Positions 1 through 64,000 of a stretch of 64,000 bases of DNA are shown piece after piece. Every line of letters begins with the position of its first letter. The first letter of the stretch is position 1. The stretch lies in NCBI RefSeq assembly GCF_001435845.1, contig NZ_CM003596.1, forward strand, positions 558,001 to 622,000. Reading direction: 5' to 3'. The position numbers and the translations under genes are program-made. Under the pieces are notes generated by a model. That model saw nothing but the letters and a program-made list of their open reading frames with translations. It was not told the DNA's origin and ran no database searches. Source of the stretch: Psychrobacter sp. P11G3 (GTDB lineage: Bacteria; Pseudomonadota; Gammaproteobacteria; Pseudomonadales; Moraxellaceae).

Positions 1-1483
1 GTACTGAGCCTTCATGACGAACGTGAGTCAGCTTGTCCAAGTTTACATCAGAGAAGAATACCATCTCAGTGTTGGCAGTGGTTTCTGCCATGATTGCATC
101 ATGAGGGAACGCAAAGTCTGACGGTGAAAAAATCGACGATTGAGCGTACTGAATATCCAAACTCTCAACTTGCGGTAAGTTGCCCACTGAACCACAAATC
201 ATCACATAGCATTCGTTTTCGATAGCACGGGCTTGTGCGCAGTGGCGGACACGTAGATAGCCGTTTTTGGTATCAGTCCAGAAGGGCACAAACAAGATAT
301 CCATGTCATCAAGTGCCATCAGACGTGCAAGCTCAGGGAACTCAACATCGTAGCAGACCAAGATACCGATACGACCCGCATCTGTGTCGAATACTTTGAC
401 TTCATCGCCACCTTCGATTACCCAAGCGCTGCGCTCATGGGGAGTAATATGAATTTTGCGTTGCTCTTCAACTGTACCATCACGGCGGCACAGATAGCTG
501 ACGTTGTATAAGGTATCGTCTTCGTCCAGTAACGGCATCGAACCGGTAATGACGTTGACGTTATAACTGACGGCTAAATGCGAGATTTCATTTTTGAACC
601 ACTCGGTATAACCCGCCAAAAATCGAATGGCAATATTTTGATCGGTTTCTTCACATAGACCCATCAATGGCGCATTGAAAAACTCAGGTAAACAAGCAAA
701 GTCTGAGTTGTAGTCAGCCATGATATCGACAAAGAACTCAACCTGTTGTAGTAATTCTTCAGGTGATTCGACTTCACGCATTTGCCACTGAATACCACCA
801 ATACGTACTTCAGACTTGCGAGTATTAGGCTTATAGTCTTTGGGCTCATAATAGATATTTGCCCACTCAAGCAAGGTAGCAAAGCCTTTTGATTGCTTAT
901 CATCTGGCAGATAAGCGGTCAAAATACGTTTAACGATAAAGCCATTAGACAACTGGAACGACAAAGCTGAATCGTGAATCTCACGGCTTTCAACGGCATC
1001 AATATATTCGCCTGGAGTCAGATCTTTATGGTTATGATAGTTAGGTATGCGTCCGCCAGCTAAGATAGCGCGGAAGTTTAACTGTCGGCACAGCTCTTTA
1101 CGTGCGTCATACAGACGACGACCGAGGCGGTAGCCGCGATAATCAGGGTCGATGAGCGCATCCAAACCGTAAATGGCATCACCTTCTGGATTGTCTCTGA
1201 TGATTTCTTTTTGTCCAATTAAATCATCATAGGTATGCGGGTTTGAAAACTTGGCATAGTCAACGCGCATGGAGAGCACGATACCAATCAGCTGATCATG
1301 ATCAAACAAGGCAATCTGACCTTCCGGAAAAGCGTCAATCAAAGTATGAATGGTTGTCTTTGACCAAGCGCCACCCAAGTTTACATAGACACGATCCATC
1401 AATGCTTTTAATTGTGGATAATCTTTTTTCTTAATCTCAGCAATCGTGAGGTGAAAATCATCTAATTTTTCCATCTTACTCAT
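1..1483 (-). CDS. GNAT acetyltransferase / carbon-nitrogen hydrolase fusion (3' end outside window)
   Basis: A single minus-strand frame starts at the ATG at 1483 (AGGAA lies 4 bases upstream) and runs off the window edge, so the C-terminus is missing. The first ~195 residues look like a GNAT acetyltransferase, with a YRGYRLGRRLYDARKEL stretch of the acetyl-CoA-binding type. From about residue 215 a nitrilase-superfamily domain follows. Its Glu-Lys-Cys triad is visible: Glu in CLPEFFNAP (about residue 266), Lys in QRKIHITPHE (about 342) and Cys in ILVCYDVEFPE (about 376). This two-domain architecture is a known family of unassigned substrate; an amidase-like activity on a small amide is inferred. 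The gene stands alone, with no same-strand partner in view. Confidence 0.88.
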   Translation of the reverse strand, partial: MSKMEKLDDFHLTIAEIKKKDYPQLKALMDRVYVNLGGAWSKTTIHTLIDAFPEGQIALFDHDQLIGIVLSMRVDYAKFSNPHTYDDLIGQKEIIRDNPEGDAIYGLDALIDPDYRGYRLGRRLYDARKELCRQLNFRAILAGGRIPNYHNHKDLTPGEYIDAVESREIHDSALSFQLSNGFIVKRILTAYLPDDKQSKGFATLLEWANIYYEPKDYKPNTRKSEVRIGGIQWQMREVESPEELLQQVEFFVDIMADYNSDFACLPEFFNAPLMGLCEETDQNIAIRFLAGYTEWFKNEISHLAVSYNVNVITGSMPLLDEDDTLYNVSYLCRRDGTVEEQRKIHITPHERSAWVIEGGDEVKVFDTDAGRIGILVCYDVEFPELARLMALDDMDILFVPFWTDTKNGYLRVRHCAQARAIENECYVMICGSVGNLPQVESLDIQYAQSSIFSPSDFAFPHDAIMAETTANTEMVFFSDVNLDKLTHVRHEGSV

Positions 1484-2020
1484 AAGTTTCCTGTTTTAAA
1501 TAGCTATTGAATGTAGTGGTATCACATAATGGTGTCATGGCACATTGATGTACCGATTTTTGTGCAAAAAAGTAATAAAAACATTCCAATAGGAAGATAT
1601 TGTCGTTACAATAATTTATTGCCGTATTTACAATAGGTTATGTTGATATCTTAGACTGTTTTACTCATTATGTTTGGTGCTTGTTTCGACTAACGTAGAG
1701 GGCTAAAGGATAGCAAACGCCGCATTCTATATCACTCTATACCTATAGGGTTTGTAAACATCGATAAGCGCACAACTCTGCATTATCATTGTACCTGCGA
1801 CTTTCTTGCTATTTATTATTTCAATATAGAATCTAAATAATATCTATCAGCACCTTTTGTTTTGCTTGTTATCATAGCAAGCTGTAATGGTAATAACAGT
1901 CTCACGTAGTAAATATTTGCTACGTTTTTGTGAGTCAATTTTTTGTTTCAACTCAGGCATAGTATTGTGTTGCTTGTTTCGTTTAGCCGTATCTCATCGG
2001 CTTCTTAGGATTATTTTATT
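1484..2020. other. Intergenic gap between divergent genes
   Basis: This AT-rich stretch of 537 bases separates the minus-strand GNAT/hydrolase gene from the plus-strand BLUF gene and must hold both promoters. I see no ORF with a credible start, no RNA gene and no clear hairpin. Confidence 0.5.
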
Positions 2021-2650
2021 ATGCCTTTAAATCATACCAATAGAATCATGAAGTGGGATGACATAGATGACTCCGCTTTGGTTCAGTTGGTTTATGTCAG
2101 TACGCTGACTCTTGGCTCGCGTCTAAGCACCTCTATCTTTGATGAAGTAGAAGGTCATGCACGTAACTACAATCAGCAGCATAACATCACAGGCACGCTA
2201 TGCTACGGTAATGGTCACTTCCTGCAATGTATTGAAGGCAAAAAGTCAGACGTATTTAATCTGCAAGAGCGAATCTTCGTCGATAGTCGTCATAAAAATG
2301 TAGAAGTGTTGCTATTACAAGTCATCAATCATCGCAGCTTTGCCGACTGGCGTATGCGCTTGCTGTTTTTAGAGCGTTGGTTGTGGTCGCCCGCGACCAA
2401 AACACAGGCCGTACAATTATCTCCGTTTTTACCATTTGCGCCGCACGGCTGGTCGTCTGATCGGACTGAACAGTTTTTGCAAATCATTAAAACTTTCGAT
2501 AGTCCACCCCATATTAAGGCGGCAGGTATTACTTATAATGCATTGGGTAATATGTTGCGTCATATCGCGGCACCGCATCAGGCATTTCTGATTATTCAAG
2601 GGTTTTTGAGCATATTACTGGTCGTTGCGCTGATACTGTTGTATTTATAA
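2021..2650 (+). CDS. BLUF blue-light sensor protein with C-terminal membrane segment
   Basis: Residues ~20-120 form a BLUF domain, which binds FAD and senses blue light. Aligned by eye to E. coli YcgF, the flavin-contacting residues are present: Tyr25 (LVYVS), Asn51 (ARNYN, followed by NITG) and Gln69 (FLQCIEG); a DSRHKNV and FADWRM pattern follows. There is no GGDEF or EAL output domain. The last ~95 residues are not a recognised domain and end in a hydrophobic stretch (about 187-209), which suggests a tail anchor in the inner membrane. An AGGA sequence lies 11 bases before the ATG. Light sensing is an inference from the family; the output partner is unknown. Confidence 0.88.
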   Translation: MPLNHTNRIMKWDDIDDSALVQLVYVSTLTLGSRLSTSIFDEVEGHARNYNQQHNITGTLCYGNGHFLQCIEGKKSDVFNLQERIFVDSRHKNVEVLLLQVINHRSFADWRMRLLFLERWLWSPATKTQAVQLSPFLPFAPHGWSSDRTEQFLQIIKTFDSPPHIKAAGITYNALGNMLRHIAAPHQAFLIIQGFLSILLVVALILLYL

Positions 2651-2679
2651 ATCGTAGTTTTTGCGAATTATAAAGTAAT

Positions 2680-2715
2680 AAAAAAGACGCTAGCCTCTCG
2701 GGTTAGCGTCTTTTT
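2680..2715. terminator. Bidirectional rho-independent terminator
   Basis: An A-tract and the stem GACGCTA-G-CC face the complement and a T-tract (GTCTTTTT), with a short TCTCG loop. It lies between convergent genes (BLUF gene and the FAD-linked dehydrogenase) and can serve both. Confidence 0.85.
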
Positions 2716-2741
2716 ATTTGAGATAACTGTTGAACATCTAA

Positions 2742-4178
2742 TCACATATCAAAAATCTTACCACGGTTCATGATATTGTTTGGATCAAAGACTTTTTTGA
2801 TGTCTCGTAAGTAATTGATTTCAGTCTCACTGCGGCTATAGTGTAAGTACGGCTTCTTCGTCATACCAACCCCATGCTCAGCAGATACTGAACCGCCATA
2901 TTTCTGCACTGTCTCAAACACATATTTATTGACGACCTGACACTCAGCAAAGAAATCATCTTTGCTCATGTTTTCAGGTTTTAATATATTCAGATGCAAA
3001 TTACCATCACCGATATGACCGAACCAACAGACTTCAAAATCTGGATAATTAGTGCTTACAATACTATCAATCTCTTCGATAAAGGTCGGTACGTGACTTA
3101 TTAGCACCGAGACATCGTTTTTATAAGGGGTAAATACTGAGATGGTCTCTGAGATATACTCACGTAGCTTCCACAGCTCTTCAGCCTGTGTGAGATTTTG
3201 ACTCATCACCCCATCGACGACCCAACCTTGCTCCATACAATGCTCAAATATGGCCATGGCTTTGTCCATGATTGGCTCATAAGGCGCTTCAAACTCTAAT
3301 AGCGTATAGAACTTGGTACGTGATTCAAAGGGTTCTTGTACTTGACCATGTGCCATCAGCTTATCAATGGCTACATCGTCAAAGAACTCAAATGCCGTCA
3401 AATCAATCTGTGCTTGAAAGGCAGAGAGTACGTTCATGACGTCATTAAAGCTGTCCATGCCAAGCACCATGACGTTTAAATCTTGTGGCTGACGCTCAAG
3501 TTTGATTTGCGCATGAGTGACAAGGCCAAGCGTACCTTCACTACCGATGAATAGTTGGCGCAGGTCATAACCGGTGGCGTTCTTTACCATGCCGCGATTG
3601 AGATGCAAGATATCGCCTTTACCCGTGACGACAGTTAGCCCCATGATCCATTGACGAGTCATGCCATAGCGAATGACTTTGATACCACCAGCATTGGTGC
3701 CAATGTTGCCACCGATTTGACTAGAGCCTGCTGAGGCAAAGTCGACAGGGTAGTATAGGTCTTTTGATTCAGCGAATTCTTGCAACTGTTGGGTGACCAC
3801 ACCGGCTTCGACTTCAACTATTCGATCGGCAGGATAGAACTGTCCGATCTGGTTCATTTTATCCATGCTAATGACTATCTCGCCATTAGCAGCCACGGCA
3901 CCAGCAGATAAACCAGTACGACCACCACTTGGGGTGAGGACGACGTTGTGCTCATTGGCAAGGAGTACGATAGTCTGTACTTGTTCAGTGGTCTTTGGAA
4001 AGACGATGGCAGCAGCAGCAGGGGCAAAGTGCTTGGTCCAGTCTTTACCCCAATGCTCTAGACTTTCAGCATCGGTTTTGATTTGGGTCGGGTCGAAGTC
4101 ATGGTTATCAGTGAGCGTGCTCAAGATGGTTTGCACGGCATTGGTTTCGGATGTGTTCTGAGCGGTAGTTGGCGTCAT
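2742..4178 (-). CDS. FAD-binding D-2-hydroxyacid dehydrogenase (probable D-2-hydroxyglutarate dehydrogenase)
   Basis: This is a 478-residue flavoprotein of the GlcD/D-lactate dehydrogenase/D-2-hydroxyglutarate dehydrogenase family. The N-terminal PCMH-type FAD domain shows SGGRTGLSAG (about residue 85) and IGGNIGTNAGG (about 155). The C-terminal FAD-oxidase domain ends with SAEHGVGMTKKP, the conserved family signature. The ATG at 4178 is preferred over an in-frame TTG two codons upstream. The gene is divergent from serA. In Pseudomonas, D-2-hydroxyglutarate dehydrogenase removes the D-2-hydroxyglutarate made by SerA and helps pull serine synthesis, so that substrate is the best guess. D-lactate cannot be excluded from sequence alone. 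Confidence 0.82.
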   Translation of the reverse strand: MTPTTAQNTSETNAVQTILSTLTDNHDFDPTQIKTDAESLEHWGKDWTKHFAPAAAAIVFPKTTEQVQTIVLLANEHNVVLTPSGGRTGLSAGAVAANGEIVISMDKMNQIGQFYPADRIVEVEAGVVTQQLQEFAESKDLYYPVDFASAGSSQIGGNIGTNAGGIKVIRYGMTRQWIMGLTVVTGKGDILHLNRGMVKNATGYDLRQLFIGSEGTLGLVTHAQIKLERQPQDLNVMVLGMDSFNDVMNVLSAFQAQIDLTAFEFFDDVAIDKLMAHGQVQEPFESRTKFYTLLEFEAPYEPIMDKAMAIFEHCMEQGWVVDGVMSQNLTQAEELWKLREYISETISVFTPYKNDVSVLISHVPTFIEEIDSIVSTNYPDFEVCWFGHIGDGNLHLNILKPENMSKDDFFAECQVVNKYVFETVQKYGGSVSAEHGVGMTKKPYLHYSRSETEINYLRDIKKVFDPNNIMNRGKIFDM

Positions 4179-4514
4179 GGTCAAATCTCAATATTGGCGT
4201 AAGCACGATGCTGGGACTGCTTATTATATAGCGAAATAAATATAAATTCAGTGGTGAGTCAGCTCGTAGAAGTAATAAGTGGGTGATAATTTTTACCTAT
4301 AAGAAGAGGTAAGTAATAAATAATTGATTCGAGCGGTTTCAAACAGAATAATTCACTATAGCATAAAAATTTTTCAGGCTTGATAACCAATAATTCATCT
4401 AATCTGCTAACATCGACCTCAAATTTTGTGTAAGATATCGGGACTGTTTTCGTTTCATCCATCATAGATTATCCAACAGGTAATCTTATAAAACAATTAT
4501 AGGACAGTTCTCAT
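4179..4514. promoter_or_regulatory. Divergent intergenic region (dehydrogenase / serA)
   Basis: These 336 bases must carry both outward promoters. I could not assign a -35/-10 pair with confidence. A 68-codon minus-strand frame inside has no ribosome binding site and no family resemblance. Confidence 0.4.
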
Positions 4515-5741
4515 ATGGCGTTATCACTACAAAAAGACAAAATCCGGTTTTTATTGCTTGAAGGTCTACATGACAATGCCCTAAAAGTATTGGAAGGAGC
4601 TGGTTACCACAACATCGAGAATATCAGTCACGCCTTAGATCAAGACGAGCTGATTGAAAAGATCAAAGATGCTCACTTTATCGGTATTCGTTCACGCACT
4701 CAGCTGACGCGTGAAGTACTTGAGCACGCACACAAGCTTATCGGCATTGGTTGCTTTTGTATTGGTACCAACCAAGTAGATCTAGACGCCGCTCGTGATC
4801 TTGGTATCCCTGTCTTTAACGCGCCATTCTCGAACACTCGTTCGGTAGCTGAGCTAGTATTGGCAGAAGCCATTATGCTGTACCGCGGTATTCCTGAAAA
4901 AAATGCAACTGTACATCGCGGCGGCTGGGGCAAGTCTGCGACCAACTCACACGAAGTGCGCGGCAAGACTATCGGTATCGTCGGTTATGGCTCTATCGGC
5001 TCGCAGCTGTCTGTTTTGGCAGAAAGCTTCGGTATGAAAGTCATTTATCATGATGCTGTGACCAAATTGCCACTAGGTAACGCGGTACAAGTTGGTAGCT
5101 TAGAAGAGCTATTATCAACGGCTGATATCGTGACATTGCATGTACCTGATGTACCAAGCACTCGCTATATGATGAAAGCTGAGCAGTTCGCTCAGATGAA
5201 AGAAGGCAGCTACTTTATCAATGCGGCTCGCGGTACGTGTGTTGAGATTGATGATCTAGCGGATGCGCTTGAGTCTGGTAAAATCTTGGGCGCAGCTATC
5301 GATGTGTTCCCGAAAGAGCCAAAATCAGCTGACGAAGAGTTTGAGTCACCACTACGTAAGTTTGACAATGTGATTTTGACGCCGCATATCGGTGGTTCAA
5401 CACAAGAAGCACAGGCCAATATCGGACTAGAAGTAGCAGATAAGTTTGTTAGATACTCTGACCAAGGTGATACGGCGACGGCTGTGAACTTCCCAGAAGT
5501 TTCTATTCCGTTCAAAGAAAACTCGCATCGTCTACTACACATTCACAAAAACGTGCCAGGCGTACTGTCTCAGATTAACCGCCTATTTGCTGAAGCTGGC
5601 ATCAACATCCTAGCACAGAGCCTGATGACAGAAGGTGATGTTGGTTATCTAGTGATGGATGTCGATTACAATGATTCGACCGCTGCACTAGACCAATTAA
5701 AAGATGTAGAAGAGACTATCCGCGTACGTATCTTATTTTAA
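4515..5741 (+). CDS. serA: D-3-phosphoglycerate dehydrogenase
   Basis: SerA oxidises 3-phosphoglycerate with NAD+ in the first step of serine synthesis and in many bacteria also reduces 2-oxoglutarate to D-2-hydroxyglutarate. At 408 residues it matches the ~410-residue E. coli type. The NAD-binding Rossmann motif is GIVGYGSIGSQ (about 156-166). The catalytic Arg lies in INAARG, Glu in the KEP stretch and His in TPHIGGST. The C-terminal ACT domain begins with HIHKNVPGVLSQIN and would bind serine for feedback inhibition. The start is the ATG at 4515, with AGGA upstream. It is divergent from the probable D-2-hydroxyglutarate dehydrogenase gene. Confidence 0.96.
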   Translation: MALSLQKDKIRFLLLEGLHDNALKVLEGAGYHNIENISHALDQDELIEKIKDAHFIGIRSRTQLTREVLEHAHKLIGIGCFCIGTNQVDLDAARDLGIPVFNAPFSNTRSVAELVLAEAIMLYRGIPEKNATVHRGGWGKSATNSHEVRGKTIGIVGYGSIGSQLSVLAESFGMKVIYHDAVTKLPLGNAVQVGSLEELLSTADIVTLHVPDVPSTRYMMKAEQFAQMKEGSYFINAARGTCVEIDDLADALESGKILGAAIDVFPKEPKSADEEFESPLRKFDNVILTPHIGGSTQEAQANIGLEVADKFVRYSDQGDTATAVNFPEVSIPFKENSHRLLHIHKNVPGVLSQINRLFAEAGINILAQSLMTEGDVGYLVMDVDYNDSTAALDQLKDVEETIRVRILF

Positions 5742-5816
5742 TATAGTCAATCCGCTTTCAAATTGGATTAACTATATCGGTGCTATTAGTTTTGATACGC
5801 ATTGAAGATTTGTCAT

Positions 5817-5856
5817 AAAAAAAGAGAGGTTCTATTGATTAGAGCCTCTCTTTTTT
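5817..5856. terminator. Bidirectional rho-independent terminator
   Basis: AAGAGAGG and its complement CCTCTCTT bracket a loop of about 15 bases, with an A-tract before and a T-tract after. It sits between convergent serA and trhO. Confidence 0.85.
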
Positions 5857-5890
5857 GTTTCACTTCTTTTTTATTGTACTAATGCTAAGT

Positions 5891-6964
5891 TTAGTTGGCT
5901 TTGGCGTTATTTGCAGCTTCCGCTTGTAAACGAGCTTCCGTCTTAGCGGCTTTACGTTTTTCGATTACATCCATTACATCACTACCGATATGGGCTTCGC
6001 CACGCTTCTTGGCTAGCTGCATTTGGTGCTCACGCTCACGGAAACGGGCTTTTTGCTCGTCGGTCGCTTTGTCGATACAGTGTGGGCATGACTCGCCTTT
6101 GATATAGGCGGGGCTTTGCATCTCCTCAGCGGTGATCGGCATACGGCAAGCAAAACACTGCTCGTAGCTGCCTTTTTCTAAGTTGTGATTGACCGAAACT
6201 CGATTATCAAAAACAAAGCAATCGCCTTGCCACATAGAGTCACTGGCAGGGACTTCTTCAAGGTATTTTAGGATGCCGCCTTCTAGATGATAGACCTCTT
6301 CAAACCCTTGCTCGCGTAAATAGGCAGTCGACTTCTCGCAGCGAATACCACCCGTACAGAACATTGCAACTTTTTTATGCTTGGTTGGATCTAGCTCTTT
6401 TGAGACGTATTCTGGAAACTCACGGAAAGTTTCAGTGTTTGGGTTGACTGCATTTTGGAAGGTGCCGATTTGCACTTCATAATCGTTACGCGTATCGATC
6501 AAGGTGACTTCAGGATCTGAAATTAACGCATTCCACTCGCTTGGTTTTACATAACGACCAACCGATTCCAATGGATCGATATTCTCTACACCCATAGTAA
6601 CGATTTCTTTTTTCAGCTTCACCTTAGTGCGATAAAAAGGCTGTGCATCAGTATAGGACTCTTTGAAGGTAAACGTACCAATCGCCTCAATACTACGCAG
6701 GTAGTCAAGAACAGTATCGATACCTTGACGCGTACCAGAAATCGTACCGTTAATGCCTTCGCTTGCAAGTAACAACGTGCCTTTTACATCGTTATCGAGC
6801 ATAGTGTTTAGGATAGGCTCACGATATTGCTCAAAATTAGCAAAGCGCGTGAACTTATATAGTGCGGCAACGACGATATTATTAGTCACACTATCGTATA
6901 CAGGGGCTGAATTGTTGTCAGTTATCGCGGTTTCTTTGATATTACTATCTTGAGAGGTGCTCAT
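5891..6964 (-). CDS. trhO: tRNA uridine(34) hydroxylase (rhodanese-like)
   Basis: TrhO (formerly YceA) hydroxylates U34 of some tRNAs, the first step towards 5-carboxymethoxy- or methoxyuridine. The protein has an N-terminal acylphosphatase-like fold, then a rhodanese domain with the active loop [11 protein letters not shown] (Cys203) and a Cys-rich tail (CFACRMP and CPHC) that looks zinc-binding. I chose the ATG at 6964 because AGGAG lies 7 bases before it; an upstream in-frame ATG at 6991 would add nine residues but has no such site. The gene is single, 357 residues, close to family length apart from a short variable N-terminus. Confidence 0.93.
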
Positions 6965-7131
6965 GTCTTTCTCCTGCTGGCTAGGTCGCAAACCTAGTGC
7001 GTTGGTAATAAAAAAATAGATAAGTATATAACATTATCTCAATTGTGGAATTGATTAATGCGCGCGTAGTGTAGCAAATTTTGGTAGTGTTTTGAATAGT
7101 TTGTATTACTTGGCTTGCTGCTATAAAAAAC

Positions 7132-7162
7132 AAAAAAGCCCAGTAAAATACTGAGCTTTTTT
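7132..7162. terminator. Rho-independent terminator
   Basis: AAAAAAGC-C-CAGTA pairs with TACTG-A-GCTTTTTT around a three-base loop. On the minus strand it follows the Sel1-repeat gene; it is nearly symmetric. Confidence 0.8.
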
Positions 7163-7193
7163 CATATTCAATTCGTAATACGAAAACTAGATA

Positions 7194-7775
7194 TTACTTA
7201 CTCTGGAACCAAGTATCCGCTTTGCTACGAGCACTGGCGATATCATCACTTGATAGGTTCAATGCCAACTGACCAATTTTACCGCGCGCTTTGTTACGGA
7301 CTTTTTCATCTAGCATGCCATCACGGGCAGCCAAGTCATACCATTTATAGGCATCGACCAGATTTTTTTGCTTTTCATCCAATAGTGCAAGCGTGTAACT
7401 GGCACGGTTATCGCCACGCATTGCAGCTTTTTCTAACCAAAGACGGGCTTGTTGCAAGTTAGGCTGTACACCTTCGCCGCGCAAATACATGATGGCAAGA
7501 TTCAGCTGAGCAGGGGCAACGCCTTGCTGAGCCGCTTTTGTATACCACTGGATTGCTTGTTGGGTATTTTGCGCAATACCTTCACCTTTTTGTAAGCGCT
7601 TGGCCAGATAGAACTGAGCGTGATCGTTACCTTGGGCGGCACGACTAGACAACTCGCTCACAGGCATAAGTTCAAAACGAGAGGTATCAAGCGGTACGTT
7701 TGATATTAACTCAGCATTGGCTAAACCAGCACAAGAAAATAATGCAGTAAACAACGCAGCTTTTAATAATTTCAT
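7194..7775 (-). CDS. Sel1-repeat (TPR-like) periplasmic protein
   Basis: A 193-residue protein with a signal peptide (KAALFTALFSCAGLANA, cleavage after residue 21) followed by about three Sel1-like repeats. Typical units are AQFYLAKRLQKGEGI, AQLNLAIMYLRGEGV and ASYTLALLDE, each paired with a WYTKAA or WLEKAA helix. Sel1 repeats form a helical solenoid used for protein-protein contacts, so a periplasmic scaffold role is inferred; no enzymatic motif is present. GGAG lies 5 bases before the ATG. It stands alone between trhO and metW. Confidence 0.85.
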   Translation of the reverse strand: MKLLKAALFTALFSCAGLANAELISNVPLDTSRFELMPVSELSSRAAQGNDHAQFYLAKRLQKGEGIAQNTQQAIQWYTKAAQQGVAPAQLNLAIMYLRGEGVQPNLQQARLWLEKAAMRGDNRASYTLALLDEKQKNLVDAYKWYDLAARDGMLDEKVRNKARGKIGQLALNLSSDDIASARSKADTWFQSK

Positions 7776-8188
7776 AGCAGCTCCAAAATTAGGCAGTTAA
7801 TAAGCAAAAAAAATTGTACCGCTAAACATTGTCTCGCTAAAGACAGTCAGACGGCGATAACAATTAGGTGGAATCTTGCGATATGAACTTACCTAATCAT
7901 TAGCAAAAGTGGGTTGTCATCTCTAGAACAGAGATTTCACCCTAACTGATTAGACAAACGGTCGTAATAGTGGGGCGGCTGACAATATTTTGCTAGCTTA
8001 ACACCCAAACTTACGAAACTCAAATACTAATTACAAGGTCTCATAGACGTTTGTACTTGATTGTCCCTAACAAAATCAGACAGTTACTAAAAACTTATAT
8101 TAAGTTAACAATCTATTAAGGTTAATGCCAGTACGTACAGCACTGTTTAGCAGTCTATAAAATATAAAGATAGCTGATGATTTATCGG
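7776..8188. other. Intergenic gap downstream of metW
   Basis: There is no credible ORF in this gap. A weak stem-loop is visible at about 7919-7935 (ATCTCT / AGAGAT) inside a longer imperfect GGGT...ACCC pairing, and a 7-base inverted pair ATTAGGT / ACCTAAT lies at 7863-7897. Neither has a T-tract, so I do not call a terminator for metW. Confidence 0.4.
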
Positions 8189-8797
8189 TTATTTCTTGGT
8201 CACTCGGTAGATAGCGACGTCTGCTAATAAATTAGGTGCTTGCCTAATTAACGCCTTCATCAAAGGTGTATGACCTTTTTCAGAATCACTAACCGCAAAA
8301 CGATTAATAATATGAATATCATGCTGCGCACATAACAGCTCAAAATCTTTGAAAGTACATAGGTGAATGTTTGGCGTGTTGTACCATTCGTAAGGCAGCG
8401 CTTCAGAGACAGGCATCATACCTTTAAGCCCTAAATGAATGCGGTTTTGCCAATGCGCAAAGTTAGGGAAGGTAATGACTGCTTCACGAGCGACTCTCAG
8501 CATATCAAGCAACAACTCGTCAGGTGCTTTTACTGCTTGTAGGGCACGTGCCATGACGACCGTATCAAAGCTGTTATCAGCAAAGCGCGCTAGACCATCG
8601 TTCAGGTCCTGCTCGACAATTGACAAGCCATTACCAATCGCCTCATTGATTTTGTCTTCATCAATCTCTAGTCCGTAACCTGTCACGCCTAGTTTCTGTT
8701 GTAAGTGGGCAAGCAGCTCGCCATTACCACAACCTAAGTCCAGTACATGTGCTTGTGGCGCAATCCAGCGCTCTGCCAGTTGATGATCCATTCTCAT
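8189..8797 (-). CDS. metW: Methionine biosynthesis protein MetW
   Basis: MetW is a class I methyltransferase-fold protein that partners MetX in homoserine acylation in many proteobacteria. The SAM-binding motif [11 protein letters not shown] (residues ~19-29) is visible. At 202 residues it matches the family. Its ATG overlaps the metX stop codon (shared ATGA at 8794-8797), with GGAG just upstream inside metX, so the two are translationally coupled in one operon. No separate promoter is apparent. Confidence 0.94.
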
Positions 8798-10236
8798 GAG
8801 CGCTCTCCTGTGACTGGGCGGCTAGGGGTGATAAATGGCGCAGTCAAAAATCCTTTAACCGCACCCATGTAGCGAGGAATATCAAACAAGAAAGAATCAT
8901 GTCCGTGCGGCGCGTCAATATTGATATAACTGACTGGTTTGCCAGTGGCCATCAGTGCATCGACAATCTCTTGCGAGCGCTCAGGTGCAAAACGCCAGTC
9001 AGTGGTAAATGATACGACCAGATACTGGCATTGTGTATGGGCAAAGGCCGCTTTGAGCGCAGAAAGCTCTTGCTGACGATCAGACTCAATATCTTCAATC
9101 GTCGCTACTGCATCTTCTAGCTCATTCTGTGCATTGGCTTTGCTAGACTCGACTGAGGCCGCGATTGAGTCTTCTATTTGCACTGTCGACTCTGTAGTAT
9201 CTTTTGCTACCGTTGATGGATAGTCGCGTATTGGATAGTCGCGCGTCGGATCAAAGTAATCTAAGGCTTTGGTCATGAGCAGATAGGTATTGGCATCGAA
9301 GTTTTCACTAAAGCGCTCGCCTTGATAGCGTAGGTAGCTTTCGACCTGAAACTCGACATCGTAGCCGTACATAAATTTGCCAGATTTTAAATCACGACCA
9401 AATTTTGCTTTCATCGCGTCATCAGTTAAATAGGTAATATGTCCAACCATACGCGCTAATATTAGTCCGCGGCGAGGGTAAGTGCCTTCTTGTATATAGC
9501 GACCATCTTTAAAGTCAGGATCGGATAATATAGATTGGCGCGCTACTTCGTTAAAGGCGATATTTTGAGCAGATAGCTTTGGCGTACTGGCGATAACCAC
9601 ACAGCGCTTTAATCGCTCTGGATAATCAACAGACCATTGTAGCGCTTGCATACCGCCCATTGAGCCGCCGACAATGGCGTGCCAAACGTCAATGCCTAGA
9701 CGATCTGAGAGCATTGCTTGGGTTTTTACCCAGTCTTTAATCGTGATCAGCGGGAAATCAGGGCCATACACTTGTGGCTCATTGCTACTATTTGCATCAA
9801 GGCTGTCCGAACCAACGCTATCAGGGTTAATAGTGGTAGGCCCTGTTGAACCAAAACAGCTGCCGATATTATTGACACATACTACATAGAACTGATTGGT
9901 ATCAATCGCTTTATTAGGGCCAATCATATTGTCCCACCAGCCTGCTTTTTTGTCATCAGCGCTATGGAAGCCAGCTGCATGATGATTGCCCGATAACGCG
10001 TGGCAAATCAGAATTGCATTTGATTTGTCGCTATTGAGCGTACCGTAAGTCTCTACCATCAAGTCAAACGAGGGTAGGGTACGGTTGCATTCTAACGTTA
10101 AGGGCTCAGCAAAATGAAAATTCTGAGGCGTAACGATACCCACAGACCCTACAGCACTGTCAGTATTGGCTGAGCTATTAGGGTGAGGTTGTGAATTAGG
10201 ATGCTGTTCACTGGTATTATCAGAGCGTGCGTTCAA
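8794..10236 (-). CDS. metX: Homoserine O-acyltransferase
   Basis: MetX activates homoserine by O-acylation (acetyl or succinyl) for methionine synthesis. The alpha/beta-hydrolase nucleophile is Ser192 in GGSMGG; Asp413 (FTTDWRF) and His446 (GHDSFLF) complete the triad. At 480 residues it is about 100 longer than typical. The excess lies in a variable N-terminus, a ~10-residue insert near 141-152, and a ~55-residue acidic Ala/Glu/Asp/Ser-rich insert at about 334-390 just before the Asp loop. The start appears to be TTG at 10236, with GAGG 7 bases upstream; no nearby ATG exists before residue 60. The acyl donor cannot be decided from what I can see. It is cotranscribed with metW. Confidence 0.93.
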
Positions 10237-10632
10237 AGCTACCTCGCAAGACTACAATCATCAATAAAATAAAAGCAAAATGGCACGTTGTTAACAGGCT
10301 ATTTTACCTACACGGTTTTTATAAACTGGGCCTGCCTATTGTATGGTGATGCGCGTTGGAGTACAACCGTCGAGCGCGGCTTTCGAGCGTATCGATCATA
10401 GTTTGTATGTAAAATTCGCCATAGGCAAATAATGAACAAGTCGCTAGCATCAAGTAATCAAGAGTTAATAAATAGCAACTGCGTATCAAATTGTATAGGG
10501 GCGCTTTTAGCCCGCGCCATTAATGGATAAAATGCTACACTAATAAGGTGTTCATTCAACTGTGTCTTAACAGTATCGTCTCTTATTATTTTGACCTCAC
10601 CCTTAATAACTTACTGCTAATAAAGTGCTGCT
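10237..10632. promoter_or_regulatory. Divergent intergenic region (metX / hemH)
   Basis: These 396 bases separate divergent metX and hemH and must carry both promoters. No ORF, RNA gene or recognisable riboswitch is seen. Confidence 0.4.
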
Positions 10633-11652
10633 ATGAAACCTAAATTGCCCCCACGTATTGCCGTTTTGTTAGTGAATCTTGGTACACCAGATGAGCCAAC
10701 GGCACCTGCCGTACGTCGCTACCTCAAACAGTTTTTGTCAGACCCACGAGTGATTGAGATTCCCAAATTCCTATGGGCTATTATTCTGAATCTATTTGTC
10801 TTGCCAAGTCGTCCTAAGCGCGTAGCAAAGGCTTACGCCAGTATCTGGGAAGGTGACTCACCGATTCGTAAAATACTAAAAAGCCAAGTTGAGCTATTAG
10901 AACCACGTTTGGCTAATAGTGTGGCACCATTTCGTGTCTCTGTGCATCCTGCGATGAGCTATGGTAATCCTGGTTTGCCTGACGTCATGGATGCGCTACG
11001 TGGTGAGGGGGTTGATCACTTTGTTATACTGCCATTGTTTCCGCAGTACTCTGCCTCTTCAGGCGGTGCGGTATATGATGCGCTGACGAAGTGGACGCTC
11101 AAGCAACGCAATTTGCCAAATTATACGATTGTCAAAGACTACTTTGCCCATCCGCTATATATTCAAGCATTGGCCAACTCTATTCGCCGTTTTCAAGAGA
11201 AGCATGGCAAGCCTGAAAAATTGATGTTTAGTTTTCATGGTATTCCGCAGCCTTATGCTGATAAAGGCGATCCTTATCCTAAACGTTGTAAATGTACCGC
11301 TGCGCAAGTGGCACATGAACTTGGCCTGAACGATGACGAATGGATTATCAGTTTTCAGTCACGCTTTGGTAAGCAGGAGTGGGTCAAGCCATATACCGAT
11401 GTGGTGTTGGAAGATTGGGGTCAGTCAGGTGTGCGCTCGGTACAGGTGATCAGTCCAGCGTTTTCAGCAGATTGTCTAGAAACATTAGAGGAGCTAGCCA
11501 TTGAAAACCGTGACAACTTCCTTAATGCTGGCGGGCAAGAGTATCATTATATTCCTGCATTAAACCTTGATGAGACACATATTGAATTGCTTGAAGCGTT
11601 GAGCTTGCCTCTAGTAAAAGGTTGGGCTGGCACGTTAGGGGGCTGGGTTTAG
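10633..11652 (+). CDS. hemH: Ferrochelatase
   Basis: HemH inserts Fe(II) into protoporphyrin IX, the last step of haem synthesis. The 339-residue length fits the family. The N-terminus [12 protein letters not shown], the catalytic His region FSFHGIPQ (His about residue 203) and the [15 protein letters not shown] signature are all present. The C-terminal half shows [15 protein letters not shown], conserved around the catalytic Glu. It is likely monocistronic, since a strong terminator follows 37 bases after the stop. Confidence 0.95.
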
Positions 11653-11689
11653 ACAATCGAGAGTCGCTGTTTCAGTAAGTTGAATAGTA

Positions 11690-11736
11690 AAACCAAAAAA
11701 GCACGCTTAATATAGTTAAGCGTGCTTTTTTGGTTT
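11690..11736. terminator. Strong bidirectional terminator
   Basis: A perfect inverted repeat of about 21 bases (AAACCAAAAAAGCACGC...) has a 5-base loop TATAG and a T-tract on either strand. It lies between convergent hemH and the acidic-protein gene. Confidence 0.9.
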
Positions 11737-11766
11737 AGAGAGGTAGATCAACAATCGTATTAAGTT

Positions 11767-12141
11767 CTAAAAATCATCATCGTTGCTACGTTCGGCCGCT
11801 TCTCTATCCACAATATCCATCGCATCTGGATAATCGCTGTCATCAAGGTTGTCTTGAACCAAAATCTCATCGACACGAGACTCATCGATATTTTGACGAT
11901 GCGCAGGTGTTAGTCCTTGGGTCGCATCACTACCGACTTCTGAATTGTTGAATCCCGCACTATTATCAATCACATCATCGTTATCAATAGTATGCAGCAT
12001 AGGATTGTCCAAATCGACCAATTGGTTGTCTTGTTCATCCTGATTGGTGTTATCTAAGTTATCGACGCTGTCATTATTGTCACGACGATTACCGTCAATA
12101 TGATCCATCTTTTCTGGTAGTGGGTTTTTTGAGTTTTCCAT
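11767..12141 (-). CDS. Acidic Asp/Asn-rich protein of unknown function
   Basis: A 124-residue protein very rich in Asp, Asn and Glu, with no Cys, no signal peptide and no membrane segment. I do not recognise a family. I start it at the ATG at 12141, which has AAGGAA 6 bases upstream; an in-frame ATG 13 codons earlier has no ribosome binding site. It is probably disordered. A flanking terminator at 11690-11736 and the good start site argue that it is a real gene. Repeated DN-type runs such as DNLDNTNQDEQDN dominate the sequence. Confidence 0.7.
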   Translation of the reverse strand: MENSKNPLPEKMDHIDGNRRDNNDSVDNLDNTNQDEQDNQLVDLDNPMLHTIDNDDVIDNSAGFNNSEVGSDATQGLTPAHRQNIDESRVDEILVQDNLDDSDYPDAMDIVDREAAERSNDDDF

Positions 12142-12332
12142 GAATAATTCCTTATTGTAGTTATTAGATGTCGCCATCATTAAAAATAAAAATATCGCGC
12201 TGACTTGTTAAAGTCATCGCTCATTGCAATGTAAATAATATGCTTCTCAGTTTGTACGCTTATTCAACTTTTCACTAGTAGTAAGGTGTGACAGGATGTT
12301 CAAAAAATGTAAGACGATAATTAGAACATAAA

Positions 12333-12357
12333 ACGGCTACTCAAAATGAGTAGCCGT
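12333..12357 (-). terminator. Probable terminator of the 12431-12967 gene
   Basis: A perfect 10-base stem, ACGGCTACTC with its complement, has a 5-base loop. On the minus strand it is followed by TTTTATG, a weak T-tract, 74 bases after the stop of the membrane-protein gene. Confidence 0.65.
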
Positions 12358-12430
12358 AATTATTTATAAAATTTGTGCTAAATCTTTGTAAGATAGCAAA
12401 GTCGCTACATAAGAAATAAAACTTATAGTG

Positions 12431-12967
12431 TTAATTATTGGCGTGGTCGAACTTGTAATTTAACTTCTGTACTAGACATGACTGATAGTCAGCCAGTTTA
12501 AATCGCCATAAATAGGTCAAGGCAATACCATAAATGGCAGTTTCAGCCAGCTCTTCGACAATTTCACCAAATGTATGTGGGAACATAATAGCGTTCTCGC
12601 CCATGTACTGAATGATAGCCAGTACAGTAACGCTAAGATAGAGTGAAACTGGCACGTTTTTTAGCACTGCCCATAGGTAATGCCTTGAGTAGACCAGCAA
12701 ACCAAGCGCGACGAGATAAATAACGGTAAGGACGCTGTCCTCCCACCAGTCATAAGACTGACCAAGCATCAAAAAATCGCTTGGAACCAGTAAGTCTGGT
12801 AGATAGTTCAACTCTCGACGAATGACAGCGACAAATATAAGTACTGCTGCTAGCCAAAAAGCCTTAATTTGTTTGACATGACTTTTCATAACATATTGTG
12901 AACTGCGCAATAGGCATATTATCAAAAGTATAATGCCAGGGATTTCGATGATGCCATCTGAACTCAA
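12431..12967 (-). CDS. Integral membrane protein of unknown function
   Basis: A 178-residue protein with about five hydrophobic segments (roughly residues 6-22, 36-50, 80-96, 106-124 and 142-155). It has conserved-looking charged pairs in RREL and EIVEELAE. I do not recognise a named family. The start appears to be TTG at 12967, with AGGAG 9 bases upstream; the first ATG would remove the first helix. It is on the same strand as polA but separated from it by a terminator-like hairpin. Confidence 0.7.
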   Translation of the reverse strand: MSSDGIIEIPGIILLIICLLRSSQYVMKSHVKQIKAFWLAAVLIFVAVIRRELNYLPDLLVPSDFLMLGQSYDWWEDSVLTVIYLVALGLLVYSRHYLWAVLKNVPVSLYLSVTVLAIIQYMGENAIMFPHTFGEIVEELAETAIYGIALTYLWRFKLADYQSCLVQKLNYKFDHANN

Positions 12968-13011
12968 GATAAATGACTCCTGCGTATCAAAAAGAATGTG
13001 TTAAAAACAAA

Positions 13012-13035
13012 AAAGTGAACCCAAAGGCTCACTTT
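13012..13035 (-). terminator. Rho-independent terminator downstream of polA
   Basis: AAAGTGA and TCACTTT form the stem with an imperfect inner part. On the minus strand it is followed by TTTGTTTTT. It lies about 220 bases past the polA stop and before the next minus-strand gene. Confidence 0.65.
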
Positions 13036-13253
13036 AAAGCAAAAATATCGAATAGTTAGGGTTTAACAGATGACCTATTATAAACCCCGTACCCAGATAT
13101 TATTGTTATGAAATATAACTAACTGGTCATAAGTGATTGTTAATATAAACAATATATAATGACTTATTGTAGTATCAGTTATCAAAAACTCTCATATTTG
13201 CAAGGTACATCGATAATCATACCTTGCACTCTTGATTAAGTGGCAGTGAGTGA

Positions 13254-16232
13254 TTAATGTGCCTCATCCCAGTTTTGACCGCTATCGGTCTCGACTAATA
13301 AAGGCACTGCAAAGTCGACATTCCAGCCTTTTTCTACTGCTGTAGTCGTCAATACATCTTGCATAGCATCAGTAATCAGCTGGCTAACTTCGTCTACTTT
13401 ATCGGCATCCACTTCGAACACCAGTTCATCGTGAACCTGTAGCAGCATTTTAGCCTGCTCTTTTGGCAATACTTGATCAACCGCAATCATGGCAAGCTTG
13501 ATTAAATCGGCAGCAGAGCCTTGTAGTGGCGCGTTAATCGCCGCGCGCTCAGCACCTTGCTTGACCATACGATTACTATGATTGATATCAGGCGTATAGA
13601 GCTTACGGCCCAATATCGTCTCGACATAGCCTTGTTCATAAGCACTTGCACGCGTATTGATCATATAGTTTTTGACACCTGGATAGCGCTCAAAGTACAT
13701 ATCGATATAGTCTTGTGCTTCGCCGCGGCTCATCTGTAGCTGCTTGGCAAGTCCAAAGGCACTCATCCCGTATAGCAAACCAAAGTTGATGGCTTTAGCA
13801 TTACGACGTTCGGTTGAGGTGACGTCTGCAACATCTTTACCAAGTACTTCGGCAGCGGTGGCCGCGTGAATATCTAACCCTTCGTTAAAGGCATGGGTTA
13901 GGTTTTTATCACCTGAGAAATGCGCCATTAAACGCAATTCAATTTGTGAATAATCGGCGGCTAAAATAACGCGACCTTTTGGGGCGATAAAGGCTTGACG
14001 AATTAAGCGACCAGTCGCCGTACGAATGGGGATGTTTTGTAAGTTAGGATCTGTCGATGACAAACGCCCAGTGCTCGTTAATGCCTGATGGTAGCTAGTA
14101 TGCACGCGATCGGTTTCGCTATCCGCGACATTATCAAGCGCATCAGTATAAGTACTTTTGAGCTTAGATAATCCACGATACTCTAGCGTAATATCAACCA
14201 ATGGATGATCGATTTTTGATAGTACCGCCTCACCAGTTGAGTATTGACCAGACTTGGTTTTTTTGCCACCAGCAACGCCTAGCTTTTCAAACAGCATCTC
14301 ACCGAGCTGCTTAGGAGAGCCTAAGTTAAACTCTTCACCTGCCACTTCATAGGCGCGTTTTTCTAAGGCTATAATTTCTTCATCGAAGCGTTTTGATAGT
14401 TCGTTTAAAAAGGAGCGTTTAATCAAAATACCATGCGCTTCCATTTGGCAAAGTATCTCTGCCGTTGGAATTTCTAGCTCGTGTAGTAATTTGGCATTAT
14501 TGGCATCATTAGCCAGCTCAACGCTGAACACGTCAAATAATTGATAGGTGATATCAGCATCTTCACAAGCATAATCGCTCGCGATATCGATAGCCACTTG
14601 ATCAAAAGTAACTTGCTTAGCGCCTTTACCTGCCACATCTTCAAAGCTGATGGTTTGCGTCTGCAAATAATGACGTGCCAAATCATCCATACCGTGGCGA
14701 GCAGCTGCCGCATTGATGACATAGCTGGCAAGCATCGTATCCATTGCCCAGTTATTTGGCTGCTCATGTATGGCGCCAACTAGGTCGATATCGTAGTGAG
14801 CGAGGATGTGCGCATCGTACTTTAGATGCTGACCGATTTTACCGATATTTGGGTTCTCTAAGACAGGTTTTAAGCGAGCTAATACCGTATCACGATCAAG
14901 CTGCTTGGCTATTAGCTCATCACCTTCTAGGCTATGCGTAAGAGGAATGTAATACGCTTCGTGTGCTTGCAACGCAAAGGATAAACCAACAATTTGTGCA
15001 TCACGCCAATGAACGCTAGTGGTTTCGGTATCAATGACAAAATGCGGAGCAGCTTCTAACAACTCGACCAAGCTATCAAACGCTGGCTCATCGAGTACAG
15101 TGTGCCATGCTTTATCATGATTAGCGCTGTCTTTGATGTTGTCGCTCTTGGTGGATTGGAGCGATTTTGCCACCTGCGCCTGTGATTCAGTATAGGCTTG
15201 GCTATCAACAACACTTTTAGAACCATTGGCAGGGTGATTTGGGTGATCGAGTGATGCCAGCTCATTTCTAAACTCAAGCTCATTATATAAGTCGCGCAAT
15301 TCATCTATATGCGCACAAGGATCGGTATTGATTTTTAGATCATTCCAATCTTGACCGATGGCTAAGTTAGTGACGATAGTAGCAAGCTTTCTGTTAAAAG
15401 GAATATCGTCAGCATGCTCAATCAGACCCTTCGCCCCACGACCTTTGATAAAGCCAATATGCTTAAGCATGTTTTCGATATCACCATACTCAACAAGTAG
15501 GTCTTTAGCGGTCTTTTTACCGATACCAGGTACGCCTTTAATACCGTCAGAGGCATCACCCATTAGCGTTAAGAAATCGATCATTTGATTTGGATTGATA
15601 CCAAACTTGTCGATTACCGCTGGTGTATCCGTGACTTTACCTGTAAAGCTGTCTTCCAGTATCACACAGTCGTTGACCAGCTGCATCATGTCTTTATCAC
15701 CTGTTGAGATGACCACATGATGGCCTTGCTCGACAGCACGATGGGCAAGTGTACCGATGATATCGTCCGCTTCTGCACCCTCGATACGCAACAGTGGAAT
15801 ACCCAATGCAGTGACCAAACGATGAATATAAGGGATTTGCTCTACTAGCTCGACATCGATGGGCGGACGAGCAGCCTTGTAATCAGCAGACATATGATGG
15901 CGAAAAGTCGGTGATTTGGTATCGAAGCAAACAGCCATATGAGTAGGGTGATAGCGACGCATCAGCTTTAGTAGTGCGTTGAGTGTACCGCGTATCGCAT
16001 TGGTGATTAAGCCCTGCGAGTTTTGCATGGTTTTTGGCAAGGCGTGATAAGTGCGGAACAGATAATAGGAACCATCAACCAAAATAAAAGGCGGCTGATC
16101 TTTGTCTACATGACTGGTATCCATCAGCGCCACGTTAGGCATGCTATCGAAGTTCGGTAATGCTTTGGGGTCAAGCGCTTGGTGAGAGTTGTGGTCGTTA
16201 TCGGTGGTATTGTCAGCTATGTCATCAGTCAT
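13254..16232 (-). CDS. polA: DNA polymerase I
   Basis: PolA does primer removal, gap filling and repair synthesis. All three domains are present in 992 residues: the 5'-3' FEN-type exonuclease (about 50-330; LVDGSYYLFRTYHA, GAEADDIIG, STGDKDMMQLV), the 3'-5' exonuclease with an intact FVIDTETTS motif (about 385), and the polymerase domain (motif A ADYSQIELRLMAHFSGD, O-helix NFGLLYGMSAFGL, motif C LQVHDELVFEV). The N-terminus carries a ~45-residue Asp/Asn-rich extension absent from E. coli. I chose the ATG at 16232; a GTG three codons upstream is less likely because no ribosome site precedes it. The gene is probably monocistronic. Confidence 0.95.
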   Translation of the reverse strand: MTDDIADNTTDNDHNSHQALDPKALPNFDSMPNVALMDTSHVDKDQPPFILVDGSYYLFRTYHALPKTMQNSQGLITNAIRGTLNALLKLMRRYHPTHMAVCFDTKSPTFRHHMSADYKAARPPIDVELVEQIPYIHRLVTALGIPLLRIEGAEADDIIGTLAHRAVEQGHHVVISTGDKDMMQLVNDCVILEDSFTGKVTDTPAVIDKFGINPNQMIDFLTLMGDASDGIKGVPGIGKKTAKDLLVEYGDIENMLKHIGFIKGRGAKGLIEHADDIPFNRKLATIVTNLAIGQDWNDLKINTDPCAHIDELRDLYNELEFRNELASLDHPNHPANGSKSVVDSQAYTESQAQVAKSLQSTKSDNIKDSANHDKAWHTVLDEPAFDSLVELLEAAPHFVIDTETTSVHWRDAQIVGLSFALQAHEAYYIPLTHSLEGDELIAKQLDRDTVLARLKPVLENPNIGKIGQHLKYDAHILAHYDIDLVGAIHEQPNNWAMDTMLASYVINAAAARHGMDDLARHYLQTQTISFEDVAGKGAKQVTFDQVAIDIASDYACEDADITYQLFDVFSVELANDANNAKLLHELEIPTAEILCQMEAHGILIKRSFLNELSKRFDEEIIALEKRAYEVAGEEFNLGSPKQLGEMLFEKLGVAGGKKTKSGQYSTGEAVLSKIDHPLVDITLEYRGLSKLKSTYTDALDNVADSETDRVHTSYHQALTSTGRLSSTDPNLQNIPIRTATGRLIRQAFIAPKGRVILAADYSQIELRLMAHFSGDKNLTHAFNEGLDIHAATAAEVLGKDVADVTSTERRNAKAINFGLLYGMSAFGLAKQLQMSRGEAQDYIDMYFERYPGVKNYMINTRASAYEQGYVETILGRKLYTPDINHSNRMVKQGAERAAINAPLQGSAADLIKLAMIAVDQVLPKEQAKMLLQVHDELVFEVDADKVDEVSQLITDAMQDVLTTTAVEKGWNVDFAVPLLVETDSGQNWDEAH

Positions 16233-16407
16233 AAAAGTCACTTATCAGCTATTAGATAAAAATATATACGCTTATTATAACGATAAAATTAGCGCGTGCC
16301 GAACTGCTTAACCGTTACGAGATGTTCTATCGTGTTCTTTTTTATTGAAATCTATATTGGAGTTTTCGATATTTTATGTCTAGGACAAACAAATTGCTAA
16401 AAACAAA

Positions 16408-16436
16408 AAAAGAACCCAGATAATCTGAGTTCTTTT
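16408..16436 (-). terminator. Terminator of the Ohr/OsmC gene
   Basis: AAAAGAAC-CAGA pairs with its complement. On the minus strand the stem ends in a run of seven T's, 64 bases after the gene's stop. Confidence 0.85.
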
Positions 16437-16499
16437 GGTATTGGATGACTATCGACTACTTGTCATTTAATAGACGTTGATAACGAGTCTTTGAATGCG

Positions 16500-16913
16500 T
16501 TATTTTACTTCTGAAGAGACTTCAACATCGATGTTACCGCTGGTCGCTTTCGAATATGGGCATACTTCATGCGCTTTTTCGACCAATTTTTGGATCTCGT
16601 CAGCAGATAAATCTGTATTATCAGCGATGACGTGAATTTTTACGGCAAGCTTATATTCGTGGTTGTCACCTTGTAATAGATCTACAGAGGTCTCAACAGT
16701 TGAGCCAAATGTTGCGCTTTCCATTTTTTTGACTACGCCTAAAGCGCCATCAAAACAAGCACCATAACCCATAGCGAGCAATTGCTCAGGATTATTACCT
16801 TTTTCATTACCGCCTGGTGGTACCATATTGATTTCAAGATCACTATCGCTTAAGGTTGCTGTACCCATGCGACCGCCAGTAACAGTAGATTTGGTAGAAT
16901 ATAGAGATTTCAT
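16500..16913 (-). CDS. ohr: Organic hydroperoxide resistance protein (Ohr, OsmC family)
   Basis: A 137-residue OsmC-fold thiol peroxidase that reduces organic hydroperoxides. The two redox Cys are visible, in GYGACFDGAL (about residue 53) and in EVCPYSKAT (about 118). The N-terminal TGGRMG and the LSDSDLEINMVPPGG stretch match the Ohr subgroup, as does its short length. AAGGATG precedes the ATG. No adjacent MarR-type OhrR gene is visible, so regulation cannot be read from context. Confidence 0.9.
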   Translation of the reverse strand: MKSLYSTKSTVTGGRMGTATLSDSDLEINMVPPGGNEKGNNPEQLLAMGYGACFDGALGVVKKMESATFGSTVETSVDLLQGDNHEYKLAVKIHVIADNTDLSADEIQKLVEKAHEVCPYSKATSGNIDVEVSSEVK

Positions 16914-17181
16914 GACACATCCTTTGTTGTGAGTTTTTATGTTTATAGTTGAGTGGTAAGTCTTAATATGAAACCTAGCATAACAAATCGCTCACGCAGC
17001 TCAGTGCATAGAGAGTAAATATATACTGCTAGTTTGTAAATGAGATTTTGCGCACAGTTTTATTCGTTTCTAGATTTACAAGCTTATCGTACAGTCGCCA
17101 AAGAGGTACAATAGCGGTAATGAGCCATATATACGTTATCAGTACGGATAATAGAAATCTGAATCATAAGGACATTGTTTG

Positions 17182-18084
17182 ATGAATAGATGGATTGCGA
17201 TACCTAGTGTTTGCTTTTTGACGACGCTTGCTTTGATAGGGTGCGAAGAAGAAGACGGCGCTTATGGGACGGCTAGTAGCAAGATTACATTGACAAGCTT
17301 TGCTAATAGTTACGATAGCAAAGCCAATGCTACGGCAATTGCGCGAATTGATGAAACGTATCGTACTGGTGCGCGCGAGATCAAAACAACCAATCTCATC
17401 AACAGTTATAGCAATCAAAGCCTGAATGATTTAGACAGAACCGTGCTAGCAGATGATTTCGAAGGTCGACTTGAAAATAAAGACATCGAGGTTAATGGTC
17501 GGACGGTCAAACGCCCCATTTATGAAAAAAATACCAACAACCAGCTAGACTACCAAACCACTTATAAGACGCTTAACTTATCAGGGCTGCGTGCGAACAG
17601 CTATGTTGCTAGTACAAACGTGAACAATAGATACGGTATTATTACCGACTTAAACAACTATTCTGAAATTCCGACCAATGTTGCTTTTCCTGAAGGGTCG
17701 GTTTGTTATATCCCTGTGGTAACCAGCGAGCGTTCGTTTTTGGCATTTAATGAGAAAAACAAGACTGGTTACGCTTCAATAGAAAGGTGGATTGAAGTGG
17801 CCAAAACTCGCTTTAGTGCAGATAGGGATCATAGAACCTCTCAGTTCGGAGTGGGCGTAGGCAATCAGCAACAAGCCGCGCAAGTTATGTTTTTTGAGTA
17901 TGATGATCAGCCTGCTTATGAATATAGCGGTGTTGAGTACGGAAAGGACGTTTATGAAGCAAACTATGTCGCCAAGGGTAGCACCGACCCGAACACAGAC
18001 AGTCGTTTTGACGTAGTTGATTGTACAATCGTCAATGAGGTAGCTGGCGACTTCTTGGCTGAGCAAATAGAACGCTACTATTGA
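17182..18084 (+). CDS. Predicted lipoprotein of unknown function
   Basis: A 300-residue protein with a lipoprotein signal: hydrophobic PSVCFLTTLALIGC, lipid-accepting Cys21, then an acidic EEEDG. It is Asn/Tyr/Asp-rich and lacks any domain I recognise. I start at the ATG at 17182, which has AAGGA 9 bases upstream, rather than the TTG immediately before it. Two Cys late in the protein (in SVCYIP and VDCTIV) could pair. Flanking terminators suggest a single-gene unit. Confidence 0.75.
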   Translation: MNRWIAIPSVCFLTTLALIGCEEEDGAYGTASSKITLTSFANSYDSKANATAIARIDETYRTGAREIKTTNLINSYSNQSLNDLDRTVLADDFEGRLENKDIEVNGRTVKRPIYEKNTNNQLDYQTTYKTLNLSGLRANSYVASTNVNNRYGIITDLNNYSEIPTNVAFPEGSVCYIPVVTSERSFLAFNEKNKTGYASIERWIEVAKTRFSADRDHRTSQFGVGVGNQQQAAQVMFFEYDDQPAYEYSGVEYGKDVYEANYVAKGSTDPNTDSRFDVVDCTIVNEVAGDFLAEQIERYY

Positions 18085-18143
18085 GATGAATGGATGACTA
18101 TTAGTCGTGCTAATTAAGCATGACGATCGCAATTTAAAAGCCC

Positions 18144-18182
18144 AAAAACACGCTTCGTTGAAATAACGGAGCGTGTTTTTTT
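18144..18182 (+). terminator. Terminator of the lipoprotein gene
   Basis: ACACGCT-CGTT pairs with AACG-AGCGTGT around a GAAAT loop, followed by seven T's, 60 bases past the stop. Confidence 0.88.
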
Positions 18183-18289
18183 ATACGCTAATTCTGCACC
18201 CTGATGCTAAATCCGCTACAATACGCCCATTATTTATTTTATTTATTTAGAGTCACTTCTAAATCACATAACTGTTGAAGCTGAAAATT

Positions 18290-19885
18290 ATGAGCGTAGA
18301 TCCAAAGAAATTAAACAAAGAAGTTGCTAAGCGCCGCACCTTTGCCATTATCTCGCATCCCGATGCTGGTAAGACCACCATGACCGAAAAACTCCTGTTG
18401 TGGGGTCAAGCGATTCAGGTAGTGGGCGAAGTAAAAGGCCGTAAGACGGATCGTCATGCAACCTCAGATTGGATGAGCATGGAGCAAGAGCGTGGTATCT
18501 CGATTACGACGTCTGTCATGCAGTTTCCGTATAAAGACCATATGGTCAACCTACTAGATACCCCAGGTCACGCCGACTTTAGTGAAGATACTTACCGTAC
18601 TTTGACCGCAGTAGATAGTGCGCTGATGATGGTCGATGGTGCAAAAGGTGTGGAAGAACGAACCATCAAGCTGATGGAAGTGTGTCGTATGCGCGATACA
18701 CCTATCATCTCATTCGTCAACAAGCTAGATCGTCAGATTCGTGAGCCGCTTGAGTTGCTTAGCGAAATCGAAGCCGTTCTAAAAATCAAATGTATTCCAG
18801 TGACTTGGCCTATCGGTATGGGTCAAGACTTCATTGGCGTCTATCATTTGACTGAAAATAAAACTTACTTTTATGAAAAAGGTAATGGCGGCAAGATGAC
18901 GGTTTCTGAGACTCGTGAAGGCTACGATTATCCAGATATCCGTGAGCGTCTAGGACAGTTGATGTTTGACGCTTTCGAAGAGTCGCTTGAGCTGGTACAG
19001 ATGGCGCTAGAAGAGTTCAGTGTTGAAGCATTTTTGGCTGGCGAGATGACGCCAGTATTGTTTGGCACGGCATTGGGTAACTTTGGGGTAAACATGGTAC
19101 TTGATACCTTGGTTAAATATGCACCGCCGCCAAAAGCCCATCCAACGACTGAGCGTGAAGTATCAGCCACCGAGACAGATTTTACGGGCTTTGTCTTTAA
19201 GATTCAGGCCAATATGGATCCGCGTCACCGTGACCGTATTGCGTTCTTGAGAGTGTGCTCTGGTAAGTACGAAAAGGGCATGAAAATGAAGCATGTGCGT
19301 CTGGGTAAAGACGTACGTATTGCCGATGCTTTGACCTTTTTAGCAGGTGACCGCGAGGCACTAGAAGAAGCCTATCCGGGTGATATCATTGGTTTGCATA
19401 ACCATGGCACCATCTCTATCGGTGATAGCTTCACTGAGGGCGAAGAGTTAAGCTTTACGGGTATTCCGCATTTCGCCCCTGAATTGTTCCGCCGTGTGGT
19501 ACTAAAAGATCCGCTCAAATCAAAAGCCCTGCAAAAAGGCCTGCAGCAGTTAAGTGAAGAGGGTGCAACGCAGGTCTTTATGCCGCAGATTAACAATGAT
19601 TTGGTTTTGGGTGCGGTCGGTGTCCTACAGTTTGAGGTGGTCGCGCATCGTCTAAAAGAAGAGTACAAAGTTCAATGTACTTTTGAGCCAGTATCGATAG
19701 CTACGGTACGCTGGATTCATTGCGATGATGAAGTAGCATTGGCGAAGTTCAAGAAAAAAGCCCATGACCAATTATCATTAGATGGGGGCGGTTATCTAAC
19801 CTATCTTGCGCCATCACGGGTTAATCTACAGCTGATGCAAGACCGCTATCCAGAAGTGACTTTTAGTAGCACTCGCGAACATTAA
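18290..19885 (+). CDS. prfC: Peptide chain release factor 3
   Basis: RF3 is the GTPase that recycles RF1/RF2 from the ribosome after termination. Its G motifs are SHPDAGKTT (G1), DTPGHADF (G3) and NKLD (G4), with [15 protein letters not shown] as the switch I region. The 531 residues match the E. coli length (529). I start at the ATG at 18290; the frame extends to a TTG five codons upstream but the family begins near the ATG. A terminator follows 33 bases after the stop. Confidence 0.96.
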
Positions 19886-19917
19886 ATTTATTTATACGCT
19901 CATATCGTTTATTGATT

Positions 19918-19942
19918 AAGACACGCCAGCCGTGTCTTTTTT
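19918..19942 (+). terminator. Terminator of prfC
   Basis: AAGACACG and CGTGTCTT form an 8-base stem with a short loop and a T-tract. Confidence 0.85.
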
Positions 19943-20087
19943 ATTGCCTGTATTTATGACTTAAATAGTAAGAATCAGATAACCGTTCGCTTACACCACC
20001 TCAAAAACGTGAACAGTCTTCCTACAATACATTGCAATTGTTACGGTAGAATATTAAATGGCATTTTATATTTGTAAAAGAGGACAT

Positions 20088-20939
20088 ATGCACACTACGA
20101 CTCAAACTGATGATAAATCTATATCGGCTGATCTATTTTCGATAAAGATAAGCCAGAGAAGTTCAATTGCTATGTTGACTGGCAGCCTATTGTTAAGTGC
20201 CGTTAGTATGTCGGTAAATGCAGGAAGCTTTATTAGCAGCACGGAATATCTACCGTATCAACTACCCAGTAATATACAAGAGACGTGTGACAAGCGTGAT
20301 AACTGTCCAGAGATTGAAGTTAAATATCTTAAAAGCAGTCAAAACTGGATAGATGAGATTACCAATGCCCGTATCGATAACTTAGTCGCCAATAGTCAGA
20401 TGACAGAGTCAGCACCTATTAAGGGTAAAATCAGCGAAAAAGAAGTTAAAGATGCTCTTGATAGCTTTGTGAGCTCGCAATTCCAAGATATGCCTGATGA
20501 TGTGTCGTGGGGTTATAATCTGATGGTAACGCCCAATTATCTAGGTCATGTCGATGAGTTTGAACTGTTTGAGATTAGTTCCTATGTCTATACGGGCGGT
20601 GCACACGGCATGCCTTATAGCGAGTACCTAGTATTTGACCCAAGTACCAAAAAGCAAGTCACGCTTGACGACATGCTTATCTCAGGTAAAAAACCTCGTT
20701 TTGAGGCACTTGCCTATGATGCGTATAAAGGATGGGTTAAAACGGTTGCTGAAGATGTGAGCAGTTATGAGAAAAACTGGCCATTTACGTTGTTCAATAA
20801 TGTGACTTTGACAGATACAGGCGTTAGCATTCGTTATCAGCATTATTCTATCGGTCCATACGCTTACGGTATGCCTGTCCTTAATATCCCCTATAACAAG
20901 CTCGACAAAGTTATAAAACCTCACTTTATACCAAAGTAA
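20088..20939 (+). CDS. Exported DUF3298-type (RsiV-like) protein
   Basis: A 283-residue exported protein. The C-terminal ~150 residues carry the DUF3298/RsiV-like signature YVYTGGAHGMP followed by PSTKKQVTLDDML; the family otherwise includes anti-sigma factor RsiV and many Gram-negative periplasmic proteins of unclear role. The N-terminus has a long polar lead, then a hydrophobic core IAMLTGSLLLSAVSMSVNA. I start at the ATG at 20088, with AGAGG 6 bases upstream, not at the upstream ATG at 20058. A Cys pair (TCDKRDNC) probably forms a disulfide. Confidence 0.8.
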   Translation: MHTTTQTDDKSISADLFSIKISQRSSIAMLTGSLLLSAVSMSVNAGSFISSTEYLPYQLPSNIQETCDKRDNCPEIEVKYLKSSQNWIDEITNARIDNLVANSQMTESAPIKGKISEKEVKDALDSFVSSQFQDMPDDVSWGYNLMVTPNYLGHVDEFELFEISSYVYTGGAHGMPYSEYLVFDPSTKKQVTLDDMLISGKKPRFEALAYDAYKGWVKTVAEDVSSYEKNWPFTLFNNVTLTDTGVSIRYQHYSIGPYAYGMPVLNIPYNKLDKVIKPHFIPK

Positions 20940-21096
20940 ATACTGTATGGTGTTTGAGGAAAGTACTTAATAAACCGTACTAGGCAAATATCATTAAAGA
21001 AATAGCGACAATACTTATCATAAATTGGCAGTAATATTTTAGAGTTATTATTTTTAGCATCATTGGATATTCAATAGAAAAATAAGGAGTTATAAC

Positions 21097-22320
21097 ATGA
21101 CAAACGAGACAGAAAGTACGAATACGGCAGCAAGTACAACTTGGCAGCTGAATGCATTGACCGAAGCGCTAGGTGACCTAACACTGACGGTTAGTGATAG
21201 CTTATCTATAGGTCGTGGTAGTGATAACGACGTAGTCCTAGGTAGCAAGCAGGTTTCTCGCAATCACGCGGTACTCAGTGTGTTAGACGGTCAGCTGTAC
21301 GTAAAAGACTTAGACTCTTCTAATGGTACGTTTATTAATGAGCAACGTATTGCAGGTAATGAATCTAGTCATCTCAAAGCAAATGATACGCTTGGCTTTG
21401 CAAGTTTTAGCTTTCAAGTACAGGCATCTGCTGCGCCAGTGACCACAGAGGAGTTAGTAGCAGATGCACATGAAAATGCTGACACAGCTGCCGTGCTGGA
21501 AACTACTGCTAGTGAGCCTGTGACTGAAGAGCAGATAATTGAGGAAAGCGTTCTTGAGGAAGAGCCGATCATAGAGCAAACAGTTAATGAGCCAGTGATC
21601 AAAGAGACTGGCATCGAAGAAATGTTGCCTGCTACAGATGATACTGTACCTGTAGAATCTTTATCTGTAGATGCCGGCTCAGATATGACCGAAGAATCAG
21701 TAACCCCTACGCACGAAACCGTTGAACCGGCTGTTGAAGAACCAGCTGTTGAAGAACCAGTTACTGAAGAAGCCGTTGCTACAGAGCCAGTTGTCAAAGA
21801 AACAGGGATTGATGAAGTACTGTCTGACGCGGATGCGGCATCGCCTACGCCAGTAGAAGAAACGCCAGTTGCCACAGAAGGGGTAGATGACACATCTGTA
21901 CCAACAGCAACCCAAACAGAAGCTGTGACGTCTACAGAGTCATCACATGCAGCATCTACTGATAGCGCGCCAGTGGTAGAAGAGCAGCCAGCAGTGCATG
22001 AAGAGCCAGTAATGCATGAAGAGCCAGCAGTCCAAGACGAACACGACAAAACGACAAAAACAGAGTTACAAGAAGAAGCTGACCCTGAAGTTTTAAAAGC
22101 CAAACAGGCAGCTAGTGCACAGTTTTCAGGCACGGCTAATTTAGGGCAGGCGCGCGATCTTGGTACCGAAGGCAATAATGCGATGGATCAAGAAATCAGC
22201 AACCCTGCTCATGCAGGTCATGTAGAGAAAAAAGCGAGCGGCGGCTGGTTTATATGGGTATTTGTGACCATTCTAATTATCGGTTTGGCCTTATGGTTGT
22301 TTAATATGGGCGGTGCATAA
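21097..22320 (+). CDS. FHA-domain membrane protein with acidic repeats
   Basis: Residues ~20-110 are an FHA phosphothreonine-binding domain with the key residues visible: Arg40 in SIGRGSDND, Ser54 and His57 in SRNH, and Asn76 in SSNGT. A ~265-residue linker very rich in Glu, Pro, Val, Thr and Ala follows. It holds two copies of a KETGIEE/KETGIDE motif (about 169 and 234) and short EPAVEEP-type repeats. A single membrane segment at ~384-402 sits just before the C-terminus, so the FHA domain should face the cytoplasm on a long tether. No kinase or type VI gene is adjacent. AAGGAG precedes the ATG. Confidence 0.85.
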   Translation: MTNETESTNTAASTTWQLNALTEALGDLTLTVSDSLSIGRGSDNDVVLGSKQVSRNHAVLSVLDGQLYVKDLDSSNGTFINEQRIAGNESSHLKANDTLGFASFSFQVQASAAPVTTEELVADAHENADTAAVLETTASEPVTEEQIIEESVLEEEPIIEQTVNEPVIKETGIEEMLPATDDTVPVESLSVDAGSDMTEESVTPTHETVEPAVEEPAVEEPVTEEAVATEPVVKETGIDEVLSDADAASPTPVEETPVATEGVDDTSVPTATQTEAVTSTESSHAASTDSAPVVEEQPAVHEEPVMHEEPAVQDEHDKTTKTELQEEADPEVLKAKQAASAQFSGTANLGQARDLGTEGNNAMDQEISNPAHAGHVEKKASGGWFIWVFVTILIIGLALWLFNMGGA

Positions 22321-22494
22321 TTCAACTCTACACTAGGTCTTTGTCGTAATTTTTGACAGAGGCCCTTGTGTGCGTACCATTTTTTAAACAAATGACTCAT
22401 TATAGCGTCGATATTTTAGCGAATATTGGCGCTATATTTTATAGAGCAGCTTATAGTTTTGTTATTGCCTATAAGGTGCTAAGAGAGCGCTATT

Positions 22495-23991
22495 ATGATG
22501 ACTTTTGAAGAATACCAAGCTTTTAGAGATAGAGGCTTTAGTCACGCACCGCTAGTAAAAAAGCGTCTGATGGATGCGCAGACTCCCGTATCTGTATTCT
22601 CCAAAGTACGTGATCTAAACGGCTCTGCCTATCTGTTTGAGTCTGTAGTAGGCGGTGAGCGCTGGGCACGATACTCCATGATTGGATTGGGTAGTGATCT
22701 GATTTTGCAGTACGCTGATGGCAATATTACGACCAAACGAAACGAGCATATCGATACAGAGTCAGTAGAGAATCCCTTTGATTACCTGCGTGAGCTGATG
22801 GCGCAATATCATATGCCAACCGCTGAAGATGTGCCGACGATGCCGAGCTTTAGCGGCGGTCTAGTCGGTTACTTTGGATACGATATGGTACGTATTATTG
22901 AGCAAAGTGTCGGCTTATCTGATGCGCCCAATCCAATGTCGATGCCAGATATGTGGCTGATGCTTTCGATGAGCGTGATTGTATTTGATAATTTAGAGAA
23001 TACGCTATCAATCATCGTTTATGCTGATTGTCAGTCTGAAGATGGCTATAGTTCAGCTATCCGTGAGCTAGAACAAATCGAGGAAAAGCTAGCAGAACCG
23101 TCTAACTTGCGCGCACCTGTAAAGCCTACGCCTAAATTTATATCGCAAACAGGTGCCGAAAAATACTGTAGCGATGTCAATAAAATAAAAGATTACATTG
23201 CCGCTGGTGACGTTATGCAGGTAGTGCCAGCGCAGCGCTTGACAGCGGACTATACAGGTGACTCTCTAGCCGTCTATCGTGCGCTTCGCTACCTAAACCC
23301 ATCACCATATCTGTTTTTGGTGCATGGCTATACACTCGACGATCACAAACGCTTTGATATTATCGGCGCTTCTCCTGAAATCTTATCTCGTATCGAAAAT
23401 GGCAAGGTGACGGTAAGACCGCTGGCAGGGACACGGCAACGTGGCCAAGATGAGGCTGAAGACCTAGCGCTTGAGCAAGAGCTGCTAAATGATGAAAAGG
23501 AGACAGCCGAGCATTTGATGCTCATTGATTTGGGTCGCAATGATATTGGCCGCGTTTGCGAGTATGGCAGTGTCAAAGTCACAGAAAAGATGTTTATAGA
23601 GCGCTACTCACAAGTGATGCATATCGCATCTAACGTTGAGGGTACGATACGAGCTGACAAAGATGCACTAGATGTATTTTGTGCCACTTTCCCAGCTGGT
23701 ACGCTATCGGGTGCACCCAAAATCCGCGCCATGCAAATCATCGATGAGATAGAACCAGTACGTCGAACAGTATTTGGTGGTTCAGTTGGTTATTTAGGTT
23801 GGAATGGTAATATGGACACGGCCATTGCTATCCGTACTGCGGTGATGCGCCGTGGTGAGATACATATTCAAGCCGGAGCAGGGGTTGTTGCTGATTCTGT
23901 ACCAGAAAAAAAATGGGATGAAACCAATAAAAAAGCATTGGCATTAGTCAAAGCGGTAGAAATGGCCTGTAATGGCTTGCGTATTCGCTAA
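22495..23991 (+). CDS. trpE: Anthranilate synthase component I
   Basis: TrpE makes anthranilate from chorismate with ammonia supplied by TrpG. The 498 residues match the family. The chorismate-binding signature is seen in LIDLGRNDIGRV and AGTLSGAPKIRAMQIIDE, with GGSVGYLG and QAGAGVVADSVPE further on. The N-terminal region SVFSKVRDLNGSAYLFESV holds the tryptophan-feedback type motif. No leader peptide or attenuator with Trp codons is seen upstream (22321-22494). trpG is not adjacent on the + side. Confidence 0.95.
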   Translation: MMTFEEYQAFRDRGFSHAPLVKKRLMDAQTPVSVFSKVRDLNGSAYLFESVVGGERWARYSMIGLGSDLILQYADGNITTKRNEHIDTESVENPFDYLRELMAQYHMPTAEDVPTMPSFSGGLVGYFGYDMVRIIEQSVGLSDAPNPMSMPDMWLMLSMSVIVFDNLENTLSIIVYADCQSEDGYSSAIRELEQIEEKLAEPSNLRAPVKPTPKFISQTGAEKYCSDVNKIKDYIAAGDVMQVVPAQRLTADYTGDSLAVYRALRYLNPSPYLFLVHGYTLDDHKRFDIIGASPEILSRIENGKVTVRPLAGTRQRGQDEAEDLALEQELLNDEKETAEHLMLIDLGRNDIGRVCEYGSVKVTEKMFIERYSQVMHIASNVEGTIRADKDALDVFCATFPAGTLSGAPKIRAMQIIDEIEPVRRTVFGGSVGYLGWNGNMDTAIAIRTAVMRRGEIHIQAGAGVVADSVPEKKWDETNKKALALVKAVEMACNGLRIR

Positions 23992-24133
23992 TTAAATAGC
24001 CAGTGATGTGGCAAAAATAAAGGCTGCAAGTAAAAAGCCAATTTATTGCCATATTTTTATTTATAAAAAAACCAGCTTAATCAGTGACTTAAATATTTAT
24101 ATCAAATTAATTTAAAAAAAGATGAAAAAGTAC

Positions 24134-24161
24134 TTGCGCATCTCAAAAAATTTGATAGAAT
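24134..24161 (+). promoter_or_regulatory. Promoter of the tRNA-tuf operon
   Basis: -35 TTGCGC (24134-24139) and -10 TAGAAT (24156-24161) are 16 bases apart, followed by a GC-rich GCCACCAC discriminator typical of stringently controlled stable-RNA promoters. The first tRNA begins 22 bases downstream. Confidence 0.65.
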
Positions 24162-24183
24162 AGCCACCACTTTAAGAGAACAA

Positions 24184-24259
<76 letters not shown>

Positions 24260-24326
24260 TCTCTCTTAAAGTAGCTTTTTATGAATTTGTCTTAAATGTA
24301 AGTCATTTTTGTTCAAAGCAGCCTAA

Positions 24327-24410
24327 GGTGGGGTTGGGGAGCGGTCAAACCCAACAGACTGTAAATCTGTCGCGAAAGCTTCGAAGGTTCGAATCCTTCC
24401 CCCACCACCA
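24327..24410 (+). tRNA. tyrU: tRNA-Tyr (anticodon GTA)
   Basis: An 84-base class II tRNA with acceptor GGTGGGG / CCCCACC, anticodon loop CTGTAAA (GTA), a long variable arm and an encoded CCA. Confidence 0.96.
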
Positions 24411-24494
24411 TATTTTCTAAAGTTTGTCATAGCGCCAAGCATACTCTCTATATCTCATAACTCTCGATTAGAGTTATCCTGAATAAGAGTAAAT

Positions 24495-24568
24495 GCGGGT
24501 GTGGTATAATGGTAACACCTTAGCCTTCCAAGCTAATGACGCGGGTTCGATTCCCGCCACCCGCTCCA
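24495..24568 (+). tRNA. glyT: tRNA-Gly (anticodon TCC)
   Basis: A 74-base tRNA with acceptor GCGGGTG / CACCCGC, anticodon loop CTTCCAA (TCC) and an encoded CCA. Confidence 0.96.
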
Positions 24569-24671
24569 TATATACACCATCGCAAAGCATAACAATAAAT
24601 CATCACGAGAGTCAGTAATTATTGCTGCATCGTGATATTTTTTTTAGTGCAGTTCAAAGGTTTCAATATAC

Positions 24672-24746
<75 letters not shown>

Positions 24747-24955
24747 TTTATTTTTTATACCTTTTATGCTTGTTTTGCTATTTATGTAACTTTGCGTCGA
24801 TATCGAAATTATAGAATATTGAAATATATAACAGTAGTGCGGTAGACAATGATTCAAAGGTGACACTGAGGTGTTGCCTTTTAGTGCTGTCAGTATATTA
24901 ATAAATATTGGTTTTGATGGTCTTATATAGAGAAGACTAAAACTAATAGGTCAGT

Positions 24956-25273
24956 ATGCAGACATTAATACATTATTTTTTGCACTTTGGTTTTCCTCTT
25001 TTTATTGCTATTGCGTTTTTTAGAAAAGAGTGGAAAAAAGCATATCTGATTTTGCTTGCGACCATGCTGGTTGATATAGACCATCTGGTAGCAAACCCAA
25101 TATTTCAGGCAAATAGATGTAGCATTAATTTTCATCCGCTACATACTTATTATGCGATGCTAGTGTATTTTGTTTTACTCTTTCTTCGTAAGCCTTTTAA
25201 TATCATTGGAATTGGATTGCTGTTCCATATGTTAACGGATTTTACGGATTGTTTGATGATGTCGGTCAGCTAA
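24956..25273 (+). CDS. Small membrane protein, DUF6122-like
   Basis: A 105-residue protein, mostly hydrophobic, with about three or four membrane segments. Conserved-looking polar residues sit within them: MLVDIDHLVANP, CSINFHPLHTYY and LLFHMLTDFTDC. The Asp/His pattern resembles the DUF6122 family, a small relative of membrane-bound metal-dependent hydrolases; activity is unproven. It starts at the ATG at 24956 without a strong ribosome site. It lies between thrT and tuf, inside an otherwise conserved operon. Confidence 0.75.
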   Translation: MQTLIHYFLHFGFPLFIAIAFFRKEWKKAYLILLATMLVDIDHLVANPIFQANRCSINFHPLHTYYAMLVYFVLLFLRKPFNIIGIGLLFHMLTDFTDCLMMSVS

Positions 25274-25381
25274 CATCGCGACCTTGCATATCAAGATAAT
25301 TATACGGTTATAAGAAAGGTTATAATCAATTGAGCTTTATATCTACTAGTTAGAGAGAAGTTGATTTCGATTGAGAGATGT

Positions 25382-25411
25382 ATGACTATTTAAGACAAGT
25401 CAGCGTATAAT
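25382..25411 (+). promoter_or_regulatory. Candidate tuf promoter
   Basis: A consensus -10 TATAAT (25406-25411) has an ATGACT -35-like hexamer 18 bases before it. It would start transcription ~130 bases before the tuf start and would give tuf its own promoter independent of the tRNAs. Confidence 0.45.
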
Positions 25412-25551
25412 AACGGATACAAGAATTAGTTCGGAGCATTGTTTAAGCAGTGGTTCGTGCGGTTGATAGCTAGGTTTATGATGATTTAATTCTATTATGA
25501 GCCATTAAACAGCTTTTTATTGATCATTCACCAAAAAAAGAGGAAATACCC

Positions 25552-26742
25552 ATGGCAAAGGCCAAGTTTGAACGTAACAAGCCACACGTCAACGTCGGTA
25601 CAATCGGACACGTTGACCATGGTAAAACAACCCTTACCGCTGCAATCGCAACCGTAGCTGCAATCACCTCTGGTGGCGAAGCCAAAGACTACGCGTCTAT
25701 TGACTCAGCACCAGAAGAAAAAGCACGTGGTATCACAATCAACACCTCACACGTAGAATATGACACAGATAGCCGTCACTACGCACACGTAGATTGCCCA
25801 GGTCACGCCGATTATGTTAAAAACATGATCACTGGTGCGGCACAGATGGACGGCGCAATCCTAGTCGTATCTGCAACTGACGGCCCAATGCCACAGACTC
25901 GTGAGCACATCTTGCTTTCACGTCAGGTTGGCGTACCGTACATCATCGTATTCATGAACAAATGTGACATGGTTGATGACGAAGAATTGTTAGAGCTAGT
26001 AGAAATGGAAGTTCGTGAATTATTGAACGACTATGACTTCCCAGGCGACGACACTCCTATCGTTAAAGGTTCTGCTACTGAAGCCCTAAAAGGCTCAGAA
26101 GAAAAATACGGCCAACCAGCTGTTGTAGAACTACTAAACGTACTAGACACCTACATCCCAGAGCCAGAGCGTGACATCGACAAAGCATTCCTAATGCCAA
26201 TCGAAGACGTATTCTCAATCTCAGGTCGTGGTACTGTAGTAACAGGTCGTGTTGAATCTGGTATCGTTAAAGTTGGCGACGAGATCGAAATCGTTGGTAT
26301 CCGTGACACTCAAAAAACCACTTGTACTGGTGTAGAGATGTTCCGTAAACTGCTTGACGAAGGTCGTGCAGGCGAAAACTGTGGCGTACTACTACGTGGT
26401 ACTAAGCGTGAAGACGTACAACGTGGCCAAGTACTAGCTAAGCCAGGTTCAATCACTCCTCACACCAAGTTTGACGCTGAAGTATATGTATTGTCAAAAG
26501 AAGAGGGTGGTCGTCACACACCATTCCTAAACGGCTATCGTCCACAGTTCTACTTCCGTACTACTGACGTAACTGGCGCAATCCAATTACAAGACGGTAC
26601 TGAAATGGTAATGCCTGGTGATAACGTTGAGATGGGCGTAGAGCTTATCCACCCAATCGCTATGGACAAAGGTCTTCGCTTCGCTATTCGTGAAGGCGGC
26701 CGTACTGTAGGCGCTGGTGTTGTTGCTAACGTATTGAACTAA
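25552..26742 (+). CDS. tuf: Elongation factor Tu
   Basis: EF-Tu brings aminoacyl-tRNA to the ribosome. The 396 residues show G1 GHVDHGKT, the ARGITIN effector region, DCPGHADY (G3) and NKCD (G4). The codon choice is visibly more biased than in neighbouring genes, as expected for a very highly expressed gene. A strong AGAGGAA ribosome site precedes the ATG. Position after tRNA-Thr(GGT) corresponds to tufB of E. coli; a second tuf copy elsewhere is likely but not in the window. Confidence 0.98.
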
Positions 26743-26779
26743 TCATTAAGTCTCAGCAATGAGCTTATGAATTAGTCAT

Positions 26780-26814
26780 AAAAAAGGCCATCCTATCTAG
26801 GGTGGCCTTTTTTT
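26780..26814 (+). terminator. Terminator of tuf
   Basis: AAAAAAGGCCA-CC pairs with GG-TGGCCTTTTTTT around a short loop, 38 bases past the stop. Confidence 0.92.
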
Positions 26815-26936
26815 GTTGGGAAATATTGATTGTATAATTACTGATCTACATGAATGTATGGCAAGCTCTATATATATCATCTAAGCATAATATAATAATA
26901 AAAACAGCCTAATAATAATCGTGTAAAAGGAACGTC

Positions 26937-27431
26937 ATGTTTGTGATAGAAGCACTACCAACGAATGCAGTAGAACTCGAAAACCTTATTCAAACTGTCG
27001 CTAATATAGAAGCGATGGTGCAACCAGATGATGCTTGGAACCAGAGAACATTGACTGAGTTACTTGAGCAGGACAGTATTTGCCTATTGATTGCTTATGA
27101 TCAAGAGAAAGAGGAGGGTGTATCTCATCGTGAGATAGTTGGTTATTGCTTATATCAAATGACTTTTGAGCAAGCAGAGGTGTTGCGTATCGGAACTGAT
27201 CCAAAGTACCAACGCCAAGGCATTGCTTCACAGGTATTGAATAGGTTGCATGAACTGTTACAGCTTAATCAGGTCGAAAGTCTTTTGTTAGAGGTACGTG
27301 CAGATAATACAGCGGCGATAGCGTTATACGAGCAACAAGCGTTTAGCGTCATTCATAGACGCAAAGGCTATTATAAAGTGCCACATAAACCAGCAGTCGA
27401 TGCATTAATCATGCAGCATAATTATATTTAA
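26937..27431 (+). CDS. rimI: Ribosomal-protein-alanine N-acetyltransferase (GNAT)
   Basis: A 164-residue GNAT protein. The acetyl-CoA site is RIGTDPKYQRQGIASQVL; the LLLEVRADNTAAIALYEQQAF stretch and the RRKGYY C-terminal motif are typical of RimI, which acetylates the N-terminal Ala of ribosomal protein S18. AAGGA lies 6 bases before the ATG. No neighbouring tsaB is seen, so the assignment to RimI rather than a related GNAT is good but not certain. Confidence 0.85.
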   Translation: MFVIEALPTNAVELENLIQTVANIEAMVQPDDAWNQRTLTELLEQDSICLLIAYDQEKEEGVSHREIVGYCLYQMTFEQAEVLRIGTDPKYQRQGIASQVLNRLHELLQLNQVESLLLEVRADNTAAIALYEQQAFSVIHRRKGYYKVPHKPAVDALIMQHNYI

Positions 27432-27525
27432 TAAAGAAAATAAATCTTAATAAAAAATAAGCGATTATAATAAAGGTGGCTATAGCAGCTACGATATAAA
27501 AGCAGAATTAACTAAGATTTAAACT

Positions 27526-27960
27526 TTATTGTAAAGGAATTTTCTTTTTACAGACTTCCACATCAAGCTGATAGTCACTATCGGCTTTCATTCGACCTAA
27601 AATATCCAAGCGTTCGCTCAGTAACTCCACCATTATGCTGATATTGGCTTGTTGTTTTTTAACTTGTTCTAGCTTTTGCTGAGTGAGTAAAAGCTGCGAA
27701 TCAATATCCAAGTGACCATCATAATAATCATTCAGACTGTTTTTGATTTCAGTAAGCGTAAAGCCAATAGCTTGTGCGCTTTTGATCAGCTCTATGCGTT
27801 CGATACACTCTGGATGAAATTCGGTATATAAACGTGAGCCTGCCTGACGCTTGCGAGATTTTAGCAGGCCTAATTGCTCGTAATGGCGAACCGTATCTTT
27901 AGTTGTATTGGCCTTTGCTGCTAGCTCTCCAATCAACAGAAACGATGTATCAAGTGCCAT
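27526..27960 (-). CDS. MerR-family transcriptional regulator
   Basis: A 144-residue protein with an N-terminal winged-helix DNA-binding domain (LIGELAAKANTTKDTVRHYEQLGLL) and a coiled-coil dimerisation helix (about 80-115). The single Cys near the C-terminus (EVCKKK) is not the paired metal-site pattern of MerR, CueR or ZntR, so the inducer is unclear. AGAGG precedes the ATG. It lies downstream of aat on the same strand with a 30-base gap, which suggests possible read-through. Confidence 0.87.
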   Translation of the reverse strand: MALDTSFLLIGELAAKANTTKDTVRHYEQLGLLKSRKRQAGSRLYTEFHPECIERIELIKSAQAIGFTLTEIKNSLNDYYDGHLDIDSQLLLTQQKLEQVKKQQANISIMVELLSERLDILGRMKADSDYQLDVEVCKKKIPLQ

Positions 27961-27990
27961 AATAACCTCTTATTTTTTTCGCTATGATAA

Positions 27991-28797
27991 TCATAACTCT
28001 AGTTGCCACGGCGACTCGCTATCCAGTAGCGATACGGATAACGATTTATGAGAGTGCTTTTGCCATAGCACAGACTGGCTGCCAATTAGGTTGTCTAACT
28101 GAGTCAGAAAGTCAGCACGCGGTAAGGTAGTGGCACCTAAGCTCATTAAATGATCGTTCGGTAGCTGACAGTCGACGAGTGCGACATCACTTTGTTCACA
28201 TAAGCGCATCAGACCCCAAAACGCTAGCTTTGACGCATTAGAGGCTCGGTGAAACATTGATTCACCAAAATAGATGCCGTTTATTTTTAACCCGTATAAT
28301 CCGCCAATCAGTTGACCTGCCTCGTCCCAAACTTCAATGCTATGAGCAAAGCCTTGCGCATGCAATATGGTATAGGCTTCGATCATCTCATCATGAATCC
28401 AAGTATGCTCACCTTCGGGATGATTGTCATTAAGGCCATCACTGCGCGGTAAGCTACAGGCATGTATGACATCGTCAAAAGCTTGATTAAGCGTTACTTG
28501 CCAACGTTCGCGATTTGCTTGCTTACGTAGAGACTTGCTCGGTTGATAGGCCGAAGGAACGATTACACAACGCGGCTCAGGGCACCACCAAGCAATAGGC
28601 TCATTTTCGTTAAACCAAGGAAATAGCCCCTGAGCGTAGGCTGATATCAGCGTTTCAGGTGCTAGGTCACCGCCCATAGCGACGATGCCAATACCATCAG
28701 GGTCGATAGAAACGGGATCAGGAAAGTCATAACGCCCAAGACTTTTTAAAGTCTCAGGCGTAATGTGTTTATCGTGCTGTTGAGTAAAGTTGCCCAT
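27991..28797 (-). CDS. aat: Leucyl/phenylalanyl-tRNA-protein transferase
   Basis: Aat adds Leu or Phe to N-terminal Lys/Arg of proteins, marking them for ClpS/ClpAP degradation. The FPDPxxxDPDGIVAMGGDL and SAYAQGLFPWF stretches and the WWCPEPRCVI motif are characteristic. At 268 residues it is slightly longer than the E. coli protein. Its ATG directly follows the trxB stop with no gap (TAAATG), so it is translationally coupled to trxB. Confidence 0.95.
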   Translation of the reverse strand: MGNFTQQHDKHITPETLKSLGRYDFPDPVSIDPDGIGIVAMGGDLAPETLISAYAQGLFPWFNENEPIAWWCPEPRCVIVPSAYQPSKSLRKQANRERWQVTLNQAFDDVIHACSLPRSDGLNDNHPEGEHTWIHDEMIEAYTILHAQGFAHSIEVWDEAGQLIGGLYGLKINGIYFGESMFHRASNASKLAFWGLMRLCEQSDVALVDCQLPNDHLMSLGATTLPRADFLTQLDNLIGSQSVLWQKHSHKSLSVSLLDSESPWQLEL

Positions 28798-30367
<1,570 letters not shown>

Positions 30368-33300
30368 GTGATATCAGCACCGCTTATTGAGTATTTAAAA
30401 AAGGGAATGTTTACCCTCCTTGGGTTAATACTGGCCGTTTATCTGTTTGTCATTTTGATGACTTATACAGGCAACGATCCTAGCTGGTCGCACATCAGTA
30501 GTGATATGACCACGATTAATAACATGGGCGGCGAGGCAGGCGCATGGTTGTCCGATTTGCTTTACAGCTTTTTTGGGTTTGGTGCTTGGTGGTTTTTAGC
30601 ATTTGTAGTTTATGAATCTATTCTGATTTGGTGGGAAAACAAGCCAACGTTTTGGCTCATGCGATTGGTCGCTTATGTGTTTTTACTATTAAGTGCTAGC
30701 GCATTATTTGCACAATTGGTCTCTCTAGTTCAACAAGTCACGAACCCTGACGCAATCGGTCTTGAAGGCGTCGCTGGTGGCATTATCGGGCTAGAGTTAC
30801 AGGCGCGTTTGGCACAGCTGCTATCGCAGTGGGGGAGTGTGGTTTTCTTAGCAGTATTTGTTGTGATTACCGCTACGTTTGCCTTTAATATCCATTGGAT
30901 GACGATATATCAAAGGGTTCGGGCGCTATCGTGGCTTGGTTCAGGTGTAAAAAGTCAGGATGCTATCGACGCTACTGAACCGAGTAGTACATCAGAAGAG
31001 GTTATCCAGAACTTAGAAAAATCGGTAGATAAAAAAGTAGAGCATGAGCAACTGCCACTTGAGTTGCAGTCTGCGGAAAATACTAGCGGTGCTCAAGACG
31101 TCAGCAGTAGTGGACGTTTCGGTAGTGTATTGTCAGACTTTTTGGCAACATCAGGATTGGCCGATAGTGTCAAAGCCTCTGTCATCGCAGCAAAAGCAGC
31201 GGCGACACCTAATAGCTCAAAAGGTGAGCAGGTAGATAGCGATACAGGCTCGCTTAATAGCTCTACTGATAATACAGCCGACAATGCAGTCCAGCCATTA
31301 GCCTCAAACTTGACTGCATCTATTGCTCGCAAAGTTGAGCCAAGCTTTGCGTGGAATGATGCCAATACGGTCGATGACTTACTAGCAAGTGAGCAAATGG
31401 CTTACAGTGCCAGCGGCATGAGCAGCTCGGCTATGCCTGTACCTAACTATTCCCAAACGGGTACTAGTACCACAGCATCGTTAGAAAAAACAGTACCTGC
31501 TACTGTGACCACTACCACGACAGAAGCGGTTGCTCAACCAGATATACACGATAAAGAATCACTAGCTCAGCCATCAGTTGATGAGTCAGTGCACAGCGAT
31601 TTGGCCAGTCAACCAGTCATTGAACCTGCTGAGCCTAAAATCTCTATGACACATGAGACTGCGGAAGTAGATAAATTAGCAGAAGCATGGTTGGCAGAGC
31701 ATGCTGATATATCAGAACCTACAGAGTCTATTGTAGAAACGTCTGAAGACTCTAAGCCTGTTCAGGAAACCGTAGCAGCTGAGCCAATAGTACCAGAGAA
31801 GACGCCAGAACCTATCGTAGAAGAGCCTATTAGTTTTGTACAGGATTCAGCCAATCAACTGTCTGATACGCCTGTAGAGTTGCCACATACTGAAAAGACA
31901 GCAGTAGTCTCTGAGCCTGAAGTTGCTCCGGTAACAGTAGAGACTGAGCCTGCATTGTCAGATTTGTCAGACGTTTCAGACATGACACCAACCAATACGC
32001 CTCCTGCCAATCCAAAAGCAGCACCTACTGTGGAGGCGGCCAGTCCTGTTGCTAGTATGCAACCTATAACGCCTGCCAAACCATCCGTCAGTTTTGCTGT
32101 TCCAGAAGGAGATAGCAGCAACCATATCACTGATATGATGCCAGACGATGACAGTCTTTCTGACGATATGACTGTGCCAGTTATGCCGCATATCAGTGAT
32201 GATGCAGCCTTTAGCCAAAAGTCACGCTCGATGCAAACCGCCGCTTATCGCAGCAGTCTAACGCCTATTCCAGAGGTGTCGATACTAGACAAGCCTGATC
32301 CTGACCGCAAGCCCAGTTATACGATTGCTGAGCTTGAGCAATTGTCTGAGTTATTGGAAATTAAACTACAAGAATTCAATGTCAAAGCCTCGGTGGTCAA
32401 TGCGATTCCAGGGCCTGTGGTCACTCGTTTTGAAGTGGAGCTAGCTGCTGGGGTAAAAGCCAGTAAAGTCACAGGTATCTCGCGTGACTTGGCGCGCTCA
32501 CTATCGATGGCTTCTTTGCGTGTGGTCGAAGTGATTCCGGGTAAACCGTATATCGGTATCGAAGTACCTAACAAGAAACGTGAAATGGTACGTTTGATTG
32601 AACTGCTCAACACCGAAACGTTCAAAGATCCTAAAGCGCAGATTAGCATGGCGATGGGCAAAGACATCGGTGGCAACCCAATCATTACTGACCTTGCGCG
32701 TGCACCGCATATGCTCGTCGCTGGTACCACAGGTTCTGGTAAATCAGTATTGGTCAACTCGATGCTACTATCGATGCTACTCAAATATACACCTAATGAG
32801 CTGCGTCTTATTTTGATTGATCCAAAGCAGTTAGAGCTTGCTAACTATAATGATATTCCGCATCTGTTAACGCCAGTAGTTACCGATATGACGGAAGCGG
32901 CCAGTAGCTTGTCATGGTGTGTGGCTGAGATGGAACGTCGCTATCAGCTGATGAGTTTGCTAAAAGTTCGTAAGCTCAATGAGTTCAACAAGAAAGTGAT
33001 CGCGGCGGAGAAGTCAGGCAATCCCATGCTCGATCCTCTATGGCGTCCGAATGACAGCGTAAGTATTAGCCAAGCACCTAAGCTAAAAACACTACCGATG
33101 ATTGTCATTGTCGCGGATGAGTTTGCCGATATGATTATGCAGGTCGGTAAACAAGCCGAAGAGCTCATCACACGTTTGGCGCAAAAATCACGAGCTGCTG
33201 GTATTCACTTAATGCTAGCGACTCAGCGTCCGTCAGTCGATGTTATTACGGGTCTGATTAAAGCCAACATCCCAGTGCGTGCAGCACTACGAGTCAACTC

Positions 33301-33736
33301 AAAAGTCGATTCACGTACGATTTTGGATAGTGGCGGTGCTGAGGACATGCTAGGTAACGGCGATATGTTGTTCTTAGGGCCAGGGCAAATCGAGCCAGAT
33401 CGTGTGCATGGTGCTTACGTTAGTGACGAAGAAGTTAACCGTGTCTGTGATGCGTGGCGTGAGCGCGGCGCCCCTGATTATATTGATAATATGGCAGGCA
33501 ACTTTGAATTATCTAGCCCAGGCGGTGGTAGTACAGCCAATGCCTCTGGTGAAGATGATGATTTATATAATGATGCCGTGGCCTTTATCATGGAAACACG
33601 TAAAGTTTCTGCTTCAAGCATTCAGCGTAAATTCAGCATCGGCTATAACCGTGCTGCGCGTATTGTCGACTCTATGGAAGAAGCTGGATTGGTCAGCTCG
33701 ATGGGCAAAAGTGGCAAACGTGAACTGTTGATGTAG
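30368..33736 (+). CDS. ftsK: DNA translocase FtsK
   Basis: FtsK is a septal DNA pump that coordinates division with chromosome segregation. There are four N-terminal membrane helices (about residues 13-180), a long Ser/Thr/Glu/Pro-rich linker (about 200-640), and the motor with Walker A GTTGSGKS (~786) and Walker B VIVADEFADM. The C-terminal gamma winged helix (SASSIQRKFSIGYNRAARIVD), which reads KOPS sites, is complete. The start appears to be a GTG at 30368, with AAGG 10 bases upstream; the first in-frame ATG would cut into the first helix. It is 1122 residues, between the short (P. aeruginosa) and long (E. coli) forms. Confidence 0.95.
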   Translation: MISAPLIEYLKKGMFTLLGLILAVYLFVILMTYTGNDPSWSHISSDMTTINNMGGEAGAWLSDLLYSFFGFGAWWFLAFVVYESILIWWENKPTFWLMRLVAYVFLLLSASALFAQLVSLVQQVTNPDAIGLEGVAGGIIGLELQARLAQLLSQWGSVVFLAVFVVITATFAFNIHWMTIYQRVRALSWLGSGVKSQDAIDATEPSSTSEEVIQNLEKSVDKKVEHEQLPLELQSAENTSGAQDVSSSGRFGSVLSDFLATSGLADSVKASVIAAKAAATPNSSKGEQVDSDTGSLNSSTDNTADNAVQPLASNLTASIARKVEPSFAWNDANTVDDLLASEQMAYSASGMSSSAMPVPNYSQTGTSTTASLEKTVPATVTTTTTEAVAQPDIHDKESLAQPSVDESVHSDLASQPVIEPAEPKISMTHETAEVDKLAEAWLAEHADISEPTESIVETSEDSKPVQETVAAEPIVPEKTPEPIVEEPISFVQDSANQLSDTPVELPHTEKTAVVSEPEVAPVTVETEPALSDLSDVSDMTPTNTPPANPKAAPTVEAASPVASMQPITPAKPSVSFAVPEGDSSNHITDMMPDDDSLSDDMTVPVMPHISDDAAFSQKSRSMQTAAYRSSLTPIPEVSILDKPDPDRKPSYTIAELEQLSELLEIKLQEFNVKASVVNAIPGPVVTRFEVELAAGVKASKVTGISRDLARSLSMASLRVVEVIPGKPYIGIEVPNKKREMVRLIELLNTETFKDPKAQISMAMGKDIGGNPIITDLARAPHMLVAGTTGSGKSVLVNSMLLSMLLKYTPNELRLILIDPKQLELANYNDIPHLLTPVVTDMTEAASSLSWCVAEMERRYQLMSLLKVRKLNEFNKKVIAAEKSGNPMLDPLWRPNDSVSISQAPKLKTLPMIVIVADEFADMIMQVGKQAEELITRLAQKSRAAGIHLMLATQRPSVDVITGLIKANIPVRAALRVNSKVDSRTILDSGGAEDMLGNGDMLFLGPGQIEPDRVHGAYVSDEEVNRVCDAWRERGAPDYIDNMAGNFELSSPGGGSTANASGEDDDLYNDAVAFIMETRKVSASSIQRKFSIGYNRAARIVDSMEEAGLVSSMGKSGKRELLM

Positions 33737-34060
33737 GATTAATTATTAAGTTGATAACGAAAAAGCGAGTCATGAGAATGGCTCGTTTTTTTATGGAAAA
33801 AACTTGATAATACTTTCATAAATTGTAGGTTTAGAAGTAAGCTTTTACTATTAAATACGTTCTAGGGCTTGAAGAGCAGATTCGCATACTGGTTCATTGG
33901 TTGCCGAAATCGACCAGATGACTAACGAGTCCGTTTATGAAATATCAGGCACGGTTTTTTATACTAAACTGACAAGAGTTGATGAAAAAATAGTCATCAG
34001 TTTTAGAAAATATGAGTGCTACATAGTCTTAATAAAGTTACTCTCCAAGGAAGGTTAGTT
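33737..34060. other. Intergenic gap between ftsK and the amidase gene
   Basis: Apart from the ftsK terminator, this region has only a 46-codon frame at 33918-34058. It has no ribosome site of its own and ends just before the amidase start, so I do not call it a gene. Confidence 0.4.
33766..33792 (+). terminator. Terminator of ftsK
   Basis: CGAGTCAT pairs with ATGGCTCG (one G-T) around GAGA, followed by seven T's, 30 bases past the ftsK stop. Confidence 0.85.
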
Positions 34061-35554
34061 ATGTTTAAAGAATATACTCAGTATGATGGGCTCGCCTTAG
34101 CAGCATTGGTTAATTCAGGTGAGGTCAGCGCAAAGGAATTGCTAGATGCTGCTGTCCATCAAGCCAATCAAATCAACCCTAAGCTAAACGCTATTGTGCA
34201 TCGTTTTGATGAGCGTGCATACAATGCTGCGCAGACGGGTTTGCCTTCAGGTGTATTTACTGGCGTGCCGTATTTACTAAAAGATTTGTCATTTAGCTTC
34301 GCTGACGAGCCGATTACAATGGGTAGCCGCAGTGTCAATATCATTTCAGAAAAAGACAGCGAAATCGTCAAACGGATGAAAGCGACAGGGGTCAACACCT
34401 TTGGCAAGACTAACACGCCTGAGTTTGGTTTGATTATCACTACTGAGCCAAAAGCGCATGGTGCTACTCACAATCCTTTTAAAAAAGGCTACAGTTCTGG
34501 CGGCTCGTCAGGGGGCAGTGCAGCAGCAGTTGCGAGCGGTATTGTACCAATGGCAGGCGGCGGTGATGGTGGCGGCTCGATACGTTTTCCATCTGCTTGG
34601 TGCGGTACGTTTGGGTTAAAGCCAAGCCGCGGACGTAATCCAATGGGCCCTAATCTTGGTGAAGGCTGGGAAGGCGCCGTGGCTGACCATGTGATTACGC
34701 GTTCAGTGCGCGATAGTGCAGCGATGCTAGATGCCACTAGTGGAGCAGAGATTGGTGCCCCTTATGTTATAGCTCCGCCAGACGGCACTTTTTTGCAAGC
34801 GGCAATGCGGGCACCGCGAAAGCTAAAAATTGCTTTGCATCAGCAGCCTTTGATAGCCAATACGACAGTGGACAAAGAGGTGCTGGCGGTACTTGACCAA
34901 ACGGCTAAGCAATTAGAGTCTATGGGTCATGAAGTAGTACCAGCCGAGCCAAACATCAATATCGAGCAGTTTTGGCATGACTTTATCGTTGTAGTCTGCG
35001 CGCATACTGCTTTTACGATTGATAATATCGAGCGTGAGTTTGGGGCTGATCACATCAAAAACCTAGAGCCGCAAACTTATAATATGGCGCTGCTTGGGCG
35101 CTCATTGTCAGCGGTTGATTTGGCACATGCCAAACATGGCTGGCATCATAGCCAGTATCAGACGGGTCTATTGCTAGAAGACTACGACATGATTTTGTGC
35201 CCGACTGTGCCCACACCTGCGGTAAAGCATGGTGTACTACCGCCTAGCCGTATGGATGAGATGATGATGCGTAGCGCCGAGGTGCTTAACAAGGGCTTTA
35301 ATATGGGTAGATACGCCTTTAGCTCAGGCATGATAGAAAAGCTCAGTGCCCCTGTATTAGGTAAGATGGGTTTTACGCTATTGGGTAATGTTACAGGGTT
35401 ACCCGCGATGTCAGTACCAGTCGGTATGAGCAAAAAAGGCCTACCGATTGGTATGCAGTTAATCGGGCGCATGAATGATGAAGCAACATTATTCAGTGTG
35501 GCGGGCGAGATGGAGCGTGCAGGTTTATTTACCAAACACGCTTTTGAGAAGTAG
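34061..35554 (+). CDS. Amidase-signature hydrolase (NylA-like)
   Basis: A 497-residue amidase-signature enzyme. The Ser-cisSer-Lys triad regions are visible: Lys in PYLLKDLSF and the Ser/Gly-rich [18 protein letters not shown]. The next stretch, [17 protein letters not shown], resembles 6-aminohexanoate cyclic dimer hydrolase (NylA) and related amidases. I start at the ATG at 34061, which has AAGGAAGG 6 bases upstream; the frame extends to a GTG at 34016 without such a site. The natural substrate is unknown; nylon oligomers are not implied. It is convergent with ygiD. Confidence 0.88.
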
Positions 35555-35589
35555 GGTTAAATTTTAGTGTTCGCATTGGTCGCACTCAA

Positions 35590-36480
35590 TCAGTCAAAAC
35601 GATAGATATCCATACCCAAACTATGATGAGCCATACTTTGATGAACGACAGAGACGCGCTGACCAGTACCTAATGCAAAAAACAGCGGTAGCAAGTGCTC
35701 ATCACTTGGATGAATGTCCTTGTAGTCTGGGTACTGCTGCCAGTCGAGCGCCGTGGGAATGTCTATTTTGAGCTGCTGCAACAACCACTGCTTAAACGTT
35801 TTGGCTGCTTGATCGATGCTGTCAGCTTCCCAGCGCAATGCTTGCAAATTATGCGTAATGTTACCTGAACCGATGACGAGGATTTGCTCATCACGTAAAT
35901 GTGCTAACTGCGCGCCTAACTGATAGCAGGCAATACTGTCATAATGCTGCGGCAATGATATCTGTACGATAGGCACATCGGCTTCTGGGTACAGGTGTCT
36001 GAGCGGTGCCCACACACCATGATCACAGGCACGTACTGGATTGACACTACAAGTGATACCACGTGCGGTCAGCTGCTGAGCAAGTGTCTCAGCCAGCGCT
36101 GGTTGGCCTATAGCAGGATACTGAATGTCGTAAAGTTCAGGCGAAAATCCTGAAAAGTCATGCCACGTCTTTGGCTGTGGATTACTGCTAATCTCTAGCT
36201 TTGCTGACTGCCAATGCGCTGACATAATGACGATGGCTCGTGGCTTAGGTAAGTTTTGACCGATACGTGCCAGTGCACTGGTCGTCGCAGACTGCTCAAT
36301 TGCAAGCGTAGGCGCGCCATGCGAAATAAAGAGCGCTGGTAGCTTAGATGTATTCGTCGCTACATCAGACGTATTTTCCCATGCGGCAGCCGCTGTGATA
36401 GGCGTCTGCACACTATGATGGTCATCACGTTGATGAGAGGTCTTAGAGGCGTTGGGTGTCGCACGTTTTGGATATTTCAT
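35590..36480 (-). CDS. ygiD: 4,5-DOPA extradiol dioxygenase-like protein
   Basis: This 296-residue protein belongs to the LigB-like extradiol dioxygenase family (E. coli YgiD, plant DODA). Metal-binding His candidates are in LFISHGAPT, MSAHWQS, CDHGVWAPL and GSGNITHNL. The N-terminus carries ~45 extra Ser/Thr-rich residues compared with YgiD; no signal peptide is evident, and a later start may be true. The reaction on DOPA is known for YgiD; the physiological substrate here is unknown. Confidence 0.88.
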   Translation of the reverse strand: MKYPKRATPNASKTSHQRDDHHSVQTPITAAAAWENTSDVATNTSKLPALFISHGAPTLAIEQSATTSALARIGQNLPKPRAIVIMSAHWQSAKLEISSNPQPKTWHDFSGFSPELYDIQYPAIGQPALAETLAQQLTARGITCSVNPVRACDHGVWAPLRHLYPEADVPIVQISLPQHYDSIACYQLGAQLAHLRDEQILVIGSGNITHNLQALRWEADSIDQAAKTFKQWLLQQLKIDIPTALDWQQYPDYKDIHPSDEHLLPLFFALGTGQRVSVVHQSMAHHSLGMDIYRFD

Positions 36481-36490
36481 GTTGCATTTA

Positions 36491-36553
36491 TTAGGGCGTG
36501 CGCCAGTTTTTCAATCTATTTTAGGGTTGATGTTTCAAATCAAAAAATAGATT
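36491..36553. repeat. Stem-loop and repeat-end-like sequence between rlmH and ygiD
   Basis: TTAGGGCGTG at 36491 matches the terminal repeats of the elements at 37729 and 40539. Next to it is a long hairpin at 36513-36553: AATCTATTTT pairs with AAAATAGATT, with an inner TTGAT/ATCAA pair. It could be a decayed element end plus an intergenic hairpin. Confidence 0.5.
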
Positions 36554-36563
36554 AGTATTTTAT

Positions 36564-37052
36564 TTAATTACCACGGTGATAAGGGTGGTTATTATTGATA
36601 CTCATCGCGCGATACAATTGTTCCATAAGTACGACGCGTACTAGCGGATGCGGCAATGTCAGTGCTGATAGTGATAATTTTGCATCGGCCTTTGCCAATA
36701 CTTCTGGTGAGACGCCATCTGCGCCGCCGATGACCAAGGCAATATCATCGCCTTGTAGCATGCCATCAGCGAGTTTATCAGCCAGTCCTTCGGTCGAAAT
36801 CATCTTGCCTTTAACATCTAGTACCCATAATTGCTCGCGGCTTGATGCATTATGAGCGGCCAGTATGGCCTGACCTTCTTGCTCACGGTACTGTGCCAAA
36901 TTAGCATCTGAAGGGTTTTTTGCCCGCTTGGCTGCCGCAATTTCGACAATTTCTGTGCTTAGCATCGGTTGAATGCGTTTGTAATATTCGTCAAAACCCG
37001 TCTGTACCCAGCTAGGCATTTTATTGCCAACGGTCAAAATCCTTACTTTCAT
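36564..37052 (-). CDS. rlmH: 23S rRNA (pseudouridine1915-N3)-methyltransferase
   Basis: RlmH is a small SPOUT methyltransferase that methylates pseudouridine 1915 in helix 69 of 23S rRNA. The 162-residue protein shows the N-terminal VRILTVGNKMP, the GGADGVSPEV SAM loop, and the C-terminal MEQLYRAMS...HPYHRGN signature. I start at the ATG at 37052 because the family begins there; an upstream in-frame ATG adds 10 residues. The rsfS gene that usually precedes it is not here. Confidence 0.95.
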   Translation of the reverse strand: MKVRILTVGNKMPSWVQTGFDEYYKRIQPMLSTEIVEIAAAKRAKNPSDANLAQYREQEGQAILAAHNASSREQLWVLDVKGKMISTEGLADKLADGMLQGDDIALVIGGADGVSPEVLAKADAKLSLSALTLPHPLVRVVLMEQLYRAMSINNNHPYHRGN

Positions 37053-37088
37053 AATACTTACCATCTCGATAATTGAATTCAAGCTTAC

Positions 37089-37108
37089 TAGGGTGTGTTC
37101 TTAATAGT
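37089..37108. repeat. Degenerate repeat end
   Basis: TAGGGTGTGTTCTTAATAG resembles the terminal repeats (TAGGGCGTG/GTCCTCA type) of nearby elements with two or three changes. It lies in the 85-base gap between rlmH and the DUF421 gene. Confidence 0.4.
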
Positions 37109-37137
37109 TGTATCGCTCGTTCTTCATTGTCTGCAAT

Positions 37138-37674
37138 TTACATCAGAGGATTAATCGTCTCTGATACGTTGCTACTTGCGCTTTGATCGTCCGCTTGGCT
37201 TGGCTTTGGAATGACAGTCAGCTTTGCATCAGACTCAAAAACAATGGCTTCGACATCATCAAAGCTATTAATCCCTTCAGTACGCATGGCACATTCGATT
37301 TCCTGACGCGTCAAGCGCTCATCACGCATGGCGTCTGACAAAAACTGCCCTTGATAAAAAACGATACGTGGCTCTGATAAAATAAAGTTACTAAATTGCG
37401 GTGACACAGACGCATATTTGGTCACCAAAAATTGCAATAGGTACAGTACTAAAATAGACGAAACCCCTTCAACAAAGGGAATGTCCTTGAGCAAAATTGT
37501 ACTGGCACCTAACGAGCCGATCATGACCGTCACGATCCAATCGAAGTTGTTGAGCTGCGATGTTGAGCGTTTGCCAGAGACTTTGGTGACTGTCACAATC
37601 AACACGTAAACCATAACAGTCGTCAAAACAATACGACCAAGCTTGTCTATGTTGTCAAAAAAGATCATGTCCAT
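37138..37674 (-). CDS. DUF421 (YetF-like) membrane protein
   Basis: A 178-residue protein with about three N-terminal membrane helices (to ~residue 80), then a cytoplasmic DUF421 domain with LSEPRIVFYQGQFLSDAMRDERLT and ECAMRTEGI. This family includes Bacillus YetF-like proteins of uncertain role. I start at the ATG at 37674, which has TAGGAG 8 bases upstream; an in-frame ATG 12 codons earlier has no ribosome site. It is downstream of the small membrane protein gene on the same strand but separated by a repeat element. Confidence 0.85.
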   Translation of the reverse strand: MDMIFFDNIDKLGRIVLTTVMVYVLIVTVTKVSGKRSTSQLNNFDWIVTVMIGSLGASTILLKDIPFVEGVSSILVLYLLQFLVTKYASVSPQFSNFILSEPRIVFYQGQFLSDAMRDERLTRQEIECAMRTEGINSFDDVEAIVFESDAKLTVIPKPSQADDQSASSNVSETINPLM

Positions 37675-37728
37675 AATGTTCGCTCCTATTATAAAGGTAA
37701 AACAAGTCATCGCTAAAATACTACTTAC

Positions 37729-37788
37729 TAGGGCGCGTCTTACTTTGTCTCATTTTTAGTACTATTCTTAAAATAATGACACGTCCTA
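37729..37788. repeat. 60-bp MITE-like element with inverted ends
   Basis: It begins TAGGGCGCGTCTTA and ends TGACACGTCCTA, the imperfect inverse. Its right part (CTCATTTTTA...AAAAT..TGA-GACACG) matches the right end of the 40539-40712 element, so the two belong to one repeat family. The ends are flanked by TA-type bases. It has no coding capacity. Confidence 0.65.
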
Positions 37789-37859
37789 AACTTAGCCTAA
37801 CGGATTTTACGCATTAGCAGGGGAAAACTTTGTAGCACCTTGTAGATGATGGTTTGTAC

Positions 37860-38345
37860 TTACGTTGATTTGCGTATAGGGTCTAATAATCGATTGATAG
37901 ACCATAGACTGATTCGCGCACTGACTAGAGTGAGAACCAGCATCAGCATTAGTGATGAAAGCAAAGGTAGTGGACGCTGCATCGCCATCTCAAACAATAC
38001 CTCACGGCTTATCGTATCAAACAGCCAAAACCAGATGGCTGAAAAATAAATAACAGTCAGCATCCAAACAATCACAACCCCACCAAACATCAATTTATTA
38101 ATCTCATCTCGCGCTAATGCTCGCTTCTGATGTTTGATAAATTTACTGACAGCGATGTAAGCACCCACGATAATAGAAACCACCATGACCAGTTGGGGAT
38201 TGAGCGCAAGTTTGGTCTGTATCATCATAAATATGGTACTGGCAAGCGTGTATCCAATCGCAAAAAAACCAACATATCGAGCCAGTTTAGGCTGCACTTG
38301 TACAAGTGTCTGGGGTTTGTTGAGACTGGTTGTCTGGCGTGACAT
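37860..38345 (-). CDS. ABZJ_00895-like small membrane protein
   Basis: A 161-residue protein with four predicted membrane helices (about residues 22-42, 50-66, 86-110 and 130-150) separated by basic loops. It resembles the ABZJ_00895 family of Acinetobacter, whose function is unknown. AAGG lies 5 bases before the ATG. It is upstream of the DUF421 gene and downstream of dacB on the same strand, but with 69-base and larger gaps. Confidence 0.7.
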   Translation of the reverse strand: MSRQTTSLNKPQTLVQVQPKLARYVGFFAIGYTLASTIFMMIQTKLALNPQLVMVVSIIVGAYIAVSKFIKHQKRALARDEINKLMFGGVVIVWMLTVIYFSAIWFWLFDTISREVLFEMAMQRPLPLLSSLMLMLVLTLVSARISLWSINRLLDPIRKST

Positions 38346-38414
38346 AAGCTAACCTTTATAAAGGTAAAAAATAGAGTATGGATGATACAACGTCTTAAAG
38401 CGTTAATTAAAATA

Positions 38415-40463
38415 TCAACGCTGTGCCGCCCAGTCGAGCATGGCATCTAATACAGGCCTTGCTGCATAAGGATTTAATGCTTGATCAGTATTGATTATAC
38501 CGACGACAACATAATCCTGTCCTGACAGCCCTTTGACGTAACCTGCCATTGAAGTGACGTTATTTAACGTGCCAGTTTTTATCCATGCGCGGCCAGTGGC
38601 TGCAGATTCAGGCAAGCGATCGCTATGAGCGGCAATAGTGCCACTAACCCCAGCGACACCTAACGAATCGAAATAGGCATCAAAATTTGGTCGACTATAA
38701 GCGTAAGTCAGTAGCTCGCTTAGGTTGGCGGCGGTGATAGTACACTCGCGGCAAAGTCCTGAGCCGTTGGTCAAATGTGGCGGTGGCGTACTGAGGTTGG
38801 TTTGCCACCATTGATTGATGGTTTGTAAGGCTGCAGGATAGTCTGTCGTAGTAGGTTTGCCAAACTGATATAAGCTATCCGCCTTTTTGCCACTAGATTT
38901 AACAGCCGCTACTTTATTATCCATCTCATTACTAGCACTGGCTTCATGACTGCCTGGACTAGTCGCAGTTGTGCTAGCAGGTATTGATTGAGTCAGCCTT
39001 TCTTTATCGTAAGCGCCTATAGATAGCGCCACTTGCTCAGCCATGACATTGTTTGAGAAGTGGTTAATGTCATGAATCTGCTCCGTTAAATTCAACGACG
39101 GATAGCTGACCATAGGTAGAGGAGACATCGCGATAGCCGTAAGCCCGTGCGCTCGTTTTGTCGTTTTGGTCATATCGTAAGGTGTTTCTTGCGATATGAC
39201 CTGTCCACTTAAAGTATTCCCTAATGATTGCCATTTGGCAGCGATGACGTGTGCAGCAAACTCTTTGGCATTAGGATATGCCACGTAAAAGACATGCTCA
39301 CCGCAGCTCTCGGGCAGACTGGCATTTAACACAAGCTGCGTGTTTTGCCACTGCGGTGCTAGGCTATAGCTTGCTTGCCCACAACTGGCTGCACGGGTAT
39401 TGATTTTAGCAGGTAGCTGATAATTGGCTAACCGCGGCTTATAGGTCACGCTTGCTTGGCCGTTATCTTGAGGATAAGTTTTGATACCAATGGTGCTAAA
39501 GTTAACCAAAAACCCATCAGGGCTAGCGTTATAGGGACGTAGCGGTGAGTTGTCGAAGGCGGCAGGGTCTTTACTAACATTATTAAAAACAGCGCTGTCG
39601 ATGACGATGTCACCATTGATATGACGAATACCGGATGCTTGCACTTTATACAGCAACTGTTTTAAGCGCTCGTGGGTCATTTTTGGGTCGCCACTACCTT
39701 GAATAATCAAGTCACCATGTAGACGGTTGCCGATGACAATACCTGTGTGATAAACCCGTGTATGCCACACAAAATCCGCCCCTAAAGTGTCCAAAGCGAT
39801 AAAGCTAGGCACGAGTTTCATGGTGCTGGCAGGCGTACGAGGGATGTCAGACTGGTGATCCAGCAAAGGCGAAAATGAAATCTTTATAGAGGTTTTATTA
39901 TTGCCTGCAGTATCTTGGGCTTTGGTATTCTGATCAAGCGTACGCTGATGTTCGTCAGGGATAACTGTTGGAATGCTCTCTACGCTCTGATAAGTATAAG
40001 GGTCATCGGTATAAGCATGTATTTTTTGCTCGTGCTTCTCAATGGTGCGCTGCTCTATGGTAATTAACGCGCTCTGGTGGCTCAGGTCGCTGGTACTTAT
40101 ATCTGTAGAGGCGTCTGTAGTTGGGTGCTCAGATACTATAGTAGTTGCAGATTGGCTGTCAGATTCATCACTATCAATGACTTGAATAGGAGTCGGCAGA
40201 CGGCTGGCAGTTTTGTCACCTACAGGGGTAATAACGATACTGATATCCGCTTCTGTCAAGTCGGCACGCGCCAAGGCTTTTTGAATAGCTGCTGGTAACA
40301 CGGCTTGTGCATGTATTGGCGCTACTATAACTGCTGCCAATAACGCTAACCTAGATAGACGTTTATTAGGTTGGTTTAGCAGTCGAAAATGACGACAAAG
40401 CGTGGTGATTTTGGTTGCAGCAGTAGAGTAATGACGGCGTTTAGAAGGGTATCGCATGAGCAT
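38415..40463 (-). CDS. dacB: D-alanyl-D-alanine carboxypeptidase/endopeptidase (PBP4-type)
   Basis: A class C penicillin-binding protein that trims or splits peptidoglycan cross-links in the periplasm. The serine-protease-like motifs are intact: SxxK as Ser213-Thr-Met-Lys216, SxN as Ser470-Asn-Asn472, and KTG at 629-631. A signal peptide-like segment (RLALLAAVIVAPIHAQA) lies at about 38-54. The 682 residues exceed the ~480-residue E. coli form. The excess lies in a low-complexity insert at ~87-195 before the SxxK motif and another Ser/Thr/Lys-rich stretch at ~494-530. Two ATGs (40463 and 40457) are possible; I keep the first. Confidence 0.93.
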   Translation of the reverse strand: MLMRYPSKRRHYSTAATKITTLCRHFRLLNQPNKRLSRLALLAAVIVAPIHAQAVLPAAIQKALARADLTEADISIVITPVGDKTASRLPTPIQVIDSDESDSQSATTIVSEHPTTDASTDISTSDLSHQSALITIEQRTIEKHEQKIHAYTDDPYTYQSVESIPTVIPDEHQRTLDQNTKAQDTAGNNKTSIKISFSPLLDHQSDIPRTPASTMKLVPSFIALDTLGADFVWHTRVYHTGIVIGNRLHGDLIIQGSGDPKMTHERLKQLLYKVQASGIRHINGDIVIDSAVFNNVSKDPAAFDNSPLRPYNASPDGFLVNFSTIGIKTYPQDNGQASVTYKPRLANYQLPAKINTRAASCGQASYSLAPQWQNTQLVLNASLPESCGEHVFYVAYPNAKEFAAHVIAAKWQSLGNTLSGQVISQETPYDMTKTTKRAHGLTAIAMSPLPMVSYPSLNLTEQIHDINHFSNNVMAEQVALSIGAYDKERLTQSIPASTTATSPGSHEASASNEMDNKVAAVKSSGKKADSLYQFGKPTTTDYPAALQTINQWWQTNLSTPPPHLTNGSGLCRECTITAANLSELLTYAYSRPNFDAYFDSLGVAGVSGTIAAHSDRLPESAATGRAWIKTGTLNNVTSMAGYVKGLSGQDYVVVGIINTDQALNPYAARPVLDAMLDWAAQR

Positions 40464-40538
40464 CTTTCATCAGGTGGCAAAAACAGCCTATGGTAACATG
40501 AGTTGCTGTTTTCGCACACGATGTCAGCAGTACAATTT

Positions 40539-40712
40539 TAGGGCGTGACATCAATCTGAACAGTAAACTCTAAATGGGCTGAAAACGGCCAAATCTTTGC
40601 CAGACTGCGTCAAGTAGCTGGCTGATATCCCGATATTATCTGTACTCCTTTCCTTGTTTGGCTGCCGTTTATCTCATTTTTATCACCATTTTCAAAATGA
40701 GGACACGCCCTA
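40539..40712. mobile_element. 174-bp MITE-like element
   Basis: The terminal inverted repeats TAGGGCGTGACATCA (left) and the inverse of TGAGGACACGCCCTA (right) match at 13 of 15 positions. It contains no ORF, which fits a non-autonomous miniature element, perhaps mobilised by an IS transposase elsewhere. A TA is present at both ends. It fills most of the dacB-exonuclease gap (40464-40780). Confidence 0.7.
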
Positions 40713-40780
40713 GCGATAATAACGCCCTTATTTAGATAACTAACTCTAACTATAGATTGAACTGAGAGCATGACTTGCTG

Positions 40781-41386
40781 CTAACGCACATGTAAAAAAG
40801 CCATCGCCGTCATAACAGCATCGTTATAAGCATCATGCGCGCCCAGTTCAGGAATATTGTAATGGGCTAATATGCGATTTAGATGTTGGGCTTGTCCAGA
40901 AAGCCCTTGTGTGTGACCACTGATACGCCGACTGTGCAGATGACGCAAATCTATGACTTCGTTTGGTAGAGACGTTCCCATATAGCGTTTGACCAATGGA
41001 TTTAAAAAAACCATGTCTAGCTGTGTGCAGAATCCAACGATTGGTCGATTACCTATGAATGGTAGTAGTAGTGCCAACATGTCATCGTAACTCATGCCAT
41101 GTTCAACATCGGCGGTACGCAAGCCATGAATGACAATAGTGTCGCGGTCTGGCATGACAGGAGGTCTGCAAACTAAATGCATGCCATTACCCGTGTCGAT
41201 GATATTGCCATTAATATGTATCGCTGCTACAGACAGCAGGTGATGCTTCTTGGGGTTCAGCCCTGTCATTTCGCAGTCAATCGCTACCCACTGTTCAGCC
41301 GAAGGTGTCGTAAACATTGAGGCCAACTCTGGACGCTGCAATTGCGTCTTTTGCCAAGCGCAAAATAACTGCTGTAACCAGCTCAT
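40781..41386 (-). CDS. DnaQ-like 3'-5' exonuclease
   Basis: A 201-residue DEDDh exonuclease. Exo I is AIDCEMTGL (Asp, Glu), Exo II is in GFCTQLDMVFLN, and Exo III is in GAHDAYNDAVMTA (His and Asp). Proteins of this type often sit beside the cNMP/CBS/DUF294 gene that lies 83 bases upstream here on the same strand, which suggests a joint, still undefined, nucleotide-signal function. It is not the replicative DnaQ subunit by length or context. Confidence 0.88.
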   Translation of the reverse strand: MSWLQQLFCAWQKTQLQRPELASMFTTPSAEQWVAIDCEMTGLNPKKHHLLSVAAIHINGNIIDTGNGMHLVCRPPVMPDRDTIVIHGLRTADVEHGMSYDDMLALLLPFIGNRPIVGFCTQLDMVFLNPLVKRYMGTSLPNEVIDLRHLHSRRISGHTQGLSGQAQHLNRILAHYNIPELGAHDAYNDAVMTAMAFLHVR

Positions 41387-41468
41387 ATTGATTGCTCATC
41401 CATCTATGTTGTTTTTGTACTTACAAAATTTCTGTATTTATGAAGCCTCTATATTAAGACTGCCACAT

Positions 41469-43418
41469 TCACGCGATTTCTAGTTGATAGTGTTGACGCA
41501 ATTGGTTTTTGAAGCTTTTGACTACGGCCAGACACTCTTTGAGTAGGTCACGTTCAAGTGCGGTCAAAGTCGTTGGATCCACTTGCCGTGCATGCTTATC
41601 GTCGGTTGAGAGGGCCACAGATAAGCGCTGCGCCATAAAAAACTCCAAGGCTTCTAGCAAAGTATCGGCGCGCTCTTGGGTCATAGCATCAACCTGCACC
41701 AAGCCCTTTAAACGCGCCTTAGTACTAGGCACATCGAGCACATTATTTTCTAATGCTAAGGTACGGATACCATGCACCAAGGGAAAAATACCGGCTTTTT
41801 TTAGGTCGATATCAGGTGATGCTGATTTACCACTTAGTAAAGGGACAAACTTCTGCCACCATTGATTAACATCACCAAACTGTAGCGCTGCCCGCGCAAA
41901 CTGCCTGACAAACATAGGATCTGCTTGTTGATGAGCAAGTTCTAAGTGCTGACGTACTTGAGTAAGCAGTGACTCATCGCCGCAGACGTATTCAGCATCT
42001 AGTATCGCAGACAAGTAAATACCATGCATCGGGTCGGAGTTTCTAAACCATAGGTTAATTTGTGCAGTGAATGGCTTGAGCGGTTGTCGCCACATAGGAT
42101 TGCTCATCATAATATTGCCATCACACAGTGGGTAGCCAAGCGTTGCTAAATGGCTATTAAAAGTATCAGTGAACTGTGCTAAATCAGGGTGTGTATAGCC
42201 ATCGCGAATGATGAGAGCGTTGTCCTGATCGGTACGCATGATTTGCTCACCGCGACCTTCTGAACCCATAACGATAAGGCAGGTATTGGCCATCACTTCA
42301 TCAGGTACGATTAGCTGCCATAGCTTGGTAAACACCTGCGCATTTAGCGTCTGTACCATACGACTGATATTACCGATTTTGACACCATTGTGATGCTGTG
42401 CACGAATATAGCGCCCGATCAGCTCAACAGCGGTATCTAGGCTCGATAAGTCTTGTGCCTGTTCGATTTGAATACTAATCAGCTGCGAATGATGACCAAT
42501 ATGAGCGAGCATATCGCTTTGCCCAAGTACTCCGACGACATTGCCACTCTTATCGATGACTGGCAGTCTATGAATACGATAGCGAGTCATGGTCAGCAGC
42601 GCATCGCCAATCTCATCACTGGCTTTGATGGTACGTAGATTAAAATTAGCATAGCGCTGGCAAGGGGTGATAGCTGGATCTTTTCTGTCACTTACCGCGC
42701 GACAAATATCAGTATCGGTCAAAATCCCTAAAAGTAATTTTGTCTCATGTTGCGCTGTTTGTGAGCCACTTAAGCCATGTAGCGGTCGGACCAGCACATG
42801 TTTCAATCCAGCTTTGGTCATGATGCGGGCCGCTTCGTACAAGCTATCATTGGCATCGACGATATGGACTGGTAATAGATGAACATCTATCACTGGTTGC
42901 AGCATAATTTGCTGTACTTCTTGTTGGTTGGTATAGCTGGCAGGATCTAGCGTTTTGTTATGACGTCGTTGGCGCAATGCTTTTAATCTTTCAGGCAGCT
43001 TGTCTGATAGCATTTGGCGTACCAAATGATTTTGTGCACTGATTTTATCGATAGCGGTGCCATTGACTTGGAGCAGTAAGGTCTCTTCATTAGCTCGGAA
43101 TTGATAGGGTTGTATGGACGTACTTTCATGCTCTAGCTGATTGTCCTTGGGAAGTGATTCAGGCAGGCGGCGACTATCAAACCAATCATTATTGTTCAGA
43201 CCATCAGCGTGATTGCTACCTACATAGGACGCGACAAATTCACCATCTAATGATTGCTCGATTTGCCCTTTGATGACCACATACAGACATTGCAATTCTC
43301 CTGCAGGCAAGCTTTCATTTTTGGCAAGGTAGCGTATTTGGGTGTTTTTTCTAATGCTTTGACGCTCGGCTAAGCTCAATACGTCGAAGGGCGGTTGGCT
43401 AAAATCAAGATGGGGCAT
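41469..43418 (-). CDS. cNMP-binding / CBS / DUF294 nucleotidyltransferase protein
   Basis: This 649-residue protein has four parts. An N-terminal cyclic-nucleotide-binding-like domain (~10-135) is followed by a CBS pair (~175-315; DSLYEAARIM and YRIHRLPVIDKSGNVVGV). A DUF294 nucleotidyltransferase domain follows with GSEGRGEQIMRTDQDN (~383-398), and an all-helical DUF294_C domain ends it. The GSxGRxEQxxxTDQDN motif is that of the nucleotidyltransferase fold, so nucleotidyl transfer to an unknown target, gated by adenine nucleotides, is inferred. AAGGATG precedes the ATG. It pairs with the exonuclease downstream. Confidence 0.88.
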   Translation of the reverse strand: MPHLDFSQPPFDVLSLAERQSIRKNTQIRYLAKNESLPAGELQCLYVVIKGQIEQSLDGEFVASYVGSNHADGLNNNDWFDSRRLPESLPKDNQLEHESTSIQPYQFRANEETLLLQVNGTAIDKISAQNHLVRQMLSDKLPERLKALRQRRHNKTLDPASYTNQQEVQQIMLQPVIDVHLLPVHIVDANDSLYEAARIMTKAGLKHVLVRPLHGLSGSQTAQHETKLLLGILTDTDICRAVSDRKDPAITPCQRYANFNLRTIKASDEIGDALLTMTRYRIHRLPVIDKSGNVVGVLGQSDMLAHIGHHSQLISIQIEQAQDLSSLDTAVELIGRYIRAQHHNGVKIGNISRMVQTLNAQVFTKLWQLIVPDEVMANTCLIVMGSEGRGEQIMRTDQDNALIIRDGYTHPDLAQFTDTFNSHLATLGYPLCDGNIMMSNPMWRQPLKPFTAQINLWFRNSDPMHGIYLSAILDAEYVCGDESLLTQVRQHLELAHQQADPMFVRQFARAALQFGDVNQWWQKFVPLLSGKSASPDIDLKKAGIFPLVHGIRTLALENNVLDVPSTKARLKGLVQVDAMTQERADTLLEALEFFMAQRLSVALSTDDKHARQVDPTTLTALERDLLKECLAVVKSFKNQLRQHYQLEIA

Positions 43419-43475
43419 GGCATCATCCTTGATGGCATATTTTCGGCAGAGACTTTACTATAGCATTAATAAAAC

Positions 43476-43524
43476 AAAAAGCCTCCAATAACCCTAGCTA
43501 TATTGTGGTTATTGGAGGCTTTTT
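43476..43524 (-). terminator. Terminator of dapC
   Basis: A perfect 18-base stem (GCCTCCAATAACC is its core) has a 13-base loop and a T-tract on the minus strand. It begins 48 bases past the dapC stop. It is symmetric enough to work both ways. Confidence 0.92.
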
Positions 43525-43571
43525 GCTACTGCGACATTTATTCCAGCTACATTAGATTTTTCTAATTAGCT

Positions 43572-44801
43572 TTAAGCACCTAATAGTTTGCGGATACGAC
43601 TGATTGCTTCTCGGCTCTCATCGACACTCGCGACCAGAGCGATACGCACATAACCTTGTCCAGGATTATGACCATCAACTTCACGTGACAAATAGCGCCC
43701 TGCCAATGCATGAATATTAGCTTGCTCATACAACGCTTTGACAAAGATTTCATCATCACCGCCGAACTGTTCAGGTACTTTGACCCAGAAGTAAAATCCA
43801 GCATCAGGCATGCGTAACTCTAGCAATTCCCCAAGCTCAGACATCCATAGGGCAAATTTCTCTTGGTATAGCGCTCGATTATGAGCGACGTGTTTTTCGT
43901 CTTGCCATGCAGCGATAGAGGCCAGCTGATGAGGTATCGGCATCGCACAACCTTGGTAAGTACGATATTGCAAATAAGCCTGCAAAATTTTGGCATCACC
44001 AGCCACAAATCCAGAGCGTAAACCCGGTAAGTTTGAACGTTTAGATAAAGAGTGGAACACGATACAGTTTTTGAAATCACGGCGACCGAGAGCAGCACAA
44101 GCTTGGAGCAATCCAATCGGTGCTGTATCAAAATACAGTTCGCTATAACACTCGTCACTAGCAATAATAAAACCGTACTGATCTGACAGACGAACGAGGT
44201 ATTCCCAATCATCCATTGTCATGACTGAGCCTGTTGGATTGTTTGGACTACAGACAAACAATAGCTGCGTACGAGTCCAAACGTCTTTTGGTACCGCGCG
44301 ATAGTCACCTTTGTAGTCATTAGCTGATGTACAAGGGACAAAGTAAGGCGTTGCCTGTGCCAGTATCGCCGCACCTTCATATATCTGATAAAACGGGTTG
44401 GGCATGACAACCGTAGGCGATGTGTTAGACGCTGGAGCATTGCTCTCTTTGTCAGCTACATCATGATCAACGACCGCTTGTACAAAACTAAAAATCGCTT
44501 CTCGTGTGCCCATCACGGGTAATACTTGAGTATTGGCATCGACATGATTTAGAAAAAACCGCTTCTCTAACCAGTGGGCGATGGTTTGACGTAGCTCAAA
44601 CATACCGTTTGTGGTTGGATAACGACTTATTTTGTCCAAGTTTTCGTGTAGGACGTCCAGCACAAATGCAGGGGGCTCATGTTTTGGCTCACCAATACCG
44701 AGCTTTATTTCACTGTAACCGTTGGCAGGCTTGCTATCAGCAAGCAATGTTGCCATCTTTGCGAATGGATAAGGATGGAGATGCTTTAAGTTGTGATTCA
44801 T
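43572..44801 (-). CDS. dapC: Succinyldiaminopimelate aminotransferase
   Basis: A class I/II PLP aminotransferase of 409 residues. The N-terminal LHPYPFAKMATLLAD and IKLGIGEPKHEPPAFV match the DapC family that makes N-succinyl-LL-diaminopimelate for lysine and peptidoglycan. The PLP Lys is in SLSKRSNLPGLRSGF, and CSPNNPTG is the phosphate-cup motif. I start at the ATG at 44801 since the family begins there; the frame extends to a TTG. The dapC-glnD-map neighbourhood is common in gamma-proteobacteria, here with a small gene between dapC and glnD. Confidence 0.9.
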   Translation of the reverse strand: MNHNLKHLHPYPFAKMATLLADSKPANGYSEIKLGIGEPKHEPPAFVLDVLHENLDKISRYPTTNGMFELRQTIAHWLEKRFFLNHVDANTQVLPVMGTREAIFSFVQAVVDHDVADKESNAPASNTSPTVVMPNPFYQIYEGAAILAQATPYFVPCTSANDYKGDYRAVPKDVWTRTQLLFVCSPNNPTGSVMTMDDWEYLVRLSDQYGFIIASDECYSELYFDTAPIGLLQACAALGRRDFKNCIVFHSLSKRSNLPGLRSGFVAGDAKILQAYLQYRTYQGCAMPIPHQLASIAAWQDEKHVAHNRALYQEKFALWMSELGELLELRMPDAGFYFWVKVPEQFGGDDEIFVKALYEQANIHALAGRYLSREVDGHNPGQGYVRIALVASVDESREAISRIRKLLGA

Positions 44802-45062
44802 AAGTGTGATAACTATAATAGACAATTAATAATAAAGTTATAAAGAAAATTTACATTAGAGCAGTGTAGCACTTCTCTAATTTTTTGTCCTTTTCTTCTT
44901 ATATCGTGAATAGGCATTTACCAAGCGTAAGCTATTCGTTGTATGACTACCAAATAGGTAGTCGCCAAAAAGTCTTTTGAACCTTTCATAATGTATAACC
45001 TATAACAATATAAAAAATGACTACATCACAAACGTGGTAGATCGTTTTAAGGATAGTTTGAT

Positions 45063-45734
45063 ATGTCTAGTGTGCTAAATAATGATGATCTCATCGCTAA
45101 AGATATCAATAATGAAAAACTTGATAACAGTTTGCAGCGCTCGAACCTGTATAAGCTGCTCAAAGAGCGTGAACAGAACTGGTGGCAAGCGCGCCAGCAA
45201 CTGATCGAGCGTCAAGAAAAGAAAATGTTTTGGTATGGCGAAAACAGCCTAATTATGTGGCTGTTGTGGCAATTGGTCGGCTACGTGGTAGTGGCAATGG
45301 CCTTGATGCTGCTCAATAATATATTTGGTATCTCATTACCGCTATGGCAATACGTCTCTTTGTTTGTGATACAGACCCTATTTTTTGTCAGCGCCCTTGC
45401 TGCTAAAGGCCAGTTGGCAAATAAACTGCAGCGCAAGATAGATAATGACGAGCTGATGCGCGAAGAGGCACTCAACGAGATGATTATTTTGGCAGAGGAT
45501 AGCCTGTATCCTGATGTACACGCCAAATCACCTATCTCTTTGGAAGCCTTAGATGATTATCTAGATGGCCAGTTTCACCTAGCAAGCTTGCAGTGTTTGC
45601 TACAAAAAGAAGTCGATGCTGGACGATTAATCATGGAGCAGCAGCCACCTGAAGTAGGGGTTTTGCCGCCAGAGCTTGCTGATGATGAACTGAACGAACA
45701 TGCTAGCGAGATAACCTATAGAAGTACGTTATAA
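45063..45734 (+). CDS. Two-TM membrane protein of unknown function
   Basis: A 223-residue protein with a basic N-terminal helix, two membrane helices (about 62-85 and 92-112) and a cytoplasmic acidic tail. I do not recognise a family. AAGGAT precedes the ATG. It is divergent from dapC and convergent with glnD. Its stop codon lies in the loop of a perfect hairpin (45718-45747). Confidence 0.75.
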   Translation: MSSVLNNDDLIAKDINNEKLDNSLQRSNLYKLLKEREQNWWQARQQLIERQEKKMFWYGENSLIMWLLWQLVGYVVVAMALMLLNNIFGISLPLWQYVSLFVIQTLFFVSALAAKGQLANKLQRKIDNDELMREEALNEMIILAEDSLYPDVHAKSPISLEALDDYLDGQFHLASLQCLLQKEVDAGRLIMEQQPPEVGVLPPELADDELNEHASEITYRSTL

Positions 45735-45747
45735 AACGTACTTCTAT
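45718..45747 (+). terminator. Hairpin overlapping the stop codon
   Basis: A perfect 13-base inverted repeat, ATAGAAGTACGTT with its complement, has a 4-base ATAA loop. The loop contains the TAA stop (45732-45734) of the two-TM protein gene. No T-tract follows on either strand, so intrinsic termination is doubtful; RNA-end protection or a site for a factor is possible. Confidence 0.5.
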
Positions 45748-45815
45748 GATGACTATCAGACTACTTTTGCTAGTTAATATTCAAAATAATGGCTAACCAA
45801 AACTATCTAGCCGTA

Positions 45816-48572
45816 TCAAAAATATATTACGCTATTATGCTCTTTCTGAACGGTAAGACTGGCTAACAACGCTGCCTTTAATGCTTCAAGTCTATCAGGT
45901 GATAGTGGCTTATCATTTTGATCACTGATATAAAACATATCCTCTGCACGCTCACCTAGAGTGGTAATACGCGCAGCATGTACTTCGATTTGCTCTTGCA
46001 GAAATACTTGGCCAACTCGCGCCAATAGCCCTGGCTGATCAAGCGTTTCTAAGCTCAAGATGTGCTGATCTGATGCTTCATTGAATTCAAAGTTAATCAC
46101 CGTTTTTACTTCAAAGTGTTTTAACTGACGCGGCATACGCTTGTTCGTCAGTTTAAGTACGGTAGGGTCTTGAAACGAGTCAATTAAGCGTTGTTTTAGC
46201 TCTTGTTGGCTCTCCTCATCGACCAGCAATGTGCCACTAGGATCTAGCAATACATAAGAATCCAAAGCAAAGTCACGGGTCGCTGTGATAATACGTGCAT
46301 CTAAAACATCAAGATTCATCTGATCAAATACTGCCATGGTAACGGCAAATAGGTTCATTTGATCTTGGGTATAAACAAATACCTGTACTGCATCAAGTGC
46401 CAATTCGCGATGCTCACGCAAAACGACCAATGGTGGACTGTCAGCATTAGAAGCCAGTCCAATCGGTGGGTGATTCAAGATAGCTTCAGTATGCCATAAG
46501 ATATCTTCTGCAATCTCTCGCAAGAAATACTCATCGCCCAAGTCATCCCATAGACGCAATACTTCATCGCGGTTCATGTGCTGGTTATTGACATTATCTA
46601 GCATCGTTAACGCTTGCTTGCGTGTGGCACTAATCATATCTTGACGATTGGTAGGCGCATCGATATCAGCGCGCAAGATGCGCCGAGTTTGTGAGTATAG
46701 CTGTTTCATGAGAGTCGCCCGCCAGCTGTTCCATAGCTGTGGGTTGGTCGCATTCATATCAGCCACCGTCAGTACATACAGATGGTTTAGATGAGTCACG
46801 TTACCGATGAGATCAGAGAAAATAGTCACTACTTCAGGGTCTGAGATATCTTTTTTCTGTGCAGTAATCGACATGAGAAGGTGATAGCGCGTGAGCCAAC
46901 CAACTAAGTTCGCATCCGCCAAGCTCATACCATGCGATAAGCAAAACTCAATCGATTCTGTTTGACCAAGCTCACTGTGATCGCCGCCACGGCCCTTAGC
47001 GATATCATGGAACATTGCTGCCAGCACCAAAATCTCTTTACGTTCGATACGTTGAAAGATAGAGCTGACCAACGGAAACTCTTCTTGAAAGGCCGGATCT
47101 GTAAATCGGTGCAAAATTCTAATCAAAAACAAGGTATGCGCATCTACAGTATATCGATGAAACAAGTCATATTGCATGAGGCCAGTAACTTGCGCAAAAG
47201 CAGGAATATAGTTACCCAATACTCCATAGCGATTCATGGTGCGTAGACGATGAAATAGGTAGTTCTGTTCTTTTAGATTCGATAAAAACAGCGCTTTGTG
47301 AGTAGGGTTGTCTCTATATATCTGATCGATGCCGCGTGCGGCAATTTTGAGTGCGCGCAGGGTATGGGTACGAACTTTATCGATGCCATGCTGACCCATC
47401 AATAAAAACATCTCTAAGATAGACTCTGGGTGCTGTGCAAAAACTCGATGATGTGCGATGGCAATCTGGTTGCCAATACGGTTGAATCGCGCATTTATAG
47501 GTTGTTTTTTTGGACGTTCATCGTCAGGCAGCTGCGGCTCTATGATCGTTTCATAATAATGATTGGTCAGCATCTCAGACAGCGTTGATATCTGCATTGC
47601 ACAGCGATAATAGTCGCGCATAAACCGTTCGACCGCAGCATTAGGCTGGTCATCAGGTTGGGTCTCGTAGCCCATTAGCTGGGCAATCTCACGCTGATAA
47701 TCAAACAACAGCTTGTTTTCATTACGGCCCGTCAGTACATGCAAGTAATGTCGAATTTGCCATAAATATCCTTCGGCAAAGCTCAACTCATCAAATTCTT
47801 TTTCGGTCAAAAAATTCTGTTGCACTAAATCATATAGCTTGCTCACGCGAAAATAACGCTTGGTGACCCAGCCGATGATATGGATATCACGTAGCCCGCC
47901 CGGCGCTGTTTTGATATTGGGTTCAAGATTGTACTCGGTGGCATTGTGCTGCAAATAACGCGCTTTGGATTCTTCCATTTTTACATCAAAAAATGCGCGT
48001 GGAGACCACTGTTTATTGACGATTTGAGCAGGCATGTCTTGCAATGTTTCATTACCGATTAGGAGTCGAGCCTCTAGCTGAGAACTGGCAATCGTATGAT
48101 CAAGCGCGGCCTCTAGCGCATCATTGACACTACGTACAGAGAGCGCAGGCTCTAGTCCTATATCCCATAGTAGAGCGACCAGTTTATCGATTTTACTACT
48201 GGCATCAGTACCTATTTCACCAGGAGCCAGGAGCAAAATATCGATGTCTGAGTAGAGCGATAGTTCACCGCGCCCGTAGCCACCAGTCGCAAAAAATGCC
48301 AACTCAGTCTTATCTAACTCAAACCATTTGAATAATGCAATCAATAGGCTGTCGATAGCGCAAGCGCGTGCTGCAACCAGTTGGCGAATATTGGTGCCGC
48401 GTTCTAGTGAGCGGCTGATATCGTCGTTGATCTGGGCCAACCATTCAGGAATGCCAAGTAGGTTCTTGTCTGTCACATTTTTGGCTGACAGTGGGGGTGA
48501 GTCTGTCGCCACCTCACTTGGTAGTATTGGTAAAGGCGTCAAATCAACAGAGGCGATATCACAATTAAACAT
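45816..48572 (-). CDS. glnD: Bifunctional uridylyltransferase/uridylyl-removing enzyme (PII)
   Basis: GlnD senses glutamine by adding or removing UMP on PII. The 918 residues show the nucleotidyltransferase motif GGYGRGELSLYSDIDILL (~92-109), an HD domain (MFHDIAKGRGGDHSE, ~515) and two C-terminal ACT domains that bind glutamine. GGAT lies 7 bases before the ATG. It is followed on the other side by map, on the same strand, as in many gamma-proteobacteria. Confidence 0.95.
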   Translation of the reverse strand: MFNCDIASVDLTPLPILPSEVATDSPPLSAKNVTDKNLLGIPEWLAQINDDISRSLERGTNIRQLVAARACAIDSLLIALFKWFELDKTELAFFATGGYGRGELSLYSDIDILLLAPGEIGTDASSKIDKLVALLWDIGLEPALSVRSVNDALEAALDHTIASSQLEARLLIGNETLQDMPAQIVNKQWSPRAFFDVKMEESKARYLQHNATEYNLEPNIKTAPGGLRDIHIIGWVTKRYFRVSKLYDLVQQNFLTEKEFDELSFAEGYLWQIRHYLHVLTGRNENKLLFDYQREIAQLMGYETQPDDQPNAAVERFMRDYYRCAMQISTLSEMLTNHYYETIIEPQLPDDERPKKQPINARFNRIGNQIAIAHHRVFAQHPESILEMFLLMGQHGIDKVRTHTLRALKIAARGIDQIYRDNPTHKALFLSNLKEQNYLFHRLRTMNRYGVLGNYIPAFAQVTGLMQYDLFHRYTVDAHTLFLIRILHRFTDPAFQEEFPLVSSIFQRIERKEILVLAAMFHDIAKGRGGDHSELGQTESIEFCLSHGMSLADANLVGWLTRYHLLMSITAQKKDISDPEVVTIFSDLIGNVTHLNHLYVLTVADMNATNPQLWNSWRATLMKQLYSQTRRILRADIDAPTNRQDMISATRKQALTMLDNVNNQHMNRDEVLRLWDDLGDEYFLREIAEDILWHTEAILNHPPIGLASNADSPPLVVLREHRELALDAVQVFVYTQDQMNLFAVTMAVFDQMNLDVLDARIITATRDFALDSYVLLDPSGTLLVDEESQQELKQRLIDSFQDPTVLKLTNKRMPRQLKHFEVKTVINFEFNEASDQHILSLETLDQPGLLARVGQVFLQEQIEVHAARITTLGERAEDMFYISDQNDKPLSPDRLEALKAALLASLTVQKEHNSVIYF

Positions 48573-48811
48573 GAGTGTTATCCAGTTAAGAGTTTAGAAA
48601 TAGAACGTTTGAGCTGAGCGCTATTGAGCAACTAATGTGCTGATGGCTAATAAAAATTACGAATAGCATGTATCAATAAAGATGCTGATAAATATATCAA
48701 TAAAAGTTATCAGGTCATCTGAGTATAAAGACAAAGCGCCTATAAGCACAATACTCAATATGCCCTAATTAAAGACCAAAAAAAAGACCGCCTAAGCGAT
48801 CTTTGATTGTA

Positions 48812-49606
48812 CTACTGCGTCAAAAAACTTAAATCTTCTTCGGGGCGAGTAGTAAATACCTCACAGCCATTGTCTGTTACGACCATGGTGTGCTCCCATT
48901 GAGCAGACAATTTGCGGTCTTTAGTAATCGCCGTCCACTCATCTGGCAAAATCTTAGTCTGCCACGTGCCTTGGTTAATCATAGGCTCGATGGTAAACGT
49001 CATACCTGTTTTTAGCTCAAAACCAGTGCCCTTTTTGCCATAGTGCATGACTTGTGGCTCATGGTGGAATTCATCACTGATACCATGACCACAGAACTCG
49101 CGAACGATACTAAAGCGCTCGGGCTCGACAACGGCCTGAATAGCAGCGCCGACATCACCTAGGCGTGCACCGTTTTTAACCACGCTCATACCTGCGTAAA
49201 GGGCGTCTTGTGCCACTTTGCAAATACGCTGTGCCATGATAGAGCCGTTGCCGACGATCCACATTTTTGAGGTATCGCCATAGTAACCGTCTTTGATAAC
49301 AGTCACGTCGATGTTGATAATATCACCATCTTTCAGCAGCTTGTTTTCAGTTGGGATACCGTGACAGACAACATGGTTGACTGAGGTACAGATAGATTTT
49401 GGAAAACCATTATAATTAAGTGGGGCAGGGATAGCCTGCTGCACATTAACAATATAGTCATGGGCAATCTGATTAAGTGCTTCGGTACTGACGCCCACTT
49501 TGACATGCTCGTCGAGCATGACAAGGACATCACTAGCGAGTTTACCGGCCACACGCATTTTTTCTATGGCTTCTGGAGACTGGATAAGGGATTTTTTAGT
49601 CATCAT
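48812..49606 (-). CDS. map: Methionine aminopeptidase, type I
   Basis: Map removes the initiator Met from nascent proteins. The 264 residues carry the five metal ligands: Asp in INIDVTVI, Asp in YYGDTS, His in GHGISDEFHHEP, Glu in FTIEPMI and Glu in QWEHTMVV. It is divergent from the lipase gene and upstream of glnD on the same strand, separated by 239 bases. Two adjacent ATGs are possible starts; the choice changes one residue. Confidence 0.96.
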   Translation of the reverse strand: MMTKKSLIQSPEAIEKMRVAGKLASDVLVMLDEHVKVGVSTEALNQIAHDYIVNVQQAIPAPLNYNGFPKSICTSVNHVVCHGIPTENKLLKDGDIINIDVTVIKDGYYGDTSKMWIVGNGSIMAQRICKVAQDALYAGMSVVKNGARLGDVGAAIQAVVEPERFSIVREFCGHGISDEFHHEPQVMHYGKKGTGFELKTGMTFTIEPMINQGTWQTKILPDEWTAITKDRKLSAQWEHTMVVTDNGCEVFTTRPEEDLSFLTQ

Positions 49607-49901
49607 CGTATATCTTATAATTATGGGTTCATTGTAGATAGATTATACCATAAACGTACTAGTGACACTTTTACGTTAAGTGATAGTGTACCTATCATTA
49701 TCATTGAAAATAATTGCTTTACAGCTTGGTAAGGGCTTATATGACTCATTAGTCAGACTAATATATTCATATTTTGACAAATTAGTTGAATGTTGCAGGA
49801 TATATAAGTAATGTAATTTTGCCTGCTAACGGAATTAGCAGCAATTTTTACTGTAGTTGTGCAGTAAAAATAACCAAATCAATGATAACAAGGATGTTGT
49901 T

Positions 49902-50978
49902 ATGACGCTTTCTTTGTACATTCGTGCAGCTCTCACACCGAAAACATTGTTACCAATACTGGGTTCAATCAGTGCTGGTGTGCTTCTAATGACCATGCAA
50001 ACCACTTCTGCTCAAGCTGCAGGACAATACTATAATTGTGCCAATGCTAACGGTTGCAAGTTGGTGGACAGTAAATATTTCACTTCTAGTTACACTAAAA
50101 CTCAATATCCGGTCGTCTTAGCACACGGGCTTGGCGGCTTCACAACGCTATTTGGAGTCATTGACTATTTTAATGGGATTCCAGAAGACTTGATGAAAGG
50201 TGGCTCAGAGGTATATACCACCAAAACGTCAGCGGTCAATAACAGCGAAGTTCGAGGTGAGCAACTGCTACAACAGGTCAAGACCATTGCCGCGATTTCA
50301 GGTGAATCTAAAGTCAATTTGTTTGGACACAGTCAGGGCGGTATAGATATCCGTTATGTCGCTGGCGTCGCGCCAAAGTACGTGGCTTCAGTAACCGCGG
50401 TATCAAGTCCAGAGCAAGGATCAAAAACCGCTGATTTTGTTAAAGATGTCCTTGAGCCAAATAATACTTCTGGACAGCCATCTAATGTCACCACCCAGCT
50501 AGTATCAGGCGTGTTTAATCTGATTGGTGGCTTCACAGATATTGGGTCAGGTATCAGTTTCAATCAAATTCAACAACAAGATGGCTGGCAAGCGCTCGTG
50601 GCTCTATCGACCGATGGTGCTGCTAAGTTCAATGCCAAATTTCCTGCAGCAATGCCCAAAAACTATTGTGGTCAACCGACTAGTACTGCGGTCAATGGCA
50701 TCAAGTATTATTCATTTAGCGGCGTTGGGCAAATAACGAGCGCACTTGACCCTAGCGATTACCTATTGGCCGCAACGGGCGTACCGTTTGCAGGTGAGTC
50801 TAATGATGGATTGGTATCTGCTTGCTCAAGTCGTCTTGGCTATGTGATTCGTGATAATTATAGAATGAACCATTTGGATTCCGCCGATCAAGTCTTGGGT
50901 CTGACGGCATGGGGAGAGTCTGAGCCAAAATCTATCTATCGTACCCAGGTAAACCGTCTGAAAAACGCCAACCTATAA
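49902..50978 (+). CDS. lip: Secreted triacylglycerol lipase (family I)
   Basis: A secreted lipase needing a dedicated foldase. Residues 1-39 look like a signal peptide ending in TSAQA. The oxyanion region is LAHGLGG, the nucleophile Ser144 is in GHSQGG, and the acid and base are Asp302 (ESNDGLV) and His324 (RMNHLDSADQ). Cys256 and Cys308 probably form the disulfide conserved in Pseudomonas family I lipases. I start at the ATG at 49902, with AAGGA 7 bases upstream. The foldase gene starts 46 bases after the stop, so they form an operon. Confidence 0.93.
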   Translation: MTLSLYIRAALTPKTLLPILGSISAGVLLMTMQTTSAQAAGQYYNCANANGCKLVDSKYFTSSYTKTQYPVVLAHGLGGFTTLFGVIDYFNGIPEDLMKGGSEVYTTKTSAVNNSEVRGEQLLQQVKTIAAISGESKVNLFGHSQGGIDIRYVAGVAPKYVASVTAVSSPEQGSKTADFVKDVLEPNNTSGQPSNVTTQLVSGVFNLIGGFTDIGSGISFNQIQQQDGWQALVALSTDGAAKFNAKFPAAMPKNYCGQPTSTAVNGIKYYSFSGVGQITSALDPSDYLLAATGVPFAGESNDGLVSACSSRLGYVIRDNYRMNHLDSADQVLGLTAWGESEPKSIYRTQVNRLKNANL

Positions 50979-51024
50979 GCTGAACTACAAAATAATAATA
51001 CTCATTGATTGAGAAATATCATTT

Positions 51025-52131
51025 ATGTCAAATAACCGCCGTTCAGCCTATGCAACAATTGCTATCATCGTCGTGGTTATCATTGCCACAGCGGCGGTTA
51101 TTTTGTGGTTCAAGCCTAGTAACGATGTAAATTCAGCTTCAATCAAATCCTCCGTCTCTGATAATGAGACTAACGAGTCAGTGACAACTGAGCTGGCTGC
51201 GGGACAAGTCGTGAAAACTACAATGACACCCAGCCGGTCTCAATTTGTCACAGGATTAGAAAATTTACCACGCTCATTAAAGGGCACCCAAATTGATGGT
51301 GAAATCATCATCGATGAAAATAAACAGTTGGTCGTTACTGAAGGTCTGCGGCGTTTGTTTGATTATTTTTTATCCGCCCTAGGTGAGGAAGAGGAAGCGG
51401 TTATATTTGCCCGTGTGGAGAGTTATATTCGCCATCACACACCAGAGCCTGCCGCTAGCCAAGCGGTCACTATTTTTAATCAATATGTTGCTTACCTTAA
51501 AGCACTTCCTGAGATAGAAAAGCGCTATGGTAATCTGCAATTACAGGCGACCAAAAGTGGTGAGCTGGACTTGAATGCAGTTGCCCAACAAAAACAAGAT
51601 ATCGCTAATCTACGACAGCAGTATTTTGACAAGCCAACCATCACAGCATTTTTTGGCGCAGAGGATGATTACGATAATTATAGTATAGAGATGGTCAGAA
51701 TTGACCAAAATAAGCAGATGTCTGATGCACAGAAACAAGCTGCCCGTCAGGACTATATCAGTCGATTGCCAGATAATGCTACTAAAAGCAATATCATGCA
51801 ACAAGCCAATATTAGCGAGTTGATGACTCGCACTGAACAGATGAAAGCTCGCGGTGCAACGCCCGAGGAGTTATATAATATGCGCCGAGAGCTAGTAGGC
51901 GCACCAGCAGCAGAAAGGCTGGCACAAGTAGATCAAGAAGACGCGAATTTTGACCAACGCTTCACCCAGTATAAAACTCAAAAAAATCGCTTATTAAGTC
52001 AAGGTGTCGATGCCGCCCAAGCGCAAATTCAAATCAATCAGCTTGAACAGCAACTATTTAATGACACTGAGCGTAAGCGTCTAGATGGTTATGCGGCATT
52101 GCAACGACAGCAAGCCGTGAATAATCCCTAA
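51025..52131 (+). CDS. lifO: Lipase-specific foldase (Lif)
   Basis: LifO is a membrane-anchored periplasmic chaperone that folds the lipase before type II secretion. The N-terminal anchor is at ~10-28. The signature motif RxxFDY(F/C)L(S/T)A is present as RRLFDYFLSA at 109-118. The rest is helical and rich in Gln, with segments such as QQYFDKPTITAFFGAE that match the family. It lies in the operon with lip. The ribosome site is weak (GAGAAA). Confidence 0.93.
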   Translation: MSNNRRSAYATIAIIVVVIIATAAVILWFKPSNDVNSASIKSSVSDNETNESVTTELAAGQVVKTTMTPSRSQFVTGLENLPRSLKGTQIDGEIIIDENKQLVVTEGLRRLFDYFLSALGEEEEAVIFARVESYIRHHTPEPAASQAVTIFNQYVAYLKALPEIEKRYGNLQLQATKSGELDLNAVAQQKQDIANLRQQYFDKPTITAFFGAEDDYDNYSIEMVRIDQNKQMSDAQKQAARQDYISRLPDNATKSNIMQQANISELMTRTEQMKARGATPEELYNMRRELVGAPAAERLAQVDQEDANFDQRFTQYKTQKNRLLSQGVDAAQAQIQINQLEQQLFNDTERKRLDGYAALQRQQAVNNP

Positions 52132-52488
52132 TTACCGTCAATAGTGACCGTTAATAACCATCAATAATCATCGTTGATACGAATAGATAGAGTTAGCAAA
52201 ATTATAGTTAGCAGCTCATTTAGGTACTGGCAAGAGCAAGTAGCTAGACATTTGCAAAGTAGTACAAAATGCATTCCGAATAACTACCCAGTTTATGATG
52301 ACACCTCCCTGTGAGTCATGCACAATATTGCCATTGTTTAGAGCATTAAATAAAACAATAAATGAATCATAATAAATCTGAGCTTTTACTATGTCTATTA
52401 GCGCTTACCGCCTGTCTATTAGCGCTGATCACTCATACAGATAAAATGTCTAGTAAAAGTATCGGATGCAATAAAGCGAGGAATTGAT
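52132..52488. other. Gap with two 14-base direct repeats and a small open frame
   Basis: TGTCTATTAGCGCT occurs at 52392-52405 and again at 52413-52426. These bases also lie in a small open frame (52362-52487). The rest of the gap (52132-52361) shows no ORF or hairpin that I can support. Confidence 0.5.
52362..52487 (+). CDS. Possible small lipoprotein-like ORF
   Basis: A 41-codon frame from the ATG at 52362 to TGA at 52487 encodes a hydrophobic leader with a lipobox-like LLALTAC. A repeated CLLAL pentapeptide comes from the 14-base direct repeats. Its stop is one base before the ATG of the META-domain gene, whose ribosome site lies inside this frame. No ribosome site precedes the small frame itself, so it may be a chance frame or a leader. 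It is reported for checking only. Confidence 0.3.
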   Translation: MNHNKSELLLCLLALTACLLALITHTDKMSSKSIGCNKARN

Positions 52489-52974
52489 ATGAAGAACATG
52501 AGTAAAGTAATGATGGCCGCGACATTGGCAGTTGGTACGCTTGCTGCGGGTTGCCAGACGACGAGTTTACCTGCGCCAGTTAGTCAGCCAATCAATGCAG
52601 ATGTCTTGCAAGCGCATAACTGGCAGCTCGTTGATGCCAAACGCAGCAATGGCGATAAAGTGACTCAGCTGTTTTTTGACCCAGCCAAGCCGTTAACGTT
52701 GAATTTTATGAATGATAACGGTAGAGATTACGTGGCATTTATGAATACCTGCAATAACATGGGCGCTGGATATAGCGTTGCAAATGGTGAAGTCGAGATT
52801 AAAAACGGCATCAGTACTATGATGGCATGTCCTGAACCGCAAGCCAGCTTTGATACTGCTGCCTTAGCTACTGTCAAAGGTAAATATAGTCTTAGTAAGA
52901 ATGCCAACAATGTGCCTATTTTGACCATTAAAAATGATGATCAAGTCGCTTATTTTAAAGCCGTTACAAAATAG
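52489..52974 (+). CDS. META-domain (HslJ-like) lipoprotein
   Basis: A 161-residue predicted lipoprotein: signal VMMAATLAVGTLAAGC with lipid Cys22. The mature part is a META domain with MNTCNNMGAGYSV and a TMMACP motif, the hallmark of HslJ-type proteins of the outer-membrane region. GAGG precedes the ATG. It stands in a plus-strand run after lip-lifO, but a 357-base gap and its own terminator suggest a separate unit. Function is unproven; HslJ is linked to stress and novobiocin resistance in E. coli. Confidence 0.88.
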   Translation: MKNMSKVMMAATLAVGTLAAGCQTTSLPAPVSQPINADVLQAHNWQLVDAKRSNGDKVTQLFFDPAKPLTLNFMNDNGRDYVAFMNTCNNMGAGYSVANGEVEIKNGISTMMACPEPQASFDTAALATVKGKYSLSKNANNVPILTIKNDDQVAYFKAVTK

Positions 52975-53072
52975 CTTAATGATTGAGTAAACAGTTTGAC
53001 TGGTTCGTGAACTTAAGCAATTAGAGTTGCTCGTTTGAAGTTACTCATGTGAAGTTGCTCTTCTTAAAACGC

Positions 53073-53105
53073 AAAATGCCTCGCTATCAAGTGGGGCATT
53101 TTTTT
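53073..53105 (+). terminator. Terminator of the META-domain gene
   Basis: AAAATGCC and GGCATTTT form the stem, with a T-tract of seven, about 100 bases past the stop. Confidence 0.85.
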
Positions 53106-53265
53106 ATCCAAAATTTAGTCCAGTTTAGGTTACACTAGAGTAATGTTTCTGTAATATCTTTGATTTTTTTAATTGATGGTGATGGCTCTGAATTTATGTC
53201 GATAACGATCGCTTTTTTAGATATTTATAAGACTTTTATCATCAAGCTCTGTTGGATATGACGCT

Positions 53266-54300
53266 ATGCTGAAAACTGCCATAAATAAAACAACCATATG
53301 TAAAGGGAGTCTATCTAAATCAAACATAGATAGACTAATGATAAAAGCACCTATTGCCATCGGCGTATTTGCTGTGCTTACCGGTTGCCAGACATTACCT
53401 AATACCTCAGTAAAAAAGCCAATCAGTACAGTTGAGACCAGTCCGCTGACTGCACGTATGCCAGTGATTGATCGCCAAGGATATATTGCCTATATAGAAG
53501 AGCAGGGCGTAGGTACGGCGAAAGTATCGACACTCTATAGTATTCGTCCTGACGGTAGCAATCGTCAGCTCATCGATCAGCTTAATGGATATATCTATGC
53601 GCCAGCATGGTCGACAGACGGACAGCTGCTTGCCTATAGCAAACAAGCCCCGCGTGAGCATCCCAAAATTTATATTTATGATCGTAGTAGCAATACGCGC
53701 AACCTAGTGGTAAATGCTGAAGGCAGCAATATGTCAGCGTCATTTTCACCCGATGGTCAAGATTTGCTTTATAGCTCTACTGTTGGTGGTAATGCTGATA
53801 TCTATAAGATGCGTCTGAGTGATGGCAATACTCAGCAGTTAACGACTCTGCCGAGTACAGAGGTACAGCCAAGTTACGCTGCTGACGGCAAGAGCTTTGT
53901 CTATACCAGTGATAAAGTCCGTGCTGGACGACCACGAATTTATCGTTATGACTTCGCTACGGGTAATGCGACAGCTGTATCAACAAATGGGTATGTGGCC
54001 AGTCCTCAGCTTAGCTTAGATGGTCAGCGTATGGCTTATCTAAATGGTCGCAAGGCGGCTGTCATGACCTTGATGACTGGGCAAGTGGTCAACCTGGCAG
54101 AAACAGGGCTTGATGAGCCTGCACGTCTATCTCCCTCTGGCAATTACGCCGTCTATCCAACTCGCCGCTTGAGTGTGGGCGGGCAAGCAGCAAGCCAAAA
54201 TGGTGGTAGTCTAGTTATCCATTCGCTGTCAGGCAATACCAGCTATGCCATTAGTGGACAAAATGGTGGAGTCATGCGTTCACCGATATGGGGTCGTTAA
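53266..54300 (+). CDS. TolB-like beta-propeller lipoprotein
   Basis: A 344-residue predicted lipoprotein (signal IAIGVFAVLTGC, Cys41) with a WD40-like/TolB beta-propeller. Repeats such as APAWSTDGQLLAYS, SASFSPDGQDLLYS, QPSYAADGKSFVYT and SPQLSLDGQRMAYL show the PD40 pattern. It is not TolB itself: length is shorter and there is no pal/tolA neighbourhood. It may bind protein partners at the outer membrane; that is inference. The N-terminal 25 residues before the signal are unusually long, so an internal start at the second ATG (~53338) is possible. Confidence 0.8.
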   Translation: MLKTAINKTTICKGSLSKSNIDRLMIKAPIAIGVFAVLTGCQTLPNTSVKKPISTVETSPLTARMPVIDRQGYIAYIEEQGVGTAKVSTLYSIRPDGSNRQLIDQLNGYIYAPAWSTDGQLLAYSKQAPREHPKIYIYDRSSNTRNLVVNAEGSNMSASFSPDGQDLLYSSTVGGNADIYKMRLSDGNTQQLTTLPSTEVQPSYAADGKSFVYTSDKVRAGRPRIYRYDFATGNATAVSTNGYVASPQLSLDGQRMAYLNGRKAAVMTLMTGQVVNLAETGLDEPARLSPSGNYAVYPTRRLSVGGQAASQNGGSLVIHSLSGNTSYAISGQNGGVMRSPIWGR

Positions 54301-54368
54301 TGTATTAAATGTATATTGAAATTCTAATATTTAATTCAAAAATAAGATAAATCTGAGGATAACAACGT

Positions 54369-54530
54369 ATGGCGCACAAAAAGAAGAACGTCCGCAAAAA
54401 ACTTTGCCCTGTCTGCGAGCGCGAGTTTAGCTGGACTAAGAAGCTAGATAAAAACTGGGAGAGCATGGTCTATTGCTCCGACCAATGCCGACGGGTGAAA
54501 AAATATGAAGGGCTAGATCATCAGAAGTAA
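54369..54530 (+). CDS. DUF2256 zinc-ribbon protein, copy 1
   Basis: A 53-residue protein too short for routine gene calling. It has two CxxC-type pairs: CPVC near the start and CSDQC near the end, around FSWTKKLDKNW. This is the DUF2256 pattern, a presumed zinc finger. It begins at the ATG at 54369, a weak GGAT upstream, and ends with TAA at 54530. In other bacteria this family often lies near cryptochrome/photolyase genes; none is seen here. It is followed 45 bases later by a second member. Confidence 0.88.
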   Translation: MAHKKKNVRKKLCPVCEREFSWTKKLDKNWESMVYCSDQCRRVKKYEGLDHQK

Positions 54531-54575
54531 GATGTTACCACAACACAAATAGTTAGAAGTAGATGGGAGCAAATA

Positions 54576-54722
54576 ATGGCACATAAAAAAGTAAACCTAC
54601 CGCAAAAAACCTGCCCCGTCTGCCAGCGCCCGTTTACGTGGCGTAAAAAGTGGGAGAAAGACTGGGAGCAGGTGATTTATTGTTCTGAGAAGTGTCGGCG
54701 AGGGAAAGCAAAAGATGAATAG
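54576..54722 (+). CDS. DUF2256 zinc-ribbon protein, copy 2
   Basis: A 48-residue protein with CPVC near the N-terminus and CSEKC near the end, around [11 protein letters not shown]. It shares the layout and about half its residues with the copy upstream, so it is a tandem paralogue. GGGAG lies 7 bases before the ATG. A strong terminator follows at 54731-54770, so the pair may form one transcript with the TolB-like gene upstream. Confidence 0.9.
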
Positions 54723-54730
54723 ACCAAAAT

Positions 54731-54770
54731 ATAAAGCTTCAGCCGATCATAGATTGGCTGAAGCTTTATT
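54731..54770 (+). terminator. Terminator of the DUF2256 pair
   Basis: A 14-base perfect stem, ATAAAGCTTCAGCC with its complement, has a loop of 11 bases; the T-rich tail is weak (TTTATT). Confidence 0.75.
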
Positions 54771-54969
54771 AAGTTGATGGCTTATTATTAGTAATGTTCT
54801 TTCATAAGTACTTCTTCCATTCGACACCGTCGTCTAATTTACAGAAGATGAGATATAGGTCGTTTACTTATAAATACTTTTGCCTAAAAAGACTAAAGTC
54901 ATTCTCACTAGAAAATAGAGAATAACTCTAACGTTTTTATTGGCTATCAGTGGCTATTACACTGTTGGA

Positions 54970-55797
54970 TTAGGGTCTTGAGAATTTAAACATCTCTTCA
55001 TAGTCTATGACATCGTCTTGGTTATCGTCCACTTCAATAGTAAGGGCAGTATTACCTGTTACTCGAGCGTAACGCGTGCGTGGTTCTGATAATCCAGTCC
55101 CCGCATTGCCATCATAAATTATTGTAGTAGTTAATTGACCAGTAACAGCATCAACAGTGTAGTTACCCCATTCCATACCATTTTCGGAATTATCGACTGA
55201 CCTATCCTCGTCAACTTGCAAGTAGATATAAGTACCGTTTTCTAAGAATGCTAAGCCCAGTAGCTCGTTGTCATCAGCATCATCGAAATCCCAAGGTCCT
55301 AAAATACTTTCAGACTTAGTTTCTGAGAAACGATAGCTTTCGTTACTATCAATGATGCCATTTCCGTTTTCATCTACTTTCAGGATAAATTTACCGTTAG
55401 ATACCTGAGCATAACGCATGACAGAATCTGATAATCCAGAGGTACCGTTTTTATCAAAGATAGGCGTAGCGGTTAGTTTGCCTTCTGTACTACTGACGCT
55501 ATAACTGCCTAATTCCATACCATTTCCAGCTTCACTGGTTGATTGGCTACTATCGACTTGGGTCTGTATATAAGTCCCATCATCCATGAATATAATAGTT
55601 GATAACTCTCCACTAGCGGTATCGTCGCTACTCCACATGCCGACGATTTCAGTATCAATATTGGGCTGATCAGGTTGTGTAACATCTGGTTGATCAGGTT
55701 GCGACGTCGGTGATTCATCAGAATCAGAGTCACTACCACATCCCTGTAAAATCAGTGCTGTTGTCATGGCTAATAATGCTAGTTTAAATGATTTCAT
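54970..55797 (-). CDS. Lipoprotein with two tandem repeats, each with an EF-hand-like loop
   Basis: A 275-residue predicted lipoprotein (lipid Cys20, then a Ser/Asp-rich linker with DQPD repeats). The rest is two tandem repeats of ~107 residues (about 51-157 and 166-272). Each begins IVG(M/P)W or ILGPW, has a GNGMELGSY/ENGMEWGNY segment and ends in a 12-residue calcium-loop-like motif: Asp142 to Glu153 (D-E-N-G-N-G-I-I-D...E) and Asp257 to Glu268 (D-D-N-Q-D-D-V-I-D...E). The EF loops fit the canonical positions 1, 3, 5, 9 and 12. Family unknown. AAGGAG precedes the ATG. Confidence 0.8.
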   Translation of the reverse strand: MKSFKLALLAMTTALILQGCGSDSDSDESPTSQPDQPDVTQPDQPNIDTEIVGMWSSDDTASGELSTIIFMDDGTYIQTQVDSSQSTSEAGNGMELGSYSVSSTEGKLTATPIFDKNGTSGLSDSVMRYAQVSNGKFILKVDENGNGIIDSNESYRFSETKSESILGPWDFDDADDNELLGLAFLENGTYIYLQVDEDRSVDNSENGMEWGNYTVDAVTGQLTTTIIYDGNAGTGLSEPRTRYARVTGNTALTIEVDDNQDDVIDYEEMFKFSRP

Positions 55798-56358
55798 TTT
55801 TATCTCTCCTTGATTTAAAAATATAAAATCTCACTCAGCTGAAAGTCAGTGCCTTGCATCTCCTTATTATGTTAATTAAAGAATATATAAATCAGTATTT
55901 ATGAATATAACAAACATTTTTCAGTTAATCCAATCCAAAAAGTATTTTCTAAATGAGTAAAATGGAGAGGTTGGTTATGAAATAAAAAGAGTGTAAAAGC
56001 GAGAAGAAGCTGTAAAAAGTAAATTTATTAGCGAAAAGGTCAAAGTATTAAAGGTTCGAAGAGCTTTTTCGAGATACTGTTACTGGAAGATAGTGAACAA
56101 TAAAAGTATCTATTTAAAAAATTGGCAGATATATAATTAAACGCCGTCTCCTTTATTGACTGCATTTCTACTGAATGAAAGAGATAAAGGAGACGGTATA
56201 TTTAAACGTCATAGCTACATATATTTTTTGAAATCGATTTAAACGTAAGAAAGTTAGTTACTACAAATTGGGTTTCAACTATTCTTTAGCAGTTTTTATA
56301 CTCTAACTTTCACGCTCAGTATGAATTTCTAATTGATCACGACTGAGTTTATCACCAG
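55798..56358. other. Long gap between the lipoprotein and symporter genes
   Basis: This gap holds no intact ORF. It contains a 13-base inverted repeat (CCGTCTCCTTTAT at 56144-56156 and its complement at 56184-56196, loop 27 bases) and a decayed metH fragment (56261-56357). The inverted repeat lies 160 bases past the symporter stop and has only a weak T-rich tail, so it may be a terminator or a boundary. Confidence 0.6.
56261..56357 (-). pseudogene. Decayed copy of the metH 3' end
   Basis: Read on the minus strand in one gapless frame, these bases encode a tail matching the last ~31 codons of metH: KLSRDQLE, then TER, then KTAKE, then LKPNL and a stop. Both Trp codons of metH are turned into TAG stops. 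By hand I count about 70 of 93 matching bases with no gaps. It begins directly after the symporter stop. It is a remnant, not a gene. Confidence 0.85.
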
Positions 56359-57288
56359 TTACTTAGCATCTCTCTTAGCAAAAATATTCGCAACCAACGC
56401 ACCACTAAAGTTATGCCACACGCTAAAGATTGCACTCGGTAAGGCCGCGACAGGGTTGAAATAAGTCGCTGCAAGGGCAGCGCCTAGACCAGAGTTTTGC
56501 ATGCCCACTTCCACCATAATCGCGCGACGTTGTCTCTCCGTAAATCCAGACAAGCGAGCGATTACATATCCCAAGGTATAACCCGTCATATTGTGCAAGG
56601 CAACGACGATAAAGACGATAGCACCACTATCTAAGATGGTTGCTTTAGACACGGCAACCACTGCCGCGATGATGATAGAGATACCCAATACCGACACCAT
56701 CGGTAATACCTCGGTGACGAACTCGATCTTTTTACCCAAAAATTTATGAAAGATAACACCCAATAAGATAGGCAAGATGACGATTTTAGTAATGGTCATC
56801 ATCATACTGGCCAAATCGATATCAATCAGCTGCCCCGCAAAAACATTTAATAGAATCGGGGTCAAAAAAGGCGCAAGCAGGGTAGAGATAGAGGTAATCG
56901 CCACACTCAAAGCGACATCACCTTTGGCTAAGAACGTAATCACGTTACTAGACGTACCGCCAGGGCAACAGCCAACCAAGATAACACCAACTGCGATTAA
57001 AGGATCAAGGTTGAAAATGACCGTCAATAGGTAAGCAATGAGTGGCATGAGCATAAACTGCGCTAATAGCCCTACCAATACAGGTTTGGGTCGTTTTACA
57101 ATCTCTAGGAAATCTTCCGTTTTGAGCGTCATGCCCATTCCAAACATAATGATGCCAAGTATGGGAACGATTAAAAAAGCCAACGAGGCAAAAAATTCAG
57201 GAAAAATAAATCCCAAAACAGCACTGACCAATGCCCAAATTGCAAAAGTTTTGCCAATCCAACTAGAAAGTAATGCAATCTGATTCAT
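56359..57288 (-). CDS. Bile acid:sodium symporter-family (BASS) transporter
   Basis: A 309-residue membrane protein with about nine to ten helices. The signatures GCCPGGTSSNV (cation-binding crossover) and EVGMQNSGLG are those of the BASS family. The substrate is unknown: pantoate, pyruvate and other acids are known for relatives, and sodium coupling is typical. I start at the ATG at 57288; the frame extends to a TTG. It sits between intact metH and a decayed metH tail, so it may have been inserted there. Confidence 0.9.
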   Translation of the reverse strand: MNQIALLSSWIGKTFAIWALVSAVLGFIFPEFFASLAFLIVPILGIIMFGMGMTLKTEDFLEIVKRPKPVLVGLLAQFMLMPLIAYLLTVIFNLDPLIAVGVILVGCCPGGTSSNVITFLAKGDVALSVAITSISTLLAPFLTPILLNVFAGQLIDIDLASMMMTITKIVILPILLGVIFHKFLGKKIEFVTEVLPMVSVLGISIIIAAVVAVSKATILDSGAIVFIVVALHNMTGYTLGYVIARLSGFTERQRRAIMVEVGMQNSGLGAALAATYFNPVAALPSAIFSVWHNFSGALVANIFAKRDAK

Positions 57289-57410
57289 AGCCTGTCTCAA
57301 AATAATAAAGTAGACAATAATCTAGCATGGTTCTTGTCAGTAAATGATAAAAGTATTTTGCTATGAACGTAGCGATAAGTTTGCTGATGGTGGGCAAAAT
57401 AGTCTGCCAT

Positions 57411-57450
57411 AAAAAATGGCTTACCCATATTAAATGAGTAAGCCAAAAAA
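57411..57450 (-). terminator. Terminator of metH
   Basis: TTGGCTTAC-CAT and its complement form the stem; the minus strand then reads CCATTTTTTATGG. It begins ~38 bases past the metH stop and lies before the symporter gene. Confidence 0.82.
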
Positions 57451-57487
57451 TAACTATCAAGTTTCTATAACTTGATTAGCCAATCGA

Positions 57488-60400
57488 CTACAAGTTCGGA
57501 TTTAACCATTTCTCAGCAGTCTTCATATCCCAGCCTTTACGCTCAGCATAACTTTCTAACTGGTCACGACTGATTTTACCGACGTTGAAGTACTCACTAT
57601 CAGGATGCGAGTAATAGAATCCGCTGACCGATGACGCAGGCCACATCGCATAGCTTTCAGTTAGCGTTGTACCGATAGCATCGACCGTACCGAGCCAGTC
57701 AAACAACTTACCTTTTTCCGTATGCTCAGGGCAAGCAGGGTAGCCAGGTGCAGGGCGGATACCAACATACTTTTCTTTAATCATCTCATCATTGGTGAGT
57801 GACTCAGTCGGCTGATAGCCCCAATACTCTTTACGGATGAGTTCATGTAGATGCTCGGCAAAGGCTTCGGCTAAACGGTCAGATAGCGCCTGTACCATAA
57901 TGGCATTGTAGTCATCGCCTGCCGCTTTGTATTGCTCAACCAGTGCTTCTGTACCGACGATGGAGACAGTAAAGCCGCCCAAGTGATCGGTATGCGTCTC
58001 TGATGGCGAGATAAAGTCTGCCAAGCTAAAGTTTGGCTTGCCACTGGCTTTATCGCTTTGCTGACGTAAATGCTCAAATTGGTAGGTCGGTTTACCGCCA
58101 TCAGCAGGCGCATTGTCATAGACGGTGACCGTATCTGCACCAGTACGGCGCGCGGGCATCAGTTTAAACACCCCTTTCGCTACGATTGATTTCTCATCAA
58201 TCATCTTTTGTAGCAGCTCTTCTGCATTTTCAAACAGATCGCGAGCTGCTTCACCGACCACATCATCTTGCAATATTTTTGGGTATTTACCGGTCAGACC
58301 CCAAGAGATAAAGAATGGTGTCCAGTCAATATAAGGCAGTAGGTTGGCGATTGGATAGTCATCCAATATCACTTGTCCCAGTTTATTCGGCACTGGTGGT
58401 ACATAAGTTTCCCAGTCGTACTGAAAGCCAATCTTGACCGATTCGGCATAGGTGACTTTGGCGGCTTTTGGTTGACGCTTAGCCAGACGCTCACGTACCT
58501 TGATATATTCTTCACGGGTCTCATCGATGAGCGCTTGACGGTGCTCTTTTGATAGCAATTTGGTCACCACGCCGACTGAGCGCGAAGCGTCCGATACATA
58601 GATGACGCCATCATTTTGATATTGCGGCTCGACCTTGACGGCAGTATGCGCTTTCGAGGTCGTTGCACCGCCGATCATCAATGGTAGTGTCATGCCGCGC
58701 TCTTGCATTTGCTTGGCGACATAGACCATTTCATCGAGACTTGGGGTAATCAGACCAGATAGACCGATGATGTCGACTTTTTCTGCGATGGCAGTATCGA
58801 GGATTTTTTCACATGGCACCATCACGCCCAGATCGACAATATCATAGCCGTTACAGCCCAGCACCACGCCGACGATGTTTTTGCCGATATCATGCACGTC
58901 GCCTTTTACGGTTGCCATTAGGATTTTACCTTTGACTTCGCCTTCGACTTTCTCCGCTTCGATATACGGGTTTAGCCACGCGACAGATTGCTTCATTACA
59001 CGAGCAGATTTCACGACTTGCGGTAGAAACATTTTACCAGCACCGAATAGATCACCGACGATATTCATACCGTCCATGAGTGGCCCTTCGATGACTTCTA
59101 GCGGTTTAGGATACTTTTCCCATGCTTCTTTGGTATCCGCTTCGATAAAGGTCGTCACGCCTTTGACCAGTGCGTGGGCGATACGTTCTTCTACCGTGCC
59201 TTCGCGCCAGCTCATATCGACAGTACTGTCTTTTTTCTTGCCGCCATCTTGGTAGTTTTCAGCAACCGTCATTAGACGTTCAGTCGCATCTTGACCAGTT
59301 TCACCTTGATTGCGGTTGAGCATGACATCTTCGATAGCGTCACGGGCTTCCTTTGGAATATCATCGTACAGCTCAAGCATGGCTGGGTTGACGATACCCA
59401 TGGTCAGACCGTTTTTGATCGCGTGGTATAAGAATACAGAGTTGATCGCTTCACGGATTGGGTTACCACGGAAACTAAACGAGACATTGGATACGCCGCC
59501 CGAGACCATCGCGTTCGGTAGGTTTTCCGTAATCCAACGTGTGGCATTGATAAAGTCAGCGCCATAGTTATTGTGCTCGGTGATACCCGTGGCAACGGCA
59601 AAGATATTGGGGTCAAAGATAATGTCTTCTGACGGGAAGCCTACTTCGTTGACCAGCACGTCATAGCTGCGTTTAGATATTTCAATCTTGCGCTCGTAAG
59701 TGTCAGCCTGTCCGTCTTCATCGAATGCCATAACGATAATCGCGGCACCATAACGCATGCATAATTTGGCACGCTCAACGAACTCAGCGTGACCTTCTTT
59801 TAACGAGATAGAGTTGACGACCGATTTACCCTGCGTACGCTTTAGGCCTTCTTCGATTATGTCCCATTTAGACGAGTCAATCATCAGTGGTACACGGCTG
59901 ATATCTGGCTCACCTGAAACCAAATTGACGAAGTGAATCATCGCCTGCTTGGAATCGAGCATACCTTCGTCCATATTGATATCGACGATTTGCGCGCCGC
60001 CTTCTACCTGATCGCGAGCGACATCGAGTGCTTCGGTATAGGCTTCGGTTTTAATCAAACGTAGGAATTTTTTAGAGCCTGTAACGTTGGTACGCTCACC
60101 GACATTGACAAACAAGCTATCAGAGTTGATTGTAAATGGTTCGAGTCCTGACAAGCGGCAGGCAGGTGCTATCTCAGGGATAACACGCGGTGGATAATTC
60201 GCCACGACTTTAGCAATTTGACGGATATGCTCAGGCGTCGTACCACAGCAGCCGCCCACGATATTTAAGATACCCGCTTTGGCAAATCCTTCGAGTAGGG
60301 CAGCCGTTTCTTCAGCGGTTTCATCATACTCACCAAACTCATTGGGCAGGCCAGCGTTTGGATGCGCAGAGACATAAGTATCAGCGATGTTTGACAATGT

Positions 60401-61291
60401 CTGAATATGTGGGCGCAGCGCATCAGCACCTAGCGCACAGTTAAAGCCAACAGATAGAGGCTTGGCATGGCGGATAGAGTTATAAAACGCCTCGGCCGTT
60501 TGACCAGACAGCGTGCGACCTGACGCATCGGTAATCGTACCCGAAATCATAATTGGCAGCTCAAAGCCGATATCGTCGAACACACCAGTAATCGCAAATA
60601 TCGCCGCCTTGGCATTGAGCGTATCAAAGATCGTCTCAATCAAGATGATATCGACGCCGCCTTCTATTAGGCATAAGGTCGCTTCACGGTAGTTGAGTAC
60701 CAATTCATCAAAGGTAATGTTACGAAAGGCAGGGTCATTGACATCAGGTGATATCGAGCACGTGCGTGAGGTTGGGCCCACGACACCTGCGACAAACCGC
60801 GGCTTCTCAGGCGTCTTGGCGGTAAATTCATCAGCCGCCTCGCGCGCAATCTTGGCTGCTGTTTTATTCAGCTCGGGTACCAAGTACTGCATGTCATAGT
60901 CAGCCATCGACAGACGCGTACCGTTAAAGGTATTGGTCTCGATGATATCTGCACCAGCCAACAGATGATCGTGATGAATGTCTTTAATCATGTGCGGCTG
61001 AGTCAGTACCAGCAGGTCGTTGTTGCCGCGTACATCTTGGTCGATATCAGCAAAACGCTCACCACGATAATCCGCTTCTTCTAGTTTATAGGTCTGAATC
61101 TGCGTACCCATCGCACCGTCTAACATCAAAATGCGTGATGCCATCTGCTCAGTGATACGTGCACGTGCGGTTAGCTGCTGCTCTTTAAATGGAAATACAG
61201 CAGGTGGCGTTAATATAAAGTCATTAGCGGATGAGGAACTAGAGGCGGTATCGGTATGAGAATCGGTTGGTGAGGTCGTCGTTGAAATCAT
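57488..61291 (-). CDS. metH: Cobalamin-dependent methionine synthase
   Basis: MetH transfers a methyl group from 5-methyltetrahydrofolate through cobalamin to homocysteine. All four modules fit in 1267 residues: homocysteine domain (~50-350; [10 protein letters not shown], zinc Cys in [11 protein letters not shown]), pterin domain (~380-640), cobalamin domain (~680-920; [11 protein letters not shown] with the cobalt-binding His) and the AdoMet activation domain (~935-1260; [15 protein letters not shown]). The N-terminus carries a ~30-residue Ser/Thr-rich extension. No cobalamin riboswitch is seen in the upstream gap. Its 3' end is duplicated as a decayed copy at 56261. Confidence 0.96.
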
Positions 61292-61863
61292 AGGTGTGCT
61301 GCTTATATCGTAATTATTAAAAAAAGAAGGAATAACAAACCAGTAGCGTGCAGAGTCTCACGAAGAGGACCGCAAATTTGCATTATTTTAGCATGAAAAG
61401 TTTGCTACATAGGGATACTGCATATTCCTCTTTGGCAATAGATAAATGAGAGGAGAGCTAAGTGGTAAAGTAAGGTATTAGAGTCTATTTCATAAAGCAG
61501 ATACGCACAAATGAATATCATTTCGCTAAGGGCTTACATAAAGCTTTTCTTTTGCAAATGAAAGCCAACGGAAACGTTCAGAAGTCAGACAAAATTTACA
61601 CCCATACCACAAAAAATTGCGCAAAGTCAGGTTGATAAAGATTGCTTACATGTTAATTTAATTTCAGAAATACAAGGTCTTAGTAAGTCCTACTTATAAA
61701 TATAGGCTCACTTATTATCAATAACTGGCACCAAGAGTATCAGTATTAGCAGTACGGTATGGTGAGCAAATGGCATTAGTAGGCAGGATGATCTGTAAGA
61801 CAGTAATATCATAGTTGAAACAATACCAACGTCAAAGAAATTCAAATCATTAAGGAAAATGTT
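61292..61863. promoter_or_regulatory. Divergent gap between metH and the first fasciclin gene
   Basis: In these 572 bases I see no ORF, RNA gene or strong hairpin. It must hold both promoters, which I could not place. No cobalamin or SAM riboswitch box is recognisable. Confidence 0.4.
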
Positions 61864-62418
61864 ATGAAACTTACTAAAATTGCCACCATCGGTACATTGG
61901 CTATCTCAATCGCAGGTCTAAGTGCTTGTAATAACATGATGCCAGCGAAGACGGGTGATATGAAAGCACCAATGCACAGTCAGAGTATGGCTAAGATGAA
62001 TGTTGTACAAATTGCGCAAAGCAATCCTGATTTTTCAGTATTGGTAGAAGCGGTACAAGCAGCAGGTCTAGTCGATATGTTGTCTGACCCTAATGCTCAC
62101 TATACGGTATTTGCACCGACCAATGCCGCCTTTATGCAAGCATTGCAAGAAACCGGTATGACTAAAGCACAGTTATTTGCCAACAAGCCACTATTAACCA
62201 AAGTATTAGGTTATCACGTAGTCGCTGGCGATATGGCTATGTATGCCAAAGATGTGAAGCCTGGTAACGTAATGACCGCTAGCAAAGACACGTTGATGGT
62301 AACTAAAGAAGGCAAATTAATGGATGAAAACGGTCGCACAACGAATATCGTGAAGACTGATATCGCTGCCAACAATGGTGTTGTCCATGTAATCGATAGA
62401 GTATTATTGCCTAAATAA
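61864..62418 (+). CDS. Fasciclin (FAS1) domain lipoprotein, copy 1
   Basis: A 184-residue predicted lipoprotein (signal ISIAGLSAC, Cys22) with a single FAS1 domain. The H1 motif is TVFAPTNAAF and the H2 motif NNGVVHVIDRVLLP. FAS1 domains mediate cell-surface adhesion in many organisms; here an adhesive or envelope role is inference. AAGG lies 8 bases before the ATG. It is followed by a terminator, then a decayed FAS1 tail and the second intact copy. Confidence 0.9.
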   Translation: MKLTKIATIGTLAISIAGLSACNNMMPAKTGDMKAPMHSQSMAKMNVVQIAQSNPDFSVLVEAVQAAGLVDMLSDPNAHYTVFAPTNAAFMQALQETGMTKAQLFANKPLLTKVLGYHVVAGDMAMYAKDVKPGNVMTASKDTLMVTKEGKLMDENGRTTNIVKTDIAANNGVVHVIDRVLLPK

Positions 62419-62458
62419 GTATTAGCTGAGGCATATCAACTGTATTTATTGCAAGACT

Positions 62459-62516
62459 AAACAGCCATTGTTTGTGATGATTTTATTATCAGACAATGGC
62501 TGTTTTAGACTTTAGA
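62459..62516 (+). terminator. Terminator of the first fasciclin gene
   Basis: AAACAGCCATTGT and its complement form a 13-base stem with a long loop (~31 bases), then a short T-tract, 41 bases past the stop. Confidence 0.7.
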
Positions 62517-62579
62517 GCTTTATCTGTATAAGTTTCTGTTTATATTGGAATTTTAAAAAAGACATATAAAAGTAGTAAA

Positions 62580-62670
62580 TCAACGGCATTTTGTCTTAAA
62601 TATCGCAATAACTGATATACAAGCAAACAATGCTATATACGTGATTGATACAGTGTTGCTACCTAAGTAA
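62580..62670 (+). pseudogene. Decayed FAS1 3' end
   Basis: The frame from 62599 to TAA at 62670 encodes NI-TDI-AN-VID-VLLPK, matching the last 24 residues of the first fasciclin protein at 16 of 23 positions with one codon missing. The upstream part has lost its frame. It lies between the two intact fasciclin genes and has no start. Confidence 0.8.
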
Positions 62671-62840
62671 ATACCATTTAAAAATTAAACAGTTAGACTG
62701 AGAACTATCAATATAACGGACCAAATAGTATGACTAAGTAATTGATACATTTATCAATCATTGGTCACCATTATATTTATCGAAAGTTATTAATTTAAAT
62801 AAATCCCTCAATCAATTACTTCTCCAAAAAGGAATTACCT

Positions 62841-63446
62841 ATGTTAAAGAAGAACTTGTTATCTATCGCAGTTGTAACCGCAGCCATGTCACTAGCAGCG
62901 TGTAACGACACTGAAACTGTTGCAGAGCCAACTGAACCAGAAGCCACTGAAGAAATGGCAGTTGAGCCAGTTGCTGAGACAGAAGCTGTTGAAGCAGAAC
63001 CAATGGCCGAAATGGACATGGAAGCGACTCAAACTATCGCTGAAATCGCAGCAGAAAATGAAAACCTAACTATCTTAACCGCTGCGCTACAGGCTGCTGG
63101 TCTTGATACTATGCTAATGGAAGAAACTAAGCATACTGTATTTGCCCCAACTGATGATGCGTTTGCGCCAGTATTAGAAAAACTAGGCGTGACTAAAGAA
63201 GAGTTGTTGGCCAATACAGATTTGCTAAAAACTGTCCTTCCTTACCATGTACTAGCAATGGAAGTTAAAGCAGCTGATATCCCATACGGTACTGAGATTG
63301 AAACGGCGAACGGTAAAACCATTACTATCAGTGAAGACAACGTAATTACTGATGCTACTGGTAACACAGCAAATATCACTGGTACAGATATCATGGCAAC
63401 CAATGGTGTGGTTCACACTATCGATGCAGTGTTAATGCCTGAATAA
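62841..63446 (+). CDS. Fasciclin (FAS1) domain lipoprotein, copy 2
   Basis: A 201-residue predicted lipoprotein (signal TAAMSLAAC, Cys21) followed by a ~40-residue acidic linker of Glu/Pro/Ala/Val repeats and one FAS1 domain (TVFAPTDDAF, NGVVHTIDAVLMP). It is a divergent paralogue of the first copy, differing mainly by the linker. AAAAAGGA precedes the ATG. A terminator follows. Confidence 0.9.
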   Translation: MLKKNLLSIAVVTAAMSLAACNDTETVAEPTEPEATEEMAVEPVAETEAVEAEPMAEMDMEATQTIAEIAAENENLTILTAALQAAGLDTMLMEETKHTVFAPTDDAFAPVLEKLGVTKEELLANTDLLKTVLPYHVLAMEVKAADIPYGTEIETANGKTITISEDNVITDATGNTANITGTDIMATNGVVHTIDAVLMPE

Positions 63447-63491
63447 GCTATTTCTTAATTTGTAGGTTTTGAATCTACAAGTTAGTCAAAG

Positions 63492-63520
63492 AAAGCCTAG
63501 TCATCGTGCTAGGCTTTTTT
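63492..63520 (+). terminator. Terminator of the second fasciclin gene
   Basis: AAAGCCTAG and CTAGGCTTT form a 9-base stem with an 8-base loop and a T-tract, 46 bases past the stop. Confidence 0.85.
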
Positions 63521-63779
63521 ATGTCTATAAATTAAGAATAGGGGAACTGTGGCTTACCTATACTGGTACGACGACTTAATATAAATTAGTCTAATGCTAA
63601 AACGAGCTCTATAAAGAGGACAACCAAAATACAAAATGCCAGTTATATGTTGTGTCGAATATAGGTTAACTTTGAGAGATAAAAAGGTATTTTCAAGGTA
63701 TTCAACTAGATTGTATGAACGTGAATTTTGATATTTTCTCGGTAAGCTATTCTGTAGCAGTGTAGAAAAATATCCAAAC

Positions 63780-63812
63780 AAAAAAGCCCGAGAACATGGT
63801 CTAGGGCTTTTT
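63780..63812 (-). terminator. Terminator of the right-edge gene
   Basis: AAAAAGCCC and GGGCTTTTT pair around a partly paired loop. On the minus strand it lies ~42 bases past the stop of the truncated gene. Confidence 0.75.
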
Positions 63813-63853
63813 ATTTATTCAATAAGGTTAAATAGCAATCTTACTAAATTGTC

Positions 63854-64000
63854 TTACATTTTATCTTTACGTAATGGATCAGCGTTCATGCTTTTTTGCT
63901 GTGCTAGATGACGCTCTTCCCAATACGGTGCGTTTTTGATACCGAATTTAGCAGGATCAAAACTATAGCGAGTGACGCCAGCTTTGCGCTGAGCTTCATA
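63854..64000 (-). CDS. C-terminal fragment of an unidentified protein
   Basis: The last 48 codons before a TAA at 63854 are visible; the rest lies beyond the window. The fragment reads RYSFDPAKFGIKNAPYWEE, then a Gln/Lys-rich tail ending KDKM. No transmembrane segment is present. I do not recognise the family. A terminator follows on the minus strand. Confidence 0.7.
   Translation of the reverse strand, partial: YEAQRKAGVTRYSFDPAKFGIKNAPYWEERHLAQQKSMNADPLRKDKM

Follow-up and report, generated by a model that had tools for sequence, protein, structure and literature searches.

Sets of genes are exchanged between conserved flanking genes via transformation in the minimal mobile elements of Neisseria, and we know of no duplicated flank in these elements. 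Passages in the cited sources describe several further arrangements. In Escherichia coli K-12, the cryptic prophage e14 at icd is accompanied by a displaced gene end, icdC, of 165 bp and 54 codons (PMC11148124), and restriction-modification genes of Helicobacter pylori were inserted with long target duplication (Nobusato et al. 2000, cited in PMC1643837 and PMC4978471). For the core defence hotspots (cDHS) of Pseudomonas aeruginosa, conserved flanks have been proposed as the place of homologous recombination in transfer (PMC10250203), and a defence site of Streptococcus suis, site 39, lies between rpiA and trmE (PMC5398294). Homology-facilitated illegitimate recombination combines one homologous and one illegitimate joint (PMC3240628). 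How defence islands move without mobility genes is an open question, and it is addressed here at the metH locus of Psychrobacter, where the 3' end of a core gene is found twice.

The duplicated 3' end of metH

The window, a stretch of 64,000 nucleotides from Psychrobacter sp. P11G3, holds an intact metH gene and, beyond a symporter-like gene, a second copy of its 3' end (Table 1; the two ends are called tail 1 and tail 2). Tail 2 agrees with the last 96 nt of metH (57488-57583, minus strand) at 71/96 positions without a gap, from stop codon to stop codon, and the next best ungapped 96-nt place in the whole window, on both strands, reaches 47/96. None of 100 shuffles scored as high as the anchored alignment. 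The translation of tail 2 is GDKLSRDQLEIHTERES*SIKTAKE*LKPNL*, with TAG at both Trp codons, and its homology, which begins 8 nt past the symporter stop, is trimmed to metH -91 to the stop. The earlier note had read 31 codons of the metH C-terminus behind the symporter, with Trp changed to TAG, and had concluded that the tail was duplicated with the symporter between the copies; both statements were borne out. The duplication is real and the copy in the window is an old, trimmed, non-coding remnant.

Table 1. Features at the metH locus of the window
Feature	Position	Strand	Basis
metH, cobalamin-dependent methionine synthase, 1267 aa, intact	57488..61291	-	NCBIfam NF007024 and TIGR02082 above cut-off; Pfam domains complete
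Tail 1, final 132 nt of metH, present twice in relatives	57488..57619	-	Profile starts and identity step at -132
Terminator-like inverted repeat behind metH	57417..57445	-	Read by eye from sequence
BASS-family sodium symporter-like gene, 313 aa from TTG, between the tails	56359..57300	-	Pfam SBF
Tail 2, decayed second metH tail	56261..56356	-	71/96 ungapped; reliable homology about 56261-56351
Terminator-like inverted repeat behind tail 2	56144..56196	-	Read by eye from sequence
Putative lipoprotein gene, family F6, now next after tail 2	54970..55797	-	Without NCBIfam or Pfam match

In 864 kb of the same genome, scanned as two 400-kb stretches plus the window with 620 ORFs of at least 120 aa, tail 2 was also the only case of a gene with a non-coding copy of its tail on the same strand and no more than 12 kb away (E<=1e-3). 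Within these 864 kb, the idea that such repeats are a common feature of the P11G3 genome was rejected. One inverted gene-tail copy also turned up in the scan.

A second tail downstream of metH was detected in 22/101 Psychrobacter genomes, directly behind the symporter in 19 of them, and it recurs in relatives at the equivalent position with E values down to 1.3e-36 across about 132 nt of coding sequence from metH. In the 12 fullest second tails the homology begins near metH -132, giving a common left edge. The second copies of the best-preserved relatives begin at profile position 72-83 of 210 and show an identity step at -132, in a test that used the 40 nt right of -132 to set the register of each copy and so favours that side; the edge itself rests on profile starts and local alignments. 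Copies in relatives decay and lose their ends, and the surroundings of the symporter stop are kept in most of them.

The same left edge is found behind two unrelated cargos, namely the symporter (nine genomes and a remnant in G071) and VapBC (G017 and G044). A VapBC pair lies between the tails of G017 and G044, the symporter of G044 being placed further downstream, and only a C-terminal symporter remnant is left between those of G071. The VapBC joints of G017 and G044 may be independent, since the two pairs are 65% identical to each other and the G017 cassette is 81% identical to that of G081, a genome without tail 2. The second tails of G035 and G017 look like metH tails of other clades, which is a hint only. 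A foreign origin of tail 2 in G071, whose own metH tail ranks 94th among the matches, was not used, as the base make-up of this genome is odd.

The symporter gene and the slot behind metH

The symporter scored below the cut-offs of both TIGR00841 (299.8 bits, cut-off 326.3) and the PanS model (282.6 bits, cut-off 400). Its divergence follows that of metH over 903 pairs (r 0.93, median ratio 1.04). In the deepest clade under a midpoint root, 6/13 genomes carry it within 6.5 kb of metH and have no detectable tail behind it, where a tail may have decayed past detection. A homolog occurs away from metH in all ten outgroup genomes checked, hence the linkage to metH is specific to Psychrobacter. The midpoint-rooted metH tree suggests that the symporter predates tail 2, and on the tracking of metH and the tail-less placement in the deepest clade it looks like an old resident rather than a newcomer; a recent arrival is unsupported. 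The earlier note had held that either an ancient insertion or a tandem duplication with loss would make the symporter an acquired gene. This conclusion finds no support, and second tails without a complete symporter between the copies, which that note had named as contrary to its reading, occur in G017, G044 and G071. The two routes themselves may each still account for the founding event. Lying between duplicated gene ends does not by itself make a gene a newcomer.

The region downstream of metH is a hypervariable slot beside a core gene and appears rich in defence genes. In 62/101 genomes no symporter lies within 400 nt of metH; the first genes of these genomes belong to many families or are singletons. 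Ten gene families occupy the first position after metH in some genomes and after the symporter in others; the lipoprotein family that follows tail 2 in the window (F6) directly follows metH in G007, G014, G085 and G093. PADLOC models were matched by 20/30 hand-chosen island proteins (E<=1e-5); the 'Gabija-type' label for F31 (G075, G029 and G021) rests on the family members F12 and F13.

In 8/22 second-tail genomes (G064, G076, G026, G089, G065, G084, G063 and G030), the DNA behind tail 2 matches in register the DNA that directly follows metH in symporter-less species, as in G064 against G061 (86% over 705 nt) and G076 against G033 (90% over 696 nt). For these eight genomes the pattern of a direct target repeat around an insert, with a single copy at one-tail sites, therefore holds. 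No in-register one-tail relative was found for the other 14/22, the genome of the window included; at the window's own locus symporter-less genomes match only from 300 nt or further behind tail 2, at shifted positions. The expectation that symporter-less relatives would show one tail at the empty site is thus satisfied by pairs such as these two and not by the window locus. The contiguous 90% block had suggested that tail 2 of G076 arrived with its island. This was ruled out for the tail itself, which agrees at 51/69 positions with G033, 50/69 with its own metH and 52/69 with G101. Contiguous matches across tail and island numbered 12, and in 11 of them the similarity does not exceed that of metH itself, so that no transfer is shown.

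Proposed exchange through the metH end and its rivals

Recombination has left traces within metH. The genes of G059 and G093, the latter without the symporter, have zero mismatches from -822 to -266 and then 41 in the last 265 nt; the switch at -265 is a visible crossover inside metH. The last 1052 nt of metH hold a single mismatch between G022 and G075, yet these genomes carry different genes behind metH. For 48 pairs that differ by less than 3% in metH -1400 to -1000, the distance in the last 132 nt is 7.0%. Divergence also rises in blocks nearer than -1000, so the mosaic structure of metH reaches well past the tail; in this block-wise comparison the distance correlated against includes the upstream blocks, which raises their correlations. 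Among 85 close pairs, of which 12 in-between pairs were left out of the averages, the metH tail had diverged equally in the 30 pairs with like DNA behind it and in the 43 with different DNA, where more was expected. As for DNA uptake, PMC3364145 reports that a Psychrobacter marincola isolate was transformed. ComEC and DprA domains are present; both also occur in the E. coli control set and are hence weak evidence.

The best explanation, to which we give about an even chance, is that islands are exchanged at a hotspot found across the genus, with the metH 3' end as its left homology arm, and that tail 2 is a spare copy of this arm behind a long-resident symporter. Psychrobacter strains would exchange neighbouring genes, often one anti-phage defence system, by homologous recombination, with natural transformation as the most likely route. 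Since tail 2 is itself a metH tail, it could pair with incoming DNA consisting of a metH tail and an island, and islands could then be exchanged downstream of the symporter, which would stay in place. If tails 1 and 2 recombined with each other, this would delete the symporter and leave a clean one-tail site as in other species. The first second tail may have come from an ancient insertion or from tandem duplication with loss. The repeat, its left edge near -132, the one-tail sites of 8/22 genomes, the variable, apparently defence-rich content and the mosaic metH ends are the observed parts of this explanation. Against it stand the edge shared behind two unrelated cargos, which is not predicted, and the equal tail divergence with alike or different islands, where a local drag effect predicts otherwise. 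Tail 2 of G076 did not come with its G033-like island, 11/12 tail-plus-island matches carry no transfer signal, tail 2 was not detected in 17/43 symporter genomes, and the 14 genomes without an in-register relative also count against it.

Chance similarity, or some other kind of short conserved element, has a negligible probability in view of the gap between the best and the next best place in the window, the E values in relatives, and copies that decay and lose their ends; for tail 2, chance was rejected on the first of these. The -132 edge with two unrelated cargos, and VapBC joints that are possibly independent, would suit an insertion determined by the site. Single-gene cassettes (symporter, VapBC) carrying a metH tail would enter at -132, rebuild the end and displace the original, like e14 at icd, the recombinase having been lost or having acted in trans. 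The geometry equals that of e14/icdC as outlined in a passage of PMC11148124. We regard such insertion as unlikely: the gene listing of the second-tail genomes and the window has cargo genes only, with no integrase or other recombinase ORF between the tails, and the metH end was absent from the 72,556 plasmid and 50,697 phage records searched. Moreover, symporter divergence follows metH, and in the closest discordant pair, G022 and G075, tail 1 is near-identical though the symporter is missing from one of the two, and a donor tail is therefore not seen. Somewhat less probable is that -132 is a true insertion site which recombinase-less cassettes (a transporter gene, VapBC pairs) enter repeatedly, the displaced end becoming a second docking arm for defence islands. 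If true, this would be a cassette system with the end of a housekeeping gene as its attachment site.

A similarly low probability is given to tandem duplication of a block of metH tail and symporter with later loss of the second symporter. It would leave a junction from the symporter end to metH -132, in agreement with the preserved symporter-stop surroundings of most copies. The gene listing has no second symporter ORF behind tail 2, and the best 14 matches per genome include none to symporter positions there. VapBC between the tails of G017 and G044 is left unexplained, as are the in-register one-tail sites unless deletions followed. A single ancient insertion is very unlikely. In this reading the symporter would have come to metH through recombination, either homologous or of the homology-facilitated illegitimate kind, with the metH end rebuilt and the old tail displaced. 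In-register one-tail sites in some species and the placement of the homolog in all ten outgroups agree with it; the tail-less symporters of the deepest clade and the different genes filling the same slot do not, and register alone cannot separate insertion from deletion between the tails.

Comparison with known systems

As described in passages on e14 and icd, a gene 3' end is present twice, one copy intact and the other displaced beyond intervening DNA; here it measures about 132 nt, or 44 codons with the stop. The common edge near -132 in 12 genomes resembles a fixed crossover edge, with either tail possibly being the old one. Unlike e14, a prophage with an integrase gene, the metH locus has one or two small genes and no recombinase between the copies, and its one-tail sites may be deletions. 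The proposed exchange between conserved flanks would be shared with the minimal mobile elements of Neisseria, from which the metH locus differs by its duplicated flank, a feature not known in those elements.

With the long target duplication of H. pylori, as far as the citing passages describe it, the locus shares direct target repeats around an accessory gene, a genus reported to be transformable, one-copy sites elsewhere and the involvement of defence genes. It differs in having one repeat with a common left edge across many species, mostly a transporter between the copies, and defence genes outside the repeat. Homology-facilitated illegitimate recombination, as outlined in part of PMC3240628, could put a fragment led by a metH tail behind the symporter, but its joints are random, so that one and the same metH base behind two different cargos would be unexpected. 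Many one-tail and two-tail species make pairing, exchange and deletion directly testable at this locus. A core gene with a neighbouring slot that holds varying defence systems is likewise found in the passages on the cDHS of P. aeruginosa and site 39 of S. suis; in contrast to these, the flanking core gene's own end is copied inside the metH slot, which would thus keep a physical trace of island exchange in the form of a spare core-gene arm.

Second metH tails in the window and in the genus

The end of metH was found to be present twice in the window with the transporter gene, here called the symporter, between the copies, as the earlier note had claimed; its hand count of about 70/93 was also correct, and against the identity measured over the second tail (see table) the next best 96-nt match to the metH end, on both strands of the window, reached 47/96. 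Both Trp codons are TAG in the second tail, which begins at about -91 (counted back along metH from its 3' end) in the anchored test of the DNA behind the symporter stop.

Features of the window (G000:C1:558001-622000 of a Psychrobacter genome) and, with full handle, elsewhere on its contig
Feature	Position	Strand	Remark
metH	57488-61291	(-)	
BASS-family transporter gene, downstream of metH	56359-57300	(-)	
Second metH tail, downstream of transporter gene	56261-56356		71/96 bases identical to last 96 nt of metH
Two small adjacent ORFs	~54369-54721		many Cys pairs, near-identical layout (read by eye)
Adjacent paralogous ORFs	61864-62418 and 62841-63446		ends 68% alike; presumably resembling fasciclin-domain proteins
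Inverted non-coding copy (92 nt, 79%) of part of a 310-aa ORF end	G000:C1:1652003-1652094		10.6 kb from its source
310-aa ORF, source of the inverted copy	G000:C1:1662707-1663639		

metH was matched in 101 of the 105 Psychrobacter genomes compared (G with a number), and a 210-nt profile of metH ends, run on up to 6.5 kb downstream of metH (several regions being shortened by contig ends), detected a second tail at E<1e-3 in 22/101. The symporter lies directly between the tails in 19 of these 22 and a VapBC pair in two (G017 and G044), and in G071 (locus L165) only a C-terminal remnant of the symporter precedes the second tail, ~190-330 nt behind metH. The anchored test compared the 190 nt downstream of the symporter stop codon with 100 dinucleotide shuffles per genome (z of at least 3.4) in 43 of the 44 symporter genomes, the remaining one being too short; a tail trace was found in 26/43 (0/100 shuffles as high in 25, 1/100 in one) and none in 17/43. 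With a 43-residue query over 299 genomes of the family, two metH-end matches per genome were found in 16/101 matching Psychrobacter and in 0/169 matching genomes outside it.

Age of the metH-symporter linkage

The proposal of the earlier note that the symporter is an acquired gene is not supported by its distances, which follow those of metH (r 0.93, median ratio 1.04; 43 genomes, 903 pairs), a few pairs pointing to possible local exchange. In the deepest clade of the midpoint-rooted metH tree (13 genomes), the symporter is within 6.5 kb of metH in six, and no tail was found behind it in these six. Homologs beyond the genus are 48-54% identical (E<=1e-60, 63 genomes), and in 10/10 outside-genus genomes checked the homolog is not beside metH (three by different contigs). 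The tracking of metH, the presence in the deepest clade and the outgroup non-linkage therefore probably place the origin of the linkage in or before the ancestor of the genus. Presence within 6.5 kb of metH requires at least 27 changes on the same tree (shuffled mean 33), and the most plausible causes of this patchiness are loss or replacement.

One-tail sites and recombination at the metH end

A site with one metH tail was found for 8/22 two-tail genomes: the DNA past their second tail resembles the DNA directly past metH of symporter-less genomes, the two being in register to within a few bases at the stop codon. The pairs are G064 with G061 (86%, 705 nt) and G031, G076 with G033 (90%, 696 nt), G026 with G024 (77%, 79 nt), G089 with, among others, G024 (75%, 115 nt), G065 and G084 with G028 (70% and 59%), G063 with G085 (59%), and G030 with G012 (74%, 208 nt). 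No such match was found for 14/22, the window's genome among them; the DNA past its second tail matches G023 (99%) and G059 (92%), both with the same arrangement, and symporter-less genomes match it solely in the region of the next gene, of family F6, at shifted positions. Register alone does not discriminate between insertion of the symporter and its loss through tail-tail recombination. G076 speaks against travel of the second tail with the islands beyond it, as here the island alone, and not the tail, is unusually similar to that of G033.

In an alignment of 100 metH ends, 48 pairs less than 3% apart at -1400 to -1000 are 7.0% apart across the last 132 nt, and in distant pairs most of the metH body is more divergent than the tail. 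G049 (locus L088) was excluded for a frame break shortly upstream of the expected metH end, likely an assembly error because this genome is rated 84% complete. Divergence of the close pairs also rises in blocks -1000 to -400, and metH is thus mosaic beyond its tail. Between G059 and G093, which lacks the symporter, there are 0 mismatches from -822 to -266 and then 41 within the last 265 nt; G022 and G075 show one mismatch across the final 1052 nt of metH. They diverge from the third base past its stop, one carrying symporter and DRT2 behind metH and the other a set classed by family as Gabija-type. Among 85 close pairs, tail divergence is 7.5% both in the 30 with alike DNA behind metH and in the 43 with differing DNA (12 in-between pairs were not averaged), and this equality runs against a simple recombination reading.

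Variable neighbourhood and proposed exchange

The symporter lies within 400 nt of metH in 39/101 genomes; the first gene behind metH is highly diverse in the remaining 62/101, and ten gene families fill the first position after metH in one set of genomes and the first position after the symporter in another. When 30 island proteins, picked by hand, were scored against PADLOC models (E<=1e-5), 20/30 matched, including GajA, GajB, type I, II and IIG restriction-modification proteins, Avs2, Avs4, retron-type RT, DRT2, LmuA, LmuB, OloA and HEC-06-like proteins; VapB, VapC (with a PIN domain) and eight others had no match at this threshold. Downstream of metH in the 101 genomes (L082-L182), various defence systems were seen immediately after metH or after the symporter, their kinds being Gabija-type, Avs2, Avs4, Lamassu-type, DRT2, retron-type RT, restriction-modification and others.

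At -132 the mean identity of the 12 fullest second tails to the metH of the same genome jumps from 0.33 to 0.79, and this edge is common to two unrelated cargos, the symporter and VapBC. VapBC-like pairs occupy the symporter's slot in G017 (L132) and G044 (L170), the VapC stop lying at the copied metH tail or no more than ~20 nt from it; the two VapBC are 65% identical, that of G017 is 81% like that of G081, a genome without second tail, and the VapC frame of G044 appears broken. Either the -132 joint is very old and cargos have been exchanged at it, or -132 may be, by analogy with icd, a preferred site. The ORF listing of the metH downstream regions gave no recombinase between the tails, and searches of plasmid and phage collections did not detect the metH end.

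The comparison shows the second copies and their edges, the one-tail sites, the variable following content and the mosaic metH. The metH end would likely act as a left arm for swapping whatever DNA comes next, and with a further arm downstream of the symporter, exchange would be possible there too. We infer that transformation would be the route, with pairing via the second tail and deletion between the tails. The genome has domains of ComEC and DprA, a weak indication of uptake as both also occur in E. coli, and an isolate of Psychrobacter marincola is reported to be transformable (PMC3364145).

A published description of the metH hotspot was not found among the papers listed by the literature searches, in part too unspecific for a firm negative. 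The minimal mobile elements of Neisseria are a further comparison system. Comparison may also be made with accounts of insertion with long target duplication (PMC1643837, PMC4978471), of core defence hotspots (PMC10250203, PMC5398294) and of homology-facilitated illegitimate recombination (PMC3240628). At icd, e14 is described as having left a displaced gene end of 165 bp, to which the -132 edge at metH may be likened (PMC11148124).
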